Source: Porphyrobacter sp. ULC335 (lineage in GTDB: Bacteria > Pseudomonadota > Alphaproteobacteria > Sphingomonadales > Sphingomonadaceae). Taken from it: a stretch of DNA of 64,000 bases. Below, piece after piece: positions 1 to 64,000 of the stretch. Made by a program: the position numbers and the translations under genes. The DNA lies in the NCBI RefSeq assembly GCF_025917005.1, contig NZ_CP078091.1, positions 496,001-560,000 on the forward strand, written 5' to 3'. The first letter of the stretch is position 1; the number at the start of each line of letters is the position of its first letter. A model generated the notes under the pieces. That model ran no database searches and was not told where the DNA came from. It saw only the letters and a list, made by a program, of their open reading frames with translations.

Positions 1-333
1 AATGGTCTGGGTGAAGGGCGCGGAGCCATCCTTGGGGTGCATGGTGAGACGGATCACCATCACCGCCCAGGTGTCACCCCCCGTGCAATCGAGCATCTCG
101 AGCTTGGTATCGGCCCAGGTGCCATACATCGCCGCAGCGCAGCGCTGCAGCGCGTCCTTGCCCCGCCACTCGCCCGCGAAGGGCAGCGAGTTCGCTTCGT
201 AGAGCACGAAATCGGGGTGGATCAGCGCCTCGACCGCGTTCCAGTCGCGCGTGCCGGCGGTGGCATAGACCCTCGACAGAAGTTCCCTCGGCGTGAGTCC
301 TTGTTGTCCTACCGCTTCGCTACTTGAGGACAT
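1..333 (-). CDS. SnoaL-like (NTF2-fold) protein, partial
   Basis: Only the first 111 residues are in the window; the gene runs off the left edge. The ATG at 333 overlaps the stop of the lipoyl-domain gene (TGATG), so the two are translationally coupled. The visible part has the helix-plus-sheet look of small SnoaL/NTF2-fold proteins: an N-terminal helix (LLSRVYATAGTRDW), a segment like LIHPDFVLYEANSLPFAGEW, then AAMYGTWADTKLEML. Members of this fold are isomerases, hydratases or small-ligand binders. It is the fifth gene of the SDR-E1 alpha-E1 beta-lipoyl operon and may act on the same substrate, which is inference. Confidence 0.7.
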   Translation of the reverse strand, partial: MSSSSEAVGQQGLTPRELLSRVYATAGTRDWNAVEALIHPDFVLYEANSLPFAGEWRGKDALQRCAAAMYGTWADTKLEMLDCTGGDTWAVMVIRLTMHPKDGSAPFTQTI

Positions 334-566
334 CACTCCTCAATCGTCCCGATCAGGTCGCCGACCTTGTAGACCGCACCTTCCTCGCCGGTTGGATGGA
401 TGATCCCGCTGGCCTGCGCCTCGATCTCGGTCGTGCTTTTGTCGGTCTCGACCGTGTAGATGATGTCGCCCTTCTCCACGCGCTCGCCCTCGCCGAACAT
501 CCATTCGACGAGGGTCATTTCAACCGCGCTCATGCCGAGCTTGGGGATGCGGATTTCCGATGCCAT
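333..566 (-). CDS. Stand-alone lipoyl-domain protein (77 aa)
   Basis: A complete 77-residue biotin/lipoyl attachment domain and nothing else. The lipoylated lysine is K43 in VETDKSTTEIEA, the standard hairpin motif of E2 lipoyl domains. Known E2 proteins of 2-oxoacid dehydrogenases continue with a peripheral-subunit-binding domain and a catalytic acyltransferase domain; both are missing here. It follows the E1 beta stop by one base and overlaps the next gene by TGATG. Inference: it is a free swinging arm that E1 reductively acylates, with the acyltransferase step and E3 supplied by proteins encoded elsewhere. Confidence 0.85.
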   Translation of the reverse strand: MASEIRIPKLGMSAVEMTLVEWMFGEGERVEKGDIIYTVETDKSTTEIEAQASGIIHPTGEEGAVYKVGDLIGTIEE

Positions 567-567
567 T

Positions 568-1554
568 CTAGACCTTACCTACCGATGCCTTGATCTGTGC
601 GATCATGTCCGACTTCTGCGGAATCCATGCCTGCTCGAGGTGCGAGGCGAAGGGAACGGCCGAGAACGTCCCGCCGATGCGCCGCACCGGGCCCTTGAGG
701 CTGTCCCAGCACTTTTCCTGGATGTTGGCGGCAATCTCCGCCCCGGTGCCGAACGGGCGCACGGCTTCGTGCAGGGTGATCGCACGGCCGGTCTTGCGCA
801 CCGATGCCAGAACGGTCGCCTCGTCATACGGAGCGATAGTTCTGAGGTCGATCACCTCGACCGAAATGCCTTCCTTGGCGAGATCATCGGCCACGGCGAG
901 CGCATCCAGAACCGTGCGGCCATAGGTGATGAGGCTGATGTCGGTGCCCTCACGCGCAATCGCCGCCTTGCCGAGCGGTACGCGGTAGCCCGGGCCGGGA
1001 TCTTCCGACTTCAGGCCGTAGCACAGGATGTTCTCGATGAAGATCACCGGGTCGTTGGCGTCGATGCTCGCCCGCATCAGCCCGCGGGCATCGGCGGCGT
1101 TGCTGGGCGTGACGACATGGATGCCTGCGACGTGGGCGAACCACGCTTCGAGCATGTCCGAATGCTGCCCGCCGAAGCCGACACCGACGCCGGTGGTGGT
1201 GCGGATCACCATCGGGCACGGCGTCTGCCCGCCCGACATGAAGCGCAGCTTGGCCGCGTGGTTGACGATCTGGTCCATGCAGACGCCGACGAAGTTCATC
1301 AGCATGATTTCGGCAATCGGCCGCTGCCCGGCCAGAGCCGCGCCAACCGCTGCACCGATGATCGCGGTTTCCGAAATCGGCGTCGCGCGGATGCGGTGTT
1401 CGCCATACTTCTCGGTCAGACCCGAGGTGACCTTGAACACCCCGCCGCCCTGCTTGGCGCTGACGTCTTCGCCAAGGCAGAACACGCCCGCGTCTTCGGC
1501 CATCGCCTCGTCGATTGCGAGGTTCAGCGCCTGGGTCATGGTGATCTGGGCCAT
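568..1554 (-). CDS. 2-oxoacid dehydrogenase E1 component, beta subunit
   Basis: 328 residues, the usual length of E1 beta subunits (PdhB, AcoB, BkdB types). The transketolase-like pyrimidine-binding domain comes first (LGEDV near residue 27, TPISETAIIGAAVG near 58-71, GQHSD near 129), then the transketolase C-terminal domain (VIDLRTIAPYD). With the alpha subunit it forms the thiamine-diphosphate-dependent E1 that decarboxylates a 2-oxoacid, or cleaves acetoin, and acylates a lipoyl group. Its ATG shares one base with the E1 alpha stop (TGATG). The substrate cannot be read from the sequence; an acetoin-type or non-canonical 2-oxoacid enzyme fits better than core pyruvate dehydrogenase because no E2 or E3 gene is adjacent. 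Confidence 0.9.
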   Translation of the reverse strand: MAQITMTQALNLAIDEAMAEDAGVFCLGEDVSAKQGGGVFKVTSGLTEKYGEHRIRATPISETAIIGAAVGAALAGQRPIAEIMLMNFVGVCMDQIVNHAAKLRFMSGGQTPCPMVIRTTTGVGVGFGGQHSDMLEAWFAHVAGIHVVTPSNAADARGLMRASIDANDPVIFIENILCYGLKSEDPGPGYRVPLGKAAIAREGTDISLITYGRTVLDALAVADDLAKEGISVEVIDLRTIAPYDEATVLASVRKTGRAITLHEAVRPFGTGAEIAANIQEKCWDSLKGPVRRIGGTFSAVPFASHLEQAWIPQKSDMIAQIKASVGKV

Positions 1555-2522
1555 CAGGCGGTCTCCTCGAGCACGTCTTTGTAGATTTCATCGGTATCGG
1601 GCAGCGGCGCGTTGAGCGCGTGCTCCACAGCAGCATCGATCTGCGCATTGATATCGGCGACGATCGCGTCCAGCTCTTCCTCGGTGAACTGGTGCTCCAG
1701 CATCACCTTGCGCAGCTTGGGCAGCGGGTCTTCGGCCTTCATCTCGGCGATATGCTCGGGCGGCATGTAGCTGAAGTCCGCGCCGAAGAAGTGGCCCATC
1801 ATGCGGTAGCACATGGCCTCGACCAGCGTCGGCCCTTCGCCAGCACGGGCGCGGGCGACGGCTTCCTGCATCGCCGGGTAGATCTGGTGGACGTCATTGC
1901 CGTCAACGGTCACGCCCTTCATCCCGTAACCCGCAGCGCGGGTGGCGATGTTGGGGCTGTCGGTGTGATCGGCATAGGCGGTGTGTTCGCCATAGCGGTT
2001 GTTCTGGCACAGGAAAATGACCGGCAGCTTGTAGAGCTGGGCCATGTTCATCGCTTCGTGGAAGCCGCCGATATTGGCCGCGCCGTCACCGAAGCTCACC
2101 AGCGTCACGCGGCCATCGCCATTGTTCTGGCTCGCCATCGCAAGGCCGTTGGCGATGGGGAGGCCCGAGCCGACCACGCCGGTGGTGACCATGATGCCGG
2201 TGTCGGGATCGGTGATGTGCATGGTGCCGCCCTTGCCCTTGCAGGTGCCGGTCGCCTTGCCGAGGCATTCGCCCCACCACTTCTCCATCGGGATGCCCTT
2301 GGCGGTCTGCTCGCCCTGCCCGCGATAGGTGCAGACGACGTAGTCTTCCTTCTCGAGCGCCGCCATCGCCGCGGCCGAGACCAGCTCCTGCCCGCGCACG
2401 CAGTAATACATCACCGCCACCTTGCCGCCCATCAGCAGCTCGCGGAACTTCTCGTCGGTGCGGTTCACCTTCATCGTGCGGGTGTAGATGTCGAGCAGCT
2501 TGTCGCGGTCGATCTGGGCCAT
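1554..2522 (-). CDS. 2-oxoacid dehydrogenase E1 component, alpha subunit
   Basis: 322 residues from the ATG at 2522, which has AAAGGTG seven bases upstream; an in-frame GTG at 2531 lies inside that ribosome binding site and is less likely. The thiamine diphosphate motif is clear: SFGDGAANIG followed about 27 residues later by FLCQNNRYG. YRGQGE near residue 66 and KGKGGTMH near 95 are typical of the AcoA/PdhA family. It pairs with the E1 beta gene downstream. The SDR gene ends 28 bases upstream on the same strand, so all five genes probably form one operon. Confidence 0.9.
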   Translation of the reverse strand: MAQIDRDKLLDIYTRTMKVNRTDEKFRELLMGGKVAVMYYCVRGQELVSAAAMAALEKEDYVVCTYRGQGEQTAKGIPMEKWWGECLGKATGTCKGKGGTMHITDPDTGIMVTTGVVGSGLPIANGLAMASQNNGDGRVTLVSFGDGAANIGGFHEAMNMAQLYKLPVIFLCQNNRYGEHTAYADHTDSPNIATRAAGYGMKGVTVDGNDVHQIYPAMQEAVARARAGEGPTLVEAMCYRMMGHFFGADFSYMPPEHIAEMKAEDPLPKLRKVMLEHQFTEEELDAIVADINAQIDAAVEHALNAPLPDTDEIYKDVLEETA

Positions 2523-2550
2523 GTGTGTCACCTTTAGCGGTAAGCGGGAA

Positions 2551-3315
2551 TTAGAACTGGACGCGCTGGGTGAACCCGCCGTCGACGACGATGTTCGCCC
2601 CCGTCATGTAAGGCACCGCGGGGCTGGCGACGAAGACGATCGCCTTGGCGACCTCCACCGGCTCGCCGAAGCGGCCCATCGGCATCTTGGCGAGGGTGCC
2701 ATCGTAGAGCGGCTTCATGTGCTCTTCGATGATCTCCCAGTTGCCGCCCTTGTAATAGATCGCTCCCGGCGAAACGGTGTTCACCCGGATGCCCTTGGAG
2801 GCGTAGGCCTGCGAAAGCTGCGAGGCATAGGTGATCAGCGCGGCCTTCAGCGCGTTGAACGGGTTGGGGGCGATGAAGGTCTCGAGCGCGGCGGTCGAGG
2901 ACAGCATCACGATCGAGCCGGTGCCCGAGGCTTCCAGATAAGGCGTCAGGGTCTCGACCGCATAGGCCGCGCCCTTGATGTCCATGTCGAGACAGGCCTG
3001 CCAGTCCCCCGCCCCGCCGGTGCCCGAGGCGCTGGCGGTGTGGACGAAGATATCGCAGCCGCCGAGTTCCTTCACCGCTTTCTCAAGCCACGCCTGATAG
3101 GCTTCGGTGCCGGTCGCCATGTCGAAGACCTCGGCAAACACCTTGCCCGGCCCGGCCGCGTCGATCTCGGCCACGGCCGCGGCGATCTTGTCTTCCTTGC
3201 GGCTGAAGAAGGCAACATCCGCGCCCTCGGCAGCGAACAGCTTGAGCGACTGAAGCCCGAGGCCATGCGCCCCGCCGTTCATGATGACCTTCTTGCCCTT
3301 GAGTCCCAGATCCAT
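2551..3315 (-). CDS. Short-chain dehydrogenase/reductase family protein with altered active site
   Basis: 254 residues from the ATG at 3315, preceded by GGGGAGAGG; the frame is open further upstream, but the recognisable Rossmann strand starts here (LKGKKVIMNGGAHGLG). The fold is plainly SDR: glycine motif NGGAHGLG in place of TGGxxGIG, HTASASG in the NNAG position, SST for the catalytic serine, and GIRVNTVSPGAI near the C-terminus. The segment that normally reads YxxxK reads FNALK, so the catalytic tyrosine is phenylalanine while the lysine is kept. Either the protein catalyses with other residues or it has a non-redox or binding role. First gene of the operon with the E1 and lipoyl genes. 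Confidence 0.85.
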   Translation of the reverse strand: MDLGLKGKKVIMNGGAHGLGLQSLKLFAAEGADVAFFSRKEDKIAAAVAEIDAAGPGKVFAEVFDMATGTEAYQAWLEKAVKELGGCDIFVHTASASGTGGAGDWQACLDMDIKGAAYAVETLTPYLEASGTGSIVMLSSTAALETFIAPNPFNALKAALITYASQLSQAYASKGIRVNTVSPGAIYYKGGNWEIIEEHMKPLYDGTLAKMPMGRFGEPVEVAKAIVFVASPAVPYMTGANIVVDGGFTQRVQF

Positions 3316-3454
3316 AGCGCCTCTCCCCGGCTTTAGCTTTACAGGCTGAGGGGATAGCCGAGTGGGGGGGGCGGGGCGTATCGTCAATTTTGGGGGGTTT
3401 GAAAGCACGCCCTGGCCGTCGGCCCGTGCTTGACACATCACGATGACGAGCGAT

Positions 3455-4645
3455 CTAGAGATCGATTGCGTACTCCTCCAAGGATACCAGGTCGCCGCCC
3501 TTCAGCACCAGATGATACTTTCCATCGATCGGGCGACCTTTTACGTGCCAGTATTGCCTGTGCTCCAAGGTCGTTTGGTATAGAGACAAAGTATACTGTC
3601 TCATTTTTTCCAACGGGATTGCGTACGCTCGATCTAGATCAACGCAGCCGAGCACAAAGTACCCGCTGTTAGCCTCGGCGAGAAATTGATCCTGAGTTGG
3701 ATGATAGGCATACCAATAGGGTTCTGCCTTGTTTTCGTACCGTTTAGAAATGACCGCGACGGCCCGGACAGTATCGTTAGGCGATGAGTAAGATGCACGT
3801 CGCTCCCGCACGAGTTTACAACCAAGCTTATCCCCAAGGGCCTTGATGGCTTCAGAACGTTTGGCCTCCAATAGTCCTTTCGAGGTTGGGTTTTGGATTT
3901 TCGGCCCTTCACTCGTAATGACGCTGCCGGCGTCACCCTCCTCGAGTTCGTCGGCTTCGGCACTTTCCACATCGACCGTAGCGTCAAACATCAGGTCAAC
4001 AAACCCATCAAGTCGGGTGTATTCTACAGGTTGCAGGAGAGCCTGGATCCGCTTCACGATCTGGTCAGAGGAAGATTTCTCTTTAAGCTTGAGCAAGCGA
4101 AGCAAACTATCTGCCCCGATGACCCTCATAGTCCAAGCGTGACGTGAGCCTCGGATTTGAGCCTCGAGAGAACCTGTATCTTGGCGCCCGACAACAAAAA
4201 GAACGGCCGAATCAGGAGAAACGGTCCCTTGCGCAATAAGCTTCTTCCGATAGTCAGCGACTGTTTCGAGCTTAACATTGTACAAGTCTGTGGTTTTCAC
4301 CTCAACGACCAAATCTGCCCCGTCCCCTTGCCAAATGCCGTCGAAGCCAACGGAACCTGGCTTTCCCCTATACAGGCCATTTTCAACCAAGAACTCCAAA
4401 CGTCGGCCCATTTCGTTGACAACGTCCTGCAAAACCAAGCCGCTGTTTTCAAATGTGTCGACCAAGCACTCGTCGGTAAACTTGGCTAAAGCATCTGAAT
4501 CAACTTCTTTGAGAAAGTCGCGCAATTCCGATGAGCATAGAGAGCTGTCTCTCAGCTTTCCATCGCCTGCAATCGCAACTATTTGCCGGATAGCGTAGGC
4601 ATTAAAGGTCTCAGGTTTTGAATGCCAAAGGCTAAGTAGAGACAT
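3455..4645 (-). CDS. Orphan restriction-endonuclease-like (PD-(D/E)XK) protein, candidate defence gene
   Basis: 396 residues from an ATG with AGGAG seven bases upstream. I do not recognise a named family. Residues 75-120 look like a PD-(D/E)XK nuclease core: an LQDVVNEMGRRLEF helix, then GFDGIW, then D111-LVV-E115-V-K117, strand-borne acidic residues followed by ExK. An acidic linker (VESAEADELEEGD) separates this from an aromatic C-terminal domain with YWYAYHP near 307 and YWHVKG near 366. G+C is about 50% in 4021-4080 (hand count) against about 65% in 2581-2640, suggesting transfer. No methyltransferase, helicase or integrase adjoins it; tRNA-Thr lies upstream. A role in degrading foreign DNA is inference. 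Confidence 0.6.
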   Translation of the reverse strand: MSLLSLWHSKPETFNAYAIRQIVAIAGDGKLRDSSLCSSELRDFLKEVDSDALAKFTDECLVDTFENSGLVLQDVVNEMGRRLEFLVENGLYRGKPGSVGFDGIWQGDGADLVVEVKTTDLYNVKLETVADYRKKLIAQGTVSPDSAVLFVVGRQDTGSLEAQIRGSRHAWTMRVIGADSLLRLLKLKEKSSSDQIVKRIQALLQPVEYTRLDGFVDLMFDATVDVESAEADELEEGDAGSVITSEGPKIQNPTSKGLLEAKRSEAIKALGDKLGCKLVRERRASYSSPNDTVRAVAVISKRYENKAEPYWYAYHPTQDQFLAEANSGYFVLGCVDLDRAYAIPLEKMRQYTLSLYQTTLEHRQYWHVKGRPIDGKYHLVLKGGDLVSLEEYAIDL

Positions 4646-4783
4646 GCAAACTCCTGGAAGTCCTTAGGGTTCTTCCCTTCATGCCCCACCCCGATCTGGA
4701 CGTCTACTGATCCGCACACACACACCTATGTATATCTGATCTGCAATGGCATTGAGCATGGCAATGCGACTCTAGAATGGAGC

Positions 4784-4865
4784 CAGCGAGCCGCAGGTGC
4801 CCGGAACGAAGCGTAGCGAAGTGGAGGATTGGCGCCGAGGACGTCGGCGCGGACGCGCCGGTGAA
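4784..4865 (-). repeat. Structured intergenic repeat, family C, copy 1
   Basis: On the minus strand this follows tRNA-Thr. It shares two blocks with 41359-41436: GCGAGCCGCAGG near the left end and GCGCCGAGGACG in the middle (plus-strand reading). After the second block each copy has a hairpin, here CGGCGC-GGAC-GCGCCG and in the other copy GAGGGCGC-GGAG-GCGCCCTC. The arms differ in sequence but pair in both copies, which suggests conserved structure. The function is unknown. Confidence 0.6.
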
Positions 4866-4877
4866 ACCACAAGGACT

Positions 4878-4905
4878 CATCTTCGCCCCCGCTGGGGCGA
4901 AGATG
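4878..4905 (-). terminator. Perfect 12-bp inverted repeat at the 3' end of tRNA-Thr
   Basis: The arms at 4878-4889 and 4894-4905 are perfectly complementary with a 4-base loop, and the right arm includes the last two bases of the tRNA CCA end. It could stop transcription of the tRNA or mark its 3' processing site. No run of T follows on the minus strand, so a classical Rho-independent terminator is not shown. Confidence 0.45.
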
Positions 4906-4978
4906 GTGCTGCTGGGGAGGATTGAACTCCCGACCTCACCCTTACCAAGGGTGCGCTCTACCACTGAGCTACAGCAGC
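4904..4978 (-). tRNA. tRNA-Thr(GGU)
   Basis: 75 bases including an encoded CCA. On the minus strand the acceptor GCTGCTG pairs with CAGCAGC, the D-stem is GCTC/GAGC, the anticodon stem CACCC/GGGTG encloses TTGGTAA (anticodon GGU, reading ACC and ACU), and the T-stem GGGAG/CTCCC encloses TTCAATC. All stems pair. Confidence 0.97.
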
Positions 4979-4994
4979 GCCGGACAAGGCGCGC

Positions 4995-5023
4995 CCTATT
5001 GTCGTGCCGCCCTGCATTGTCAA
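4995..5023 (-). promoter_or_regulatory. Probable promoter of tRNA-Thr
   Basis: On the minus strand a perfect -35 TTGACA (5018-5023) is followed after 17 bases by AATAGG (4995-5000), a weak -10. The expected start of transcription lies about 10 bases before the tRNA 5' end at 4978. Confidence 0.45.
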
Positions 5024-5099
5024 CGTTCTTGTTGCGCTATCGCTTCGCTGCGTGAGCGCGGCCTTGATGGCGGCGCCTCTAATCTGCAAGGCGTTTCAT

Positions 5100-5258
5100 A
5101 TGAGTGAAGAGCCTCGCAAGAATATGTCGCATGCGGAAGCCCGCGCGGAGCGTCTCGCGGCCAAGCTGCGCGAGAACCTGCGGCGGCGCAAAGCGCAGGC
5201 GCGCGCGATTGGCGAATCACCAACAGAAACGCTTCCCAATCCGCCTCGCGAAAGCTAA
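5100..5258 (+). CDS. Small conserved highly charged protein (52 aa)
   Basis: Starts at ATG 5100. The protein is rich in Arg, Ala and Glu ([20 protein letters not shown], then KAQARA) and should form one amphipathic, strongly basic helix followed by a flexible tail ([14 protein letters not shown]). I believe similar short proteins occur in sphingomonad genomes, but I cannot name a function. It is the first coding gene of the plus-strand run leading to gpmA, separated from it by the large hairpin at 5291-5366. No membrane segment or cysteines. Confidence 0.6.
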
Positions 5259-5290
5259 CCCCCCGCGCTCTGATGTAGTGAGAGGACCAG

Positions 5291-5366
5291 GCCGCCCGCT
5301 CCCCCACCCTTCCACCCGGAGCCTGCCGGGTTACCATCCGGGTGGAAGGGTGGGGGAGCGGGCGGC
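5291..5366. repeat. 30-bp perfect inverted repeat upstream of gpmA
   Basis: Arms 5291-5320 and 5337-5366 are exact reverse complements with a 16-base loop. As RNA it would form a very stable GC-rich hairpin ending 19 bases before the gpmA ATG. No second copy is in this window. It may be a mobile palindrome of the REP/MITE type or an attenuator for gpmA. Confidence 0.9.
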
Positions 5367-5385
5367 GCGGCAAGACGGAGTTAGA

Positions 5386-6072
5386 ATGCCCAAGCTCATC
5401 CTCGTCCGCCACGGCCAGAGCCAGTGGAACCTCGAAAACCGCTTCACCGGCTGGTGGGATGTTGACCTGACCGAGCAAGGTGTGGCCGAAGCCACGGCGG
5501 CAGGCGTGCTGCTGCGCGACAAGGGCGTGCTGCCCTCTTACGCCTTCACCTCGCTCCAGACCCGCGCGATCAAGACGCTGCATCTGGCGCTGGAAGCCGC
5601 CCACCGCCTGTGGATCCCCGAGACCAAGGACTGGCGGCTGAACGAGCGGCACTATGGCGGGCTCACCGGGCTCGACAAGCAGGAGACCCGCGAGAAGCAT
5701 GGCGACGAGCAGGTGCTGATCTGGCGCCGCAGCTTCGACGTGCCGCCGCCGGTGCTCGAGGCGGGGAGCGAGTTCGATCTCGCGGCTGACCCGCGCTATG
5801 CCGGGATCCCCATTCCTTCGACCGAGAGCCTCAAGCTGACGATCGAACGCGTGCTGCCCTATTGGGAAAGCGCAATCCTCCCGGTGCTGACCAGTGGCGA
5901 GACGGTGATCATCGCCGCCCACGGCAACAGCCTGCGCGCGCTGGTCAAGCACCTGTCGGGCATTTCGGATGCGGACATCACCGACCTCGAGATTCCCACC
6001 GGCCAGCCGATCATCTATGAGTTCGGGGCCGATATGGTGCCCGGCGAGCGGTACTATCTGAAGGACGCATGA
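5386..6072 (+). CDS. gpmA: 2,3-bisphosphoglycerate-dependent phosphoglycerate mutase
   Basis: 228 residues. Interconverts 3- and 2-phosphoglycerate in glycolysis through a phosphohistidine. The catalytic RHG is at residues 8-10 ([11 protein letters not shown]), followed by [27 protein letters not shown] near 85-95 and [14 protein letters not shown] near 178, all diagnostic for dPGM. Start ATG at 5386 has CGGAG five bases upstream. Its stop overlaps purE by four bases (ATGA), beginning the chain gpmA-purE-purK-folA-ribF. It has an unusual hairpin in its leader (5291-5366). Confidence 0.97.
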
Positions 6073-6575
6073 TGGAAGCCACCGGGGGCAAGGTCGCGAT
6101 CGTGATGGGCAGCCAGTCGGACTGGCCGACCATGAAGGCCGCCGCCGAGGTGCTGGACGAGCTGGAAGTGCCTTACGAGGCGCGCATCACCTCCGCGCAC
6201 CGCACGCCTGACCGGATGGTGGCCTTTGCCAAGGGGGCCGAGGGCGAAGGCTTCAGCGTCATCATCGCAGGCGCAGGCGGCGCGGCGCATCTGCCCGGCA
6301 TGATCGCCAGCATGACGCATCTTCCGGTGCTGGGCGTGCCGGTGCAGTCCAAGGCTTTGAGCGGCATGGATAGCCTGCTCTCGATCGTGCAGATGCCGGG
6401 CGGCATTCCCGTCGGCACGCTCGCCATCGGCGAGGCCGGGGCGAAGAACGCGGGCCTGCTGGCCGCCGCGATCCTCGCGCTTTCAGATGAGGCTCTCTCC
6501 GAACGGTTGCAGGACTGGCGCGCGGCCAAGAGCGCCGCCGTGGCCGAAACGCCGGCCGAAGAACCTTTACGCTGA
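6069..6575 (+). CDS. purE: N5-carboxyaminoimidazole ribonucleotide mutase
   Basis: 168 residues, class I PurE, which converts N5-CAIR to CAIR in purine synthesis. Motifs: [11 protein letters not shown] near 12-22, [11 protein letters not shown] near 40-50 and [14 protein letters not shown] near 68-81 hold the substrate-binding serine, aspartate and histidines. Overlaps gpmA by ATGA and purK by TGATG, so it is translationally coupled both ways. The C-terminal tail ([12 protein letters not shown]) is poorly conserved. Confidence 0.97.
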
Positions 6576-7642
6576 TGCTCGCGCCCGGCTCCACTATCGG
6601 CATTCTGGGCGGCGGGCAGCTGGGCCGGATGATGGCCGTCGCCGCCTTGCAGCTCGGCTACAAGGTGGTGGGTTTTGCGCCAGAGGGCGACAATGTCGCG
6701 GCTGATGCCTGCACCGCTTTCATCACTGCCGACTGGGATGACGCTGCTGCGCTCGCACGGTTCGCGGCAGCTTGCGATGTGGTAACCTGGGAGTTCGAAA
6801 ACGTCCCCCTCGGCACGGTTGCCGCGATCCCTGACGCCTTGCTCCCCTGCCCTCCGCGCGCGCTTCAGGTCGCGCAGGACCGGCTTAGCGAAAAAGCCTT
6901 TGCCGCCAGCCTTGGCGGGGTACCCGCGCCCTACAGCGCGGTTTCGAGCGAGGCCGATTTTGCCGCAGCGCTCGCCAGCGTCGGCACCCCCGGCATCCTC
7001 AAGACCGCGCGTGATGGCTATGACGGCAAGGGCCAATGGCGGGTGCGTTCCGTGCTGGAAGCGGGCGGCATCGCCTTCCCCGGCGTCACCTGCATCTACG
7101 AAGGCTTCGTCATGTACGAGACGGAGTTCTCGGTGATCCTTGTGCGCGGGCAGGACGGGACAGTGAAGTTCTGGGATTCGACCGCCAACCTCCACGAAGG
7201 CGGGATGCTGTCGCTTTCGGTCCTGCCGGCGGGCGCGATGGTCGAGGCGCAGGTGCCCGCCGCACGCCAGCTTGCCGCCAAGGTCGCCGACGCGCTCGGC
7301 TATGTCGGGGTGCTGACGCTGGAGTTTTTCGCCACGCGGGAAGGCCCGGTGTTCAACGAGATGGCCCCGCGGGTGCACAATTCTGGCCACTGGACCATCG
7401 AGGGCGCGGCCACCAGCCAGTTCGAAAACCACATCCGCGCGATCTGCGGGTTGCCGCTGGGGGGCACAAAGACCCGCTTCGCCAGCATCGAGATGCGCAA
7501 CATCGTCGGCGACGATGCCCTGCGCGCCCACGCCATCCTCGCTGAACCGGGCGAGCCGCACCTGCACCTCTACGGCAAGGCCGAAGCGCGTGAAGGGCGC
7601 AAGATGGGCCACGTCACCCGCGTCGGACACGCGCTGAAATGA
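6575..7642 (+). CDS. purK: N5-carboxyaminoimidazole ribonucleotide synthase
   Basis: 355 residues, ATP-grasp enzyme that makes N5-CAIR from AIR, bicarbonate and ATP; PurE uses its product. N-terminal GILGGGQLGRMM (8-19) is the PurK signature, TWEFENVP lies near 72, the ATP-grasp core contains KTARDGYDGKGQW near 145, and the C-terminal part has FNEMAPRVHNSGHWT. Start overlaps the purE stop. The end overlaps folA by four bases. Confidence 0.97.
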   Translation: MLAPGSTIGILGGGQLGRMMAVAALQLGYKVVGFAPEGDNVAADACTAFITADWDDAAALARFAAACDVVTWEFENVPLGTVAAIPDALLPCPPRALQVAQDRLSEKAFAASLGGVPAPYSAVSSEADFAAALASVGTPGILKTARDGYDGKGQWRVRSVLEAGGIAFPGVTCIYEGFVMYETEFSVILVRGQDGTVKFWDSTANLHEGGMLSLSVLPAGAMVEAQVPAARQLAAKVADALGYVGVLTLEFFATREGPVFNEMAPRVHNSGHWTIEGAATSQFENHIRAICGLPLGGTKTRFASIEMRNIVGDDALRAHAILAEPGEPHLHLYGKAEAREGRKMGHVTRVGHALK

Positions 7643-8127
7643 CCCCCGAGATCGTGCTGATCTACGCGCGCGCCGCCAATGGCGCGATCGGGCTCGACGA
7701 CGATCTGCCGTGGCGGCTGCCCGCTGATCTCAAGCGGTTCAAGGCGCTGACAATGAGCAAGCCGATGGTGATGGGCCGCAAGACCTTCGAGAGCCTGCCC
7801 GGTCTGCTGCCGGGTCGCCGCCATATCGTGCTGACCCGCGATGCCGGGTGGGCTGCCGAGGGAGCAGAGACCGCCGCCACGCTCGACGATGCAGTGGCGC
7901 TCGCGGGGGGCGAGACGATCGCCATCATCGGCGGGTCGGCGGTGTTCGAAGCCTTTTTGCCGCGCGCTGACAGAGTCGAACTCACCAGGATCCATGCCGA
8001 CTATGAGGGCGACACCTTCATGCCGGAACTCGGCCCCGATTGGCACGAGGTGGCGCGCGAGGATCACGCGGCCGAGGGCGATTACCCCGCCTTCTCCTTC
8101 CTCACCTATCGCAAGGTCGCAAGCTGA
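7639..8127 (+). CDS. folA: Dihydrofolate reductase
   Basis: 162 residues, the usual length of chromosomal DHFR. Reduces dihydrofolate to tetrahydrofolate with NADPH. Motifs: YARAANGAIGLDDDLPWRLP (the Met20-loop region, with acidic D near 28), VMGRKTFESLP and IIGGSAVFEAFL (NADPH binding). A GDTFMPEL segment near 120 is standard. Overlaps purK upstream (ATGA) and ribF downstream (TGATG). Confidence 0.95.
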   Translation: MTPEIVLIYARAANGAIGLDDDLPWRLPADLKRFKALTMSKPMVMGRKTFESLPGLLPGRRHIVLTRDAGWAAEGAETAATLDDAVALAGGETIAIIGGSAVFEAFLPRADRVELTRIHADYEGDTFMPELGPDWHEVAREDHAAEGDYPAFSFLTYRKVAS

Positions 8128-9054
8128 TGCGCTGGCTCGATCATCGCGATTCCATGCCCGAGGCGCTGCGCGGCGCGATCATCGCGCTCGGCAATTTCGA
8201 CGGGTTCCATCGCGGCCATCAGGCCGTGGCGGGTGAAGCGATCCGCTGGGCGCAGGCCGAGGGTCGCCCCTCGATCATCGCCACCTTCGATCCGCATCCG
8301 GTGCGCTTCTTCCGGCCCGATGTGCCGCCCTTCCGCCTGACGACGCTCGAACAGCGGCAGGAACTCTACCTCGCCGCGGGGGCAACCGCGATGCTGGTGT
8401 TCCACTTCGACGCCGAACTGGCGGGGAAGAGCGCGGAGGACTTTATCCGCGCCATCCTGATCGACCGCTTCGGCGCGCACGGGGTGGTGACGGGGGGGCG
8501 ATTTCACCTTCGGCAAGGGTGCCAAGGGCAATGTGGATCTGCTGCGCACCCTCGGCGGCGAATTGGGCCTGCAATCGCGCGTTGTCGCGGCGGTCAGCGA
8601 GGGCGACGAGGTCGTCTCCTCCAGCCGCATTCGTCAGGCCCTGCGCGAAGGCGACCCGCAGGAAGCCGCACGCTTGCTGACCCGGCCCTTCGCGATCCGC
8701 GGCATCGTCGAACATGGCGACAAACGCGGGCGCACCATCGGCTATCCGACGGCGAACCTCGGCGTCGAGAATTACCTGCGGCCCAAATACGGCATCTACG
8801 CCGTGACGGGCCGCATTCTGGCGACCGGACAGGTGCTGCACGGCGCGGCCAATATCGGCATCCGCCCGCAGTTCGAACCGCCCAAGGAGCTGCTCGAACC
8901 CTTCTTCTTCGACTTCTCCGGCGACCTTTACGGACAGGAGATCGAGATCGCCTTCCACCACTTCCTGCGCGGCGAGGCGAAGTTCGATAGCCTTGAAGCC
9001 CTGATCGAGCAGATGGACAAGGATTGCGCCGAGGCGCGGCGCCTGCTCGGTTGA
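8127..9054 (+). CDS. ribF: Bifunctional riboflavin kinase/FAD synthetase with an apparent +1 frameshift
   Basis: Makes FMN from riboflavin and FAD from FMN. The FAD synthetase half reads from ATG 8127 (IALGNFDGFHRGHQAV, ATFDPHPVRFF, TTLEQRQELY) and breaks at 8492-8498, a run of seven G. With six G the frame continues as VVTGGDFTFGKGAKGN, the family motif, into the second half (8533-9054: SSSRIRQALREGD, then the riboflavin kinase domain GDKRGRTIGYPTANL and LHGAANIG). The whole protein would be about 308 residues, normal for RibF. The enzyme is essential in most bacteria, so a sequencing error in the homopolymer is the likeliest cause; slippage or a true frameshift is possible. Confidence 0.9.
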
Positions 9055-9059
9055 ATTTG

Positions 9060-9180
9060 TTCACGCGAAGACGCGAAGAGGTTGCAGCTGGCCGCAGGCC
9101 GAGCACCCTCCATGAACCAATTGCCTGATGTTGTGTTCGGCTGCGCCGGAACGGCCGACATCTTCGCGTCTTCGCGTGAA
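9060..9180. repeat. Inverted repeat family A, copy 1
   Basis: Perfect 20-bp arms at 9060-9079 and 9161-9180 (each holding GCGAAGACGCGAAG or its complement) flank an 81-base interior. It fills the ribF-ileS spacer. The same arms occur at 15471-15539 around a different, shorter interior, as expected of a palindromic mobile repeat whose ends are conserved. Confidence 0.85.
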
Positions 9181-9242
9181 ACACCCGTTCCCACCAAGAC
9201 AAATTGCGCAAACCCCGCACGCCCGCTAAGGCCCGCCGCATC

Positions 9243-12146
9243 ATGAGCGACGACAGCACGCAGCGCGATTACCGGGACACCGTCTTCCTGCCGAAGACCG
9301 AGTTCCCGATGAAGGCCGGCCTTCCGCAGAAGGAGCCGGGCATTGCCGCGCGCTGGGAAGCGATTGGCCTCTATGACGCCCTGCGCGCCGCACGCCGCGG
9401 CCGCGAGAAGTTCATCCTCCATGATGGCCCGCCCTACGCCAATGGCGACATGCATATCGGCCATGCGCTCAACCACATCCTCAAGGACATGGTCTGCCGC
9501 ACCCAGAACCTGCTGGGCCGCGATGCGCCTTACGTGCCCGGCTGGGACTGCCACGGCCTCCCCATCGAATGGAAGGTCGAGGAGCAGTATCGCAAGGAGA
9601 AGAAGGCCAAGCCCGTCCTCACCGGCGCGGGCCGAGACGAGGCGGCGGTCAAGGCGTTCCGCGACGAGTGCCGCGCCTATGCGCAACGCTGGGTCGATGC
9701 GCAGCGCGGGCAGCTGAAGCGCCTCGGCATCATGGGCGATTGGGACCACCCCTACCTCACCATGCAGAAGGAGAGCGAGGCGGTGATCGTCGCCGAGCTT
9801 CTGAAGCTGGCCGAGGCGGGGAATGTCTACCGCGGATCGAAGCCGGTGATGTGGTCCCCGGTCGAACAGACCGCGCTCGCCGAGGCGGAGGTCGAATACG
9901 AGGACATCACCTCGACCCAGATCGACGTGGCGTTCGAGATTGTTGAATCGCCCATTCCGGAGCTGGTCGGCGCCCACGCGGTGATCTGGACGACGACGCC
10001 GTGGACGATCCCGGTGAACCAGGCTTTGGCTTACGGGCCCGAGGTTGAATACGTCTTGCTCCGAACAACCTCCGGTTTGAAAATTCTGGTCGCAAAGGAA
10101 TTGCAGGGCGCCATGGGTGTGCGCGGACGCTCCGCAGGAGCGAACGGCGGCTACCTCGACGATCGGCTGTCCGATGGTAATGACGTCGAATTGTGGGCAG
10201 GCAAAGGTTCCGAACTCGCCGGAACCCTCGCCCGCCACCCGATGCACCACCTCGGCGGGTTCTACGCCGCGCCGCGCCCGCTGCTCCCCGGCGATTTCGT
10301 TACCACCGACAGCGGCACCGGCCTCGTCCACATGGCGCCCGACCACGGCGAGGACGACTTCGACCTGTGCAAGGCGAACGGGATCAACCCCGTCTTCGCG
10401 GTGATGGACGACGGGCGCTACCGCGACGATTGGGGCTGGCTGGGCGCGGCGGATGAGCGCCGCATGAGCGTCATCAACCCCAAGTTTAACGCGCCGCCCA
10501 ATTCTGAAGGGACTGGGGGCCCGATCTGCGAGGACCTGCGCGAAGCGGGCGCGTTGCTCGCCGCGAGTGCGGACTACGCGCACTCCTACCCGCATTCGTG
10601 GCGCTCCAAGGCCAAGGTGATCTTCCGCTGCACCCCGCAGTGGTTCGTGCCGATGGACAAGCCGCTGGGTGACGGCACCACGCTGCGCGACACGGCCATT
10701 GCCGAAATCGCCCGCGTCCAGTTCATCCCCGAAAAGGGCCGCAACCGCATCGGCGCGATGGTCGAGGGGCGGCCCGACTGGGTGCTCTCCCGCCAGCGCG
10801 CATGGGGCGTGCCGATCACGCTGTTCGTGCGGCCGGATGGTTCGTACCTGCAAGACGCCGAGGTCAACGCCCGTATCGTCGCGGCGGTGAACGCGGATGG
10901 CATGGACGCGTGGAACAGCGCCAACAAAGCGGCGTTCCTCGGCCCGGACTACGACCCCGCAGAGTTCGAGATGGTCACCGACATTCTCGACGTGTGGTTC
11001 GATAGCGGCTGCACCCATGCCTTCGTGCTGGAGTCGGGGCGCTGGCCGGACCTGCAATGGCCCGCCAACCTCTACCTTGAAGGCAGCGACCAGCATCGCG
11101 GCTGGTTCCAGTCCTCGCTGCTTGAAAGCTGCGTCACCCGCGGCCGCGCGCCTTACGATCAGGTTCTCACCCACGGCTTCACCATGGATGCCAAGGGCAA
11201 GAAGATGTCCAAGAGCCTCGGCAACACGGTCGATCCGCTCAAGGTGATGGAGACCTACGGCGCGGACATCATCCGGCTGTGGGCGCTTTCGGTCGATTTC
11301 ACCGAGGATCACCGCATCGGCGATGAAATCCTCAAAGGCGTGGGCGACCAGTACCGCAAGCTGCGCAACACCTTCCGCTACCTGCTCGGCGCGCTCGACG
11401 GGTTTGTGGGCGATATGAGCGATTCGGGAGAACTGCCCGAGCTCGAAGTCTATGTGCTGGCGCTGCTGGCCGACCTCGATCGCAAGTTGAAGGCGGCGGC
11501 GGAGGCTTACGACTTCAACCTCTACACCCGCCTGTTGGTCGATTTCTGCAACGAGGACCTTTCGGCGTTCTTCTTCGATATCCGCAAGGACTCGCTCTAT
11601 TGCGACGGCCCGGATTCGACCACGCGCAACGCCTATCGCACCGTGCTCGACCTGCTGTTCCACGCGCTGGTGCGCTATGCCGCGCCGGTGCTGGTGTTCA
11701 CCGCCGAGGAAGTGTGGATGAGCCGCTATCCCGAGGACGGCGAGGAGGATGACGCCGGCCAGCGCGGGTCTGTCCACCTGCTCGAATGGCCGAGCGTGCC
11801 GGGCGTGGTGGTCGAGAATGCCAAGTGGGCGCAGCTGCGCGCCCTTCGCGATTCCGTCAACGAAGCGATCGAACCGCTGCGCCGCGACAAGACCATCCGC
11901 TCCAGCCTCGAGGCCGAAGTGGTCGTCCCCGCCAGCATGGTGCCCGAAGGTGTCAGCGACGAACAACTCGCCGAGCTGTTCATCACCGCGACAGTCACCC
12001 GCGGGCAGGGCGATGCCGTGATCGTCACCAAGACCGCCCACCACAAGTGCTCGCGCTGCTGGCGCCATCTGCCCGACGTGGCGGATGACGGCGCGCTGTG
12101 CGGTCGCTGTGACGATGTGGTCAGCGTTATGGACGGTGCCGCATGA
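9243..12146 (+). CDS. ileS: Isoleucyl-tRNA synthetase
   Basis: 967 residues from ATG 9243. Charges tRNA-Ile. Class I signatures: HIGH at 71-74 (GDMHIGHALN) and KMSKS near 652 (KGKKMSKSLGN). The editing domain contains WTTTPWTIPVNQAL, and the C-terminus has the zinc site CSRCWRHLP...CGRC near 930-955. A less GC-rich glycine-rich stretch near 10070-10200 (GVRGRSAGANGGYLDD) carries a small palindrome and may be an insertion in the editing domain. Overlaps lspA by four bases, a very common ileS-lspA arrangement. Confidence 0.97.
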   Translation: MSDDSTQRDYRDTVFLPKTEFPMKAGLPQKEPGIAARWEAIGLYDALRAARRGREKFILHDGPPYANGDMHIGHALNHILKDMVCRTQNLLGRDAPYVPGWDCHGLPIEWKVEEQYRKEKKAKPVLTGAGRDEAAVKAFRDECRAYAQRWVDAQRGQLKRLGIMGDWDHPYLTMQKESEAVIVAELLKLAEAGNVYRGSKPVMWSPVEQTALAEAEVEYEDITSTQIDVAFEIVESPIPELVGAHAVIWTTTPWTIPVNQALAYGPEVEYVLLRTTSGLKILVAKELQGAMGVRGRSAGANGGYLDDRLSDGNDVELWAGKGSELAGTLARHPMHHLGGFYAAPRPLLPGDFVTTDSGTGLVHMAPDHGEDDFDLCKANGINPVFAVMDDGRYRDDWGWLGAADERRMSVINPKFNAPPNSEGTGGPICEDLREAGALLAASADYAHSYPHSWRSKAKVIFRCTPQWFVPMDKPLGDGTTLRDTAIAEIARVQFIPEKGRNRIGAMVEGRPDWVLSRQRAWGVPITLFVRPDGSYLQDAEVNARIVAAVNADGMDAWNSANKAAFLGPDYDPAEFEMVTDILDVWFDSGCTHAFVLESGRWPDLQWPANLYLEGSDQHRGWFQSSLLESCVTRGRAPYDQVLTHGFTMDAKGKKMSKSLGNTVDPLKVMETYGADIIRLWALSVDFTEDHRIGDEILKGVGDQYRKLRNTFRYLLGALDGFVGDMSDSGELPELEVYVLALLADLDRKLKAAAEAYDFNLYTRLLVDFCNEDLSAFFFDIRKDSLYCDGPDSTTRNAYRTVLDLLFHALVRYAAPVLVFTAEEVWMSRYPEDGEEDDAGQRGSVHLLEWPSVPGVVVENAKWAQLRALRDSVNEAIEPLRRDKTIRSSLEAEVVVPASMVPEGVSDEQLAELFITATVTRGQGDAVIVTKTAHHKCSRCWRHLPDVADDGALCGRCDDVVSVMDGAA

Positions 12147-12679
12147 GCGCGCTGTTCACCCGCAACCGGCTGATCGGCCTCGCCATCGCCGCCCTGATCG
12201 CGATCGTCGATCAGGCGGTGAAGTGGTACGTGGTCGGCCCGCTGGCGCTGCGGCAGGTGGGGCGGATCGACCTGCTCCCCTTCTTCGACCTAACCTATAC
12301 CGAGAACAAGGGCATCTCGCTGGGGATGTTCCAGGCCTATGACATGGAAACCCGCTGGCTGCTGGTGGCGCTCACCGCAGGCATCGCGCTGGTCGTGCTG
12401 GTGTGGATGATGCGCGAAAAGGCCATGGGTGAGATCGCCGGGCTCGCGCTGATCCTCGGCGGGGCGCTGGGCAATATCCGTGACCGCTTCGATCTGGGCT
12501 ATGTCATCGACTATGCCGATTTCCACATCGGAACATTCCGGCCCTTCCTGATCTTCAACATTGCCGACGCCGCGATCACCATTGGCGTCGTCATTATCCT
12601 TGCCCGCAGCCTGCTGGTGCGCGACAAGGCGGACACCGAAACCGGGGAAGCGCCCCGTGGAGAGCGACAAGATGCGTAA
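12143..12679 (+). CDS. lspA: Lipoprotein signal peptidase (signal peptidase II)
   Basis: 178 residues with four membrane segments. Cleaves signal peptides of diacylglyceryl-prolipoproteins in the inner membrane. The two catalytic aspartates are D123 (GYVIDYADF) and D142 (FNIADAAI); GALGNIRDRF and the TENKGISLGMF loop are also conserved. Overlaps ileS by ATGA and the following lipoprotein gene by eight bases; that gene encodes one of its presumable substrates. Confidence 0.96.
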   Translation: MSALFTRNRLIGLAIAALIAIVDQAVKWYVVGPLALRQVGRIDLLPFFDLTYTENKGISLGMFQAYDMETRWLLVALTAGIALVVLVWMMREKAMGEIAGLALILGGALGNIRDRFDLGYVIDYADFHIGTFRPFLIFNIADAAITIGVVIILARSLLVRDKADTETGEAPRGERQDA

Positions 12680-13085
12680 GTTTGCACCCCTGATCCTGTT
12701 GGCTGGCGCTTCGGCGATGCTGGCTGCCTGTGGCGGCGGCGGCGGGGTGTTCGATCGCGCACGGCCGGACGAATTCGCCGTGCAGCGTCAGGCGCCCTTG
12801 GTTGTGCCGCCCGATTTCACGCTGACCCCGCCCGCCCCCGGCGCCCCGCGCCCGGCTGAGGGTACCGCGTCCGAACAGGCGCTTGATGCCCTGTTCGGCG
12901 GTCCGGCCCCGCGCAGCCGCGTCGAAGCCAGCTTGATCGACCGCGCCGGCGCGGCCGCGCCGAGCATCCGCAGCCAAGTCGGCGATACCGGCACCAACAC
13001 CGTCGCCAAGGGCCGGGTGACCCGCGACATCATCGCCGCGCCGGAAGGCGACGGGCAAGCGGCAAGCACGGTTATCCCTTCTTGA
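12672..13085 (+). CDS. DUF3035-type lipoprotein
   Basis: 137 residues from ATG 12672 inside the end of lspA. A type II signal peptide with lipobox LAAC places the acylated cysteine at residue 20, followed by GGGGGVFDRARPDEFAV. The VVPPDFTLTPPAPG segment and the overall length match the DUF3035 family, found in alphaproteobacteria next to lspA. The role is unknown; an envelope location is expected from the lipobox. The repeat copy at 13086 begins directly after its stop codon. Confidence 0.8.
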   Translation: MRKFAPLILLAGASAMLAACGGGGGVFDRARPDEFAVQRQAPLVVPPDFTLTPPAPGAPRPAEGTASEQALDALFGGPAPRSRVEASLIDRAGAAAPSIRSQVGDTGTNTVAKGRVTRDIIAAPEGDGQAASTVIPS

Positions 13086-13187
13086 TGTTCCGCACGCCTC
13101 CGGCGTGCGAAATCCTCGCTCACGGGGCCTGAAGGCCCCGTCGCTGCGGGCGGCCGGTCGGCCTTGCGGTCGCTGGCGCGACCGATT
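13086..13187 (+). repeat. Four-hairpin structured repeat, family B, copy 1
   Basis: Starts with TGTTCCGCA directly after the TGA of the DUF3035 gene and ends in GACCGATT. Four successive hairpins can be drawn: CGCACGCC/GGCGTGCG, CGGGGCC/GGCCCCG, GGCC/GGCC around GGTC, and GGTCGC/GCGACC. The copy at 30926-31025 has different arm sequences at hairpins 1 to 3 that still pair. Both copies sit between convergent genes. Confidence 0.8.
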
Positions 13188-13217
13188 CCAGCGCAAACCG
13201 CCGGGGCAGCAAAAAAC

Positions 13218-14522
13218 TTAATCCCCCTCGTGGGCCCGGCTCACCAGCAGCTTGTCGATCCGGCGGCCATCCATGTCGACGACCTCGAAGCGCCAGCCCT
13301 GGTCGATGAAATACTCGCCCTCGCCCGGCAGCTTCTTCATCACCGACAGCGCATAGCCCGCAGCCGTGCCGAACTCGCGGTCCTCGCCATATTCGAGCCC
13401 CAACCGGTCGGATAGCGCATCGGCCGACAGTGAGCCCGACACCAGCAGCGAACCGTCTTCGCGCTCGACCACCGAAGGCAGATCGCCGTCGTCGCTATCG
13501 CTGGCGAAATTGCCGACGATCGCGGTGAGCAGGTCGACCGGCGTCACGATCCCTTCGAAGTGCCCGTATTCGTCGTGCACCAGAGCCATCGCGACTTCTG
13601 CCGATTGCAGCACCCGCAGCGCGTCCATCGCGTCGAGCTGATCGGGCACCACCTCGACCTTGCGCATCATGTCGCGCAGGGCGACCGGGCGGCTGGCGAC
13701 CAGCGCGGCAAGCACATCGCGCACCTTCACCACGCCGAGGATCGTGTCGGGAGAACCTTCGCCGACGGGCAACAGCGAGTGGGTGCTGCCCTCGATCGTC
13801 TCGCGGATCGCGGCGATATCGGCATCGGCCTCGATCCAGTCGACCAATTTGCGCGGGGTCATCATTTCGCGCACCGGACGCTCGGCAAGGCGCACCACGC
13901 CGGTCAACAGCTGGCGCTGCTCGTCCTCGATGACGCCCGATCGGGTCGCTTCGGCGAAGATCATCTGCAATTCTTCGGCGGTGACCCTGCCTTCGTCCCC
14001 GCGGCGGATGCCGAACAGGCTGATGATCGCCGCCGAGCTGGAATCGAGCAACCACACCAGGGGCGCGGCGGCCTTGGCCAGGAACGCCATCGGGCGGGCC
14101 ATCACCAGCGACACCGGAACCGCCACCTGCAAGGCAAGCTGTTTGGGAACCAGCTCGCCGATAATCAGGCTGAGGTAAGTGGTAATGGCAATCACCACCG
14201 CGAAACCGCTCTCCTCGGCATATTCCAGCGGCACGCCCAGCGCTGCGAGCCGCTCGCCCACCGGTCCGCCAAGGCTCGCGCCGGAATAGGCGCCGTTGAT
14301 GATCCCGATCAGGGTGATGCCGATCTGCACGGTCGACAGGAACTTGCCGGGATTGGCCGCAAGGCTGATCGCGATCCGTGCACTCGTCGATCCGGCTTCG
14401 GCGCGCGTTTCGAGCGTGCTGGTCTTGGCCGAGACGATGGCAAGCTCCGACATCGCGAACACGCCATTGATGACGATGAGCACGAAGATAATGGCAAGGT
14501 CTGACCAGGGAAAAGGTGTCAC
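13218..14522 (-). CDS. CorC/HlyC-type CNNM transporter-like protein (DUF21, CBS pair)
   Basis: 434 residues. Domains in order: DUF21 membrane domain with about four helices (residues 1-190; NGVFAMSELAIVSA and LIIGELVPKQLAL are typical), a CBS pair (about 215-335; MMTPRKLVDWIE, SLLPVGEGSPD, VHDEYGHFEGIVT) and a C-terminal CorC_HlyC domain (350-425). Such proteins are linked to Mg/Co efflux or Mg homeostasis; the older name hemolysin is not supported. The start is GTG at 14522 with GGAGG just upstream. Converges on the lspA operon across the repeat at 13086. Confidence 0.9.
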   Translation of the reverse strand: MTPFPWSDLAIIFVLIVINGVFAMSELAIVSAKTSTLETRAEAGSTSARIAISLAANPGKFLSTVQIGITLIGIINGAYSGASLGGPVGERLAALGVPLEYAEESGFAVVIAITTYLSLIIGELVPKQLALQVAVPVSLVMARPMAFLAKAAAPLVWLLDSSSAAIISLFGIRRGDEGRVTAEELQMIFAEATRSGVIEDEQRQLLTGVVRLAERPVREMMTPRKLVDWIEADADIAAIRETIEGSTHSLLPVGEGSPDTILGVVKVRDVLAALVASRPVALRDMMRKVEVVPDQLDAMDALRVLQSAEVAMALVHDEYGHFEGIVTPVDLLTAIVGNFASDSDDGDLPSVVEREDGSLLVSGSLSADALSDRLGLEYGEDREFGTAAGYALSVMKKLPGEGEYFIDQGWRFEVVDMDGRRIDKLLVSRAHEGD

Positions 14523-14721
14523 GCGCCTCCGCTAGCACAAACTGGCGGTGTTGCCAGCCATGCAACCGGGCGGCGGTCGGCGATAAGGCACCCACAGCCG
14601 CTTTGTTCAACATGGGTCAATGAAACTGGTCACAGGAGCCACTAGTCCAATCGGCGTGACGCCTTGCCGCCAAAGGGGCTGCATGGCATCGTCGCCAAGA
14701 CACAAGAGGGAGGCACTTCAC

Positions 14722-15417
14722 ATGACTATTTCGCGTATCCTGCTTACGGGCACCGCCGCGATCGCTTTGCTGGGCACCACTGCCTGCGTGACCGATCCCA
14801 ACACCGGCGAAAAGAAGATTTCGCGCACCGCCATCGGCACCGGCCTTGGCGGCACGCTGGGCTACCTGCTTGGCGGGGCGATCGGTGGAGACACCGGGCG
14901 CATCATCGGCGCAGGCATCGGCGGTTCGGCCGGCGCGGTGCTGGGCAAGCAGTATGACGACCAGATCAAGGAACTGAAGGAACAGACCGTCGGCAGCGGC
15001 GTCGATGTCGAGGAAGTCGGCGATCAGGAAGCCATTCTGGTGCGCCTGCCCGACGGCGTGACCTTCGCCACCGGTTCGGCCGCGATCAACCCCGGCTTCT
15101 CGGACACGCTCAACAACGTGGCGGAAAGCCTGATCAAGTACCCCAACAGCCTGATCGACGTTTACGGCTTCACCGACACGACCGGATCGAACGCGACCAA
15201 CCAGCGTCTGTCGGAACAGCGGGCACAGGCCGTCGCCGATTACCTTGCGGCGCGCGGCGTGGCGCGGGCCCGGATGGCGACCAAGGGCTATGGCGAGCAG
15301 TATGATTACCTGCGCGTCAAGACCGGCGACAACGTCAACGAACCGCTCAACCGCCGTGTCGAGATCAAGATCATCCCGGTCAGCCAGGACGATGTGAGCG
15401 CGGCGCGGGGGAACTAA
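14722..15417 (+). CDS. OmpA-family outer-membrane lipoprotein
   Basis: 231 residues from ATG 14722. A lipoprotein signal ends at C22 (LLGTTAC). A glycine-zipper region follows (GTGLGGTLGYLLGGAIGG and IGGSAGAVLG, residues 46-77), then an OmpA C-terminal peptidoglycan-binding domain (about 120-225): VYGFTDTTGS, NQRLSEQRAQAVADYL and NRRVEIKI. This YiaD/Pal-like layout anchors the outer membrane to peptidoglycan. Single gene transcribed away from the CorC-like gene, across a 199-base spacer in which I see no other gene or clear site. Confidence 0.92.
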   Translation: MTISRILLTGTAAIALLGTTACVTDPNTGEKKISRTAIGTGLGGTLGYLLGGAIGGDTGRIIGAGIGGSAGAVLGKQYDDQIKELKEQTVGSGVDVEEVGDQEAILVRLPDGVTFATGSAAINPGFSDTLNNVAESLIKYPNSLIDVYGFTDTTGSNATNQRLSEQRAQAVADYLAARGVARARMATKGYGEQYDYLRVKTGDNVNEPLNRRVEIKIIPVSQDDVSAARGN

Positions 15418-15470
15418 GACGAGAGGTGTGGCGGGGGTGCGAGAGCGCTCCCGCCTCGCTCTTGAGTTTT

Positions 15471-15539
15471 TTCACGCGAAGACGCGAAGAGGGAATGCCA
15501 CGGTTCAGCCCGGCGCGTAACCTTCGCGTCTTCGCGTGA
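15471..15539. repeat. Inverted repeat family A, copy 2
   Basis: Arms 15471-15490 and 15522-15539 match the arms of 9060-9180 and pair over 18 bases, around a 31-base interior unrelated to copy 1. It lies in the convergent spacer between the OmpA gene and the cysQ-like gene. Confidence 0.85.
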
Positions 15540-15603
15540 CACAGATCCGCAGCTTCGCCGCACAAGATCGCTCGCGCCTTTGCGCGAAATCCGTTTCTTC
15601 TTT

Positions 15604-16380
15604 TTACCGCAGCGCCTTGGCCCGCTCTGCCAGCCGCTCTACCGCCGCGGCGTGGATGGCGGGCGAACACACCAGCACCCCGAAATCGCGGGGGTCGTGC
15701 TTGTTATACGCCAGCGGCCCACCGAACGCGTCGGTGACCTCGGCCCCGGCCTCGCGCGCGATCAGGGTCGCGGCGGCGATGTCCCATTCAAAGCCCCAGC
15801 GAAGCGTGGCGACGAGGTCTGCCCGGTCATCCGCCACCATCGCGATCCGCAAGGCGATCGAATTGGGCTGCTCCACCGCGACGAGGTCCGAATCGTCCTT
15901 GGGAAGGCTGTGTGTCGGCACCCTCGCGCCTGCAAAGGTGGTGCGCTGGCTGGCCCGGATCGGCACATCGTTGAGCGTCGCGCCCTGCCCCGCGACCGCC
16001 ACCCACTCCTCGCCCCGGGCAGGCGCGGCGAGCATGCCGATCAGCGGCCGGCCAGAGCTGACCAGCGCCACCGACACTGCCCAGCCCGGCCGTCCGCCGA
16101 CAAAATCGCGGGTGCCGTCAATCGGATCGACCAGCCAGATCAGCCCGCTCTGCGTGCGCACCTTGTCGTCGGCGGTTTCTTCGGAAAGCCACGCGGCAGA
16201 CGGCAGCAACCGGTGCAGCTCGCGCTTGAGGAAGCGGTCAACCTCGAGATCGGCCTCGCTGACCGGATTGCCCGGGGTCTTGTCCCAGCTGTGCAAGTCA
16301 TGCCCCGCCCCCGGCCAGCGCGAATGGGCAATCCTGCCCGCCTCGCGGACAATGGCCAGAAGGTGATCACGGTCTATCAT
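15604..16380 (-). CDS. cysQ: Inositol-monophosphatase-family 3'(2'),5'-bisphosphate nucleotidase (CysQ-like)
   Basis: 258 residues from ATG 16380; a TTG nine bases further upstream is possible. Metal-binding motifs of the IMPase family are complete: LSEETAD near 66 for metal 1, WLVDPIDGTRDF near 83-94 (two aspartates), and WDIAAATLIAREAG near 200. CysQ enzymes hydrolyse 3'-phosphoadenosine 5'-phosphate to AMP in sulfate assimilation and need Mg. The family also includes histidinol-phosphate and inositol phosphatases, so the substrate is less certain than the fold. Divergent from sucC. Confidence 0.8.
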   Translation of the reverse strand: MIDRDHLLAIVREAGRIAHSRWPGAGHDLHSWDKTPGNPVSEADLEVDRFLKRELHRLLPSAAWLSEETADDKVRTQSGLIWLVDPIDGTRDFVGGRPGWAVSVALVSSGRPLIGMLAAPARGEEWVAVAGQGATLNDVPIRASQRTTFAGARVPTHSLPKDDSDLVAVEQPNSIALRIAMVADDRADLVATLRWGFEWDIAAATLIAREAGAEVTDAFGGPLAYNKHDPRDFGVLVCSPAIHAAAVERLAERAKALR

Positions 16381-16506
16381 TTTTGGCAATCATGACGGGC
16401 CTCCGTGTTGGCCGTGCTTCAGGCACTTTTCAAGCCTGTCGATCCGTGCTTAGGCCGCCCGCAGACAAACCTCTCCCCAGGATTTGCAAGAAGGGATCAC
16501 TACGCC

Positions 16507-17706
<1,200 letters not shown>

Positions 17707-17767
17707 TAGGCGCAGCTACATCCCGGGCGGGGCGGCACACGTATCCTCTCTGCCCGGCCAAATCGCG

Positions 17768-17810
17768 GCCCGCCTCGCTTGACGTTTACGTAAACGCAAG
17801 CTAGGCGGGC
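17768..17810 (+). promoter_or_regulatory. Palindromic operator-like element upstream of etfB (LiuR-like)
   Basis: The core GTTTACGTAAAC at 17784-17795 is a perfect 12-bp palindrome inside CTTGACGTTTACGTAAACG. Flanking arms GCTTG/CAAGC and GCCCGCC/GGCGGGC extend it to a 43-base foldback. From memory, the core resembles the TTGACGTTTACGTAAA-type operators of MerR-family LiuR, which controls branched-chain amino acid catabolism and electron-transfer flavoprotein genes in proteobacteria. It could also act as a terminator hairpin for sucC, though no T-run follows. Confidence 0.55.
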
Positions 17811-17858
17811 GGCCAAGGCTGAACAGCCACGTGATTCTTTGAGAGGAAGGAACGCCCC

Positions 17859-18605
17859 ATGAAGATCCTCGTCCCCGTCAAGCGGGTGATCGATTACAAC
17901 GTCAAGCCGCGGGTCAAGGCCGATGGCACGGGCGTTGACCTTGCCAACGTCAAGATGAGCATGAACCCGTTCGACGAGATCGCGGTCGAGGAAGCCATCC
18001 GCCTCAAGGAAAAGGGTGCGGCTACCGAGATCGTGGCGATCAGCGTCGGCCCGGCCAAGGCGCAGGAAACGCTCCGCACCGCGCTCGCCATGGGCGCTGA
18101 CCGTGCGATCCTGATCGAGACCGATGAGGAAGTCGAACCGCTGGCCGTTGCCAAGATCCTCAAGGCGATTGCCGATGAGGAAGCCCCCGGCCTCGTCATC
18201 CTCGGCAAGCAGTCGATTTCGGACGATTCGAACCAGACCGGCCAGATGCTCGCTGCCCTGATGGGCCGTCCGCAGGGCACCTTTGCCAACACCGTCGAGG
18301 TTGATGGCGACAGTGTTATCGTGAAGCGCGAAGTCGATGGCGGCTTGCAGACCGTGAAGCTGGCCATGCCCGCGATCGTCACCACCGACCTTCGCCTGAA
18401 CGAGCCGCGCTATGCCTCTTTGCCGAACATCATGAAGGCCAAGCAAAAGCCGCTCGCGACCAAGACTGCTGCCGATTACGGCGTCGACCTTACCCCGCGT
18501 CTCAAGACGCTGAAGGTGCAGGAACCCGCCGTGCGTCAGGCCGGCGTGAAGGTCGCCGACGTCGCCGAGCTGGTTGGCAAGATCAAGACGCTCGGCATCG
18601 CCTAA
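17859..18605 (+). CDS. etfB: Electron transfer flavoprotein, beta subunit
   Basis: 248 residues. Partner of EtfA; holds AMP and accepts electrons from acyl-CoA dehydrogenases. Family features: [19 protein letters not shown] at the start, [19 protein letters not shown] near 30-48, [17 protein letters not shown] near 112-128 and the C-terminal [12 protein letters not shown] recognition loop near 190. GAGAGGAAGG precedes the ATG. Probably co-transcribed with etfA and controlled by the palindrome at 17768-17810, which would tie it to amino-acid or fatty-acid oxidation. Confidence 0.97.
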
Positions 18606-18618
18606 GGATTAACCCCGC

Positions 18619-18691
18619 CCCCGTTCGTGTCGAGCGGAGGGCGCAGCCCGTAGTCGAGACAGGCTTCTCGACTTCGCTCGAAGCGAACGGG
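18619..18691. repeat. Inverted repeat family H between etfB and etfA
   Basis: The outer arms CCCGTTCG (18620-18627) and CGAACGGG (18684-18691) extend inward with two mismatches, and an inner GTCGAGA/TCTCGAC pair follows. Sequences of the form GTTCGTGTCGAGCG are, from memory, widespread in sphingomonad intergenic DNA. It separates two genes that must be made in equal amounts, so it probably does not block transcription. Confidence 0.7.
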
Positions 18692-18713
18692 TTTCAAGTG
18701 AGAGGTAAGTTCA

Positions 18714-19643
18714 ATGAAGACTCTCGTTCTCGTCGAACATGACAACACCAAGGTGCAGGACGCGACGCTCGCGGTCGTCACCGCCGCATCGAAGCTGGGC
18801 GAAGTGCACCTGCTGGTCGCGGGCCACAATTGCGGCTCGGTGGCCGAAGCGGCTGCGAAGATCGCGGGCGTGGGCAAGGTCCACGTTGCGGACGACGCCG
18901 CCTATGCCAACGGCCTTGCCGAAAACGTCGCACCGCTGGCTGCGGCGCTGATGGATCACCACGACGCCTTCCTCGCGGCGGCCACCACGCAGGGCAAGAA
19001 CGTGGCTCCGCGCGTCGCCGCTCACCTTGATGTGATGCAGGTCTCGGAAATTCTGTCGGTTGAAGGCCCCAAGACCTTCACCCGCCCGATCTACGCCGGA
19101 AACGCCATCGCCACCGTCGAATCGACCGATGCCAAGCTGGTGATCACCGTGCGCGGCACCGCCTTCGACAAGGCAGAAACCGAGGGCGGTTCGGGCACCA
19201 TCGAAGCTGTGGGCGGCCCCGGTGAAGCGGGCATCTCGAGCTTCGTCAGCTCGGAAATCGCCAAGAGCGAGCGTCCGGAACTGACCAGCGCGAAGATCAT
19301 CGTCTCGGGCGGCCGCGCGCTGAAGGATGCTGAGACCTTCGAAGCCGTGATCACGCCGCTCGCCGACAAGCTCGGCGCAGCCATCGGCGCGAGCCGCGCG
19401 GCGGTCGATGCGGGCTATGTCCCCAACGACTACCAGGTCGGCCAGACCGGCAAGATCGTCGCCCCCGAAGTCTACTTCGCGATCGGCATCTCCGGCGCGA
19501 TCCAGCACCTTGCCGGGATGAAGGACTCCAAGGTCATCATCGCCATCAACAAGGACGATGACGCCCCGATCTTCCAGGTCGCGGATATCGGCCTTGTGGG
19601 CGACCTGTTCACGGCCGTGCCGGAGTTGACTGCGGCGCTGTAA
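18714..19643 (+). CDS. etfA: Electron transfer flavoprotein, alpha subunit
   Basis: 309 residues. Binds FAD and passes electrons to ETF-ubiquinone oxidoreductase. The N-terminal domain starts [15 protein letters not shown]; the C-terminal FAD domain contains [50 protein letters not shown] and [15 protein letters not shown], all strongly conserved. AGAGGTAAG lies before the ATG. Ends at a clear Rho-independent terminator at 19677-19713. Confidence 0.97.
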
Positions 19644-19676
19644 GCGTCCCGGCTCTAGCAGCTTGTAAATATGGGA

Positions 19677-19713
19677 AACCTCCGGCAGGTTCTGCGCCTG
19701 CCGGAGGTTTTTT
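19677..19713 (+). terminator. Rho-independent terminator of etfA whose stem holds the next gene's ribosome binding site
   Basis: A 13-bp perfect stem (19677-19689 with 19697-19709), a 7-base loop and six T (19708-19713). The right arm contains GGAGG at 19703-19707, seven bases before the ATG at 19715. The hairpin thus both ends the etf transcript and hides the Shine-Dalgarno of the following gene in any read-through RNA. Confidence 0.92.
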
Positions 19714-19714
19714 C

Positions 19715-20611
19715 ATGCGCCACGTCGCCACCACCCTCGCCGCACTTGCCGCCGCGATCAGTCCTGTCTCGGCCGCCGAGCCCGTGGTGCTCGCGCCGGG
19801 CGGCAAATGGGTCGCGGACTTCGCCAAGGACAAGTGCCGGCTGGTGCGCTTCTTCGGGCCGGAGTCCGCGCGCAATGTCATGATCCTCGAGCAGTACGAG
19901 CCGGGTGAAAGGTTCGCTCTGTTGTTCGGCGGCCCTGCTTTCGGCTCTATCAGCGCGCGCAGGGAAAGCACCGTCCGCTTCCTTGCAGACGGCGCGCCGA
20001 CGAAGGCGGAGCCGCTGGTCGGCCCAATGGACGGCTATGGCCGCTCGCTGTTATACCTCAGCGTGGCGCTGGCCGAATCCGGGGCCAAGCCCGATCCCAA
20101 GGCCCCCGCCAAGGCCCCCGCGCTGCTCGACACGGCGCTCGCCGCGCAGGTGCAGTTTGTCGAGGTCTCCGATGGCCCCGGCACAGTGCGGCTGATAACC
20201 GGGCCACTCGAAGGCGCTGCCAAGGTGATGAACCAGTGCACGCTTGATCTGCTGGGCACCTGGGGGCTCGATCCCGAACAGCACCGCACCGCCACCCGTC
20301 GCCCGCAGTTAGCGAACCAGCAGTCGGTGACCGAAAAGCTCGGCCAGACCATTCCGTGGCAAAAGCTGGACAATGGCAACGGCACCGATGCCTTGCGCAT
20401 CCGCCTGATCACCTCGGCCGATGGCAAGGTGGAAAGCTGCACACTGGTCGAAAGCCCCGACCCCAGGATCACCGAGCGCATGTGCAAGAGCCTTGCGAAG
20501 GCGCAGGTGGAGCCGGGGCTGGATTCCGCCGGACAGCCGATGCGCTCTCATATCACCATCAACATCTTCGTCGGCGCACCCATCACCGTCACGAAGGTGA
20601 TCGGGACCTAG
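19715..20611 (+). CDS. Secreted protein with a TonB-C-like C-terminal domain
   Basis: 298 residues. A Sec signal peptide ends near residue 21 (AAISPVSAAEP). The central part is not recognisable (ALLFGGPAFGS, LDTALAAQVQFVEVSD). The last ~95 residues resemble a TonB C-terminal domain: LRIRLITSADGKVESCTLVESP, then ERMCKSLAKAQVEPGLDSAG and a closing strand SHITINIFVG; the two cysteines there may form a disulfide. There is no TonB-type membrane anchor, so it is a periplasmic member of the fold, of unknown role. Its ribosome binding site lies inside the etfA terminator stem. Confidence 0.7.
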   Translation: MRHVATTLAALAAAISPVSAAEPVVLAPGGKWVADFAKDKCRLVRFFGPESARNVMILEQYEPGERFALLFGGPAFGSISARRESTVRFLADGAPTKAEPLVGPMDGYGRSLLYLSVALAESGAKPDPKAPAKAPALLDTALAAQVQFVEVSDGPGTVRLITGPLEGAAKVMNQCTLDLLGTWGLDPEQHRTATRRPQLANQQSVTEKLGQTIPWQKLDNGNGTDALRIRLITSADGKVESCTLVESPDPRITERMCKSLAKAQVEPGLDSAGQPMRSHITINIFVGAPITVTKVIGT

Positions 20612-20621
20612 AGCCCTCTCT

Positions 20622-21914
20622 CTAGAGCACCGTATTGATGAAGTGCAGCGTCATGCCGACGAGCCCGCCCACCAGCGTGCCGTTGATGCGGATGAACTGG
20701 AGGTCGCGGCCAACGGCGCCTTCGACGCGGTCGGTGATGGTGCGGGCATCCCATCGCTTGACCGTTTCTGACACTAGCCGGACGATCTGGTCACCATAAC
20801 GGGTCGCCACGCCAACCGCCGTGCGGCGGGCGAAGCGGTTGATCTGGAGTTGCAGGCGCTCGTCCGCTTGCAGGACCTGTCCGAGTTCAGAGAGCATGTT
20901 GCGCATTTCCTCGCCCATGCCGCTTTCGGGATCGCGCGCGCGGGAAATCAGCGAGCGGCGGATGCGCTCCCACACGCCGGTCCACCATACAGCCACGGCG
21001 GGGTTGGCAATCAGGTCGCGCTTCATCTCCTCAACCTTGGCGCGGGTCTCGGGATCATGCTGCAAATCCTGTCCGAGCTTCGCCAGACCTTCCTCGATCT
21101 TGCCGCGCAGGGGGTGGTCGGGGTTCACCAGCACCTCGGCCAGCAGCTTGTACAGCCCGTCCAGCACGCTGGAGGAGATGGTCTTGTCGATCCCCGCCCA
21201 GCGCAGCACGCCCGCAACGCGCTGGTGGATGATCTCGCGCAGGGTTTCCTCGTTATCCTCGATCGTCAGCCCGGCCCAGCGCACGAAGCCATCAATCAGC
21301 GGTTGGTGGCGCTTGTCGGCCATGGTGGTCTCGATCATCCGGCCGGCGAGCGGCGCGATGTCGAGTTTCGCCAGCTGACCCGCGAGGCCAGAGCGCACCT
21401 GATTGCCGAGCCGGTCGGGATCGAGCGATTCGAGCACCTCGGCCAGCAGTTCCGCCGCACCGCTGGTGATGCGTGAGCGGTGGTCGGTGCCGCCGCGTTC
21501 GGGCGAGGCTGCTAGGAACTCGCCCGCTGCCTTGGCGATGTTCATCCCCGCCATGCGCCGCGCGACGACCGCGGGGGTGAGGAAATTCTCGCGCAGGAAT
21601 TGCGCCATAGTCTCGGCGATGCGGTCCTTGTTTTCGGGGATGATCGCGGTGTGCGGGATCGGCAGGCCGAGCGGATGGCGGAACAGCGCGGTGACCGCGA
21701 ACCAGTCGGCAAGGCCGCCCACCATTGCCGCTTCGGCAAAGGCGTTGAGATAGCCCCAAGCCGGGTGGCCGGTGGTGGCAAGGCCATGGGTGGCGATAAA
21801 CAGCACCGCCATCGCAGCGAGCATCCCGGTCGCCGTCCAGCGCATCCGCCTTGCGCGGTCGACCGTAAGCGGCTGGCCGCCGAACGTCAGGGGCCTCAGA
21901 GAGCGCGTCGCCAT
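20622..21914 (-). CDS. DUF445 family membrane protein
   Basis: 430 residues. Membrane helices near 26-46 (ATGMLAAMAVLFIATHGLA) and at the very C-terminus (GTLVGGLVGMTLHFINTVL), with a long helical middle. GYLNAFAEAAMVGGLADWFA, VTALFRHPLGLPIPHTAI and the repeated GRMIE/LVNPDH-type blocks identify DUF445 (YjiN-like). No biochemical function is established for the family. Monocistronic; its stop is 10 bases from the convergent secreted-protein gene. Confidence 0.9.
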   Translation of the reverse strand: MATRSLRPLTFGGQPLTVDRARRMRWTATGMLAAMAVLFIATHGLATTGHPAWGYLNAFAEAAMVGGLADWFAVTALFRHPLGLPIPHTAIIPENKDRIAETMAQFLRENFLTPAVVARRMAGMNIAKAAGEFLAASPERGGTDHRSRITSGAAELLAEVLESLDPDRLGNQVRSGLAGQLAKLDIAPLAGRMIETTMADKRHQPLIDGFVRWAGLTIEDNEETLREIIHQRVAGVLRWAGIDKTISSSVLDGLYKLLAEVLVNPDHPLRGKIEEGLAKLGQDLQHDPETRAKVEEMKRDLIANPAVAVWWTGVWERIRRSLISRARDPESGMGEEMRNMLSELGQVLQADERLQLQINRFARRTAVGVATRYGDQIVRLVSETVKRWDARTITDRVEGAVGRDLQFIRINGTLVGGLVGMTLHFINTVL

Positions 21915-21962
21915 AGCAAGGGCCTTAGCGCGGTTGGGGCGTGGCAGTCACGCCCTAACGCG

Positions 21963-24900
21963 TCATTCCGCCGGTTCGTGGCCGGGAGGGAGCTTGGCAA
22001 GTCCCGGGAACGGACGGTCGGCCGCGACCTCGATGCCGCGGTTTTCGTCGCCCGGCTTGTAGGTCAGCATCTTCCCTCGCAGCCATGGGCCGACGCGCTT
22101 TTCGAAGCTGTCTGCCAGGCTGAAGCCCGCGGGCACGATCAGCAGGGTGAGCAGGGTCGAAAGCACCAGCCCGCCGATCACCACGATGCCCATCGGCTGG
22201 CGCCACGCCCCGTCGCCCGAAAGCGACAGCGCCACCGGCACCATGCCTGCGGTCATCGCCACGGTGGTCATCACGATCGGCTGCGCACGCTTGTGGCCCG
22301 CATCCAGGATCGCATCGATCTGGCCGACTCCCTTGTTCATCTCCTCGATCGCGAAGTCGATCAGCAGGATCGAGTTCTTCGACACGATGCCGAGCAGCAA
22401 CAGGATACCGATATACACCGGCATCGAGTTCGGCTGACCGATCAGCCAGATCAGCAGGATACCGCCGAGCGGGGCGAGCGCGAGCGAGGTCATGTTCACC
22501 AGCGGACTCATCAACCGCTTGTAGAGGAGCACAAGCACGGCAAACACCAGCAGCACGCCAGCGGTCACAGCGATGATGAGGTTCTGCACCAGCTCCTGCT
22601 GCCACTCTTCTTCGCCCACCACATCGCGAATCACGCCGAGGGGCAGGTTCTGGAGGACCGGCAGCGCATCGATCTGCGCCTGCGCATCGCCCTTCAACAC
22701 TCCGGAGGCAAGGTCTGCGCCCACCAGCACACGGCGGTTCTGGTTGTAACGCTGGATCGCGGTCGGGCCCGAACCGAAGGTGATGTCGGCCACCCGGCTC
22801 AGCGGCACCGATCCGCCATTGGCGAGCGGCACGGGCAGGTTCTCGATTGTGCGGTAATCCGTGCGCGCCTCGGCCGACAGGCGCACGACGATCGGGATCT
22901 GACGGTCCGACAGCGAGAAGCGCGCGGCGTTCTGCTCGATCTCGCCCAAGGTCGCGATGCGGATCGTTTGCGACAGCGCAGCAGTGGTGATGCCCAGTTC
23001 GGCAGCGATCTTGCCGCGCGGCGTGATGATGATTTCGGGACGGTTCAAGTCCGCGCTGATGCGCGGCGCAACAAGCGTGTTGAGCCCGCGCATCTCCTCG
23101 ACAAGCCGCGCCGCGGTCTGATCGAGCAGCACCGGATCGGAGCCGGCCAGCATCACGGTCATGTCGCGGCCCGAGCCGAAGCCGCCCGATTGCGACTGGA
23201 ACCGCACGCGCGCATCGGCAATCTTGGCGAGGTCGGGCGCAATCTCGCGCTCGAACTCGACCGACGAGCGGGCGCGATCTTCCTTGAGCTTGACGAAGAT
23301 CGACGAGGTATCGCCCAGCCGGATACGTTCGAGCAGGCGTTCAACCTCGGGCTCGCCGCGCAAGCGGTTGGCGACACTGTTCACGACCCGCTTGGTTTCG
23401 GCGAGCGTGGTGCCGGGCACCATTTCGATTTCGACGCGGCTGTTCTCGTCGTCGATCGTGGGCTGGAACTGGCCAGGGATCAGCCCGAACAGCAAGATCG
23501 TCACCAGCAGGGAGAACCAGCCGATACCGAGCATCCAGATGCGGTGGTCGTAGAATCGTGCCGTCAGCCAGCGCTGGTTGCGGGCAAAGGCACTGCCGCC
23601 GCCGCTTGGTGCCTCGATCGCCTTGAAAGCGGCGAAGGCGGCAAGGAAGGACAACAGCGAAACCAGCAGCACGATCACAATTTCGAACAGCTTGGCGACG
23701 AGCTTGTGGACGGTCGCATTCGTGTCGGCGGAGACCGCGGTCGCGATCTGCTTGTGCACGTCGAGCCCGATCAGACCCTTCCACGCACCGCTCACCGAGC
23801 CATTGGCGAATTCGAACATGGCTAGCGCAGGCACCACCAGCAGAACGATGACGGTCAGCAGCAGCGAGAATACATAGGCTACCCGCCTGCGCGGGCCGGT
23901 CAGTCCGGCGCGGCGCGCCGTCATCTTGCCCTTGTCGAGTGTCCAGGCCAGCACCCGCATATAGGCGTTGATCGCCGGCCCCTCGCCATGTTCGGCAATG
24001 CCTTTGGACTTGAGGAAATAGGCCGCCATCAGCGGCGTCACCATGCGCGCGACGGCCAGCGACATCAGCACCGCGACCACCACCGTGATCCCGAAGTTCT
24101 GGAAGAACTGGCCCGAAATGCCCGGCATCAGGCCCACCGGCAGGAACACCGCGACGATGCAGAAACTGGTAGCGACCACCGGAAGGCCGATTTCGTCGGC
24201 AGCGTCGATGCTTGCCTGATAGGCCGATTTGCCCATCCGCATATGTCTGACGATGTTCTCGATTTCCACGATCGCATCGTCGACCAGCACCCCCGCGACC
24301 AGCGCGAGCGCGAGCAGCGAGAGGAAGTTGAGGTTGAAGCCGAGCAGATCCATGAACCAGAAGGTCGGGATTGCCGAAAGCGGGATCGCCACCGCGCTGA
24401 TGAAGGTCGCGCGCCAATCGCGCAGGAACAGGAACACCACGACCACGGCCAGAACCGCGCCTTCGACCAGTGCCCACATCGAGGACTTGTACTGGCCGCG
24501 CGTATAGGTGGTGCTGGTCGAGAACTTGATGAACTTGACGCCCGGATTCTCGGCCTCGATCTTGTCCATCTCCTCCAGCGCCGCATCATAGACCGTGAGG
24601 TCCGATGCGCCGCGCGCGCGGTTCATCAGGAAGTTGACGACCTCCTTGCCGCCGACCTCGGAAATCGAGGTGCGCTCGGAATAGCCGTCGCGCACTTGTG
24701 CAATATCGGCGAGCCGCACGGTGCGCCCGCCACCAAGCTGCAACTGGGTCTGCGAAAGCTGGAACGCGGTGTCCGAATTGCCCAGCACCCGCAGCGACTG
24801 CCGCGTGCCGCCGATTTCGGCCAGACCGCCCGCAGCGTCGAGATTGCCCTGACGCAGCGCGGCGTTGATCTGCGAGGCGGTAACGCCAAAGGACTGCATC

Positions 24901-25484
24901 CGCGACGGATCGAGAATAACCTCGATCTGCCGGTCGACCCCGCCGATGCGCTGAACCTCGGCCATGCCCTCGATCTTGAGCAGCCGCTTGGCGACGGTGT
25001 CGTCGACGAACCAGCTCAATTGTTCGAGCGTCATGTCATTGGCTTCGACTCCGACATAGCCGATCGGCTCGCCCACGACGTCGACCTTGGAGACCTGTGG
25101 TTCGAGAATGCCGTCGGGCAAGCTGCCGCGGACCGAATCAATCGCTGTCTCGACCTCGTTGACCGCTTCGATCAGGTTGGTGCCGATCTCGAACTCGACG
25201 AAGGTCTGCGAGCTACCTTCGCGTGCGGTCGACTGGATCGAATTGACCCCGCTGATCGAGCGCAGCGCGCTTTCGACCCGCTGCGTGATCTGGTTCTCGA
25301 TTTCGGTCGGCGAGGCGCCCGGCTGGGAGATGTTGACGATCACCGCCGGAAAATCGACGTCCGGGTTGTTGGTCACGTCCATCCGCATAAAGCTGACGAT
25401 CCCGGCAAACAGCAGGCCGGTGAAGAAGACGAGCGGGATCACCGGGTTGCGGATCGACCAGGCCGAGATGTCGCGAAGTGCCAT
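21963..25484 (-). CDS. RND efflux transporter permease with extra membrane segments
   Basis: 1173 residues, against about 1040 for AcrB-type permeases. Proton-driven export across the envelope. Family features: N-terminal helix and [13 protein letters not shown], paired periplasmic loops, and the proton-relay aspartates D402-D403 in [13 protein letters not shown] of the fourth helix. Residues about 525-650 form an insertion with two further hydrophobic segments ([20 protein letters not shown] and [20 protein letters not shown]) between the first and second halves. It lies 75 bases after the adaptor gene; no outer-membrane TolC-type gene adjoins. Probably HAE1 type; the substrate is unknown. 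Confidence 0.92.
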
Positions 25485-25559
25485 GATATTCCTGCCTGTA
25501 TTTCGCCGATCCGGTGCTCCCTGCCAGTTACGCGGCGAACCGCAGCAGGGATGGACGCC

Positions 25560-26750
25560 TTACTTCTTCTGGACTTGCGGGTTGACCGTTTCGCCCGGGT
25601 TGAGGAATCCGCCGGCGCGCAGCACCACACGTTCCTTGCCCGTCAAACCCCCGATGATCGCGATGCCCTGCGCGGTCACGGCGCCGGTCTTGACCGCGCG
25701 GCGCGCCGCCTTGTTGTCACTGCCGACAACGTAGACGAAGCTGCCCTGGGAATCGGCCAGCACCGCGCTTTCGGGAAGGACCGTTGCGGTAAAGCTGCCA
25801 CTGTTGATCCGCGCTGTGGCAAAGCCGCCGGGGCGCAATTCAGGCGCGAAGGACAGGGCAATACGCGCCGTACCCTGACGGGAGGCTTGATCGATCACCG
25901 GGGCCACCTGCCAGACCTGCCCGGTGAACTGCTTGTCAGATCCAGTGGGGATGATGGTCGCCGGAGTTCCGACCGAGATCTTGGCGAGCTGTTCCTCGGA
26001 AAGCTGCGCGAGCATTTCCATCTCGCCGCCGCTGGCGATGGTGAACAGGGCCGGGCTGCCCGCGCCGACCGTCTGGCCGGGTTCGACACTGCGCGACAGC
26101 ACATAGCCCGTCGCCGGCGCGAGGATGTTGAGCCGCTGGTTGCGCGCACGCTGCTCACCCAGTTGCGCCTGGGCGACCTTGACGCGGGCGACGGCGGCAT
26201 CACGGGTGGAGGTCAGCCGGTCAACATCGGCCTTGGAGACGAACCCGCGCGCCACCAGTTGCAGGGCGCGGTCGAGATTGGCCTGCGCGAGATTGGCATC
26301 GGCCTTGGCGACTTCGATCTGCGCGGACTGGGCGGCGGCCTGCTGAACCTGCACCGAACGGTCGATCACCACCAGCACCTGCCCCTGCTGCACCCAGTCA
26401 CCCGCATCGACAGTCACGCGCAGCACCTGCCCGCCTTCACCAACGACGCCAACCGGCATCGGGCGGCGCGCAGCAAGCGTGCCGGGCGCTTCGATCTCGC
26501 CGGCCACCGTGGTGGTGCCGGGGGTGACGACCGTAACCGAAGGCGATTGGGAATTGTCGTCATCAACCGCCACGGGCTCTCCGCCCGCGAGGGCAAAATA
26601 GCCCGCGATCAACAGCAACAGCACAAACAATCCGAGTCCGCCGACGATCAGCCAGCGCGGAATTGCAGGCGCGCCAAGCGTGCGCGCACCGGAAAACTCG
26701 GTGGTCACCCCGTCGGCGGCTTCTGCCGTGATCGTCGTCTCGTAATTCAT
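25560..26750 (-). CDS. RND efflux periplasmic adaptor (membrane fusion protein)
   Basis: 396 residues from the ATG at 26750, which has GAAGGAA upstream. One membrane anchor near 35-57 (WLIVGGLGLFVLLLLIAGYF), then barrel-sandwich lipoyl halves (VGEGGQVLRVTVDAGDWVQQ), an alpha hairpin (AQSAQIEVAKADANLAQANL), the second lipoyl half (ILAPATGYVLSR) and a beta-barrel. It links the permease encoded next to an outer-membrane channel. The unusually long acidic N-terminus before the anchor (NYETTITAEAADGVTTEF) is not typical. Transcribed first from the promoter at 26806-26834. Confidence 0.93.
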   Translation of the reverse strand: MNYETTITAEAADGVTTEFSGARTLGAPAIPRWLIVGGLGLFVLLLLIAGYFALAGGEPVAVDDDNSQSPSVTVVTPGTTTVAGEIEAPGTLAARRPMPVGVVGEGGQVLRVTVDAGDWVQQGQVLVVIDRSVQVQQAAAQSAQIEVAKADANLAQANLDRALQLVARGFVSKADVDRLTSTRDAAVARVKVAQAQLGEQRARNQRLNILAPATGYVLSRSVEPGQTVGAGSPALFTIASGGEMEMLAQLSEEQLAKISVGTPATIIPTGSDKQFTGQVWQVAPVIDQASRQGTARIALSFAPELRPGGFATARINSGSFTATVLPESAVLADSQGSFVYVVGSDNKAARRAVKTGAVTAQGIAIIGGLTGKERVVLRAGGFLNPGETVNPQVQKK

Positions 26751-26805
26751 TGCCGTTCCTTCACCCGGACCAGTGCCGCGCAGAGCGCCTGACCGATCGC
26801 CAAGT

Positions 26806-26834
26806 GTATTACTTACATAAGTCACCAAGTGCAA
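26806..26834 (-). promoter_or_regulatory. Sigma-70-type promoter with internal palindromic operator for the RND operon
   Basis: On the minus strand TTGCAC (26829-26834) and TAATAC (26806-26811) are spaced by 17 bases, a good -35/-10 pair about 50 bases before the adaptor ATG. The palindrome ACTTA-CA-TAAGT (26811-26822) fills most of the spacer, and CCAAGTG occurs as a direct repeat on both sides (26800-26806 and 26825-26831). This is the usual place for a TetR/MarR-type repressor site; no such repressor gene is adjacent. Confidence 0.65.
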
Positions 26835-26919
26835 CGCCTGATAGAATGCCGTGGCTGTTGCCGCAACTTACGGATCGACCGATGACTTTCAGCCTAGACG
26901 AAGGGCGGCGGCACACATT

Positions 26920-27192
26920 TCAGCGCACCCGGCCGCGCTGCACCAGATTGACGATTCCGAGCAATATCACCGCACCCAGCAGCGCGCCGACCACGCCCGA
27001 CCAATCCGGCGGCCACGCGCCGATTGTTCCGCCACCGGTGATGAAGGACAGCACGCTGTTGCCGATGAACGAGCCGAGCACGCCGACAATGATGTTGAGC
27101 AGCACGCCCATCGAGGCATCGCGCCGCATCATCAGGCTGGCCAGCCAGCCGATCACGCCGCCCATGATGATGAACCAGATGATTCCCAGCAT
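26920..27192 (-). CDS. GlsB/YeaQ/YmgE family stress-response membrane protein
   Basis: 90 residues from ATG 27192, chosen because GGAGG lies six bases upstream; a TTG at 27207 would put the ribosome binding site inside the gene. Three hydrophobic segments (IIWFIIMGGVIGWLASLM, LLNIIVGVLGSFIG, VVGALLGAVILLGIVNLV) with the glycine pattern of the transglycosylase-associated family. The family is induced by stress in several bacteria; its molecular role is unclear. Divergent spacer to the RND promoter; the 130-base spacer to sciP holds a CTGCCCG/CGGGCAG hairpin at 27263-27286. Confidence 0.85.
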   Translation of the reverse strand: MLGIIWFIIMGGVIGWLASLMMRRDASMGVLLNIIVGVLGSFIGNSVLSFITGGGTIGAWPPDWSGVVGALLGAVILLGIVNLVQRGRVR

Positions 27193-27322
27193 CACGATCC
27201 TCCGCAAGCTGCCGCGCGCCGACCGGCGACGCTTCAGGACGGAGAGTGACGCGAATCAGCGACTGCCCGCAACGCTTTACGGGCAGGGCGTGATTGTGGC
27301 GGGATAAACCGAGCGCTGCGCG

Positions 27323-27622
27323 TCAGTACTTCAGCTGGCGCTCGTATAGGTCGCGGTAGTGCTGGATCTTGGTGACGCGCAAACCGTGCATCCCCGACCG
27401 GTCCACCGCCCGCTGCCACGAGGCAAATTCCTCGAGCGTCAGGCCGTAGCGGGCGAGCGCCTCGTCAAGTGTCAGCAGCCCGCCATTGACGGCGGCCACG
27501 ACCTCGGCCTTGCGCCGCACGACCCAGCGCTTGGTTTCCGGAGCAGGCAGATCGGCAAGGGTCAGCGGCTCGCCGAGGGGGCCGATAACCTGTGCGGGGC
27601 GGATGTCCTGGTTCTCAATCAT
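27323..27622 (-). CDS. sciP: CtrA inhibitor SciP (DUF1153)
   Basis: 99 residues. VIGPLGEPLTLADLP, then TKRWVVRRKAEVVAAVNGG, LLTLDEALARYGLTLEEF and SWQRAVDRSGMHGLRVTKIQ make up the whole DUF1153 helix-turn-helix unit. In Caulobacter, SciP binds the cell-cycle regulator CtrA and blocks its promoters; the same role is expected here. Its ATG overlaps the stop of the gene before it (ATGA), so the two proteins are likely made together. The C-terminal YRDLYERQLKY is typical. Confidence 0.93.
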   Translation of the reverse strand: MIENQDIRPAQVIGPLGEPLTLADLPAPETKRWVVRRKAEVVAAVNGGLLTLDEALARYGLTLEEFASWQRAVDRSGMHGLRVTKIQHYRDLYERQLKY

Positions 27623-28113
27623 TGCCTGTCTCTCGCATCGCCGCGGGGCGCATCGGATCGGGGTCCTGCTGCATCGCGCGGGCGGTTCGCATCGCTGGAA
27701 CCAACCTTTGCACCCAGAGCTTTAGGTTGCCCTAAAGCATCAGGGTTAACATGCGGTTCGCTATCCTCGAGAAGTGCGAAGTAACTAGCCGCCGCATCGC
27801 CGAAGCTGGCCGCAACCGCTTCGATCGGAGCCCGCGATTCGTTGCGCAGCAGCAGCCGCAGATCGCGCGCGGCGTTGAGCCGGGCGGTAATCTCGCTCCA
27901 TTCGACCGCGCGCAGGGCATCGCCCGCCCGCCGTGCCGAGCGGCTGACGAATCGCTCGTCGCCGCCCCCATTGGCTGCAACACGCAAACGCGCGCGTTCC
28001 TCGGCGGTAAGTCCCCCGCCAGCAGCGCCTGGAGACGCATTGATAGGCTTCGCTTTCTCGAACATCATCCCCCTTGCTAGCGCGATTGCGTCAAAATCCG
28101 GTAAAGCCTGCAT
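27619..28113 (-). CDS. Conserved hypothetical protein translationally coupled to sciP
   Basis: 164 residues from ATG 28113 (GGAG three bases upstream); the ATG pair at 28068/28065 after AAGGGGG is an equally good start, giving about 149 residues. It is rich in Ala and Arg and largely helical: LTAEERARLRVAANGGGDERF, then SARRAGDALRAVEWSEITARL and ARDLRLLLRNESR. No known domain, signal or membrane segment is visible; the C-terminal 30 residues look disordered. It overlaps sciP by four bases, suggesting a function in the same regulatory process, which is inference. Confidence 0.65.
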   Translation of the reverse strand: MQALPDFDAIALARGMMFEKAKPINASPGAAGGGLTAEERARLRVAANGGGDERFVSRSARRAGDALRAVEWSEITARLNAARDLRLLLRNESRAPIEAVAASFGDAAASYFALLEDSEPHVNPDALGQPKALGAKVGSSDANRPRDAAGPRSDAPRGDARDRQ

Positions 28114-28214
28114 TTACTCCGGCTTAGGATTAGTGCTGGCGGGCGGTGCAAGTTTGGGCCAATTTTGGCGGCACTGGCGAAGGGGGGAAAGGCTCGCTAT
28201 ATCGCGGGCCGCCC

Positions 28215-29384
28215 ATGGAAACCCCTGCCCTTCTCGACGCCGGCCCGCTGACCGGGCCCGAAGCCGCCGCGCTGTTCGATCTGCCGCGCGCCGCCGCCGA
28301 TTGCCGCATCGTCGTGGCGATGAGCGGCGGGGTCGATTCCTCGGTGGTCGCAGCGCTAGCCCATGCGAGCGGCGCGGAGGTGATCGGCATCACGCTCCAG
28401 CTTTATGATTATGGCGCTGCCACGGGCCGCAAGGGCGCGTGCTGCGCTGGCGACGATATTCGCGATGCGCGCGCCGTGGCCGACCGGCTCGGCATCGCGC
28501 ATTATGTCTTCGATCACGAAAGCGCCTTCCGCGAAGAAGTGGTCGAGCAGTTCGCCGACGAATATCTCGCCGGGCGCACGCCGGTGCCCTGCATCCGCTG
28601 CAATATGGGCCCCAAGTTCACCGACCTGTTCCGCATGGCACGGGAGTTGGGTGCGGATTGCCTCGCGACCGGGCATTATGTGCGGCGGGTGATGACGGCT
28701 GACGGCCCGCAACTGCACCGCGCCTTCGATCCCGCACGCGACCAGTCCTACTTCCTCTATGGCACCACCGAAGCGCAGCTCGATTACCTGCGCTTCCCGC
28801 TGGGCGGAATGCCCAAGCCGCAGGTGCGCGAGCTGGCGGAGGCGGCAGGCCTGCGCAACGCGGCCAAGCCCGATAGTCAGGACATCTGCTTCGTGCCCGA
28901 TGGCAACTACGCCAAGATCGTCACCAAGGTGCGCCCCGAAGGCGCCGCGCCGGGAGCCATCGTCCATGCGGCAACCGGCGAGACGCTGGGCGAGCATAAG
29001 GGCATCGTCCACTTCACCGTCGGCCAGCGCAAGGGCCTCGAAATCGGCGGCCAGCCGGAACCGCTTTACGTCATCGGGCTCGACGCCGCGGCCCGCCAGG
29101 TGCGGGTCGGGCCGAAGCGGATGCTGGCGGTGAGCGCGGCGCGGCTGACCGAAACCAACCGCATCGGGCCTTTGCCGGATGTGCCGCTGACCGCGAAGGT
29201 GCGCAGTCTCGCCAAGCCGGTGCCGGTGACGCTGGAAGGCGCATTGGGCGATGGCGCGGCGGTGACGATCCGCTTCGATGCGCCCGAATTTGGCGTCGCG
29301 CCTGGGCAGGCCGCGGTGATCTATGCAGGCGAGCGCGTGATCGGCGGCGGCTGGATCGATTCGACCGAGGCGGTCACCGCTTAA
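28215..29384 (+). CDS. mnmA: tRNA-specific 2-thiouridylase
   Basis: 389 residues from ATG 28215. Thiolates U34 of tRNA Lys, Glu and Gln. The PP-loop is MSGGVDSS at 36-43; the catalytic cysteines are C129 ([10 protein letters not shown]) and C225 ([12 protein letters not shown]); ATGHYVRR and DQSYFLYG are also conserved. The N-terminal 30 residues before the PP-loop are longer than in E. coli, as is usual in alphaproteobacteria. The stop overlaps the convergent gene downstream by a few bases. Confidence 0.96.
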
Positions 29385-29731
29385 CCCTCCCAAGGCTCCA
29401 GCACGCAGCCATAGCCCTTGCGGTAGGTCGCGGTCGCTTCAGCCACCAGCGGGAAGCGCGCGGTGACGCTCTTCGTCTCATCATCATCGACGAGTGTGAC
29501 CGCTTCCATCCCGGACAGCTTGTCCTTGCGGCAATCTTCCAGACTGCGGCCCGCGACATAGCGGCACGAACACGCCACCCGTGCCGAATAGGCAGAAGCG
29601 ATGCTGCCATAGCCATTGATCGGCTCGCGGAAGGCCCAGGCTGCACCGCCCACGGCCAGCGCAATGACCGCCAGCAGCCACAATCCATAGCGCGGGCGGC
29701 GCGCAGAGCGGGAAGAAGGTGATTTCGCCAT
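29381..29731 (-). CDS. Small membrane-anchored hypothetical protein
   Basis: 116 residues from ATG 29731. A basic start ([12 protein letters not shown]) precedes one membrane segment ([20 protein letters not shown], 15-34), so most of the protein should face the periplasm. It contains four cysteines in two groups ([17 protein letters not shown] and YGCVLEPW), suggesting disulfides. I do not recognise the family. Divergent from the serine hydrolase gene, with a 48-base shared upstream region, so the two may share control. Confidence 0.65.
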
Positions 29732-29779
29732 TGCCAAGCCCCATTGCCAAACCCGAGCGCATCGGGAAATGAGGGCGCG

Positions 29780-30925
29780 ATGACCCTGCCACCCGCCGTC
29801 CTTAATCGCGCGATCCTGCTCGCGCCAGCCCTGCTTGCGCTGGCCGCGTGCGGTGATGCACCGCCTGTCGAAAAGGCGCTTTCGCCCGATGCGCTGGCCG
29901 CCGTCACCACGGACGCAGGCGCACCCAAGGACCAGCTGGCACGCGCGATCGACGATGTTTTCACCGCACCGGGCGTGGGCGAAACACGCGCCGTGGTGGT
30001 GATGGCCAACGGCAAGCTCGCCGCGGAGCGTTACGCGCCGGGCTATGACAAGGACACGCGCTTCATCAGCTGGTCGATGGCCAAGACCGTCACCGGCGTG
30101 CTGATCGGGATGCTGGTTTCGGACGGGCTGCTTGCGCTTGACGCCCCCGCCCCTGTCCCGCTGTGGCAGCGCCCGGGCGATCCGCGCGCCGAGATCACCT
30201 TGCGCCAGCTGCTCCAGATGCGCAGCGGCTTGCGCCATACCGAGGCGGGCGATCCGCCCTACGAATCCTCCGAGGTCAGGATGCTGTTCCTCGACGGGCG
30301 CGACAATATGGCCAAGTGGGCGCAGGAGCAGCCGCTCGAGGCGGAGCCGGGCAAGCAGTTCGAATATTCATCGAACACCAGCGTGATCCTTGCCGATATC
30401 GCCGCGCGCGCGCTCACCACCAGTGACCGGCCCGAGGCGCGGCGCAAGGCGGTGGCCGATTATCTCCAGCAGCGCTTGTTCGGCCCGCTCGGCATGACCA
30501 GCATGGTGCCGGAATTCGACGCGTCGGGCACGCTGATCGGTGGCAGCCTGATGCATGCCAGCGCGCGCGACTGGGCCAAGCTGGGCGAGTTCCTTCGGCT
30601 GAAAGGCCGCGCCCCGGCGGGCGAGCAGCTTGTGCCGATCCGCTGGGTCGAGGCGATGGTGACGCCCAGCCCTGCCAGCCCGCATTACGGCTTCCAGATC
30701 TGGCTCAACCGGCCAATTCCCGGCGTTCCCGCAGGCGAGCACCCGCTGTTCCCCGACCGTGCGCCCAAAAGCCTGTTCAGCCTGATCGGGCATATGGGGC
30801 AATATGTGCTGGTCTCGCCCAGCCAGCGGGTAACACTGGTGCGGCTCGGCCATTCGGACAGCGCCGAGCGTCCGGTGATGCTGCAACAGGCGGCGGATGT
30901 GCTGGAGCTCTATCCGAGTTCCTAG
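29780..30925 (+). CDS. Class C beta-lactamase-fold serine hydrolase lipoprotein
   Basis: 381 residues from ATG 29780. The lipoprotein signal ends at C24 (LALAAC). The serine-hydrolase triad is visible: SMAK at 99-102 (SxxK), EYSSNTS for the YxN position, and GHMGQYV near the C-terminus for the HxG/KTG position. LRQLLQMRSGLRHTEAGDP is typical of 6-aminohexanoate-dimer hydrolase and esterase relatives. Likely an envelope esterase, amidase or peptidase; true beta-lactamase activity is not implied. The family B repeat starts directly after its stop. Confidence 0.88.
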   Translation: MTLPPAVLNRAILLAPALLALAACGDAPPVEKALSPDALAAVTTDAGAPKDQLARAIDDVFTAPGVGETRAVVVMANGKLAAERYAPGYDKDTRFISWSMAKTVTGVLIGMLVSDGLLALDAPAPVPLWQRPGDPRAEITLRQLLQMRSGLRHTEAGDPPYESSEVRMLFLDGRDNMAKWAQEQPLEAEPGKQFEYSSNTSVILADIAARALTTSDRPEARRKAVADYLQQRLFGPLGMTSMVPEFDASGTLIGGSLMHASARDWAKLGEFLRLKGRAPAGEQLVPIRWVEAMVTPSPASPHYGFQIWLNRPIPGVPAGEHPLFPDRAPKSLFSLIGHMGQYVLVSPSQRVTLVRLGHSDSAERPVMLQQAADVLELYPSS

Positions 30926-31025
30926 TGTTCCGCAGCCCATCCGGGCTGCGAAATCCTCGCTCATGATGGCTTCGCCAGCGTCGCTGCGGGCGGGCGGTCG
31001 CCCTTGCGGTCGCTTCGCGACCGAT
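30926..31025 (+). repeat. Four-hairpin structured repeat, family B, copy 2
   Basis: Begins TGTTCCGCA directly after the TAG stop of the hydrolase gene. Hairpins: CGCAGCCC/GGGCTGCG, TGGC/GCCA, GGGC/GCCC around GGTC, and GGTCGC/GCGACC. The single-stranded linkers (GAAATCCTCGCTCA, GTCGCTGCGGGC, CTTGCGGTCGC, GACCGATT) match copy 1 at 13086-13187, while the arms of the first three hairpins differ in compensating ways. Confidence 0.8.
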
Positions 31026-31029
31026 TGCC

Positions 31030-31836
31030 TCAGAGGTAAAAGGCGCCCTCGACCACGGTCACACACGGCCCGCCAAGCCACGCCCTGTCGCCATCAAGCC
31101 GCAAGGTCAGATCGCCGCCACGCGCTGACGCCTGATGCGCGGTGAAGCTGTCGCGCCCCAGCCGCTTTGCCCAGAACGGTGTCAGCACCGCGTGGGCCGA
31201 TCCGGTGACAGAGTCCTCGTCCACCCCGCCGCCGGGGACGAAGACGCGGCTGACGATGTCGGTTGTGTCACCGGGAGCGGTGCAGATGAACTGGTCGGTC
31301 CCCAGTGCCCCCAGCCCGCGAATATCGGGATCGAGTGCGCGGATCTCCGCCTCGTTTTCGAACAGGAAGACGTTGTAGCGGGTGTCGTTGCGCCACACCT
31401 CGACCGGCGTGGCCCCGAGCAGCGCGACCGCTTCGGGATAATCACGCGGCGCAGTTTCAATGGCGGGCAGCGCGAGTTCGTAAGCACCCGCCGCCTTCAC
31501 CACTTCCAGGATGCCAGACTTGCGGGTGCGGAAGGTGATCCGCTCAAGCGCCTGTCCTTCGGCGTCGCGCGTCAGCAGAATATGCCCGCTCGCCAGCGTC
31601 GCATGGCCACACAGCGCGATTTCGTAAGTCGGCGTACACCAGCGCAGCTCCCAATCCGCTTCGCCGGTGGTGTCGCGCACCACGAAGGCGGTTTCGGCGA
31701 ACAGGTTCTCGCCGCCGATCTTCACCAGCACATCATCTGGCAGCCATTCGTCGAGCACCATCACAGCCGCTTGGTTCCCGCCAAAGGGTTGCGAAGCGAA
31801 GGCATCGACATGCCAATAGGGGATTTTCTGGGGCAT
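31030..31836 (-). CDS. PhzF family isomerase/epimerase-like protein
   Basis: 268 residues. PhzF-fold proteins resemble diaminopimelate epimerase but use one glutamate. Here it lies in LFAETAFVV near 45; ALCGHATLASGHIL near 74-87 and the C-terminal DSVTGSAHAVLTPFWA near 212-227 are the two other signatures. The N-terminus reads WHVDAFASQPFGGNQAAV, also typical. Outside phenazine clusters the substrate of such proteins is usually unknown. Converges on the serine hydrolase gene across the family B repeat. Confidence 0.9.
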   Translation of the reverse strand: MPQKIPYWHVDAFASQPFGGNQAAVMVLDEWLPDDVLVKIGGENLFAETAFVVRDTTGEADWELRWCTPTYEIALCGHATLASGHILLTRDAEGQALERITFRTRKSGILEVVKAAGAYELALPAIETAPRDYPEAVALLGATPVEVWRNDTRYNVFLFENEAEIRALDPDIRGLGALGTDQFICTAPGDTTDIVSRVFVPGGGVDEDSVTGSAHAVLTPFWAKRLGRDSFTAHQASARGGDLTLRLDGDRAWLGGPCVTVVEGAFYL

Positions 31837-31864
31837 CAGGGGCGTCCTTGGGGATAGAGCCTAA

Positions 31865-32521
31865 TCAGGGGTACAAAAGCGTGTCGGACCACGGGGCGTC
31901 GGCGCTCTCGCGGATGAATTCGCGGCGGTCATGCAGCCGGTTGTCGCGATCGATCCAGAATTCGATTCTTGTCGGGCACAAAGTAAATCCCGTCCAATGC
32001 GGCGGGCGCGGCACTTTCCCTTCGGCCTCGTGCGCGGCCCAGAGTTCCTGCACGCGGTCGAGATAGGTCTGCCGCTCCGGCAGCGGGCGCGACTGGTCGC
32101 TCGCCGCGCTGCCGACCTGGCTTTTGTAGGGGCGCGAGTGGAAATAGGCGTCGGCGCGTTCCGGGCTGACCTCGACCAGCGGCCCTTCGATACGGATCTG
32201 GCGGCGCAGGCTCTTCCAGTGGAACAGCAGCGCAGCCTGCATGTTGGCGCGGATATGCGTGCCCTTGCGGCTTTCGGCATTGGTGAAGAAGGTGAAGCCG
32301 CCGCCTGCGATCTCGCCCTTGCCGTGGCCCTTCAGCAGCACCATCCGCGCCGAGGGCGCGGCATCGGGGGTGGCTGTGGCGAGCGCCATCGCATTGGGAT
32401 CGTTCAGCTCGCCCACCTGCGCAGCGGCGAACCACTCCTCGAACAGCACGAAGGGATCGGCGCCCGCAGGAAGCACAGAATCGGCAAGCTGGGCGTCATC
32501 AAGGGGGGTGGCGTCGGACAT
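31865..32521 (-). CDS. pdxH: Pyridoxamine 5'-phosphate oxidase
   Basis: 218 residues from ATG 32521. An FMN enzyme that oxidises pyridoxine/pyridoxamine 5'-phosphate to pyridoxal 5'-phosphate. Motifs: NAMALATATPDAAPSARMVL, GFTFFTNAESRKG, RRQIRIEGPLVEVSPERADAYF near 115-136 and the C-terminal WIDRDNRLHDR. Its C-terminus (TLLYP) matches the usual RLxP ending. Divergent from the DnaJ gene across 182 bases, in which I see no further gene or convincing site. Confidence 0.95.
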   Translation of the reverse strand: MSDATPLDDAQLADSVLPAGADPFVLFEEWFAAAQVGELNDPNAMALATATPDAAPSARMVLLKGHGKGEIAGGGFTFFTNAESRKGTHIRANMQAALLFHWKSLRRQIRIEGPLVEVSPERADAYFHSRPYKSQVGSAASDQSRPLPERQTYLDRVQELWAAHEAEGKVPRPPHWTGFTLCPTRIEFWIDRDNRLHDRREFIRESADAPWSDTLLYP

Positions 32522-32703
32522 TGTTGCGTTCCTGTGTGGCTGCGGCATGGCTCATAGCTACGTGAGTGCCCCGCGAAAAGGCGCAAGCCGGTTACCGGGC
32601 GAAGCTGAAACGTCGCTTGTCGATGCCTTGAATCCGCGCAGGCCTGTGTCTTGCATCCAGCCCAAGCTTGCGCATGGCGACTGTCTCACCTAGCTAACAC
32701 GCT

Positions 32704-33693
32704 ATGGCTGATCCTTACAGCACCCTTGGCATTGCGCGCACCGCTTCGGAGGCGGACATCAAGAGCGCCTATCGCAAGCTCGCCAAGGAGCTGCACCCCG
32801 ATCGCAACAAGGACAATCCCAAGGCGGCCGAGAAATTCTCGGTCGTGACGCGGGCCTATGATCTGCTGTCGGACAAGGCCAAGCGCGCGCAATATGATCG
32901 CGGCGAGATTGATGGCGAGGGCAATCCCGCCAATCCCTTCGCCGGGATGGGCGCACGCGGCGGATATAGCCGGGGCGGCACCTATGGCGCAGGGCCTGGC
33001 GGCGGGCCCGGAGCGGGCGGCGATTTTGGCGGGTTCGGCACCGAAGACGTCGATCTGGGCGATCTGTTCGAAGGCCTGTTCGGCGGGCGCAACCGCCAGC
33101 AGCAGCAACCCAAGCGCGGTTTCGGCCGTCAGCCGCCGCCACCCCCGCCCAAGCGCGGCGGTGATATCCAGTACCGGCTCGCCGTGCCGTTCGTCGATGC
33201 CGCTGCGGGGCGTGACCAGCGCATCACGCTGGCAGACGGCAAGGCGATCAACCTGAAGCTCCCCGCAGGCGTCGAAGACGGCACGATGATGCGCCTGAAG
33301 GACAAGGGTCACGCCGGCCCCGGCGGCAATGGCGACGGGATCGTGATGGTCGATGTCGGCAGCCATCCCTTCTTCCGGCGCGAGGGCGACAATATCCGCA
33401 TGGACCTGCCGATTACCCTCGACGAGGCGGTGCGCGGGGCCAAGGTCAAGTGCCCGACAGTCGACGGCGCGGTGATGCTGACGATCAAACCCGGCAGCTC
33501 CGGCGGAACAGTTCTTCGTCTGGGCGGTAAGGGCTGGACCAAGAAGAACGGCGCGCTTATCGACGGCAAGCACGAGCGCGGCGATCAACTGGTCACGCTG
33601 GAGATTCAGCTCCCTGCCGATCTCGCAACGCTTGAAGAACGGCTTGAGGGTTGGATCGACCCTGCCCGCCCCCGCGAGAAGTTCGGCCTGTAA
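32704..33693 (+). CDS. DnaJ C-terminal-domain chaperone (CbpA-like, no zinc finger)
   Basis: 329 residues. J domain 1-70 with HPD at 31-33, which stimulates DnaK. A Gly-rich linker (TYGAGPGGGPGAGGDFGGFG) and a Gln/Pro-rich stretch (QQQQPKRGFGRQPPPPPPKR) follow, then two peptide-binding CTD beta domains (about 150-315; DGTMMRLKDKGHAGPGG, LDEAVRGAKVKCPTVDG). The cysteine-rich zinc domain of true DnaJ is absent, so this is a class II Hsp40 like CbpA. It stands alone, away from dnaK. Confidence 0.92.
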   Translation: MADPYSTLGIARTASEADIKSAYRKLAKELHPDRNKDNPKAAEKFSVVTRAYDLLSDKAKRAQYDRGEIDGEGNPANPFAGMGARGGYSRGGTYGAGPGGGPGAGGDFGGFGTEDVDLGDLFEGLFGGRNRQQQQPKRGFGRQPPPPPPKRGGDIQYRLAVPFVDAAAGRDQRITLADGKAINLKLPAGVEDGTMMRLKDKGHAGPGGNGDGIVMVDVGSHPFFRREGDNIRMDLPITLDEAVRGAKVKCPTVDGAVMLTIKPGSSGGTVLRLGGKGWTKKNGALIDGKHERGDQLVTLEIQLPADLATLEERLEGWIDPARPREKFGL

Positions 33694-33723
33694 GGGCCGC
33701 ACGCCAGCCGGAGGGCTGACTTT

Positions 33724-34614
33724 ATGACCGCAACCGACAATCCAGCGTCAGCCCCGCATTCCGGCGGGAGACAGCGTGTCTGGGCGGTGACCCGCCGCGT
33801 TGCGGTCCACACCTTCAACGACGGGTTCATCCACGCGGGCAACCTCGCCTACCTGTCGATGCTGGCAATATTTCCCTTCTTCATCCTCGGCGCGGCGCTG
33901 TTCGACATCATCGGCGGGCGCGAGAATGCGCAGACGATTGTTCTGTCCGTCGCGCGGGCCATGCCGAGTTCGGTCGCCACGGTGATCGTGCCGGTCGCCG
34001 AGACGGTGATCTATGCGCGCTCGGGCTGGCTGTTGTGGGCGGGCGGAGCAGTTGGCCTGTGGACCGTTTCGAGCCTGATCGAAACGATCCGCGACATCCT
34101 GCACCGCGCATATGGCACCAAGAATGTGAGCGCTTTCTGGAAGACCCGCCTTTTCTCGGCCGGATTGATCCTTGCGGCGGTGGTGATGCTGATGCTCTCG
34201 CTGTTCGCGCAGGTGCTGATCGGCGGGGCGCAGGAGGTGATCCGGGCCGCCGCGCCGCAGCTTGCCGAATGGATCGACACGCTCAGCCTGTCGCGAATCC
34301 TGCCCGGGCTCGGGCTTGCCTTGTCGCTGTGGGTATTGTTCATCACCCTCACCCCGTCCCGCTATCGCGGCAGACGATGGCCGAAATGGCCGGGCGCGGT
34401 GTTCACCACAGCATGGTGGCTGGCGGTCACAGCGGCGCTGCCAGTGCTGCTGCGGAGCGCATTTTCCTATGACGTCACCTACGGCAGTCTTGCCGGAAGT
34501 ATCGTCACTTTGCTGTTTTTCTGGCTCGTCGGTCTCGGCCTCGTTATTGGCGCGCAGCTGAATGCGGCGTTGGCGCTGGAATCGTTGCCGTCCGCCGAGC
34601 CATCCAAGGAGTAG
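33724..34614 (+). CDS. YihY/BrkB family membrane protein
   Basis: 296 residues with about six membrane helices (LSMLAIFPFFILGAALFDII near 39-58, WLLWAGGAVGLWTVSSLI, LFSAGLILAAVVMLMLSLF, LPGLGLALSLWVLFITL, and the C-terminal pair). DGFIHAGNLAYLSMLAIFP and SYDVTYGSLAGSIVTLLFFWL are family hallmarks. Function not established, though often misnamed ribonuclease BN. Ends seven bases before fabI, so probably co-transcribed with it. Confidence 0.9.
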   Translation: MTATDNPASAPHSGGRQRVWAVTRRVAVHTFNDGFIHAGNLAYLSMLAIFPFFILGAALFDIIGGRENAQTIVLSVARAMPSSVATVIVPVAETVIYARSGWLLWAGGAVGLWTVSSLIETIRDILHRAYGTKNVSAFWKTRLFSAGLILAAVVMLMLSLFAQVLIGGAQEVIRAAAPQLAEWIDTLSLSRILPGLGLALSLWVLFITLTPSRYRGRRWPKWPGAVFTTAWWLAVTAALPVLLRSAFSYDVTYGSLAGSIVTLLFFWLVGLGLVIGAQLNAALALESLPSAEPSKE

Positions 34615-34620
34615 GCATCA

Positions 34621-35427
34621 ATGAACGGTTTGATGGCAGGAAAGCGCGGCCTGATCATGGGTCTTGCCAATGACAAGTCGCTGGCGTGGGGCATCGCCAA
34701 GAAGCTCGCCGAGCAGGGGGCCGAACTGGCCTTCTCCTATCAGGGCGAGGCGCTGGCCAAGCGGGTGATCCCGCTCGCCGCCGAACTGGGCAGCGATTTC
34801 ACCTTCGAATGCGACGTTGCGCGGATGGAATCGCTCGACGCAGCCTTCGCAACGCTGAAACAGCGCTGGGACACGCTCGACTTCGTTGTCCATGCGATCG
34901 GCTATTCCGACAAGAACGAGCTGCGGGGGCTTTATGTCGACACCAGCCTCGAGAATTTCCTGAATACCATGAACATCTCGGCCTATTCGCTGGTGGCGAT
35001 CAGCCAGCGTGCGTCTGCAATGATGCCGGATACCGGCGGGGCGATCCTGACGCTGAGCTATTACGGCGCGGAAAAGGTCGTGCCGCATTACAACGTCATG
35101 GGCGTTGCCAAGGCGGCACTGGAAACCAGCGTCAAATATCTCGCCAATGACCTTGGCCCGCGCAACATCCGCGTCAACGCGATCAGCGCAGGGCCGATCA
35201 AGACGCTGGCGGCGAGCGGGATCGGCGACTTCCGCTACATCCTGAAGTGGAACGAATTGAACGCGCCGCTGCGCCGCAATGTCACGATCGAGGATGTCGG
35301 CGGCGCAGGGCTTTACCTGCTGTCCGACCTTGCCTCCGGCGTCACCGGCGAGACGCACCATGTCGACGCGGGCTACCATGTGGTCGGCATGAAGCAGGAA
35401 GACGCACCCGATATCGCGCTTTCTTGA
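34621..35427 (+). CDS. fabI: Enoyl-[acyl-carrier-protein] reductase (NADH), FabI type
   Basis: 268 residues. Last reduction step of fatty acid elongation. FabI signatures: GLIMGLANDKSLAWGIAKKL (the divergent glycine motif), SYQGE near 39, HAIGYSDKNELRG, LSYYGAEKVVPHYNVMGVAK with catalytic Y157 and K164 spaced by six residues, and GDFRYILKW near 202. AAGGAG lies just upstream of the ATG. Follows the YihY gene closely. Confidence 0.96.
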   Translation: MNGLMAGKRGLIMGLANDKSLAWGIAKKLAEQGAELAFSYQGEALAKRVIPLAAELGSDFTFECDVARMESLDAAFATLKQRWDTLDFVVHAIGYSDKNELRGLYVDTSLENFLNTMNISAYSLVAISQRASAMMPDTGGAILTLSYYGAEKVVPHYNVMGVAKAALETSVKYLANDLGPRNIRVNAISAGPIKTLAASGIGDFRYILKWNELNAPLRRNVTIEDVGGAGLYLLSDLASGVTGETHHVDAGYHVVGMKQEDAPDIALS

Positions 35428-35465
35428 GGGTGCTTTCCTGAAACCCCTCGCCTAAGGCTCGGTTT

Positions 35466-36479
35466 ATGCGCAAGGTTCTCGTCACCGGCACGGCCGGCTT
35501 CATCGGCTTTCATCTCTCGCAGCTGCTGCTGGAGGAAGGCTTCAGCGTCGTCGGCTATGACGGCATGACCGATTACTATGATGTGCGGATCAAGCAGCGG
35601 CGGCACCAGATGCTGCTCCAGCACCCGCACTTCACCTGCACCGAAGGGATGCTCGAGGATCTCGACACCCTGCGCGCGCTGGCGCTGGCGGAAAAGCCCG
35701 ATGTGATCGTCCACCTCGCCGCGCAGGCAGGGGTGCGCTACTCGCTCGAGAACCCGCGCGCTTATGTCGACGCGAACCTCATCGGCACCTTCAACGTCAT
35801 GGAATGCGCACGCGAGCTTGGCGTCGATCATCTGCTGATGGCTTCGACCAGCTCGGTCTACGGTGCGAACACCGAGATGCCCTTCGGCGAGGACCAGAAA
35901 GTTGACACGCCCCTGACCTTCTACGCCGCGACCAAGAAGGCGAACGAGGCGATGGCGCATTCCTACGCGCACCTCTGGGACTTGCCGGTGACGATGTTCC
36001 GCTTCTTCACGGTCTACGGCCCATGGGGACGGCCCGACATGGCGCTGTTCAAGTTCACCCGCGGGATCCTCGAAGGCACGCCGATCGACATCTACAATAA
36101 TGGCGAGATGTACCGCGATTTCACCTATGTCAGCGATCTGGTGCGCGGCATCCGCCTGCTGATCGACGCGGCCCCGGTGCGGCCCGAGACGCCCGAGGAC
36201 ATCGCCGAGGGTGACAGCCTCTCCCCCGTCGCCCCGTACCGTGTGGTCAATATCGGCAATGGCGACAAGGTGCGCCTGATGGACTTCATCACCGCCATCG
36301 AAGAGGAATGCGGGCGCGAGGCGGTGAAGAACTTCATGCCGATGCAGCAGGGCGATGTGCCCGCGACCTGGGCTGATGCGTCACTGCTCAAATCCCTGAC
36401 CGGATATGCGCCGCAGACCCCGTTCCGCGAAGGGGTGGCGCGGTTTGTGGCGTGGTATCGGGATTATTACAGAGTGTAA
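35466..36479 (+). CDS. NAD-dependent epimerase, UDP-glucuronate 4-epimerase type
   Basis: 337 residues. Extended SDR: NAD motif TGTAGFIGFH at 7-16, catalytic STSSVYG near 127-133, and Y153-AAT-K157. DYYDVRIKQRR near 36-46, FFTVYGPWGRPDMA and DFTYVSDLVRGI match UDP-glucuronate 4-epimerases (CapI/Lpl types) that make UDP-galacturonate for surface polysaccharides. No other polysaccharide gene adjoins. An epimerase acting on another UDP-sugar is possible. Confidence 0.88.
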   Translation: MRKVLVTGTAGFIGFHLSQLLLEEGFSVVGYDGMTDYYDVRIKQRRHQMLLQHPHFTCTEGMLEDLDTLRALALAEKPDVIVHLAAQAGVRYSLENPRAYVDANLIGTFNVMECARELGVDHLLMASTSSVYGANTEMPFGEDQKVDTPLTFYAATKKANEAMAHSYAHLWDLPVTMFRFFTVYGPWGRPDMALFKFTRGILEGTPIDIYNNGEMYRDFTYVSDLVRGIRLLIDAAPVRPETPEDIAEGDSLSPVAPYRVVNIGNGDKVRLMDFITAIEEECGREAVKNFMPMQQGDVPATWADASLLKSLTGYAPQTPFREGVARFVAWYRDYYRV

Positions 36480-36486
36480 GGCTGGC

Positions 36487-37038
36487 TTACTTGGGCGGCT
36501 GCGGCAGGGCGCCTTCACCCGGCACCTCGCCTGCGCGCTCACGCTCCAGCCGCTGCATATATTCGCGCTCGATCATCTCGACCCGCTCCTGCTCCGCGGC
36601 GGCATCGGCATCGATGGTGGAGAGACGCTCGGCCCGCGCTTCCTCGATCAGCTTGCCAAAGCGCACGCCGTCTTCCTCGGCGCGGTCCTTGTAGGCGGCT
36701 TCGATGAACTTCTGCGTGCAGCCGGTGAACCCGCCCGCGCCCGCCGGGCTGCAGCTCATCGCACCGAAATCGCCGACATATTTGATCTCTTCGACCAGCC
36801 CCGCGCGCGACCTGTTCTCCGGCGAATCGCTGTAACGCAGGTTGGAGGGGATGCGATACCGGTCGGCCTCGACCAGAATTTCGCAGATCACCACTTCGCC
36901 CGGCTTGGCGACGGGACATTCGGCTTCGCTATAGGCGATGACCATGTTGATCTTCTCGTCGGCGCTTTGCGCGACAGCTGGGCTGCCGACGGCGACAAGC
37001 GCGGCAAGAGCGGCAGCGGGGGCGATCAGATGCTTCAT
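36487..37038 (-). CDS. Secreted hypothetical protein
   Basis: 183 residues from ATG 37038. A Sec signal peptide ends near residue 24 (AVGSPAVAQS). Four cysteines in the mature part (EAECPVAKPGEVVICEI and MSCSPAGAGGFTGCTQ) could form two disulfides. The C-terminal third is a charged helix (GKLIEEARAERLSTIDADAA, then EREYMQRLERERAGE). I do not recognise a family; I believe similar proteins are common in Erythrobacter relatives, but this is from memory. Faces the epimerase gene tail to tail. Confidence 0.7.
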   Translation of the reverse strand: MKHLIAPAAALAALVAVGSPAVAQSADEKINMVIAYSEAECPVAKPGEVVICEILVEADRYRIPSNLRYSDSPENRSRAGLVEEIKYVGDFGAMSCSPAGAGGFTGCTQKFIEAAYKDRAEEDGVRFGKLIEEARAERLSTIDADAAAEQERVEMIEREYMQRLERERAGEVPGEGALPQPPK

Positions 37039-37143
37039 GGCGCTGTGATCCTCTATCGGTACGCGGACGTCGGCGAAAGCCATGCCCCCGCGCGGGACCG
37101 CTTGTCTAGTGGGCGGGGACTGAACGCGCGGTGAAGGGAGTAA

Positions 37144-37668
37144 TCAGACCCGCTCGCTCAGCCGGATGGCGATACGGCACCCCAAACGGATCACACCCGC
37201 CAGCAGCGGATAGGCAGGCGCCCGCTCGGCACCATTCGCCATGGCCGCATCGAGATGCTCCAGCTCTTCGGCACGAAACGCCTCGATCATTTCGGCGAGC
37301 TCGGGGTCGGCTCCGGTCGCCTGGAGCCGCTCGAGCTGCTCGGTGTAATGCTTGTCGATTTCAGTCTCGACCGCTGCGGTGCAGGCCATTGCGGCTTCCG
37401 GGCCGAGCAGCGCTGTGCCAGCGCCCAGCGCATAGCCCGCCGCCGACCAGAAGGGATGGAGCGCCGTCGGACGCACGCCGCGCCTGGCGAGCAGGGCATC
37501 GAACTTGGCGCGGTGCTCGGCTTCCTGCGCCGCCATATGGCGGATCTCGGCCGAGTGCGGCCCGCGATCGCCCATCACGGCAAGCTGGCCTTCATAGATG
37601 CGGGTCGCGCCGAATTCGCCGGCCTGGTCGACCCGGATCATCCGGTGGAGTTCATCGCGTTGCATCAT
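37144..37668 (-). CDS. coq7: Demethoxyubiquinone hydroxylase (Coq7/CAT5 family)
   Basis: 174 residues; two adjacent ATGs at 37668 and 37665 share AAGGAG, the second with the better spacing. A di-iron carboxylate hydroxylase late in ubiquinone synthesis. Both EXXH halves are present: E38 followed by EAEHRAKFD near 59-67, and ETEIDKHY near 110 followed by EELEHLD near 143-149. Basic C-terminal end (AIRLSERV). Last gene of the minus-strand run from proA; the dsbB-like gene lies 19 bases upstream. Confidence 0.93.
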   Translation of the reverse strand: MMQRDELHRMIRVDQAGEFGATRIYEGQLAVMGDRGPHSAEIRHMAAQEAEHRAKFDALLARRGVRPTALHPFWSAAGYALGAGTALLGPEAAMACTAAVETEIDKHYTEQLERLQATGADPELAEMIEAFRAEELEHLDAAMANGAERAPAYPLLAGVIRLGCRIAIRLSERV

Positions 37669-37687
37669 CGGCTCCTTTGCCAACCCC

Positions 37688-38140
37688 TTACTTGCGATAC
37701 GCAGCCAGCGCCACAATGGCCGCACCCGCAAGGCTCGAAATCAGGAAATTGAAGCCCGCGAGCGAAATACCGAACAAAGTCCACGGCGCCACGTCGCAGC
37801 GGATCAGCGGCGCGGCGTTGAAATCGAGGACGTTCACGCCCGACGCCGGAGCGGTGCAGGCGGTGATCCCCTCCCACCAGTGATATTCGACCCCCGCATG
37901 GAATCCGCCGATCAGGCCAGAGGTGAGGATCGCCAACCCTGCCAGCGCGGTCCACACCTGCGGCGGCTTCAGCCAGTAAGCGGCAATGCCCAGCCCGAGC
38001 GCCGCGAAATGCGGGTAGCGTTGCCACCAGCACATTTCGCACGGGTACAGGCCGAAGCCGTATTGCGACACGTAAGCCCCGCCCAGCAAGACCGCCGGGA
38101 CCAGCACGGCGAGCGCGCGGGCCTTCCCCAGATTGTCCAT
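37688..38140 (-). CDS. dsbB: Disulfide bond formation protein B family (DsbB-like)
   Basis: 150 residues, four membrane helices. First redox pair C34-EM-C37 (LYPCEMCWWQRYP) and second pair C95 and C115 (GITACTAP, PLIRCDV). DsbB re-oxidises DsbA and passes electrons to quinones; GCYPCExCxxQRxP-type motifs also occur in DsbI. With coq7 next to it, a quinone link is natural. Ten bases separate it from ctpA upstream. Confidence 0.9.
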   Translation of the reverse strand: MDNLGKARALAVLVPAVLLGGAYVSQYGFGLYPCEMCWWQRYPHFAALGLGIAAYWLKPPQVWTALAGLAILTSGLIGGFHAGVEYHWWEGITACTAPASGVNVLDFNAAPLIRCDVAPWTLFGISLAGFNFLISSLAGAAIVALAAYRK

Positions 38141-38150
38141 TCGTCGGCCC

Positions 38151-39512
38151 TTACGGCTTGGCCGGACGCACAGCGGGACGCAGCGCCACGGTGCTCTTGG
38201 TGGTGCGGCGCAGGGTATCCATCGCGTAATTCAGCTGGAAGTCCTTGACCCCCTGCTCCTCAAGCTGGGCGGCGGTCAGCTGGAAGCGCGGATCGGCGAT
38301 CTTGTCCGCCTCCATCTCTTCGTCCTTGATGCCAAGCTCGTTGATCAGGTGCCCGCGCAGATCGCTCTCGCGGGTCTGGTACTTCTGGCGCAGCACGAAG
38401 TCAGGGTCCGAGATTTGCGGCACAGTGATGTCCGGCTTGATCCCGCCTTCCTGCACCGATTTGCCCGTGGGCGTGTAATAGCGCGCGGTCGTCAGTTTCA
38501 GCGCGGCGTCCTTGCCCAGCGGCAGCAACGACTGCACCGAACCCTTGCCGAAGCTGCGTTCGCCCATGATCAGCGCGCGGCGGTGGTCCTGCAATGCGCC
38601 CGCGACGATTTCCGAAGCCGAGGCCGAGCCTGCGTTGATCAGCACGATCATCGGCACGCCTTCGGCCATGTCGCCGCGATAGACCGTCTCGGCATCATAG
38701 AGCATCGTCTCGCCCCGCGCGCGCCCGCGCTGGCTGACAATCCGTCCATCGGTCAGGAACAGGTCGGAGAGCGCCACGGATTCATCGAGGCTGCCGCCCG
38801 GATTGTTGCGCAGGTCGAGCACCAGCCCGCTGACGCGCCCGCCGGGGGCCTTCTTCTTGATCTCCTGCCACGCGGCAAAGACATCCGCGCCGACATTGGC
38901 GGAGAATTCGTTGACGGTGATGACGCCGATATTGCCCGACGCCAGTTCGGAGGTGACCGGCTCCAGCTCGATCACGCCGCGCGTCACGTTCACCTCAAGC
39001 GGTTCGGTGCGGCCCGGACGGAAGATGGTGAGCTGGATCGAGGTGCCTTTCGGCCCGCGCATCTGCGCCACGGCGTCATCCAGCTTGGTGTCGACGATCA
39101 GCTTGCCATCAAGGTGCGTGATGAAATCGCCCGCCTTGATGCCGGCGACTTCGGCCGGGCTGCCGCGGAACGGCGAGACGACCTTGACCGCCCCATCCTC
39201 CATCACGACCGACAGGCCGAGGCCCGAATACTGCCCGTCGATCATGGTTTCGAGGCGCTGGAGATCGCTCCCGTCGAGATAGGCCGAGTGCGGGTCGAGC
39301 GCGGCCAGCATCCCGTCAATCGCGCCGCGGATCAGCACGTCATCCTCGACCGGTTCGACGTAACTCGCCTTCACCCGCTGGAACACCGCGAAGAGCTTGG
39401 CAAATTCAGGCCCGGCGCGGCCATCGACCTGCGCCATGGTGGCAGTGGTGGCGGGAATCAGCGCGACGGCGGTGACCAGCGCGGCGCTGCGCAGGAGAGC
39501 GGCGATTTTCAT
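38151..39512 (-). CDS. ctpA: Carboxyl-terminal processing protease CtpA (S41)
   Basis: 453 residues with a signal peptide (AALVTAVALIPATTATMAQ). PDZ domain about 95-175 (YSGLGLSVVM, GIKAGDFITHLDG), then the S41 domain: VLDLRNNPGGSLDESVALSD near 231-250, the catalytic serine within GSASASE at 295-301, and lysine K323 in SFGKGSVQ. A periplasmic protease that trims C-termini of envelope proteins and, in several bacteria, controls peptidoglycan hydrolases. It lies beside an EnvC-like amidase activator, which fits that role. Confidence 0.95.
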   Translation of the reverse strand: MKIAALLRSAALVTAVALIPATTATMAQVDGRAGPEFAKLFAVFQRVKASYVEPVEDDVLIRGAIDGMLAALDPHSAYLDGSDLQRLETMIDGQYSGLGLSVVMEDGAVKVVSPFRGSPAEVAGIKAGDFITHLDGKLIVDTKLDDAVAQMRGPKGTSIQLTIFRPGRTEPLEVNVTRGVIELEPVTSELASGNIGVITVNEFSANVGADVFAAWQEIKKKAPGGRVSGLVLDLRNNPGGSLDESVALSDLFLTDGRIVSQRGRARGETMLYDAETVYRGDMAEGVPMIVLINAGSASASEIVAGALQDHRRALIMGERSFGKGSVQSLLPLGKDAALKLTTARYYTPTGKSVQEGGIKPDITVPQISDPDFVLRQKYQTRESDLRGHLINELGIKDEEMEADKIADPRFQLTAAQLEEQGVKDFQLNYAMDTLRRTTKSTVALRPAVRPAKP

Positions 39513-39645
39513 GTGACGGGCAAGGCTCCTTTGTCACGCGAATGTATAGGTTTGCCGGGCTGAACGCCAGATGAGAGCGAAGGGCGTCCTGCAAACGTGC
39601 CTGCGCGGGACAAGGCCGCGTCGGCCTCGACCCCAACTCGTGAAT

Positions 39646-40872
39646 TTATCGTAGATATTGCAAGGGATTGACGGGCTTTCCGTCACGCCGCAATTCGATC
39701 GTCACCGGCTGCGCTGCGCCGCTCGCCCGCCCCACCGGGCTGCCACCGATCACACTATCGCCCACCGCGACGTCCACGCGTTCCAGCCCGGTGACGAGGC
39801 TGGTCCAGCCGCCCGCGTGTTCAATGATGACGATTCGCCCGAAGCCGCGATAGGCGCCGGCAAAGGCCACCCGCCCGCGTGCCGGGGCAACGACCTGCGC
39901 GCCTTGGGCCGGAGCGAGCGTCAACCCGGTCGATGCCAGCCCGCTTTCCCGCTTGGCACCGAACCCGGTCAACGTGCGGCCCTGTACCGGAAGCTGGAAA
40001 TCGGCGGGCGGCGGCGCGCTCGCGCTGGGGGCGGGCGCAGGCTCGGGCGGCAAGGCTGCGGCAAGATCGGCAGGGCGCAGCACCGGTCCGGGGAGCGCGG
40101 CAAGCTCGCTGCGCAGCGCGGCGACTTCGCCCAGCTTGTCGACCAGTCCATCAAGATCGCGCGCTTCCTCGGCCAGTGCCAGCGCGCGCTCGCCCTCGCG
40201 CAGAGCCGCGCCCCTGGCGGTGCGCGAGGCGATGCGCTGCTGCTGTTCGAGCGCGGCAAGCTGGCTGCGGCGCTGGCGCAAGGCACTCTCGCCGTCGCGC
40301 AGCTGGGTGAGCGCGCGTGCGGCCTGCGCTTCCAGTGCGCGGCCCCGATCAAGATCGCTGCGCAGCGCGGCGGTGCGCTTGCGGATTTGCGGCACAGCGC
40401 TCCCCAGTACGGCGCGGACATGGACCACGTCCTGCAATGACCCCGGCTGCAAGGCGGACAGCGCCAGCGGGCGGCGGGAGGCAGTCTGAAGTGCGGCAGC
40501 GAGGCGCGCGGTCGGCTCCTGCTTGGCGGCAAGACGCGCGGTCAGGGTGGCGCGCTGGCCCTTGGCGATGGTGAGCTTCGCGCGGGCGACTTCGATCTCG
40601 GCTTCCGCCTGCTGGATGCGCGCGGCGAGCGCGGCGGCTTCGCTGGCGGTGCGGGTTGCGGCCTCGGTCGCGGCTTCGGCCTCGGCAGTCAGGCGCGCGG
40701 CGCGGGTTTCGGCAAGGCGGCTTTCGCGGGTGGCGCGGGCGAGCGCGGCTTCGGCATCGTCCGCTTCGAGCAGCGTTGTCGCCGGGGCTGCCAGCGTTGC
40801 GGGCAAAGCGAAGGCCAGCGCCGCAACGGTGCCGGTCATGGTCAGCAATGCGAGAGCGATGTGCCGTGGCAT
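39646..40872 (-). CDS. EnvC-like murein hydrolase activator (degenerate LytM domain)
   Basis: 408 residues from ATG 40872. Signal peptide, then a long coiled coil (about 35-265, rich in Ala, Glu, Arg and Gln), a Pro/Ala linker (LPPEPAPAPSASAPPPADF), and a C-terminal LytM/M23 domain. The metal ligands are lost: the HxGxD position reads STGLTLAP and the HxH position reads PVTIELRR. Such inactive LytM proteins switch on cell-division amidases rather than cutting peptidoglycan. It sits between rlmH and ctpA, seven bases from rlmH. Confidence 0.9.
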   Translation of the reverse strand: MPRHIALALLTMTGTVAALAFALPATLAAPATTLLEADDAEAALARATRESRLAETRAARLTAEAEAATEAATRTASEAAALAARIQQAEAEIEVARAKLTIAKGQRATLTARLAAKQEPTARLAAALQTASRRPLALSALQPGSLQDVVHVRAVLGSAVPQIRKRTAALRSDLDRGRALEAQAARALTQLRDGESALRQRRSQLAALEQQQRIASRTARGAALREGERALALAEEARDLDGLVDKLGEVAALRSELAALPGPVLRPADLAAALPPEPAPAPSASAPPPADFQLPVQGRTLTGFGAKRESGLASTGLTLAPAQGAQVVAPARGRVAFAGAYRGFGRIVIIEHAGGWTSLVTGLERVDVAVGDSVIGGSPVGRASGAAQPVTIELRRDGKPVNPLQYLR

Positions 40873-40879
40873 GATGGCG

Positions 40880-41302
40880 TCATGCCCGATGATAGGGATG
40901 CCCTGCAAGGATCGTGGTGGCGCGGTAGAGCTGTTCCATCAACATCGCGCGGGCCATCATGTGCGGCCAGGTCGCCGGGCCAAAGGCGAGCAGCAGGTCG
41001 GCGCTCGCCCGCTCGGCATCGGAATGGCCATCCGCCGCGCCCAGCATGAAGCGCGTCTCGCGCACGCCCTCATCGCGCCAGCGCCCGAGCAGATGGGCAA
41101 AATCCTCCGAAGACATCGCCTTCCCGCGCTCGTCGAGCAGCACCGTGCGGCAGGGCGTCAACGGATCAGCCACCTTGCCAGCGCCGGTATCGGGCCATTC
41201 GGTGAACTTCACCGGCCAAGTCAGGCGCTTGGCATAGCGATCGACCAACTCGCCCTCGGGCGAGCGACCGATTTTGCCACGAGCGATGATGTGGAGAAGC
41301 AA
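40880..41302 (-). CDS. rlmH: 23S rRNA pseudouridine-1915 N3-methyltransferase
   Basis: 140 residues from a TTG start at 41302 (MLLHIIARGKIG), the only start that gives the family N-terminus. SPOUT-class methyltransferase: LLDERGKAMSSEDFAHLLGR near 76-95, FMLGAADGHSD near 103-113 and LLAFGPATWPHMMARAMLMEQ near 118-138, the knot region. Usually next to rsfS, as here, although a 139-base spacer with a structured repeat separates them. Confidence 0.95.
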   Translation of the reverse strand: MLLHIIARGKIGRSPEGELVDRYAKRLTWPVKFTEWPDTGAGKVADPLTPCRTVLLDERGKAMSSEDFAHLLGRWRDEGVRETRFMLGAADGHSDAERASADLLLAFGPATWPHMMARAMLMEQLYRATTILAGHPYHRA

Positions 41303-41326
41303 AACGCCACCCTATGCTGTGGGCGC

Positions 41327-41436
41327 TGATTCGGCCCGCAAAGCGGGCCGCGAGCGCACGGCGCGAGCCGCAGGCGCTCGAGCCCGAAGGGCTCGAAACA
41401 GCGCCGAGGACGAGGGCGCGGAGGCGCCCTCGTAAA
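41327..41436 (-). repeat. Structured intergenic repeat, family C, copy 2, in the rsfS-rlmH spacer
   Basis: A string of hairpins on the plus-strand reading: GGCCCGC-AAA-GCGGGCC (41334-41350), GAGCCC-GAA-GGGCTC, and GAGGGCGC-GGAG-GCGCCCTC at the right end. The blocks GCGAGCCGCAGG and GCGCCGAGGACG match the copy at 4784-4865. It lies inside a probable rsfS-rlmH transcript, so as RNA it would be a highly folded intercistronic segment. Confidence 0.65.
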
Positions 41437-41441
41437 GAAAA

Positions 41442-41879
41442 CTAATTACGCCCCAACATCGACGCTTCCGACCCCTCGAACGACCACATGCGTTCAAGGT
41501 TGTAGAAGGTGCGCACTTCGGGGCGGAACAGGTGGATGACCACGTCGCCCGCGTCGATCAGCACCCAGTCGGCAGCCGGAAGGCCTTCGATCCGCGCGTG
41601 GCCGAACCCGGCGTGCTTGATTTTCTCGGCCAGCTTCTGCGCCATCGACGCGACCTGACGGGTCGAACGACCGCTGGCGATCACCATGTGATCGGCAATC
41701 GAGCTCTTCCCTTCGAGCGGGATCGAGACAACTTCCTGCGCCTGATCATCGTCAAGCTGTGCGAGCACCAGCTGGTGCAGGGCTGCAGCGCCCATTTCAG
41801 GCTTGCCCAGCGACTGGGAAAGCTGGGCGGCGGCTTGCACCGCGCCCTGCGGCAGGGATGCGATCAAGGCTTCGGTCAT
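41442..41879 (-). CDS. rsfS: Ribosomal silencing factor RsfS
   Basis: 145 residues from ATG 41879. The RsfS/Iojap domain starts near 40 (VLAQLDDDQAQEVVSIPLEG), with SSIADHMVIASGRSTRQVASM and ADWVLIDAGDVVIHLFRPEVR and FYNLERMW all conserved. Binds ribosomal protein L14 and stops subunit joining in starved cells. The first 35 residues (SLPQGAVQAAAQLSQSLGKP) are a non-conserved extension. Between nadD and rlmH, the standard gene order. Confidence 0.95.
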   Translation of the reverse strand: MTEALIASLPQGAVQAAAQLSQSLGKPEMGAAALHQLVLAQLDDDQAQEVVSIPLEGKSSIADHMVIASGRSTRQVASMAQKLAEKIKHAGFGHARIEGLPAADWVLIDAGDVVIHLFRPEVRTFYNLERMWSFEGSEASMLGRN

Positions 41880-41969
41880 CGGCAATCACGTATCTCCAGA
41901 GTTCAGGGCGAAGGAAGCACACACCACGCAGGCCAGCCAAAGAACGAGCCGAAACGCCGGTACAGCGCC

Positions 41970-42653
41970 TCATGCGTCCTCCTCTGAGCGGACTTTGCGG
42001 AATGTCAGCCGATCACGCACCGGTGCCATTCGATGCGTCCGATCCGAACCTTGGCCGAGATAATTCGCGGCCCACCCGGCATTGGCACGGCGAATCGCCG
42101 TGGCCGAGCGGTAATCTGGATCGAAACGCAATAACACCAGGGCCGGTGCGCTCCATTGCCCCCGTTTCCGAATACTGGTGGCAGACACTCGATAGCGTCT
42201 GAACCAGGCCATGGCGGGGCTCGTCATAGCGGCACCATCATAGCCGGGGCGGGCGATTACCGCAATCGGCATTGTCCGCGCGATGCGTCGCCAGTCCTTC
42301 CAGCGGTGCAACTGGGCGAGATTATCGCTCCCCATCAGCCAGATGAAGCGCCGCTTGGGGTAGCGCCGGACGAGCTTGGCGAGAGTCTCCACGGTGTAGC
42401 GCGTGCCAAGCTGCTGCTCGATCGCGGTCGGCACGATCCGTGCGCGGCGGGCCTGTTTGCGGGCAGACAGCAGCCGCGCCTTGAGCGGGGCCATCCCCGT
42501 CTGCGGCTTCAGCGGATTGCCGGGTGAAACCAGCCACCAGGTCTCGTCCAACCCCAGCGCCGCTTGGGCGAACAGCGTGATTCGCTGGTGCCCGCCATGC
42601 GCGGGATTGAAGCTGCCGCCAAGGAGGCCGGTATAGGTGGAGCGTGACGCCAA
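41970..42653 (-). CDS. nadD: Nicotinate-nucleotide adenylyltransferase
   Basis: About 227 residues if started at TTG 42653, which gives ASRSTYTGLLGGSFNPAHGG; a GTG at 42695 overlapping proA is the alternative and neither has a strong ribosome binding site. Adenylylates nicotinate mononucleotide in NAD synthesis. GGSFNPAHGGHQRIT is the nucleotidyltransferase (H/T)xGH region, WWLVSPGNPLK and FIWLMGSDNLAQLHRWKDWR are diagnostic, and ISxxR near the end reads ATAIRRA. Follows proA closely. Confidence 0.92.
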   Translation of the reverse strand: MASRSTYTGLLGGSFNPAHGGHQRITLFAQAALGLDETWWLVSPGNPLKPQTGMAPLKARLLSARKQARRARIVPTAIEQQLGTRYTVETLAKLVRRYPKRRFIWLMGSDNLAQLHRWKDWRRIARTMPIAVIARPGYDGAAMTSPAMAWFRRYRVSATSIRKRGQWSAPALVLLRFDPDYRSATAIRRANAGWAANYLGQGSDRTHRMAPVRDRLTFRKVRSEEDA

Positions 42654-42658
42654 GGCGG

Positions 42659-43936
42659 TTACGGGCGGGTCTGGCCCGCGCCGCGGACCTGCCACTTGTA
42701 GGTCGTCAGCCCCTCCAGCGCGACAGGCCCGCGCGCGTGAAGCCGTCCGGTGGCAATCCCGATCTCCGCGCCAAGGCCGAATTCGCCCCCGTCTGCGAAT
42801 TGCGAGGAGGCATTGTGCATGACGATGGCACTGTCGACCTCGGTGAGGAAACGCTCTGCCACCACATCGTCCGACGTCACGATGGCATCGGTGTGCGCCG
42901 AGGAATGGCGGGCGATATGCGCCAGCGCGTCCTCCAGCCCGTCGACCACCGCGACCGAGAGGATCGCGTCGAGATATTCGGTGTCCCAGTCATTGGCGCT
43001 CGCAGGGATCACCCGCCGGTCGAGCGCCTGGGTGCGTCCATCACCGCGCACTTCGCAGCCCCCGTCAATCAGCGCGCTTACCAGCGCGGGGCCTTGCGGG
43101 AAGGCCGAATCGATCAGCAGTGTCTCCATCGCCCCGCAGATTCCGGTGCGGCGCAGCTTGGCGTTGAGCGCGATTCGCTCCGCCATCGCAGGGTCGGCCG
43201 CCGCATGGATGTACGTGTGGCAGATGCCGTCGAGGTGCGCGAGCACCGGCACCCGCGCATCAGCCTGCACGCGGGCGACGAGGCTCTTGCCCCCGCGCGG
43301 CACGATCATGTCGATCAGGCCGCTCGCGGTCAGCATCGCGCCGACGCAGGCACGGTCCTGCGAGGGGATGAGTTGCACGGCATCAGCCGGGACGCCGCCC
43401 GCCACCAGACCTTCGACGAGGGCAGCATGGATCGCGCGGTTGGAATGCACCGCCTCGCTCCCCCCGCGCAGCAGCGCCGCATTGCCCGCGCGCACGCACA
43501 GCGCGGCGGCATCGGCGGTGACGTTGGGGCGGCTTTCGTAGATGATCCCGATCGTGCCGATGGGAACGCGGATACGCTGGAATTTCAGCCCGTTGGGCTG
43601 CTCGGACCGGTCGATCACCTGCCCCACCGGATCGGGCAGGCTGGCGACCGCCGCCACCGCATCGGCAATGCTGGCGAGCCGTGCCTCGTCAAGCGCCAGC
43701 CGGTCGAGCATCGCTTTCGACAACCCGTTCGCCTCACCCGCTGCCAGATCGAGAGCATTGGCTTCCAGCACCGCTGGCGTCGCCGCCCGCAGCGCTTCGG
43801 CCGCGCGGTGGAGCGCGGCGGCGCGCGCGGCGCTCGGCATTGCGGCAAGCTGGCGCTGGGCGATTCGTGCGGCCTTGGCGAGGCCCGTCACCAGCGCTTC
43901 GGGATCGGCGGGAGAAAGAGGCGCGGTCTGGTTCAT
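42659..43936 (-). CDS. proA: Glutamate-5-semialdehyde dehydrogenase (gamma-glutamyl phosphate reductase)
   Basis: 425 residues from ATG 43936. Second step of proline synthesis. Aldehyde dehydrogenase superfamily: [20 protein letters not shown] near 130, [26 protein letters not shown], and the catalytic cysteine in [13 protein letters not shown] near 290. [16 protein letters not shown] and [20 protein letters not shown] close the protein. The partner proB is not in the window. First gene of the minus-strand run to coq7; the upstream spacer (43937-44177) is shared with the divergent M23 peptidase. Confidence 0.96.
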
Positions 43937-43990
43937 GATGGCCCGTCTAGCATTCGCGCGGCCAAGTGTCAGGCCCGTCGACGCATTGGC

Positions 43991-44112
43991 GATTCGCTCG
44001 GGATGCGGAGGATTCGCAAGGCCTGTCACACCGGTATTGCATTAACCGCATCAAACCCGATCACTTCACCGTGAATCCACACCGATTCACCTGTGATGGC
44101 GACGTAGGATTC
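43991..44112. promoter_or_regulatory. Cluster of five GANTC (CcrM) sites between proA and the M23-bactofilin operon
   Basis: GATTC at 43991, GATTC at 44011, GAATC at 44073, GATTC at 44084 and GATTC at 44108. The third and fourth form an inverted repeat GTGAATC-6-GATTCAC (44071-44090). At this base composition about one site per 300 bases is expected. GANTC is the target of the alphaproteobacterial cell-cycle methyltransferase CcrM, and methylated sites in promoters are read by GcrA. Confidence 0.65.
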
Positions 44113-44177
44113 GACCATAGGTGGTCTGCCTGTTAGCGGCGCGCCGTGGGGCACACATAAAATAATCGGGGCCGCAA

Positions 44178-45353
44178 TTGTCAGACAGGAATACCACACA
44201 AACGTGGGGAGACCGGCTGCGGCAGTGGTTCCCTGATCGTGAGTTCTTCATGCGCGCCGATGGTCAGGTGCGCTTTATCAAGCTTTCGTCGAAGCTGCAG
44301 ATCCGCGTTGCCGCTGGTGTGGTCGCGGTCGCCTTCCTTTGGCTTGTCGCGCTCGCGGTCATGGCCTGGGGCCAGTATCGCGCCGAATCCGATCTTGCCT
44401 CCTTCGTTGAGGAAAAGGCACGGGTCGCCACCGCCAGCGAGCGTCTGAAGGCCTATGGCGGCAATCTCGACAAGGTGGTCGACGATCTTCAGGAACGTCA
44501 GGAATTCCTCGAAGAAATGGCGCGGATGCTGCCCGAGGACATGGTCAAGGAAGGCGCGGCCAGCGGCACCATCACCGATTCGACCGCAGAAGCCGGCGCG
44601 ACAGTGAAGAAGGTCAGCGCACTGATCCCCCAGGCCAAGGGTCTTGCCGAAATCGAAGCCCGCCAGCTCGCCTTTGCCGAGCGGCTCACGCGTTTCGCCG
44701 ATGCCCGCGCCCGCCGCGCCGAGGCCGCGATGCGCAAGCTGAACCTCGATCCCAAGGCCATGAGCCGCCAGACGCAAGCCGCCATGGGCGGTCCTTTCGA
44801 AGCGATCATGGGCGGGGGCGACGATATCGACCCGCGCTTTGAACGCCTCGGCCTCAGCCTCGCGCGTATGGCGGTGCTCGAACGCGCGATGGACGGCATT
44901 CCGCAGGTCGTGCCGGCCAGCGTGGAAAATATCACCTCGGGCTTCGGCTATCGCCGCGATCCCTTCAATGGTCACGGCGCAATGCATGCCGGGATCGACT
45001 TCAAGGGCGCCATCGGTTCACCGATCTTCGCCGCCGCCGATGGGCGGGTCAGCTTTGCCGGATGGAAATCGGGCTATGGCCAGACAATCGAGATCACGCA
45101 TGGTAACGGGATGTTGACCCGTTACGCCCACTTGTCGCGGATCGGCGTGAAGGTCGGCCAGCCGGTCGCCGCCGGAGCCACGATCGGCGGTCTCGGCAGC
45201 ACTGGTCGCTCTACGGGTCCGCACCTGCATTTCGAAGTCCGCATCAATGACCGCGCGGTCAATCCGCGCCCGTTTCTGGAGGCTGCCCCCGATGTTCTCA
45301 AGGAAGTCCGCCGAACCGGATCTGACCGCCCCGCCGCCCCCGCGGCCCGCTAA
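44178..45353 (+). CDS. M23 family peptidoglycan endopeptidase, membrane-anchored
   Basis: 391 residues from TTG 44178; the conserved WFPDREFFMRADGQVRFI block at the N-terminus supports this start over the ATG at 44250. One membrane segment near 46-64 (VVAVAFLWLVALAVMAWG), a coiled-coil stalk (ERLKAYGGNLDKVVDDLQER, EARQLAFAERLTRFADARAR), then an intact LytM domain: MHAGIDFKGAIGSP near 273, RYAHLSRIGVKVG, and GPHLHFEVRI near 349. A zinc DD-endopeptidase acting on the wall. It overlaps the bactofilin gene by 62 bases; TAAAAT at 44158-44163 may be its -10. Confidence 0.92.
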   Translation: MSDRNTTQTWGDRLRQWFPDREFFMRADGQVRFIKLSSKLQIRVAAGVVAVAFLWLVALAVMAWGQYRAESDLASFVEEKARVATASERLKAYGGNLDKVVDDLQERQEFLEEMARMLPEDMVKEGAASGTITDSTAEAGATVKKVSALIPQAKGLAEIEARQLAFAERLTRFADARARRAEAAMRKLNLDPKAMSRQTQAAMGGPFEAIMGGGDDIDPRFERLGLSLARMAVLERAMDGIPQVVPASVENITSGFGYRRDPFNGHGAMHAGIDFKGAIGSPIFAAADGRVSFAGWKSGYGQTIEITHGNGMLTRYAHLSRIGVKVGQPVAAGATIGGLGSTGRSTGPHLHFEVRINDRAVNPRPFLEAAPDVLKEVRRTGSDRPAAPAAR

Positions 45354-45735
45354 CAGGAGCAGTTTCATGGCCTCGGGTTCGACCTTTTCGGTGATCGGCG
45401 CGGATGTGGTGATCAAGGGCGATATCAGCGCCACCGCCGATCTGCACATCGACGGCACCATCGAAGGCGACATCAAGTGCGCCGCGCTGGTCCAAGGCGA
45501 GAAGAGCAGCATCCACGGCGCCGTGGTGGCTGAAAGCGCGCGGCTTTCGGGCAAGGTTTCCGGATCGATCACCGCCCGCGAACTCGTGATCCTCAAGAGC
45601 GCGCAGATCGATGGCGATGTGCATTATGATGCGCTGACGATCGAACAGGGCGCGCAGGTCGATGGCCGCTTTGCGCCGAATGCACGCCAGGCGGTCAAGG
45701 CTGTCCCGACCGCGCGTGTCGAGGCGGCGGAATAA
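45292..45735 (+). CDS. Bactofilin
   Basis: 147 residues from ATG 45292, with GGAGG upstream and 62 bases of overlap with the peptidase gene. This start gives an N-terminal MFSRKSAEP, like the MFSKQ-type membrane-targeting peptide of Caulobacter BacA; the later ATG at 45367 (AGGAG seven bases upstream) would lose it. The core beta-helix domain (about 32-118; GADVVIKGDISATADLHIDG, TIEGDIKCAALVQGEKSSIHG, KVSGSITARELVILKSAQIDG) polymerises without nucleotide. The basic C-terminal tail is short. The peptidase-bactofilin pair suggests localised wall remodelling. Confidence 0.95.
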   Translation: MFSRKSAEPDLTAPPPPRPANRSSFMASGSTFSVIGADVVIKGDISATADLHIDGTIEGDIKCAALVQGEKSSIHGAVVAESARLSGKVSGSITARELVILKSAQIDGDVHYDALTIEQGAQVDGRFAPNARQAVKAVPTARVEAAE

Positions 45736-45751
45736 GCCGCCCCAAACCGCA

Positions 45752-45769
45752 ATGTTTCACGTGAAACAT
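45752..45769. promoter_or_regulatory. parS centromere-like site
   Basis: A perfect 18-bp palindrome whose 16-base core TGTTTCACGTGAAACA (45753-45768) equals the well-known ParB-binding parS sequence. It lies 16 bases after the bactofilin stop in the convergent spacer before the acyl-CoA ligase gene. Chromosomal parS sites cluster near oriC, so this part of the window is probably origin-proximal. No second copy was seen in the window and parA/parB are not here. Confidence 0.92.
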
Positions 45770-45849
45770 CCTTGCAGCACAGGCGCTGCGAGGGGTGTGA
45801 ACGTGGCTGGAAGGGGTCTAGCGGGGGTCTGGTCCGCGCTGGACAGGGT

Positions 45850-47514
45850 CTAGAGCACCTCGGCGCGCAGCGTCTTGCGATCCAGCTTGCCGATCATGGT
45901 CTTGGGCAGGCTTTCGCGCACCACCACCTGATCCACGCGCTCGTGCTTGCCGATCTTGGCGTTGAGCCAAGCCGCCAGTTCCGCGCCGGTTGCCGCCGCG
46001 CCTTCGTTCAGCGTCACATAGGCGCGCGGCACCTCGCCGCGCTGTTCGTCGGGCACACCGATCACCAGCGCCTCCTTCACGGCGGGGTTCTCGAGGATCA
46101 CATCCTCGACCACGCTGGGGAAGACCTTGAACCCGTTCACCGCGATCATGTCCTTGATGCGGTCGACGATCTCGAGGAAGCCCTCGGCATCGATCCGCGC
46201 GACATCGCCGGTGCGCAGGTAGCGCTTGCCGCCGCGCTCCACGAAGGTCTCGGCATCCGTCTCAGGCCGGTTCCAGTAGCCGCGCATGATCTGCGGGCCG
46301 TGGACGGCGAGTTCGCCCGGTTCGCCTTCGGGCGCGAGCTGTGACGCGTCTTCCTTGTCGAGCAACACCACTTCGGTCCCCGGGATCAGCTGGCCGATCG
46401 TCCCGCGCTTGCGGGTGCCGTCATAGGGGTTGGCCGAAACGACGCCCGCGCTTTCGGTGAGGCCATAGCCTTCGACCAGACGCACGCCGGTGGTCTCCTC
46501 GAAACGGACATGCACCGGGCCTGGCATCGGCGCGCCGCCGGAAATGCAGACCTTGAGGCTGGAAAGGTCGGTCTTGGCGAGGTCGGGGTGATCGAGCATC
46601 GCCTGAAACATCGTCGGCACGCCGGGAAAGCCGGTGCAGCGGTACTTCTGGATCGTGGCGAGCACCTGCTTCGTCTCGAAGCGCGGCACCATCGCAATCG
46701 ACGCGCCCGTCACGCAGGCGTGGTTGAGCAGCGCGGTGTTGGCAAAGACGTGGAAGAACGGCAGCGCCCCCATGAACACCTCGGCGGTGGCATTGCCGAA
46801 GGGGTTGAGCGCGGCGACCTGCTGCGCGTTCACGGAAAGCTGGTCATGCCCGAGCATCGCGCCCTTCGGCCGCCCGGTCGTTCCACCGGTATATTGCAAC
46901 AGGGCGAGATCCTGCGCGGTGACTTCGACCGGCGCGCAGGGACGCCCCGGCGTCATCTCCGTCCAGCTGCGCACTGCGGGGCCATAGGCAACCTTGGCAA
47001 TCTGGCTGCGCTTCAGCAGCTTGAGCGCAATGCCCTTGTACCACGGCAGCATGTCGGCAAGGCTGCCCACCACCAGCGTCTCCAGCGATGAGCCTTCGAG
47101 CACCTTGTGCGCTGTCTTGTAGAGTTCGGGCACATCGAGCGTCACCAGGACCCGCGTACCACTATCGCCCACCTGCCAGGCGAGTTCCTCGACCGAATAG
47201 AGCGGCGAGAAGTTCACCACCACCGCGCCGGCCATCATCGCGCCGTAATAGGCTGCGGCGTAGATCGGCACATTGGGCAGGAACAGGCCGACCCGGTCGC
47301 CCTTGGCGATGCCGATCGCCTGCAAGCCAGCGGCAAAGGCCTGCGCCTGTGTGAAGATGTGGTGGTAGCTGTAGGTCCGCCCCAGAAAATGCAGGAATGG
47401 CGCTTCCGGATTGGCGCGCATCGTGCGCTCGAACATCGCCGGAAGGCTCATCGCCTCGAACACGGTATCCAGCGGAAGGGGGTGGTGATAGGCGGCGCTA
47501 CTACTGACAGTCAT
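45850..47514 (-). CDS. Long-chain fatty acid-CoA ligase
   Basis: 554 residues. An AMP-forming acyl-CoA synthetase. P-loop YTGGTTGRPKGA near 206-217, PFFHVFANTALL, YGLTESAGVVSANPYDG near 350, LRTGDVARIDAEGF near 435, VDRIKDMIAVNGFKVFP near 452 and the C-terminal lysine in KTMIGKLDRKTLR. Close to FadD of E. coli in length and motifs. It activates fatty acids for beta-oxidation or lipid synthesis. Its stop converges on the bactofilin gene across the parS site. Confidence 0.93.
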   Translation of the reverse strand: MTVSSSAAYHHPLPLDTVFEAMSLPAMFERTMRANPEAPFLHFLGRTYSYHHIFTQAQAFAAGLQAIGIAKGDRVGLFLPNVPIYAAAYYGAMMAGAVVVNFSPLYSVEELAWQVGDSGTRVLVTLDVPELYKTAHKVLEGSSLETLVVGSLADMLPWYKGIALKLLKRSQIAKVAYGPAVRSWTEMTPGRPCAPVEVTAQDLALLQYTGGTTGRPKGAMLGHDQLSVNAQQVAALNPFGNATAEVFMGALPFFHVFANTALLNHACVTGASIAMVPRFETKQVLATIQKYRCTGFPGVPTMFQAMLDHPDLAKTDLSSLKVCISGGAPMPGPVHVRFEETTGVRLVEGYGLTESAGVVSANPYDGTRKRGTIGQLIPGTEVVLLDKEDASQLAPEGEPGELAVHGPQIMRGYWNRPETDAETFVERGGKRYLRTGDVARIDAEGFLEIVDRIKDMIAVNGFKVFPSVVEDVILENPAVKEALVIGVPDEQRGEVPRAYVTLNEGAAATGAELAAWLNAKIGKHERVDQVVVRESLPKTMIGKLDRKTLRAEVL

Positions 47515-47593
47515 GTCAATAATAGTGACTCACATTGGCTTGGCGCACAAGCGAAACTGCGGGGTTCGCGTCACTTCATCACCCCAAAACCGC

Positions 47594-47680
47594 GTCGCCC
47601 CGTGCTTGACACGGGGCTCGGCTTTTTCTTCGGCGTTCAGATCCGAAGTTAGCCAAGCCCCGTGTCAAGCACGGGGCGAC
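47594..47680. repeat. Inverted repeat family I
   Basis: Perfect 25-bp arms (47594-47618 and 47656-47680), each itself containing CCCCGTG-CTTGA-CACGGGG, so the element can fold as one long stem or two short ones. It occupies the spacer between trcR and the acyl-CoA ligase gene. A 13-base fragment of an arm (CCGTGCTTGACAC) also occurs at about 3424-3436. Confidence 0.85.
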
Positions 47681-47705
47681 GAACTTATTCAGAAAGCGTG
47701 CGGCC

Positions 47706-48443
47706 TCAGATGAACCCGCTCTCGGGATCGATCTTCTTCTCGGCAGCTTCGGCAGCGCGGCGCGCGGCAAGCCATTCTGCGGCCTCGGCTTCCTGTGCGG
47801 CGGCGCCTGCGGCCTTGACGTTGGCGTCACGCTCGGCACGCAGTTCGGCGATCAGGTTTTCGCGATCATTGCGGTCGCTGCGCACGGGCGCATCCGCATC
47901 TTCGACGATCCCGGCGCGCTTGGCGGCCTTGGCGACCATCGCATCCAGTTCACGCTGCGAACACAGGCCGAGGGTCACCGGATCCTTGGGCTGGATGTTC
48001 GAGATGTTCCAGTGGGTGCGGTCACGCAGCGCGCCGATGGTGTTGCGGGTGGTGCCGATCAGCTTGCTGATCTGCGCGTCCGACACTTCGGGGTGGTTGC
48101 GCAGGATCCAGGCGATGCCATCGGGCTTGTCCTGACGCTTCGACACGGGGGTGTAACGCGGGCCCTTGGTACGGGTCACTTCGACCGGCGCCTTGTGCAT
48201 CTTGAGCGAATAGGTCGAATCGGCCTGGCCGAGCTCGATTTCGCCCTGCGTCAGCTCGCCCGCGTGCACGGGATCGCGGCCGGTGTACTTGCTGCCCGCA
48301 AGATCATCGGCCATCGCCTGCACTTCGAGGATGTGCAGACCGCAGAACTCGGCAATCTGCTCGAACGACAGCGCGGTATTGTCCACCAGCCACGTCGCGG
48401 TGGCGTGCGGCATCAGCGGCTTGGGCTGATCCTTGGTAGCCAT
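47706..48443 (-). CDS. trcR: Cell-cycle transcriptional regulator TrcR (DUF1013)
   Basis: 245 residues from ATG 48443 with CGGAG upstream. LMPHATATWLVDNTALSFEQ, IAEFCGLHILEVQAMAD, TGRDPVHAGELTQGEIELGQ, RYTPVSKRQDKPDGIAWILR and LIGTTRNTIGALRDRTHWN cover the whole DUF1013 domain with two helix-turn-helix-like parts. The alphaproteobacterial family is annotated as a cell-cycle transcription factor; its detailed targets are not known to me. The C-terminal 70 residues are a charged Ala/Glu-rich helix. A GAATC (CcrM) site at 48446-48450 overlaps its leader. Confidence 0.9.
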   Translation of the reverse strand: MATKDQPKPLMPHATATWLVDNTALSFEQIAEFCGLHILEVQAMADDLAGSKYTGRDPVHAGELTQGEIELGQADSTYSLKMHKAPVEVTRTKGPRYTPVSKRQDKPDGIAWILRNHPEVSDAQISKLIGTTRNTIGALRDRTHWNISNIQPKDPVTLGLCSQRELDAMVAKAAKRAGIVEDADAPVRSDRNDRENLIAELRAERDANVKAAGAAAQEAEAAEWLAARRAAEAAEKKIDPESGFI

Positions 48444-48456
48444 GGGAATCTCCGTT

Positions 48457-48489
48457 GAAAATAGAAGGGCCGCCCCTTTCGGAGCGGCC
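48457..48489 (-). terminator. Rho-independent terminator between the glycosyltransferase gene and trcR
   Basis: On the minus strand a 9-bp stem (one G-T pair; 48468-48476 with 48481-48489) closes a GAAA tetraloop and is followed by CTTCTATTTTC. It ends the phosphoesterase-glycosyltransferase transcript before trcR starts at 48443. TrcR must then have its own promoter very close by, or depend on read-through. Confidence 0.75.
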
Positions 48490-48541
48490 GCATTACAGCG
48501 CTAGATAGGCGATCAACGGGGAAACGGCAAGGAAAAGGGAG

Positions 48542-49648
48542 TCAGAACGCAGGAAGCGCTGCAAGCGACTCCGCTTCCTCTTCCTCCAGTGCCGCCAGGC
48601 CCGACAGGAACTGCCGCGTGGCCACATCCCACGAGTAACCCGCGCCATAGGCCGCACAGGCCGCGCGGTCGCAATATCGCGCCGCGTCGATCGCGCGGGT
48701 GAGGTCTTCGGACAGGGCGCCGACCGCATCGGTCACGATGTCGAGCGGCCCCGGCACCGGGAAGGCAGCCACCGGCGTCCCGCAGGCCAGCGCCTCGATC
48801 ATCACAAGCCCGAAGGTGTCGGTGCGGCTCGGGAAGACGAATACGTCCGCGCCCGCATAGCAGCCCGCCAGTTCCACCCCGCTGCGCTTGCCGAGGAACA
48901 GCGCTTGCGGAAACTTCGCCTGCAATGCCGCGCGCGCCGGGCCATCGCCGACCACCACCTTGGTGCCGGGATAGGGACAGGCGAGGAAGGCTTCGATATT
49001 CTTTTCGACCGCGACCCGCCCGACATAGAGCAGGATCGGGCCCTGAACCGCGGCATATTCGGGCGGCGGCGGCGCATCGGGCGAGAAGCAGGAGAGATCG
49101 ACACCGCGGCTCCAATGGGTGAGCCGGGTCAGCCCCTGTTCGCGCAATTGCGCGCGGATCGTCTCGGTGGCGACCATGATGCGTGCGGCCGGGCGGTGGA
49201 ACCAGCGGATATAGGGCCAGAAGACACGCGCCGGCAGGCCGGTGCGGCGCGAAAGGTAATCGGGGAACTGGGTGTGATAGGCGGTGGTGAAGGGCACCTT
49301 GCGCCTCAGGCAATATCGCCGCGCGGCAAGGCCCAGCGGGCCTTCGGTGGCGATATGCACCGCATCGGGCGCGATCCGTGCCAGCTGCCGCCCCACCGCC
49401 CCCGGCGCGGTCAGCGCGAGGCGGATTTCGGGATAGGTCGGCGCAGGGATCGAAGGATACCCTTCGGGCGAGATCACCGTGACCTGATGCCCCCAGCCGC
49501 GCAGCACCTCGCAGGTGGTGGACAGCGTGCGGACGACCCCGTTGGTCTGCGGGTGCCAGGCATCGGTGATAATGGCGATCGAGGCCGGGCCGTTCGCAGG
49601 CGGGATCAGCGCGGCACCATCGGGACGGATCGTCGTGTAACGGTTCAC
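48542..49648 (-). CDS. Glycosyltransferase family 4 protein (GT-B)
   Basis: 368 residues from a GTG at 49648 that overlaps the previous stop (GTGA). IAIITDAWHPQTNGVVRTL near 25-43 is the glycine-loop start of GT4 mannosyl/glucosyltransferases; VGRVAVEKNIEAFL near 225 and SRTDTFGLVMIEALACGTPV near 280-300 give the donor-binding EX7E region. Such enzymes glycosylate lipids or make alpha-mannosyl phospholipids. The companion phosphoesterase suggests a lipid pathway. The acceptor is unknown. Confidence 0.9.
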   Translation of the reverse strand: MNRYTTIRPDGAALIPPANGPASIAIITDAWHPQTNGVVRTLSTTCEVLRGWGHQVTVISPEGYPSIPAPTYPEIRLALTAPGAVGRQLARIAPDAVHIATEGPLGLAARRYCLRRKVPFTTAYHTQFPDYLSRRTGLPARVFWPYIRWFHRPAARIMVATETIRAQLREQGLTRLTHWSRGVDLSCFSPDAPPPPEYAAVQGPILLYVGRVAVEKNIEAFLACPYPGTKVVVGDGPARAALQAKFPQALFLGKRSGVELAGCYAGADVFVFPSRTDTFGLVMIEALACGTPVAAFPVPGPLDIVTDAVGALSEDLTRAIDAARYCDRAACAAYGAGYSWDVATRQFLSGLAALEEEEAESLAALPAF

Positions 49649-50562
49649 GCAGCCTCACGCGCAGGGCGGGCAGCGCGGATATCGACCGGCGCATCGGCAT
49701 CGGTCACGGCGGTGCGGCGCTTCATCTCCTCGGGCCAGTGGAGGATTTCCATCCGCCCGTCGGGATGTTCGACCAGCGCATTGCAGCCTTCCACCCAGTC
49801 GCCATCGTTCCAGTATTCGACCGGCTTGCCATTATGTTCGAACATCCGGAATTCGGCGGTGTGGATGTGGCCGCACACCACCCCGTCGACCCCGCGCTCG
49901 CCCGCCGCACGGGCGACGACTTCCTCGTATTTGCCGATGAATTCGACCGCGTTCTTGACCTTGTGCTTGGCCGCCTTGGAGAGCGACCAGTAGGGCTTGC
50001 CCAGCCACCCGCGCACACGGTTCACGACGAGGTTCAACTTCATCATCAAATGATAGGCATGGTCTCCGACGAAGGCGAGCCAGCGATGCGACAGCATCAC
50101 CGCGTCGAACTCGTCGCCGTGCAGCACCATCAGGCGGCGGCCATCAGCGGTGTCGTGGAAGGCGGCGCGGCGGATCTCGATCCCGCCGAAGTTCAGCCCG
50201 GTGAACTGGCGGAACATCTCGTCATGATTGCCCGGGATGTAGACGATCCGCGTGCCGCGATGCGCGCGCTTGAGGATGCGCCACACGATGTCGTTATGCG
50301 CGGCGGGCCAGTAGAACTTCTTCTTCAGCCGCCAGCCATCAATGATGTCACCAACGAGGTACATCGTCTCGCTGTCGACATTGTCGAGGAAGTCGATCAG
50401 CAGGTCGGCATTGCAGCCCTTGGTGCCCAGATGGACGTCGCTGATCCAGATCGTGCGGTAGCGGCGGCGCGTGTTGCCCTCCGGTTCGGGCGTGCGCGGC
50501 GGGCTGAGCGGGAGGCTCGCAATGTTGGTGTTGATCAGATCGGACAGGTCGGCACTGGTCAT
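49645..50562 (-). CDS. Metallophosphoesterase, LpxH-like (UDP-2,3-diacylglucosamine diphosphatase family)
   Basis: 305 residues. Calcineurin-like motifs in order: SDVHLG near 40, VGDIIDGW near 67 (GDxxD), PGNHDEM near 108 (GNHD), LHGDEFD near 143 and CGHIHTAEF near 215 (GHTH). YWPAAHNDIVWRILKRA is typical of the LpxH-like group found beside glycosyltransferases in alphaproteobacteria. It could remove a phosphate from a lipid or nucleotide-sugar intermediate. Translationally coupled to the glycosyltransferase gene. Confidence 0.88.
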   Translation of the reverse strand: MTSADLSDLINTNIASLPLSPPRTPEPEGNTRRRYRTIWISDVHLGTKGCNADLLIDFLDNVDSETMYLVGDIIDGWRLKKKFYWPAAHNDIVWRILKRAHRGTRIVYIPGNHDEMFRQFTGLNFGGIEIRRAAFHDTADGRRLMVLHGDEFDAVMLSHRWLAFVGDHAYHLMMKLNLVVNRVRGWLGKPYWSLSKAAKHKVKNAVEFIGKYEEVVARAAGERGVDGVVCGHIHTAEFRMFEHNGKPVEYWNDGDWVEGCNALVEHPDGRMEILHWPEEMKRRTAVTDADAPVDIRAARPAREAA

Positions 50563-50650
50563 GGGGGGAACCCTCGAGCGTCATCTCTCGCTGGCACCCC
50601 CATGGCAGGCAATTGTTACAGGCGATTCACAACGGCGTGACGGTTCCGCG

Positions 50651-51277
50651 TCAAATCATAGGGATAAAGCCGGAAAGCGCCTGTATCCGCGCGATCCATG
50701 ACTGGATGTGCGGATAATCGCCGAGCCGGAAGCCGCCCTCCTCCGCGACATGGGTGTAGGCGAACAGCGCAATATCGGCGAGGCTCGGTGTGTCGCCGCA
50801 GAAGAAGGCGTGGCCTGCCAGGTGGCTGTCCATCAGCGCCAGCGCCGCATTTCCCGCCGCACGCTTCGCCCCCACCAGCGCGCGCTGTTCGGGCGAGAGG
50901 TTGGCCTCGCCCATGATGCTCAGCCAGAACCGCAAGGTGGCCACGTTGGGTTCGTGATTATACTGTTCGAAGAACATCCAGCGCAGCATGTCCGCCTGCG
51001 CAAAGCGCTCCGCCGGGATCAGCGCGGAGCCGTGGGCGAGGTACCAGCAAGCGGCGTTGCTCTCGGGCAGGAAGCGCGCATCGGCGCCCTCCCCGATCTG
51101 CAGCACCGGAATGCGGCCATTGGCGTTGACCTGCGCAAGGAACTCCGGCGTGCGGGTCTCGCCCTTCGTGATGTCATAGCTGCGCGTCGTCAGCGGCACC
51201 CCGAGCAGCGCGGCGGTGAGCCTGATCTTGTAGCAGTTCCCGCTGCGGGGGTCTTCGTGGAGGGTGAGAGGTGCCAT
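50651..51277 (-). CDS. Glutathione S-transferase family protein
   Basis: 208 residues from ATG 51277. N-terminal thioredoxin-like domain with SGNCYKIRLTAALLGVPL near 12-29, NGRIPVLQIGEG near 56 (cis-Pro) and PESNAACWYLA (ES motif for glutathione); C-terminal helical domain with GDTPSLADIALFAYTHVAEE near 163. Detoxification or a dedicated small-molecule role is possible. Divergent from the GlxA-type regulator with about 100 bases between them, so regulation of one by the other is conceivable. Confidence 0.92.
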   Translation of the reverse strand: MAPLTLHEDPRSGNCYKIRLTAALLGVPLTTRSYDITKGETRTPEFLAQVNANGRIPVLQIGEGADARFLPESNAACWYLAHGSALIPAERFAQADMLRWMFFEQYNHEPNVATLRFWLSIMGEANLSPEQRALVGAKRAAGNAALALMDSHLAGHAFFCGDTPSLADIALFAYTHVAEEGGFRLGDYPHIQSWIARIQALSGFIPMI

Positions 51278-51375
51278 TGCGGTGCTCCGGTGATTGATCG
51301 CTGAGGCAAGCTGTTGCGCAAAATGGCGGGGCGTGACAATTGGCCGGATTGCCATTCCGAATAAGGATTCTGCCA

Positions 51376-52392
51376 ATGGCGAATGACCAGTGCCGGGGGC
51401 CTTTCGCGGTTGCGCTGGGATTTCATGGTGCGCCGATGTTCGAACTGAGCATCCCGGCCGAGATCTTCGGCCTGCCCCGGCCCGAGTTCGGCGCGGATTG
51501 GTATCGCTTCGCGCTGGCCTCAGTCGATGGCCAGCCGATCCGCACCGGTCAGGGCTGGACCATCTCGGTCGATGGCGACCTGTCGCTGCTCGCGGAGGCG
51601 GATATCATCGTCATTCCCGGCTGGCCGACCGGCGACAGCACCGTGCCCGCCCCCATTGCCGAGGCCTGCCGCGCAGCCCATGCCCGCGGCGTACGGCTCG
51701 CTTCGATCTGTTCGGGCGCATTTCTGCTGGCAGAACTCGGCCTGCTCGACGGGCGGCGCGCGACGACACATTGGCGCTATGCCTCGCTGCTCGCCCGGCG
51801 CTACCCGCGCGTCGCGGTGGCGGCGGACATTCTCTACGCTGATTGCGGTGACGTCCTGACATCGGCAGGCTCGGCGGCGGGGATCGACCTCTTGCTGCAT
51901 ATGGTGCGCCGCGATTTCGGGGTGGCGCGGGCCAATGCGGTGGCAAAGGGCCTCGTGCTGCCCGCCCAGCGCGAGGGCGATCAGCGGCAATATGACGATT
52001 CGATGCGCGCCCCGCCCCCTTCCGACCGCGTTGCTGCGCTGATGACGCAGATCCTCTCGCGCCCGGCCGAGGACTGGCCGGTCAGCCGCCTCGCCAGCGA
52101 AGCGGGGATGAGCCTGAGGACGGTGGCGCGGGCCTTCACAACGCGGGCGGGGTGCGGACCGGGGACCTATGTCCTGAAGGCGCGGATCGCCCGGGCGCGC
52201 GAGCTGCTCGAGACCACCAACCTGCCTATTGAACGGATTGCGGAACTATCGGGCTTCGGCTCGGCCACCAGCCTCCAGCAGAACTTCCGCCGCCAGCTGG
52301 GCTGTTCGCCCACCGCTTACCGGCGCAATTTCGCGCCGGGTGGCGTTCAGACGGGATCACCCGCCACTGCCAGCACGATCTTGCCGATGTGA
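51376..52392 (+). CDS. GlxA-type transcriptional regulator (DJ-1/PfpI domain plus AraC helix-turn-helix)
   Basis: 338 residues from ATG 51376 (AAGGA upstream). Residues 10-175 form a DJ-1/PfpI-like domain with the nucleophile-elbow cysteine C112 (LASICSGAFLLAELGLLDG); residues 235-325 are an AraC-type double helix-turn-helix (SRLASEAGMSLRTVARAF, RIAELSGFGSATSLQQNFRR, GCSPTAYRRNF). The family regulates amine, betaine or glutathione-linked genes in many bacteria. The effector here is unknown. Its 3' end overlaps the convergent oxidoreductase gene by 46 bases. Confidence 0.93.
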   Translation: MANDQCRGPFAVALGFHGAPMFELSIPAEIFGLPRPEFGADWYRFALASVDGQPIRTGQGWTISVDGDLSLLAEADIIVIPGWPTGDSTVPAPIAEACRAAHARGVRLASICSGAFLLAELGLLDGRRATTHWRYASLLARRYPRVAVAADILYADCGDVLTSAGSAAGIDLLLHMVRRDFGVARANAVAKGLVLPAQREGDQRQYDDSMRAPPPSDRVAALMTQILSRPAEDWPVSRLASEAGMSLRTVARAFTTRAGCGPGTYVLKARIARARELLETTNLPIERIAELSGFGSATSLQQNFRRQLGCSPTAYRRNFAPGGVQTGSPATASTILPM

Positions 52393-53375
52393 TGTCCCGC
52401 TTCCATCCGCGCATGCGCGGCGGCGGCTTCGGCGAGGGGGAAGGTCATGTCCATCACCGGGGACAGCTCGCCATCGGCGAACAGCGGCCAGGCGTTATCG
52501 GCAATCTCGTCGGCGAGCGCGGATTTGAAGTTGTCGGAGCGCGGGCGCAGCGTTGATCCAGTCAGCGTCAGCCGCTTCATCATCACCAGCGCCATATTGA
52601 GGTCGGCCTTGGCCCCGCCCAGCACCGCGATGGTGACATGGCGGCCATCTTCGGCGAGGCATTTGAGGTTCTTCGCGACATAATCGCCCGACACCATGTC
52701 GAGCACGATGTTCACACCCTTGCCGCCCGTGTGGGCCATCACCGCCTCGGCAAAGTCGGTCTCGCGGTAATTGATCGCCAGATCCGCGCCGATGCGGGTC
52801 GCGGCGGCGCATTTGGCCGTGTCACCGCAGGTAACGATCACTTCGAGCCCGAAGGCCTTGCCCAGCATGATCGCCATCGTCCCGATGCCGCTGGTGCCGC
52901 CGTGGATCAGCACCGTCTCGCCATCGCGCGCCAACCCGCGCTCGAACAGGTTGTGCCAGACGGTGAACAGCGTTTCGGGCAAGGCGGCGGCTTCAGCCAG
53001 CATCATGCCTTCGGGAACGGGCAGGCAATGCTGCCAATGCGCGGCGCAATATTCGGCATAGCCCCCGCCCGGGGTGAGGGCGGCGACATATTGCCCGATC
53101 ATCTCGCGCGGGACTTCATTGCCGACCGCGACGATCTCGCCCGAGACTTCCAGGCCCAGTAGCGGCGAAGCACCCGGCGGGGCGGGGTACATCCCGGCGC
53201 GCTGCAGGCAGTCCGGGCGGTTGACCCCGGCATAGGCGACGCGGATCAGCACATCGTCCGGGCGCACGCGCGGCAGGGGCGAGGTCTGGAGCCGCAACAC
53301 CCCCGGCCCGCCCGGCGCGTCGAAGCCGACCGCGGTCATGGTCTCCGGCAAGCTCAACCCGTTACTTGCGACCAT
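52347..53375 (-). CDS. NAD(P)H quinone oxidoreductase, zinc-free MDR (PIG3/QOR type)
   Basis: 342 residues. Medium-chain reductase: GFDAPGGPGVLRLQTSPLP near 18-36, VAYAGVNRPDCLQRAGMYP near 47-65, then the nucleotide-binding GGTSGIGTMAIMLGKAFG near 153-170. The zinc ligands of alcohol dehydrogenases are absent, as in QOR/PIG3. It reduces quinones or conjugated carbonyls with NADPH. Overlaps the GlxA-type gene tail to tail by 46 bases. Confidence 0.92.
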   Translation of the reverse strand: MVASNGLSLPETMTAVGFDAPGGPGVLRLQTSPLPRVRPDDVLIRVAYAGVNRPDCLQRAGMYPAPPGASPLLGLEVSGEIVAVGNEVPREMIGQYVAALTPGGGYAEYCAAHWQHCLPVPEGMMLAEAAALPETLFTVWHNLFERGLARDGETVLIHGGTSGIGTMAIMLGKAFGLEVIVTCGDTAKCAAATRIGADLAINYRETDFAEAVMAHTGGKGVNIVLDMVSGDYVAKNLKCLAEDGRHVTIAVLGGAKADLNMALVMMKRLTLTGSTLRPRSDNFKSALADEIADNAWPLFADGELSPVMDMTFPLAEAAAAHARMEAGHHIGKIVLAVAGDPV

Positions 53376-53476
53376 TACCCGTCTGCCCCCAAAACCCGCA
53401 CATTAACCAACTTGATGTCGCGAATAACCGCGTCGCCGATTGACAGCAAGCTGCTTGGGCCTGATGCTGCGACGCA

Positions 53477-53680
53477 ATGGAAGAACCAGATCGCCCCCGG
53501 CCCAGCGGAGACGCGGCGAGTCGCCTCGCGGGCGAGGATCTCGGCCCCTATTCGCAATCCGAGCTGGATGAACGGATCGCGCTTCTCGAAGCCGAGATTG
53601 CGCGGGTCAAGGCGCATCACAGCAAGGTTGCCGCGCACCGCGCCGCCGCCGATGCGCTGTTCGGAAAGGGCGGCGGATGA
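53477..53680 (+). CDS. DUF1192 family small protein
   Basis: 67 residues. LAGEDLGPYSQSELDERIAL, LEAEIARVKAHHSKVAAHRA and AADALF form the DUF1192 unit, a short acidic start plus one coiled-coil helix. Found widely in alphaproteobacteria; no function known to me. It precedes clpA by 129 bases and is divergent from the oxidoreductase gene. Confidence 0.88.
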   Translation: MEEPDRPRPSGDAASRLAGEDLGPYSQSELDERIALLEAEIARVKAHHSKVAAHRAAADALFGKGGG

Positions 53681-53809
53681 ACCCTTTTTGCTTCTCGCGC
53701 GTATCATCTTCAGAGGATTCGCAATTCGCGCAAGCGCACCCATATTGTCGGAAAATGGCTCTCTCCGCTCGCTCGCCACGAGCAACCTCCCGCTGAAAAG
53801 GCCTCTCCC

Positions 53810-56170
53810 ATGCCCAGCTTCGCCCAGAACCTCGAACGCACGCTGCACAATGCGCTTGGCAATGCGTCCGAGCGGCGGCACGAATATGCCACGCTCGAAC
53901 ACCTGCTGCTGGCGCTGATCGATGATGAAGATGCAGCCGCCGTGATGGCTGCCTGCGGTGTCGACCTGGCCGAACTGGGCGAGGTGGTGAAGCAGTATCT
54001 CGATCAGGAATACCAGTCGCTCAAGACCGAAGACGGCGCCGATCCGCAGCCCACGGCCGGCTTCCAGCGGGTGATCCAGCGCGCGATCCTGCACGTCCAG
54101 TCCTCGGGCAAGGACACCGTCACCGGCGCCAACGTGCTGGTCGCGCTGTTTTCCGAACGCGATTCCTACGCGGTCTATTTCCTGCAACAGCAGGACATGA
54201 GCCGTCTGGATGCGGTGAGCTATATCAGCCACGGCATCGGCAAGGGCGGCCGCCAGATCGAGGGTGGCAAGACCCCGCAAGGCGCCGACAAGGCCGAGGA
54301 AGCCGCGCAGACCAAGGAAACATCGAGCAACAAGAAGGAAACGGCGCTCGACCAGTTCACGGTCAACCTCAACACCAAGGCCGAGAATGGCAAGATCGAC
54401 CCGCTGATCGGGCGTGGGCCGGAAGTTGACCGGACCATCCAGATCCTGTGCCGCCGTTCCAAGAACAACCCGCTTTATGTCGGCGATCCCGGCGTCGGGA
54501 AAACCGCGATTGCCGAAGGCCTGGCACGCAAGATCGTCGAAGGCGATGTGCCCGAAGTACTGGCCGAAGCGGTGATCTACTCGCTCGACATGGGCGCGCT
54601 GCTCGCCGGCACGCGCTATCGCGGCGATTTCGAAGAGCGGCTGAAGCAGGTCGTGACCGAGCTTGAGGCCATGCCCAATGCGGTGCTGTTCATCGACGAG
54701 ATCCACACCGTGATCGGCGCGGGCGCAACCAGCGGCGGGGCGATGGATGCCTCGAACCTGCTGAAGCCCGCCCTGTCGAGCGGTGCGATCCGCTGCATCG
54801 GATCGACCACCTACAAGGAATTCCGCAACCACTTCGAAAAGGACCGCGCCCTGCTGCGCCGGTTCCAGAAGATCGACGTGAACGAGCCGACCATCGAGGA
54901 CACGATCAAGATCCTGAAAGGTCTGCGTTCGGCCTTCGAGGATCACCACAAGGTCAAGTACACGCCCGAGGCGATCAAGACCGCGGTGGAGCTTTCGGCG
55001 CGCTACATCAATGACCGCAAGCTGCCCGACAAGGCGATCGACGTGATCGACGAAGTCGGCGCGATGCAGATGCTCGTCCCGCCCAGCCGCCGCAAGAAAA
55101 CCATTACCGCACGCGAGATCGAACAGGTCATCGCGACGATGGCGCGCATCCCGGCCAAATCGGTCAGCAAGGATGACAAGAAGGCGCTCGAGAATCTCGA
55201 ACGCGATCTGAAGCACGTCGTCTTCGGTCAGGACGAGGCGATCAAGCGGCTTTCCACCGCCATGAAGCTGGCGCGCGCGGGCCTGCGCGATCCGGACAAG
55301 CCGATCGGCTCGTTCCTGTTCTCCGGCCCCACCGGCGTCGGCAAGACGGAGGTTGCCCGCCAGCTCGCCACCATCATGGGGATCGAGCTGAAGCGCTTCG
55401 ACATGTCGGAATATATGGAGCGGCATTCCGTGTCGCGCCTGATCGGCGCGCCTCCGGGCTATGTCGGTTACGATCAGGGCGGTCTGCTGACCGATGCGAT
55501 CGACCAGAACCCGCATTGCGTGCTGCTGCTCGACGAGATCGAGAAGGCCCACCCTGACCTGTTCAACATCCTGTTGCAGGTGATGGATAATGGCCGCCTG
55601 ACCGATCACCACGGCAAGACAGTCGATTTCCGCAATGTGGTGCTGATCATGACCACCAATGCCGGCGCGTCCGACATGGCGCGCAGCGGGATCGGCTTCG
55701 GCGATGTGTCCAAGGCCGATGCGGGGACCGAGGCAGTGAACAAGATGTTCACCCCCGAATTCCGCAACCGTCTCGATGCGATCGTGCCCTTCGCCTATCT
55801 CGGCAAGAGCATCGTGGCCCGCGTGGTCGACAAGTTCATCCTCCAGCTCGAGTTGCAGCTGGCCGAACAGAACGTCCACATCCAGTTCGACAGCGACGCC
55901 CGCGCGTGGCTGGGGGACAAGGGCTACGACAAGCTCTACGGCGCGCGCCCGATGTCTCGCCTGATCCAGGACCAGATCAAGCAGCCGCTCGCCGAGGAAC
56001 TGCTGTTCGGCAAGCTGGCCGACGGCGGCGAGGTGCATGTCAGCATCAAGGACAACAAGCCGTCCTTCGAAATGACCCCGGCCCCGCCCAAGGTGAAGCC
56101 CGCGAAGAAGGTCTCGACCAAGAAGAAGGCCCCGGCGAAGAAGCCCGCGCCGGAAGCTGACGAAGGCTGA
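53810..56170 (+). CDS. clpA: ATP-dependent Clp protease ATP-binding subunit ClpA
   Basis: 786 residues. N-terminal Clp domain 1-140 (adaptor binding), first AAA+ ring with Walker A GDPGVGKTAIAE near 224 and Walker B VLFIDEIHT, second ring with GPTGVGKTEVAR near 505 and VLLLDEIEKAH. Unfolds substrates and feeds them to ClpP. The C-terminus carries a Lys/Pro/Ala-rich tail of about 30 residues (KPAKKVSTKKKAPAKKPAPE) not found in E. coli ClpA. The adaptor gene clpS, often adjacent in other bacteria, is not in the window. Confidence 0.96.
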   Translation: MPSFAQNLERTLHNALGNASERRHEYATLEHLLLALIDDEDAAAVMAACGVDLAELGEVVKQYLDQEYQSLKTEDGADPQPTAGFQRVIQRAILHVQSSGKDTVTGANVLVALFSERDSYAVYFLQQQDMSRLDAVSYISHGIGKGGRQIEGGKTPQGADKAEEAAQTKETSSNKKETALDQFTVNLNTKAENGKIDPLIGRGPEVDRTIQILCRRSKNNPLYVGDPGVGKTAIAEGLARKIVEGDVPEVLAEAVIYSLDMGALLAGTRYRGDFEERLKQVVTELEAMPNAVLFIDEIHTVIGAGATSGGAMDASNLLKPALSSGAIRCIGSTTYKEFRNHFEKDRALLRRFQKIDVNEPTIEDTIKILKGLRSAFEDHHKVKYTPEAIKTAVELSARYINDRKLPDKAIDVIDEVGAMQMLVPPSRRKKTITAREIEQVIATMARIPAKSVSKDDKKALENLERDLKHVVFGQDEAIKRLSTAMKLARAGLRDPDKPIGSFLFSGPTGVGKTEVARQLATIMGIELKRFDMSEYMERHSVSRLIGAPPGYVGYDQGGLLTDAIDQNPHCVLLLDEIEKAHPDLFNILLQVMDNGRLTDHHGKTVDFRNVVLIMTTNAGASDMARSGIGFGDVSKADAGTEAVNKMFTPEFRNRLDAIVPFAYLGKSIVARVVDKFILQLELQLAEQNVHIQFDSDARAWLGDKGYDKLYGARPMSRLIQDQIKQPLAEELLFGKLADGGEVHVSIKDNKPSFEMTPAPPKVKPAKKVSTKKKAPAKKPAPEADEG

Positions 56171-56184
56171 CCAGGTTGCGCAAG

Positions 56185-56685
56185 ATGATGACACTGGTGA
56201 CGGCGGGCGCGCTCCTATGGGCGCCCGCCGTTCCCATTTCCGCGCAGCCCGCAGACCTCACGCCCGAGGCGACGGCCGCCCATCTCGCCGAAGTCGGCAG
56301 TTGGCGCTTCGAAACGCGTGCCAAGCGGTCGGACGGCAAGGCGGTCTGCGCAGAGGTGTGGCGCTTCAACGCCGACGGGACGGCGCTTATCGAAAGCGGC
56401 GAGGAACGTGTCACCAAGCGCTGGCGCACCGAAGCCGCAGATGGCGACCGCTGGCTTTACACCACCTCGCTAACGACCAACGGCGCGCCCGATTGCATGG
56501 GCAGCCGGAGCGAACCGGCGGACTATCCGAAGGATGAATCCGGCTTCGTGCTGATGTTCTTCAACAGCGGGATCGCGCTCACTTGCGAGCCCCCGGCCAC
56601 CTTCGAAGGGCCCGACGGCAAGCCCGCGCGCCTCGTCAGCGACGAGAGCTGCTGGGGGAGCCTCGCGCCACTGCCCAAGGGTTGA
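56185..56685 (+). CDS. Secreted hypothetical protein downstream of clpA
   Basis: 166 residues from ATG 56185; a TTG nine bases earlier is possible. Signal peptide ends near 20 (APAVPISAQPAD). Four cysteines in the mature part (AVCAEVW, PDCMGSR, LTCEPP, DESCWG) suggest two disulfides; WRFNADGTALIESGEERVTK and RWRTEAADGDRWLYTT look like a beta-sheet fold. No family recognised. It begins 14 bases after the clpA stop and may be read from the same transcript, although a shared function is not implied. Confidence 0.7.
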   Translation: MMTLVTAGALLWAPAVPISAQPADLTPEATAAHLAEVGSWRFETRAKRSDGKAVCAEVWRFNADGTALIESGEERVTKRWRTEAADGDRWLYTTSLTTNGAPDCMGSRSEPADYPKDESGFVLMFFNSGIALTCEPPATFEGPDGKPARLVSDESCWGSLAPLPKG

Positions 56686-56693
56686 GAGTCATT

Positions 56694-56779
56694 CCCACCC
56701 CCAGCCCCTCCCGCAAGCGGGAGGGGAGTATCAGCGCCAACCAGTCCCCCTCCCGCTTGCGGGAGGGGTTAGGGGTGGG
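56694..56779. repeat. Inverted repeat family E with nested palindromes
   Basis: Arms 56694-56725 and 56748-56779 pair over 32 bases with about three mismatches. Each arm holds its own palindrome CCCTCCCGC-AA-GCGGGAGGG-like core. Similar GGGAGGGGTTAGGGGTGGG elements are, from memory, abundant in sphingomonads. It sits between the secreted-protein gene and the exonuclease gene. Confidence 0.85.
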
Positions 56780-56821
56780 CACGAGGCGGAACCTAATCCA
56801 GCCAAGCACCGTATCTCCTCC

Positions 56822-57829
56822 ATGACTGCGCCCTTCTCCTGGATCCGGCCCGAACCGTGGGGCATCCATGTCGTCCCCGCCGATATCTGGGTCGATCCCT
56901 CGCGGGCTGTGCCGCGGGCGCTGGTGACGCATGGCCATGCCGATCACGCGCGCGGCGGGCATGGGGTGACGATCGCGACACCGGCAACGCTGGCGATCAT
57001 GAAGTTGCGCTACGCGACTTCGGACGGCGCGCAGCCGGTCGAGTATGGCGAAACCGTGCCGATCGGCGGCGGGGTCAGCGCGACCTTCCTCCCCGCAGGC
57101 CACGTGCTCGGCTCGGCGCAGATCCTGCTCGAACTTGGCGGTGAGCGGGTCATCATCACCGGCGACTACAAGCGCGCACCCGATCCGACCTGTGCGCCGT
57201 TCCAGGTCACCCCCTGCGACATCTTCATCACCGAAGCGACCTTCGGTCTGCCGGTCTTCACCCACCCGCCTATCGGCGAGGAAATCGGCAAGCTGCTGGA
57301 TGCACGCGCCGATAACCCGGAGTCCTGCATCCTCGTCGGCGCCTATGCGCTGGGCAAGGCGCAGCGCGTGATCGCGGAACTGCGGGCGGCGGGGCACAGC
57401 GACACGATCTGGCTCCACGGGGCGATGGAGGCGATGTGCCGGCTCTACGAGGATCACGGCGTGGCGCTGGGCGACCTGCGGCTAGTCAGCGATGCGCCAT
57501 CAAAGGAGGCGATGCGCGGCCACATCATGCTCGCCCCGCCCTCGGCGCTGAATGATCGCTGGAGCCGCCGCCTGCCCGATCCGGTCACCGCGATGGCGAG
57601 CGGGTGGATGCGGGTGCGTGCCCGCGCGCGTCAGCGCGGGGTCGAATTGCCGCTGGTCATATCGGACCATGCCGACTGGAACGAGCTCACCGCCACCATC
57701 AAACAGGTCAACCCGCAGGAAACCTGGATCACCCACGGCCGCGAGGAAGCGCTGCTGCGCTGGTGCGAATTGAACCAGCGCCGCGCGCGTGCGCTGGCGC
57801 TGGTGGGATACGAGGACGAGGATGATTAG
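56822..57829 (+). CDS. Ligase-associated DNA exonuclease (beta-CASP metallo-beta-lactamase)
   Basis: 335 residues. Metallo-beta-lactamase motif HGHADH at 37-42, AGHVLGSAQI near 97, GDYK near 117 and the beta-CASP part with WLHGAM and ISDHADWNEL near 280, the last histidine motif. This family (relatives of CPSF-73/Artemis) is encoded with ATP-dependent DNA ligases in proteobacteria and presumably trims ends for repair. The ligase gene is 561 bases further on, separated by a convergent secreted-protein gene. Confidence 0.93.
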   Translation: MTAPFSWIRPEPWGIHVVPADIWVDPSRAVPRALVTHGHADHARGGHGVTIATPATLAIMKLRYATSDGAQPVEYGETVPIGGGVSATFLPAGHVLGSAQILLELGGERVIITGDYKRAPDPTCAPFQVTPCDIFITEATFGLPVFTHPPIGEEIGKLLDARADNPESCILVGAYALGKAQRVIAELRAAGHSDTIWLHGAMEAMCRLYEDHGVALGDLRLVSDAPSKEAMRGHIMLAPPSALNDRWSRRLPDPVTAMASGWMRVRARARQRGVELPLVISDHADWNELTATIKQVNPQETWITHGREEALLRWCELNQRRARALALVGYEDEDD

Positions 57830-57844
57830 CAATCGAGCGCTGTC

Positions 57845-57978
57845 CCCCCTCCTTTTCAGAGGAGGGGCGCGAGACTTGCGAGCTCGCTCGCTAGTCGCAG
57901 CGGGGTGGTGCCTATGGCACGCGCGCCGCTTCCGCGCCGCGCCACCACCCCCTACCCCCTCCTTTGAAAAGGAGGGGG
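57845..57978. repeat. Foldback element family F, about 134 bp
   Basis: The left end (57845-57867) and right end (57955-57978) are each hairpins of the form CCCCCTCCTTT/AAAGGAGGGGG and are also near-complementary to each other. Inside lie GGGGTGGTG and CACCACCCC, which extend the outer stem, and small palindromes such as GCGAGCTCGC. This is a MITE-like or palindromic element in the convergent spacer after the exonuclease gene. Confidence 0.85.
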
Positions 57979-57986
57979 TACCTAGC

Positions 57987-58292
57987 TTACTTGATCGCGG
58001 CCAGATCGGCGCTGATCTTGGCCAGCACGTCCTCGTTGATGAGGCCCTGCGAGAACGGCGCGAGGGTCTTGAGGCTCAGCGCCTTGAAATCTTCGTAGGA
58101 CGGGTGCTGATCGATCCCCGGCAGATGCTTGACCACGACAGCCTTGGCACGTTCGTCAGCCATCAGCGCCTCGATCGGGGTGTCGATCGAGAAAGCGGCG
58201 GCCGGTGCCGGCGCGTCCTGCGCGAGAACGGCGACAGGCGCAGTCACGCCAGCAAGAGCAAGGCCGAGGGCGGCAAGCGAGGCAAACTTCAT
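57987..58292 (-). CDS. Small secreted hypothetical protein
   Basis: 101 residues from ATG 58292. Signal peptide ends near 24 (TAPVAVLAQDAPAP). The mature part (SIDTPIEALMADERAKAVVV, KHLPGIDQHPSYEDFKALSL) is helical and resembles short periplasmic proteins often seen fused to or beside hydrolases in sphingomonads; I cannot name a function. It interrupts the exonuclease-ligase pair on the opposite strand. Confidence 0.75.
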   Translation of the reverse strand: MKFASLAALGLALAGVTAPVAVLAQDAPAPAAAFSIDTPIEALMADERAKAVVVKHLPGIDQHPSYEDFKALSLKTLAPFSQGLINEDVLAKISADLAAIK

Positions 58293-58390
58293 GGGGCGGT
58301 ATCCTTGTTGGCAACTGGGCTGACATCAATGTCAGCAACGCCCTCTAGCGCATCATTATGGCTGCGCAATGAATACTGCGGGGCGCGCTG

Positions 58391-59989
58391 ATGGAGGAAT
58401 TCGCCGCCCTGCTCGACGCATTGGTTTACACCACCAGCCGCAACCGCAAGCTGGCGCTGATCGCGGCCTATCTGCGCGACGCGCCTGACCCGGATCGCGG
58501 CTGGGCGCTCGCCGCGCTGACCGACGGGCTGGACTTCCCGGCGGTGAAATCCTCGACCGTGCGCAATCTGATGATGGAGCGGGTCGATCCGCTCTTATGG
58601 GCGCTGAGCCGCGACTTCGTAGGCGATACGGCCGAGACTGCGAGCCTGCTGTGGCCCGAGCCGGAGGATGCGCCGCCGCAGCCCGAACTCTCGCTGGCCG
58701 AGGTGGTGGAGCGCCTTGCCGCCCTCACCCGCGCGACTGCCTCCAAAGAATTGCCAGCCTTGTTCGACCGGATGGATGCCAAGGGCCGCTATGCCCTGAT
58801 CAAGCTCGCCACCGGGGGCATGCGCGTCGGCGTGTCGGCGCGGCTCGCCAAGACGGCCTTTGCGCTGGCCTTCGATGTGGCGGTGGAGGAGGTCGAGGAA
58901 TATTGGCACGCGCTCGCCCCGCCCTATGCCGAGCTGTTCGCCTGGGGCGCGGATGGCGGCCCTGCGCCCGATCTGGCGGGCGTCCCGCGCTTCCGCCCCT
59001 TCATGCTCGCCCACCCGCTTGAAGAGACGCAAGTCGATCTGGCCGACTATGCCGCCGAGTGGAAATGGGACGGAATCCGCGTCCAATTGGTCCGCGCGGG
59101 CGGGGAAACGCGGGTCTATTCGCGGTCGGGCGACGATATCTCGGCGACCTTCCCCGAATTGCTGGATGTCCTGCCCGTCGACGCGGTGCTCGATGGCGAA
59201 TTGCTGGTGCGCGGCTCCGCGCAGGGGGGCGAAGCAGGCGGTGCGGCAAGCTTCAATGCGCTCCAGCAGCGGCTCGGGCGCAAGACCGTTTCCAGCAAGA
59301 TGCTGAAGGAATTTCCCGCCTTCGTGCGGCTCTATGATGTCCTGCTACTGGAGGGCACCGACTGGCGCGAGCATCCGTGGAAGTCGCGCCGCGCGACTCT
59401 GGAAGGCCTGATGCCGCGCCTGCCCGCCAGCCATTTCGATCTCTCCGCGCTGGTCGAGGCCGAGGATTTCGCCGCCCTCGCCGCGATCCGCGACACAGCG
59501 CGCGACGAGGCGATCGAGGGGCTGATGCTCAAGCATCGCGACAGTCCCTATGTCGCAGGCCGCAAGATGGCGCTGTGGTACAAGTGGAAGCGCGATCCGC
59601 TGCTGATCGATTGCGTGGTGATGTACGCCCAGCGCGGCAGCGGGAAGCGTTCAAGCTTCCATTCGGACTTCACCTTCGGCTGCTGGAACGGCGATCCTGA
59701 CGCAGGCGCGGAGCTGCTGCCGGTCGGCAAGGCCTATACCGGCTTCACCGATGCGGAATTGAAGCAGCTCGACAAGTTCGTGCGGCAGAGCACCATCAAC
59801 AAGTTCGGCCCGGTGCGCGAGGTGAAGCGCGAACTGGTGTTCGAGGTGGCGTTTGACAGCGTGCACACCTCGAAACGCCACAAGAGCGGGCTCGCGATGC
59901 GCTTCCCCCGAATCCACCGCATCCGCTGGGACAAGCCCGCGCACGAGGCGGACCGGATTTGGAGTCTTCGTGCGCTAATCAAGGACTGA
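58391..59989 (+). CDS. ATP-dependent DNA ligase (cisplatin-damage-response / LigC-like)
   Basis: 532 residues. N-terminal helical domain 1-200 (LKLATGGMRVGVSARLAKTA), adenylation domain with nucleophile K225 in EWKWDGIRVQLV, then RLYDVLLLEGTD, AIEGLMLKHRDSPYVAGRK and the motif V lysines WYKWKRDPLLID, and an OB domain to the end. Seals nicks in double-strand or cross-link repair together with the ligase-associated exonuclease. The Lhr-type helicase and phosphoesterase that usually complete this cluster are not next to it. Confidence 0.95.
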   Translation: MEEFAALLDALVYTTSRNRKLALIAAYLRDAPDPDRGWALAALTDGLDFPAVKSSTVRNLMMERVDPLLWALSRDFVGDTAETASLLWPEPEDAPPQPELSLAEVVERLAALTRATASKELPALFDRMDAKGRYALIKLATGGMRVGVSARLAKTAFALAFDVAVEEVEEYWHALAPPYAELFAWGADGGPAPDLAGVPRFRPFMLAHPLEETQVDLADYAAEWKWDGIRVQLVRAGGETRVYSRSGDDISATFPELLDVLPVDAVLDGELLVRGSAQGGEAGGAASFNALQQRLGRKTVSSKMLKEFPAFVRLYDVLLLEGTDWREHPWKSRRATLEGLMPRLPASHFDLSALVEAEDFAALAAIRDTARDEAIEGLMLKHRDSPYVAGRKMALWYKWKRDPLLIDCVVMYAQRGSGKRSSFHSDFTFGCWNGDPDAGAELLPVGKAYTGFTDAELKQLDKFVRQSTINKFGPVREVKRELVFEVAFDSVHTSKRHKSGLAMRFPRIHRIRWDKPAHEADRIWSLRALIKD

Positions 59990-59999
59990 TTTCTCCCCT

Positions 60000-60103
60000 C
60001 GTCATTGCGAGGAGCCGGAGGCGACGAAGCAATCCATGGCCTGCCCTTGCCCCTTGCGGCGCGGTCGGGTCGTGGATTGCTTCGCCTGCGGCTCGCAATG
60101 ACG
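60000..60103. repeat. Inverted repeat family G
   Basis: Arms 60000-60036 and 60073-60103 pair almost throughout (outer CGTCATTGCGAG with CTCGCAATGACG, inner GAAGCAATCCA with TGGATTGCTTC). This exact motif is, from memory, one of the commonest intergenic palindromes in alphaproteobacteria. It lies between the ligase and DUF1993 genes. Confidence 0.85.
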
Positions 60104-60167
60104 AAGAGGCGGCGTTGATAAAGGACTGGGCGCCGCCTACCTCCCCCGCACACAACGGGAGAGAAGA

Positions 60168-60683
60168 ATGTCCTACGCCACCGCCGCGCTCGCCACCTAT
60201 GCCAACATGCTCGGCACCCTCGATCATCTCGTCACCAAGGTGGAAAGCCACGAGAAGGGCGATGCGCTGCTGCAAGCCAAGCTGACCGATGACATGTTCC
60301 CGCTCCACACCCAGATCCGCTTCACCATCGATCAGGTGGTGACCGCGCTAAACCGGCTCGGGACTGCGGAGCATGCCTCCGATGACAGCGACATCGCCAC
60401 CTTCGCCGAGGCGCACGAACGGATTGCCGCCGCAAAGGCGCTGGTCGCCTCCACCGATCCCGCGACCTGGCCCGCTGCGGGCGACATGGTGGAGTTCACC
60501 CTCCCCAACAACATGACCTTCGTCATGCAGGCGCACGAATATTGCCGCGACTGGGCAACGCCGCAGTTCTATTTCCACCTGATGGCCGCCTATTCCATCT
60601 TGCGCGCCGAGGGCCTCGCCATCGGCAAGATCGATTATGTCGGCTACATGATGAAATATATGAAACAGCCCAGCGCCGCCTGA
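60168..60683 (+). CDS. DUF1993 family protein
   Basis: 171 residues with GAGAGAAGA upstream. LGTLDHLVTKVESHEKGDAL, LTDDMFPLHTQIRFTIDQVV and YCRDWATPQFYFHLMAAYSI match DUF1993, a DinB-like four-helix fold. No reaction is established. It overlaps the next gene by TGATG, so the pair is translationally coupled. Confidence 0.9.
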   Translation: MSYATAALATYANMLGTLDHLVTKVESHEKGDALLQAKLTDDMFPLHTQIRFTIDQVVTALNRLGTAEHASDDSDIATFAEAHERIAAAKALVASTDPATWPAAGDMVEFTLPNNMTFVMQAHEYCRDWATPQFYFHLMAAYSILRAEGLAIGKIDYVGYMMKYMKQPSAA

Positions 60684-61327
60684 TGCACCGCTACGATCCC
60701 GCGCGCCAACGCCTTGCGCTTGGCCTCGCCGGATTGGCAGGGCTGGTCGATGCCACGGGGTTCGTGGTCGCGGGCGGGTATTTCACCTCCTTCATGTCGG
60801 GCAACACGACGCGGATGGGGGTGGGCGTGATGGAGCGACCGGCGTTGGCGCTGGCGCCGTTGGGGCTGATCGCGGCCTTCCTTGCCGGTGTGATTGGCGG
60901 CGCGATGATCGGGCGGCGGGTTGCGGGGCGGCACAAGCGCACGCTGCTGGGGCTGGTGGCCGCACTGCTCGGGATCGGGGCCGCGCTTCTGACGGCGGGA
61001 TACCCCATCCCCTTCCTCGCGCTGGCGGCGATGGCGATGGGGGTCGCCAACAATGTCTTTGCCCGCGATGGCGAGGTGACGGTGGGCGTTACCTATATGA
61101 CCGGGGCGCTGGTGCGCTTCGGTCAGGGGATCGCGGCGCGCTGGGGTGGTCAGCCGCTCGCTTCGACCCGTGGTTACGGGTTGCTGTGGAGCGCGCTCGC
61201 GCTCGGCGCGGTTGCGGGCGGAGCGCTGTGCCTGATCGCGCCCGCATGGGCGGCGCTCGCGGCCTTTGCCTGTGCGCTGGCGCTGTGGGGCTTTGCCTTC
61301 ATGGTCGAACGGCAGCCCACAGCCTAG
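60683..61327 (+). CDS. DUF1275 (YoaK-like) membrane protein
   Basis: 214 residues with six membrane helices. GLAGLVDATGFVVAGGYFTS, FMSGNTTRMGVGVMERP and TYMTGALVRFGQGIAARWGG are DUF1275 hallmarks. A transport role has been suggested for relatives but is not proven. Coupled to the DUF1993 gene; its stop overlaps the convergent carbonic anhydrase gene by four bases. Confidence 0.9.
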   Translation: MHRYDPARQRLALGLAGLAGLVDATGFVVAGGYFTSFMSGNTTRMGVGVMERPALALAPLGLIAAFLAGVIGGAMIGRRVAGRHKRTLLGLVAALLGIGAALLTAGYPIPFLALAAMAMGVANNVFARDGEVTVGVTYMTGALVRFGQGIAARWGGQPLASTRGYGLLWSALALGAVAGGALCLIAPAWAALAAFACALALWGFAFMVERQPTA

Positions 61328-61890
61328 CCCAGCGCGGCGGCAACGGCCTCGGCATGTGCCTTGGCATTTTCGGCATAGTGCGCGACGCCCACCCGCATTC
61401 CGGCAATGGCGGGTTCGGGCAGATCGCGGAGCTTCACCGCCGGGCGGCCCGCCCATAGCTCGCGTTCGCCCATCACTTTGCGCTCGGTGAGCATCGCGCC
61501 TGCGGCCAACATCGCGTCTGAGCCGATCACCGCCTTGTTCATGACAATCGCGCCGAGGCCGACGAAGCCGCGATCATGGATCCTGCAGCCGTGCACCATC
61601 GCCATATGGCCGATCAGCACATCATCGCCGATCACCAGTGGGCAGCCATCAGGGTCGCCCGGGCGCGGCGGATCGCAGTGGAGCACGCTCCCGTCCTGCA
61701 CATTGGTACGCTCGCCAATGCGGATGCTGAACACGTCGGCGCGCAGCACGCAATTGTACCAGATCGATGAACCCGCGCCGATTTCGACATCGCCGATGAT
61801 CGTGCAGCCGGGGGCGATGAAGGCGGTGTCGTGGATGCGCGGCGTCTTGCCGTGGATCGGGATGATATTGACGCCGGGTCTAATGGTCAT
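61324..61890 (-). CDS. Gamma-carbonic anhydrase family protein
   Basis: 188 residues from ATG 61890. Left-handed beta-helix of hexapeptide repeats (GCTIIGDVEIGAGSSIWYNC, VIGDDVLIGHMAMVHGCRIH). The three zinc histidines are H71 (VLHCDPP), H95 and H100 (IGHMAMVHG). Members interconvert CO2 and bicarbonate, though many homologues (PaaY/YrdA types) have weak activity. Overlaps the GNAT gene upstream by ATGA. Confidence 0.92.
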   Translation of the reverse strand: MTIRPGVNIIPIHGKTPRIHDTAFIAPGCTIIGDVEIGAGSSIWYNCVLRADVFSIRIGERTNVQDGSVLHCDPPRPGDPDGCPLVIGDDVLIGHMAMVHGCRIHDRGFVGLGAIVMNKAVIGSDAMLAAGAMLTERKVMGERELWAGRPAVKLRDLPEPAIAGMRVGVAHYAENAKAHAEAVAAALG

Positions 61891-62453
61891 GGCTGGCTCT
61901 CCCAAGTGTCACGGGCGATGGCGTGGATGATGATGCGCGGGTTTTCGGGATCGAAATCGGCGCTGTCGAAATCGAGGTCCGGGCGCCGCTCCATCCCCAA
62001 CCGGCGCATCAGGCCCCAGCTGCCGGTGTTGCCTTGGACCGTAAGCGCGATCACTTCGTCCACGCCGAACCTCTCGAAGGCCAGCGCGAGCGAGGCGGCG
62101 GCGGCTTCCTTGGCATAGCCCTGCCCCCAGGCATCCTCGCGCAGCCGCCAGCCGATCTCCATCATCCCCTGCGGCCCGCCCGGCTGGTTGGAACGCTTCA
62201 ATCCGCAAAAGCCGAGCAGCGCGGCATCATCCTTGCGCTCGATCACCCAGAAAGTGTGGCCGTGATCGTTGCGGTACCCTTCCACCCTCGTCTGTGCAGC
62301 CGCGCGTGCAGCCTCGTCCTGCACACCGCCAAGCCAGCGCATCACCGCGGGCGTGTTGGTGGTGCGCCAGAACTCGGGCCAGTCATCCTCGCGCCAGTCG
62401 CGCAGGATGAGGCGCGCGGTTTCGTGCCGGAATTCCGTCTCGCTGTCAGCCAT
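61887..62453 (-). CDS. GNAT family N-acetyltransferase (RimJ/RimL type)
   Basis: 188 residues. TARLILRDWREDDWPEFWRT at the start and EIGWRLREDAWGQGYAKEAA near 110-129 give the acetyl-CoA-binding region (R/QxxGxG/A as WGQGYA); GVDEVIALTVQGNTGSWGLM and RRLGM are the last motif. Acetylates an amine of a protein or small molecule; the target is unknown. Overlaps hemB by eight bases and the carbonic anhydrase gene by four, so the three form one transcript. Confidence 0.92.
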   Translation of the reverse strand: MADSETEFRHETARLILRDWREDDWPEFWRTTNTPAVMRWLGGVQDEAARAAAQTRVEGYRNDHGHTFWVIERKDDAALLGFCGLKRSNQPGGPQGMMEIGWRLREDAWGQGYAKEAAAASLALAFERFGVDEVIALTVQGNTGSWGLMRRLGMERRPDLDFDSADFDPENPRIIIHAIARDTWESQP

Positions 62454-63441
62454 TGAGCAGGCGGGCGACGTGCGCGGCGTGATAGGTCAGAATCCCGCTG
62501 CACCCGGCGCGCTTGAAGGCGATCAGCTTTTCCAGCACCAGCGCGTCCCGGTCACCGATCCCGGCGGCCTGCGCGGCTTCGATCATCGCGTATTCGCCGC
62601 TCACCTGATAGGCGAAGACCGGCACGTCGAAGCGCTGCTTTACGCGGTAGATGATGTCGAGATAGGCAAGGCCCGGCTTCACCATCACCGAATCCGCGCC
62701 CTCGGCGATGTCGAGCGCGACTTCGCGCATCGCTTCGTCCGCGTTGGCGGGGTCCATCTGGTAGGCCTTCTTGTCGCCCTTCAGCAGCCCGCCGCTCCCC
62801 ACCGCATCGCGGAAGGGGCCATAGAAGGCGCTGGCATATTTTGCGGCGTAGGACATGATCTGGACATTGGGGTGCCCGTTCATCTCCAGCGCCATGCGGA
62901 TCGCCTTGATGCGGCCGTCCATCATGTCGGAAGGCGCGATGATGTCCGCGCCCGCATTCGCCTGATTGACCGCCTGATCGACCAGCATGGCGACCGTCTC
63001 GTCATTCACGACATAGCCCGCGTCATTCACAAGCCCGTCCTGCCCGTGGGAGGTATAGGGATCGAGCGCCACATCGGTCAGCACGCCGATGGAGTCCCCG
63101 CAGGCGTCCTTGATCGCCTTGATCGCCTGGCACATCAGGTTGTCGGGATTATGCGCCTCGGCCCCGTCATCGCTGCGCAATTCGCGCGGGGTGTTGGGGA
63201 ACAGCGCCACCACCGGAATGCCAAGCGCCGCCGCTTCCTTGGCGCGCGCCACAATTCCATCGACCGACCAGCGCGAGACGCCGGGCAGCGTGGCGATCGG
63301 CTCCTCCACCCCCTTGCCCGAGGTGACGAACAGCGGCCAGATCAGGTCGGCGGGGGTGAGCACGGTTTCGCGGTGGAGCGCGCGGCTCCAGCCGGTGGCG
63401 CGGGTGCGGCGAAGGCGGGTGTTGGGATAGCTTCCGGTCAT
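62446..63441 (-). CDS. hemB: Delta-aminolevulinic acid dehydratase (porphobilinogen synthase)
   Basis: 331 residues from ATG 63441. Joins two aminolevulinate molecules to porphobilinogen in heme and bacteriochlorophyll synthesis. Active-site lysines K201 (SYAAKYASAFYGPFRDA) and K255 (SVMVKPGLAY). The metal loop reads DVALDPYTSHGQDG without the zinc cysteines, so it is the Mg-dependent type usual in alphaproteobacteria. First gene of the hemB-GNAT-carbonic anhydrase transcript. Confidence 0.97.
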   Translation of the reverse strand: MTGSYPNTRLRRTRATGWSRALHRETVLTPADLIWPLFVTSGKGVEEPIATLPGVSRWSVDGIVARAKEAAALGIPVVALFPNTPRELRSDDGAEAHNPDNLMCQAIKAIKDACGDSIGVLTDVALDPYTSHGQDGLVNDAGYVVNDETVAMLVDQAVNQANAGADIIAPSDMMDGRIKAIRMALEMNGHPNVQIMSYAAKYASAFYGPFRDAVGSGGLLKGDKKAYQMDPANADEAMREVALDIAEGADSVMVKPGLAYLDIIYRVKQRFDVPVFAYQVSGEYAMIEAAQAAGIGDRDALVLEKLIAFKRAGCSGILTYHAAHVARLLNG

Positions 63442-63485
63442 GCGCGCAGACTTACGCGCAATCCGCGCCGGACGACAAGTGCCGG

Positions 63486-64000
63486 TTACAGCGTCGCGCC
63501 CGGTGTCTCGCCGCGTGTCCCTCGACGCGCCGTATCCACCTTCTCGATCTCGCGCACCGGCTCCTTGGTCTCGCCCGGCTGCGGGGCGAGATCGAGCAGC
63601 GCCGCGCCGACCTCGATTTCCTTGAGCCTGATCAGCTGGCGGCGGAAATCGATCAGCTCGGTGCCGGAAAGCAGCGCGCGGTTGACGAACTGCACTGTCG
63701 CCGGATTGATCGCCCGCCCGCCGCGATACATCTCGTAATGGAGGTGCGGGCCGGTGGAGAGGCCGGTCGAGCCGACATAGCCGATCACCTGTCCGCGCCG
63801 CACCGTCTGGCCGGCGCGCACCGCCATCTGGCTCATGTGGCAATAGCGGGTGGAAAGATTGCCGCTATGCTCCAGCCGCACCGCGATGCCGCAGCCGCCC
63901 GAGCGGCCCGCCGCGCTGACCCGCCCGTCGCTCACCGCGACGATCGGGGTGCCATAGCGCGCCTTGAAATCCATACCGGCGTGCATCCGGGTATAGCCGA
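63486..64000 (-). CDS. M23 family peptidase, partial (N-terminus off the window)
   Basis: Only the C-terminal part is here. A complete LytM domain is visible: GYTRMHAGMDFKARYGTP gives the HxxxD ligands, STRYCHMSQMAV and STGPHLHYEMYRGG the HxH motif. After it comes a short helical tail (TELIDFRRQLIRLKEIEV) and a charged, probably disordered end. A zinc endopeptidase acting on peptidoglycan, the second intact M23 enzyme in the window besides that at 44178. Confidence 0.93.
   Translation of the reverse strand, partial: GYTRMHAGMDFKARYGTPIVAVSDGRVSAAGRSGGCGIAVRLEHSGNLSTRYCHMSQMAVRAGQTVRRGQVIGYVGSTGLSTGPHLHYEMYRGGRAINPATVQFVNRALLSGTELIDFRRQLIRLKEIEVGAALLDLAPQPGETKEPVREIEKVDTARRGTRGETPGATL

Follow-up and report, generated by a model that had tools for sequence, protein, structure and literature searches.

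The 64,000-bp stretch of Porphyrobacter sp. ULC335 analyzed here (the window; positions 496001-560000 of a 3,618,402-bp contig, with the genome designated as G000) contains a perfect parS palindrome that probably belongs to a set of secondary ParB-loading sites distributed over the whole chromosome. The sites in this set are mostly outside predicted genes and often found at gene 3' ends. Comparisons at the sequence level demonstrate that these sites occur far beyond chance expectation, are absent from sister lineages, and recur at orthologous places. The same comparisons establish that the dispersed sites, unlike those in the cluster near the origin, carry a one-sided accessory in an 11-bp register. 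Against chromosome-wide ParB loading, functional sites scattered in this way would be atypical of the class, by comparison with Caulobacter, and many of the sites are at gene 3' ends, as with a transcription-termination element.

The parS site and its bactofilin neighborhood

The 16-bp sequence TGTTTCACGTGAAACA at window positions 45753-45768 is an exact match to the parS consensus. Together with the flanking A/T it forms the 18-bp palindrome ATGTTTCACGTGAAACAT at 45752-45769. For the whole window, the chance expectation for a parS match with up to three mismatches is 0.07. The site is located between two convergent 3' ends, namely those of a bactofilin gene and an AMP-binding ligase gene. The last base of the bactofilin stop codon is at 45735, leaving 16 bases before the palindrome. 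An earlier note on this DNA had described a classical parS 16-mer within an 18-bp palindrome at this distance from the bactofilin stop, and both the coordinates and the exact match agree with that description. The features of this locus are as follows (window coordinates, strand, and description).

44178..45353, plus strand: M23 peptidase gene upstream of the bactofilin gene, given for context only (PF01551, E 5.6e-37)
45367..45735, plus strand: bactofilin gene, 122 aa, palindrome-side neighbor directed at the element (PF04519, E 1.4e-25)
45753..45768 (18 bp: 45752-45769), no strand: perfect parS palindrome TGTTTCACGTGAAACA, one of 16 exact copies in the genome
45792..45799, plus strand: array unit 1, GGGGTGTG, one mismatch to GGGGTCTR, 23 nt past the palindrome
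45813..45820, plus strand: array unit 2, GGGGTCTA, 44 nt past the palindrome
45824..45831, plus strand: array unit 3, GGGGTCTG, 55 nt past the palindrome and 11 bp past unit 2
45845..45852, plus strand: array unit 4, AGGGTCTA, one mismatch, 76 nt past the palindrome
45850..47514, minus strand: AMP-binding (acyl-CoA ligase-like) gene, array-side neighbor directed at the element (PF00501/PF13193)

Array unit 4 overlaps the ligase stop codon (window 45850-45852: CTA, TAG on the other strand).

For the bactofilin neighborhood, 80 loci were compared, and the 72 with a convergent ligase form the base of the counts. Seven of these 72 named relatives have a parS-like site (up to two mismatches) between the convergent bactofilin and ligase genes. 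All seven fall among the 28 closest relatives, 16 of which have just 3-9 bp at this place. In locus L219, which aligns with the focal locus, the module is inverted, such that the palindrome adjoins the ligase stop codon and the array faces the bactofilin gene. Given this flipped module and the presence of the site in so few relatives, the focal site turns over and its adjacency to bactofilin looks incidental. At the same position, the closest relatives have either a parS module or only a few bp; in more distant Erythrobacter (e.g., L171 and L172), the gap between bactofilin and ligase contains a GC hairpin with a T-run that resembles an intrinsic terminator.

The earlier note had proposed a special link between the centromere and the bactofilin cytoskeleton. 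The two are adjacent in the genome of the window, and the bactofilins of Myxococcus xanthus organize ParABS (PMC5703909). However, the site is shared by just the seven relatives mentioned above and parS-like sites neighbor dozens of other genes, such that the proposal is largely refuted and retains next to no probability.

Copies across the genome and the replication origin

In G000, 16 exact and 35 one-mismatch copies of parS are found over 3.6 Mb, compared with none for the reversed control. When up to three mismatches are allowed, there are 61 matches versus two for the reversed pattern. Ten of these 61 have two or three mismatches, and our analyses rest on the 51 sites with at most one. 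Six of them are clustered beside parB, at genome 575.7-580.4 kb, and parB together with this cluster (genome 574-581 kb) is located 32-39 kb to the right of the window site. The chromosomal ParB (ParB_N at 574328-574609, minus strand, 114.9 bits) matches solved ParB structures, e.g., 6t1f, and scores 195.6 bits against TIGR00180 (cut-off 58.45). Apart from this ParB, the only one of chromosomal type, the genome encodes a single distant ParB_N protein. The latter (C1:1022026-1022322, minus strand, locus L012) has a 619-aa open frame and 46.3 bits to ParB_N; as a guess, it perhaps derives from a plasmid-like element.

The GC skew of sampled loci is negative to the left of about 577 kb, approximately zero to positive up to 2.39 Mb, and negative beyond, with sign switches near 577 kb and near 2.39 Mb. 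Because the skew flips at the parB/parS cluster, the replication origin is probably located there. The other 45 of the 51 sites (12 exact and 33 with one mismatch) are outside the cluster and reach the terminus region, and six of the 12 exact copies are 0.53-1.20 Mb away. A perfect parS had been taken in the earlier note to place the region near the origin. The region does appear to be origin-proximal, with approximately 34 kb between the focal site and the cluster, but in this genome a perfect copy is not an origin marker. The genome-wide search for the 16-mer found many copies far from oriC, an outcome named as refuting in the earlier note; these scattered copies refute the equation of a perfect parS with proximity to oriC and leave its reading as a ParB site standing.

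Even spacing of the dispersed sites was considered and rejected, as the variation in their gaps is like that of random placement (0.30 of simulations were as low). The exact copies are closer to the origin than the one-mismatch copies (Mann-Whitney p 0.0024). Within 330 kb of the origin, a cut-off picked post hoc, there are six of the 12 exact and two of the 33 one-mismatch copies (Fisher p 0.0024).

This distribution bears on the main rival explanation, in which the dispersed sites act as a pool for the retention or titration of ParB, as proposed for the half-parS sites of Pseudomonas aeruginosa. The ParB of that species moves to scattered half-parS sites in stationary phase (PMC10419367). 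A similar role would fit the mismatch found in 33 of the 45 dispersed sites and the greater distance of these mismatched sites from the origin. However, full palindromes at places shared across species, combined with a one-sided accessory, seem to be more than titration needs. We consider retention a possibility, yet a clearly less probable one than secondary ParB loading. The likelihoods assigned to these two explanations overlap because both include a ParB-binding step.

One-sided accessory elements

Among the 45 dispersed sites in G000, 41 have at least two GGGGTCTR units (up to one mismatch) within 130 nt that point away from the palindrome; one of the 41 has an outward array on both sides. 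At least two units pointing toward the palindrome were found at only one of the 45. None of the six sites in the origin cluster has an outward array, and arrays are present in four of 906 control windows, which were drawn from random places rather than matched intergenic regions. Of 112 intervals between array units, 91 measure 11 bp. At 35 of the 41 array sites, the first unit starts at a distance of 10-12, 20-23, or 34 nt from the palindrome. This spacing and these preferred distances indicate that the array and the palindrome are in a common helical register.

The four dispersed sites that lack an array all have a one-sided GAAC/GTTC located 6 nt from the core and 11 bp from the core half-site. 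Elsewhere in G000, this accessory half-site is found at three of the 41 array sites and none of the six cluster sites. In G035 and G090, two parS-rich genomes with zero array matches, 15 of 20 sampled sites (14 from G035 and six from G090) have the half-site on exactly one side and five have none; the position of the half-site was first noticed in these two genomes, and partly in the G000 flanks, before being counted. Among 48 parS-rich genomes, array matches rise with copy number (Spearman 0.82), and 22 have 0-2 array matches. The array is judged from these genomes to be not essential for dispersal, because 13 of the 48 have none.

Three other properties of these elements were considered and rejected. 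G-quadruplexes are predicted in 13 of 41 arrays versus 55 of 205 dinucleotide shuffles, with no clear excess. For polarity oriented with replication, the counts are 18 versus 23. For a phage origin of the composite, 16 IMG/VR stretches match the palindrome plus one unit, and none of the 16 shows a phased array.

Position relative to genes and transcription termination

The gene context of the sites was taken from our simple ORF model. This model places 38 of the 51 in intergenic DNA, with a convergent gene pair around 21 of the 38. The remaining 13 fall within a predicted ORF or at its boundary, and five of them belong to the origin cluster. Such placement would be expected if the elements served transcription termination or insulation at 3' ends, with a hairpin and a C-rich, Rho-loading antisense array, and with the likeness to parS being incidental. 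Several other features are consistent with this explanation. Among the array sites located outside predicted genes (36 in total), 28 have an array-side gene directed at the element and 23 have a palindrome-side gene so directed; in 20 of the latter 23, 0-28 bp separate the stop codon of that gene from the palindrome. RNA read from the array side would have the C-rich unit UAGACCCC every 11 nt. In addition, a few sites have a long perfect extension of the palindrome (11 bp per arm at genome 1613306).

However, the structural evidence does not favor termination. No intrinsic terminator (GC-rich stem-loop plus T run) was found at 45300-46300. The best RNA fold of the focal site leaves the 16-mer unpaired with itself (z -1.84; seven of 200 shuffles as stable). 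The mean flank extension is 2.33, compared with a control mean of 1.47 and maximum of 2.73, and is thus below the top shuffles. Moreover, 35 sites in G000 have a single change on one side, and at most 10 of the 61 (those with two or three mismatches) could be symmetric. A hairpin or terminator as the main function was rejected, as flank complementarity, the terminator scan, and RNA folding give no support. Overall, we regard a termination element that resembles parS by accident as unlikely.

Conservation at orthologous positions

For comparisons between species, 39 loci were tried, including 27 of G022 that were chosen by their arrays and 12 exact sites of G025. Among these, 28 aligned well with a sampled G000 locus, with the sampled G000 loci corresponding to approximately a tenth of the genome. 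The palindrome is at the same place in 24 of the 28 aligned pairs. In the exceptions, three are offset by more than 300 bp and one (L078) has no palindrome with up to four mismatches in G000. The comparison of identity used 23 of the 24 same-place pairs (L211 was left out) and omitted two switching positions. Over these pairs, core identity is 93% for G022 and 96% for G025, and the identity of the 40-bp flanks is 63% and 61%, respectively, compared with 49% for random pairs. The core identity is partly by construction because both members of a pair were picked as parS-like, which made us slightly less confident of the ParB-loading explanation; the shared position is independent evidence.

These results may also be compared with the expectations for a mobile REP/MITE-like repeat family that happens to contain parS and has spread by transposition. 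Copy number varies widely within one clade and array size differs among copies, as a mobile repeat might. However, the sites are at orthologous places across species, and the G000 copies share only the palindrome and the array in the 75-bp flanks inspected, with no longer flanks in common. Inspection of these flanks revealed no homologous unit with recognizable ends of the kind that defines REP or MITE families. Transposition of this kind is highly improbable as the source of the sites.

Distribution among relatives

When TGTTYCACGTGRAACA was searched with one mismatch in 114 genomes of the genus, 63 had 0-5 copies, three had 7-9, and 48 had 10-89, whereas the reversed control gave 0-1 per genome. 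Among 396 genomes sampled from the order, the 355 outside the genus carry 0-7 exact copies of TGTTYCACGTGRAACA. In a set of 289 genomes from the class, three outside the order also have high counts (79, 18, and 13). The highest count comes from G698, a member of another alphaproteobacterial family, in which 79 exact parS-like palindromes are present over 1.8 Mb. In the G698 loci that were read (L271-L285), the palindromes are often tightly grouped and accompanied by degenerate copies and A-tracts, such that this genome apparently represents an independent expansion with a different architecture. G679 (18) and G670 (13) are likewise high in parS-like palindromes.

A tree of the parB locus, based on 28 chromosomal ParB loci from 30 genomes (without G007 and G023), separated 17 rich genomes (at least nine copies) from 11 poor ones with support of 100/100. 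Another 30 genomes gave 29 ParB loci (without G084), for a total of 57. A larger tree inferred from 55 of these with a quick method (L247 and L269, both fragments, were left out) separated 41 rich genomes (at least 10 copies) from 14 poor ones with an SH-aLRT of 100. Based on these trees, the parS-rich genomes form a single supported clade of Erythrobacter/Porphyrobacter among those sampled in the order.

A concerted variant in G022 and the probable reader of the sites

In G022, seven of the eight sites in the cluster beside parB are exactly TGTTCCACGTGGAACA, as are 22 of the 27 sampled array loci; two other loci have one-mismatch forms of TGTTCCACGTGGAACA, and three have no palindrome within two mismatches. 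The change in TGTTCCACGTGGAACA is symmetric, affecting one position in each arm. Next to parB, the half-sites of low-copy species are mostly a mixture of T and C types. In the tree, the sites beside parB are T-type at 40 of the 41 rich loci and C-type at just one, that of G022. Given that the dispersed and cluster sites of G022 have the same variant, the simplest reading is that the dispersed and parB-proximal sites share one DNA-binding reader, for which ParB is the obvious candidate; the concerted variant is known from this one species and counts as one event. The sharing of the variant also argues against two of the alternatives. For the mobile repeat, the parB-proximal cluster has the same variant as the putative mobile copies. 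For the termination element, the cluster sites share the variant of the elements, though their G000 counterparts are in predicted ORFs at five of six sites.

The recognition-helix motif of ParB was read in 54 of the 57 loci (without G089, G066, and G116). At residue 195 (G000 numbering), all 14 poor genomes have Q. Of the 40 rich genomes with the motif read, 37 have M, and G022 has H. As a specificity switch this residue is suggestive only, because G103 and G079 have Q but keep T-type sites, and a switch by this single residue was rejected. In ParB residues 178-198, several positions share no residue between the 17 rich and 11 poor genomes, and some of the distinguishing positions adjoin the SHVAN motif of the helix-turn-helix.

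A possible mechanism

Under the explanation of chromosome-wide secondary loading, the same ParB would read the dispersed sites and load there as a clamp. Once loaded, ParB may recruit its partner SMC, and perhaps also MipZ, at numerous positions along the nucleoid, while the main centromere would presumably still be the dense origin cluster. The one-sided array or half-site could make loading or spreading directional, or could hold a co-factor. The preference for 3' ends may simply reflect that binding sites interfere least with promoters there.

Caulobacter tolerates an extra parS cluster best when it is inserted within approximately 500 kb of the origin or native cluster, and a small region at the terminus is also permissive. 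Mid-arm positions are strongly disfavored; a cluster there leads to longer cells and more cells with abnormal ParB foci, and strains with ectopic parS also have abnormal MipZ foci (PMC5815017). If ParB acts as in Caulobacter, the rich clade must have altered something that makes the sites harmless or useful. One candidate change is weaker or directional loading via the one-sided accessory, and another is that the sites have acquired a new function, for instance in loading SMC across the chromosome or in controlling division. More speculatively, the point centromere of one clade may have evolved into a ParB system that is diffuse, polar, and extended over the whole chromosome. Its asymmetric parS modules, each combining parS with a helically phased array or a half-site and often located at 3' ends, would load ParB and thereby SMC and/or a division inhibitor throughout the nucleoid, as a ParB-based counterpart of Noc without a Noc paralog. 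We put this fuller scenario forward tentatively, as the genome comparisons leave it well short of probable.

Comparison with known systems

Published studies describe parS as located near the origin, extra copies as able to lower fitness, and variation in number and position as unexplained (PMC5815017, PMC7333895, PMC8357415). Hyphomonas has two parS sites near parAB (PMC6650430), and Streptomyces coelicolor and Listeria innocua have 20-23 near the origin (PMC7333895). No description of dispersed parS in this genus was found in the open-licence literature. With 0 to 89 copies within one genus, limits on centromere number become directly testable. Similarly, G022 makes a joint change of ParB specificity and tens of sites testable, and the rich clade does so for the organization of a whole chromosome by a ParB system.

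The ParABS systems of Caulobacter and Pseudomonas share with the one examined here the 16-bp sequence, the ParB family, and a dense cluster on the parB side at the origin. They have a few parS sites near the origin, whereas here tens more are found chromosome-wide with a one-sided, 11-bp-phased accessory. In Firmicutes, the nucleoid occlusion protein Noc is a ParB-fold protein that binds dispersed palindromes. The dispersed palindromes and the putative ParB-fold reader described here are similar to that system. However, the site here is parS itself, and G000 has no second chromosomal-type ParB. Moreover, the chromosomal ParB scores 196.2 bits against the Noc model, under the cut-off of 315.

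The system is also similar to those of B. subtilis, S. coelicolor, and L. innocua in having many parS copies, with such scattering being limited to few lineages (PMC8357415, PMC7333895). The eight sites of B. subtilis extend over about 0.75 Mb (PMC8357415), whereas here an alphaproteobacterium has approximately 50 sites that extend up to the terminus and have polar accessories. Finally, the half-parS sites of P. aeruginosa are likewise scattered ParB targets away from the origin, a role that is putative here. Those are 7-bp half-sites (PMC10419367), whereas the sites described here are full 16-bp palindromes common to several species.
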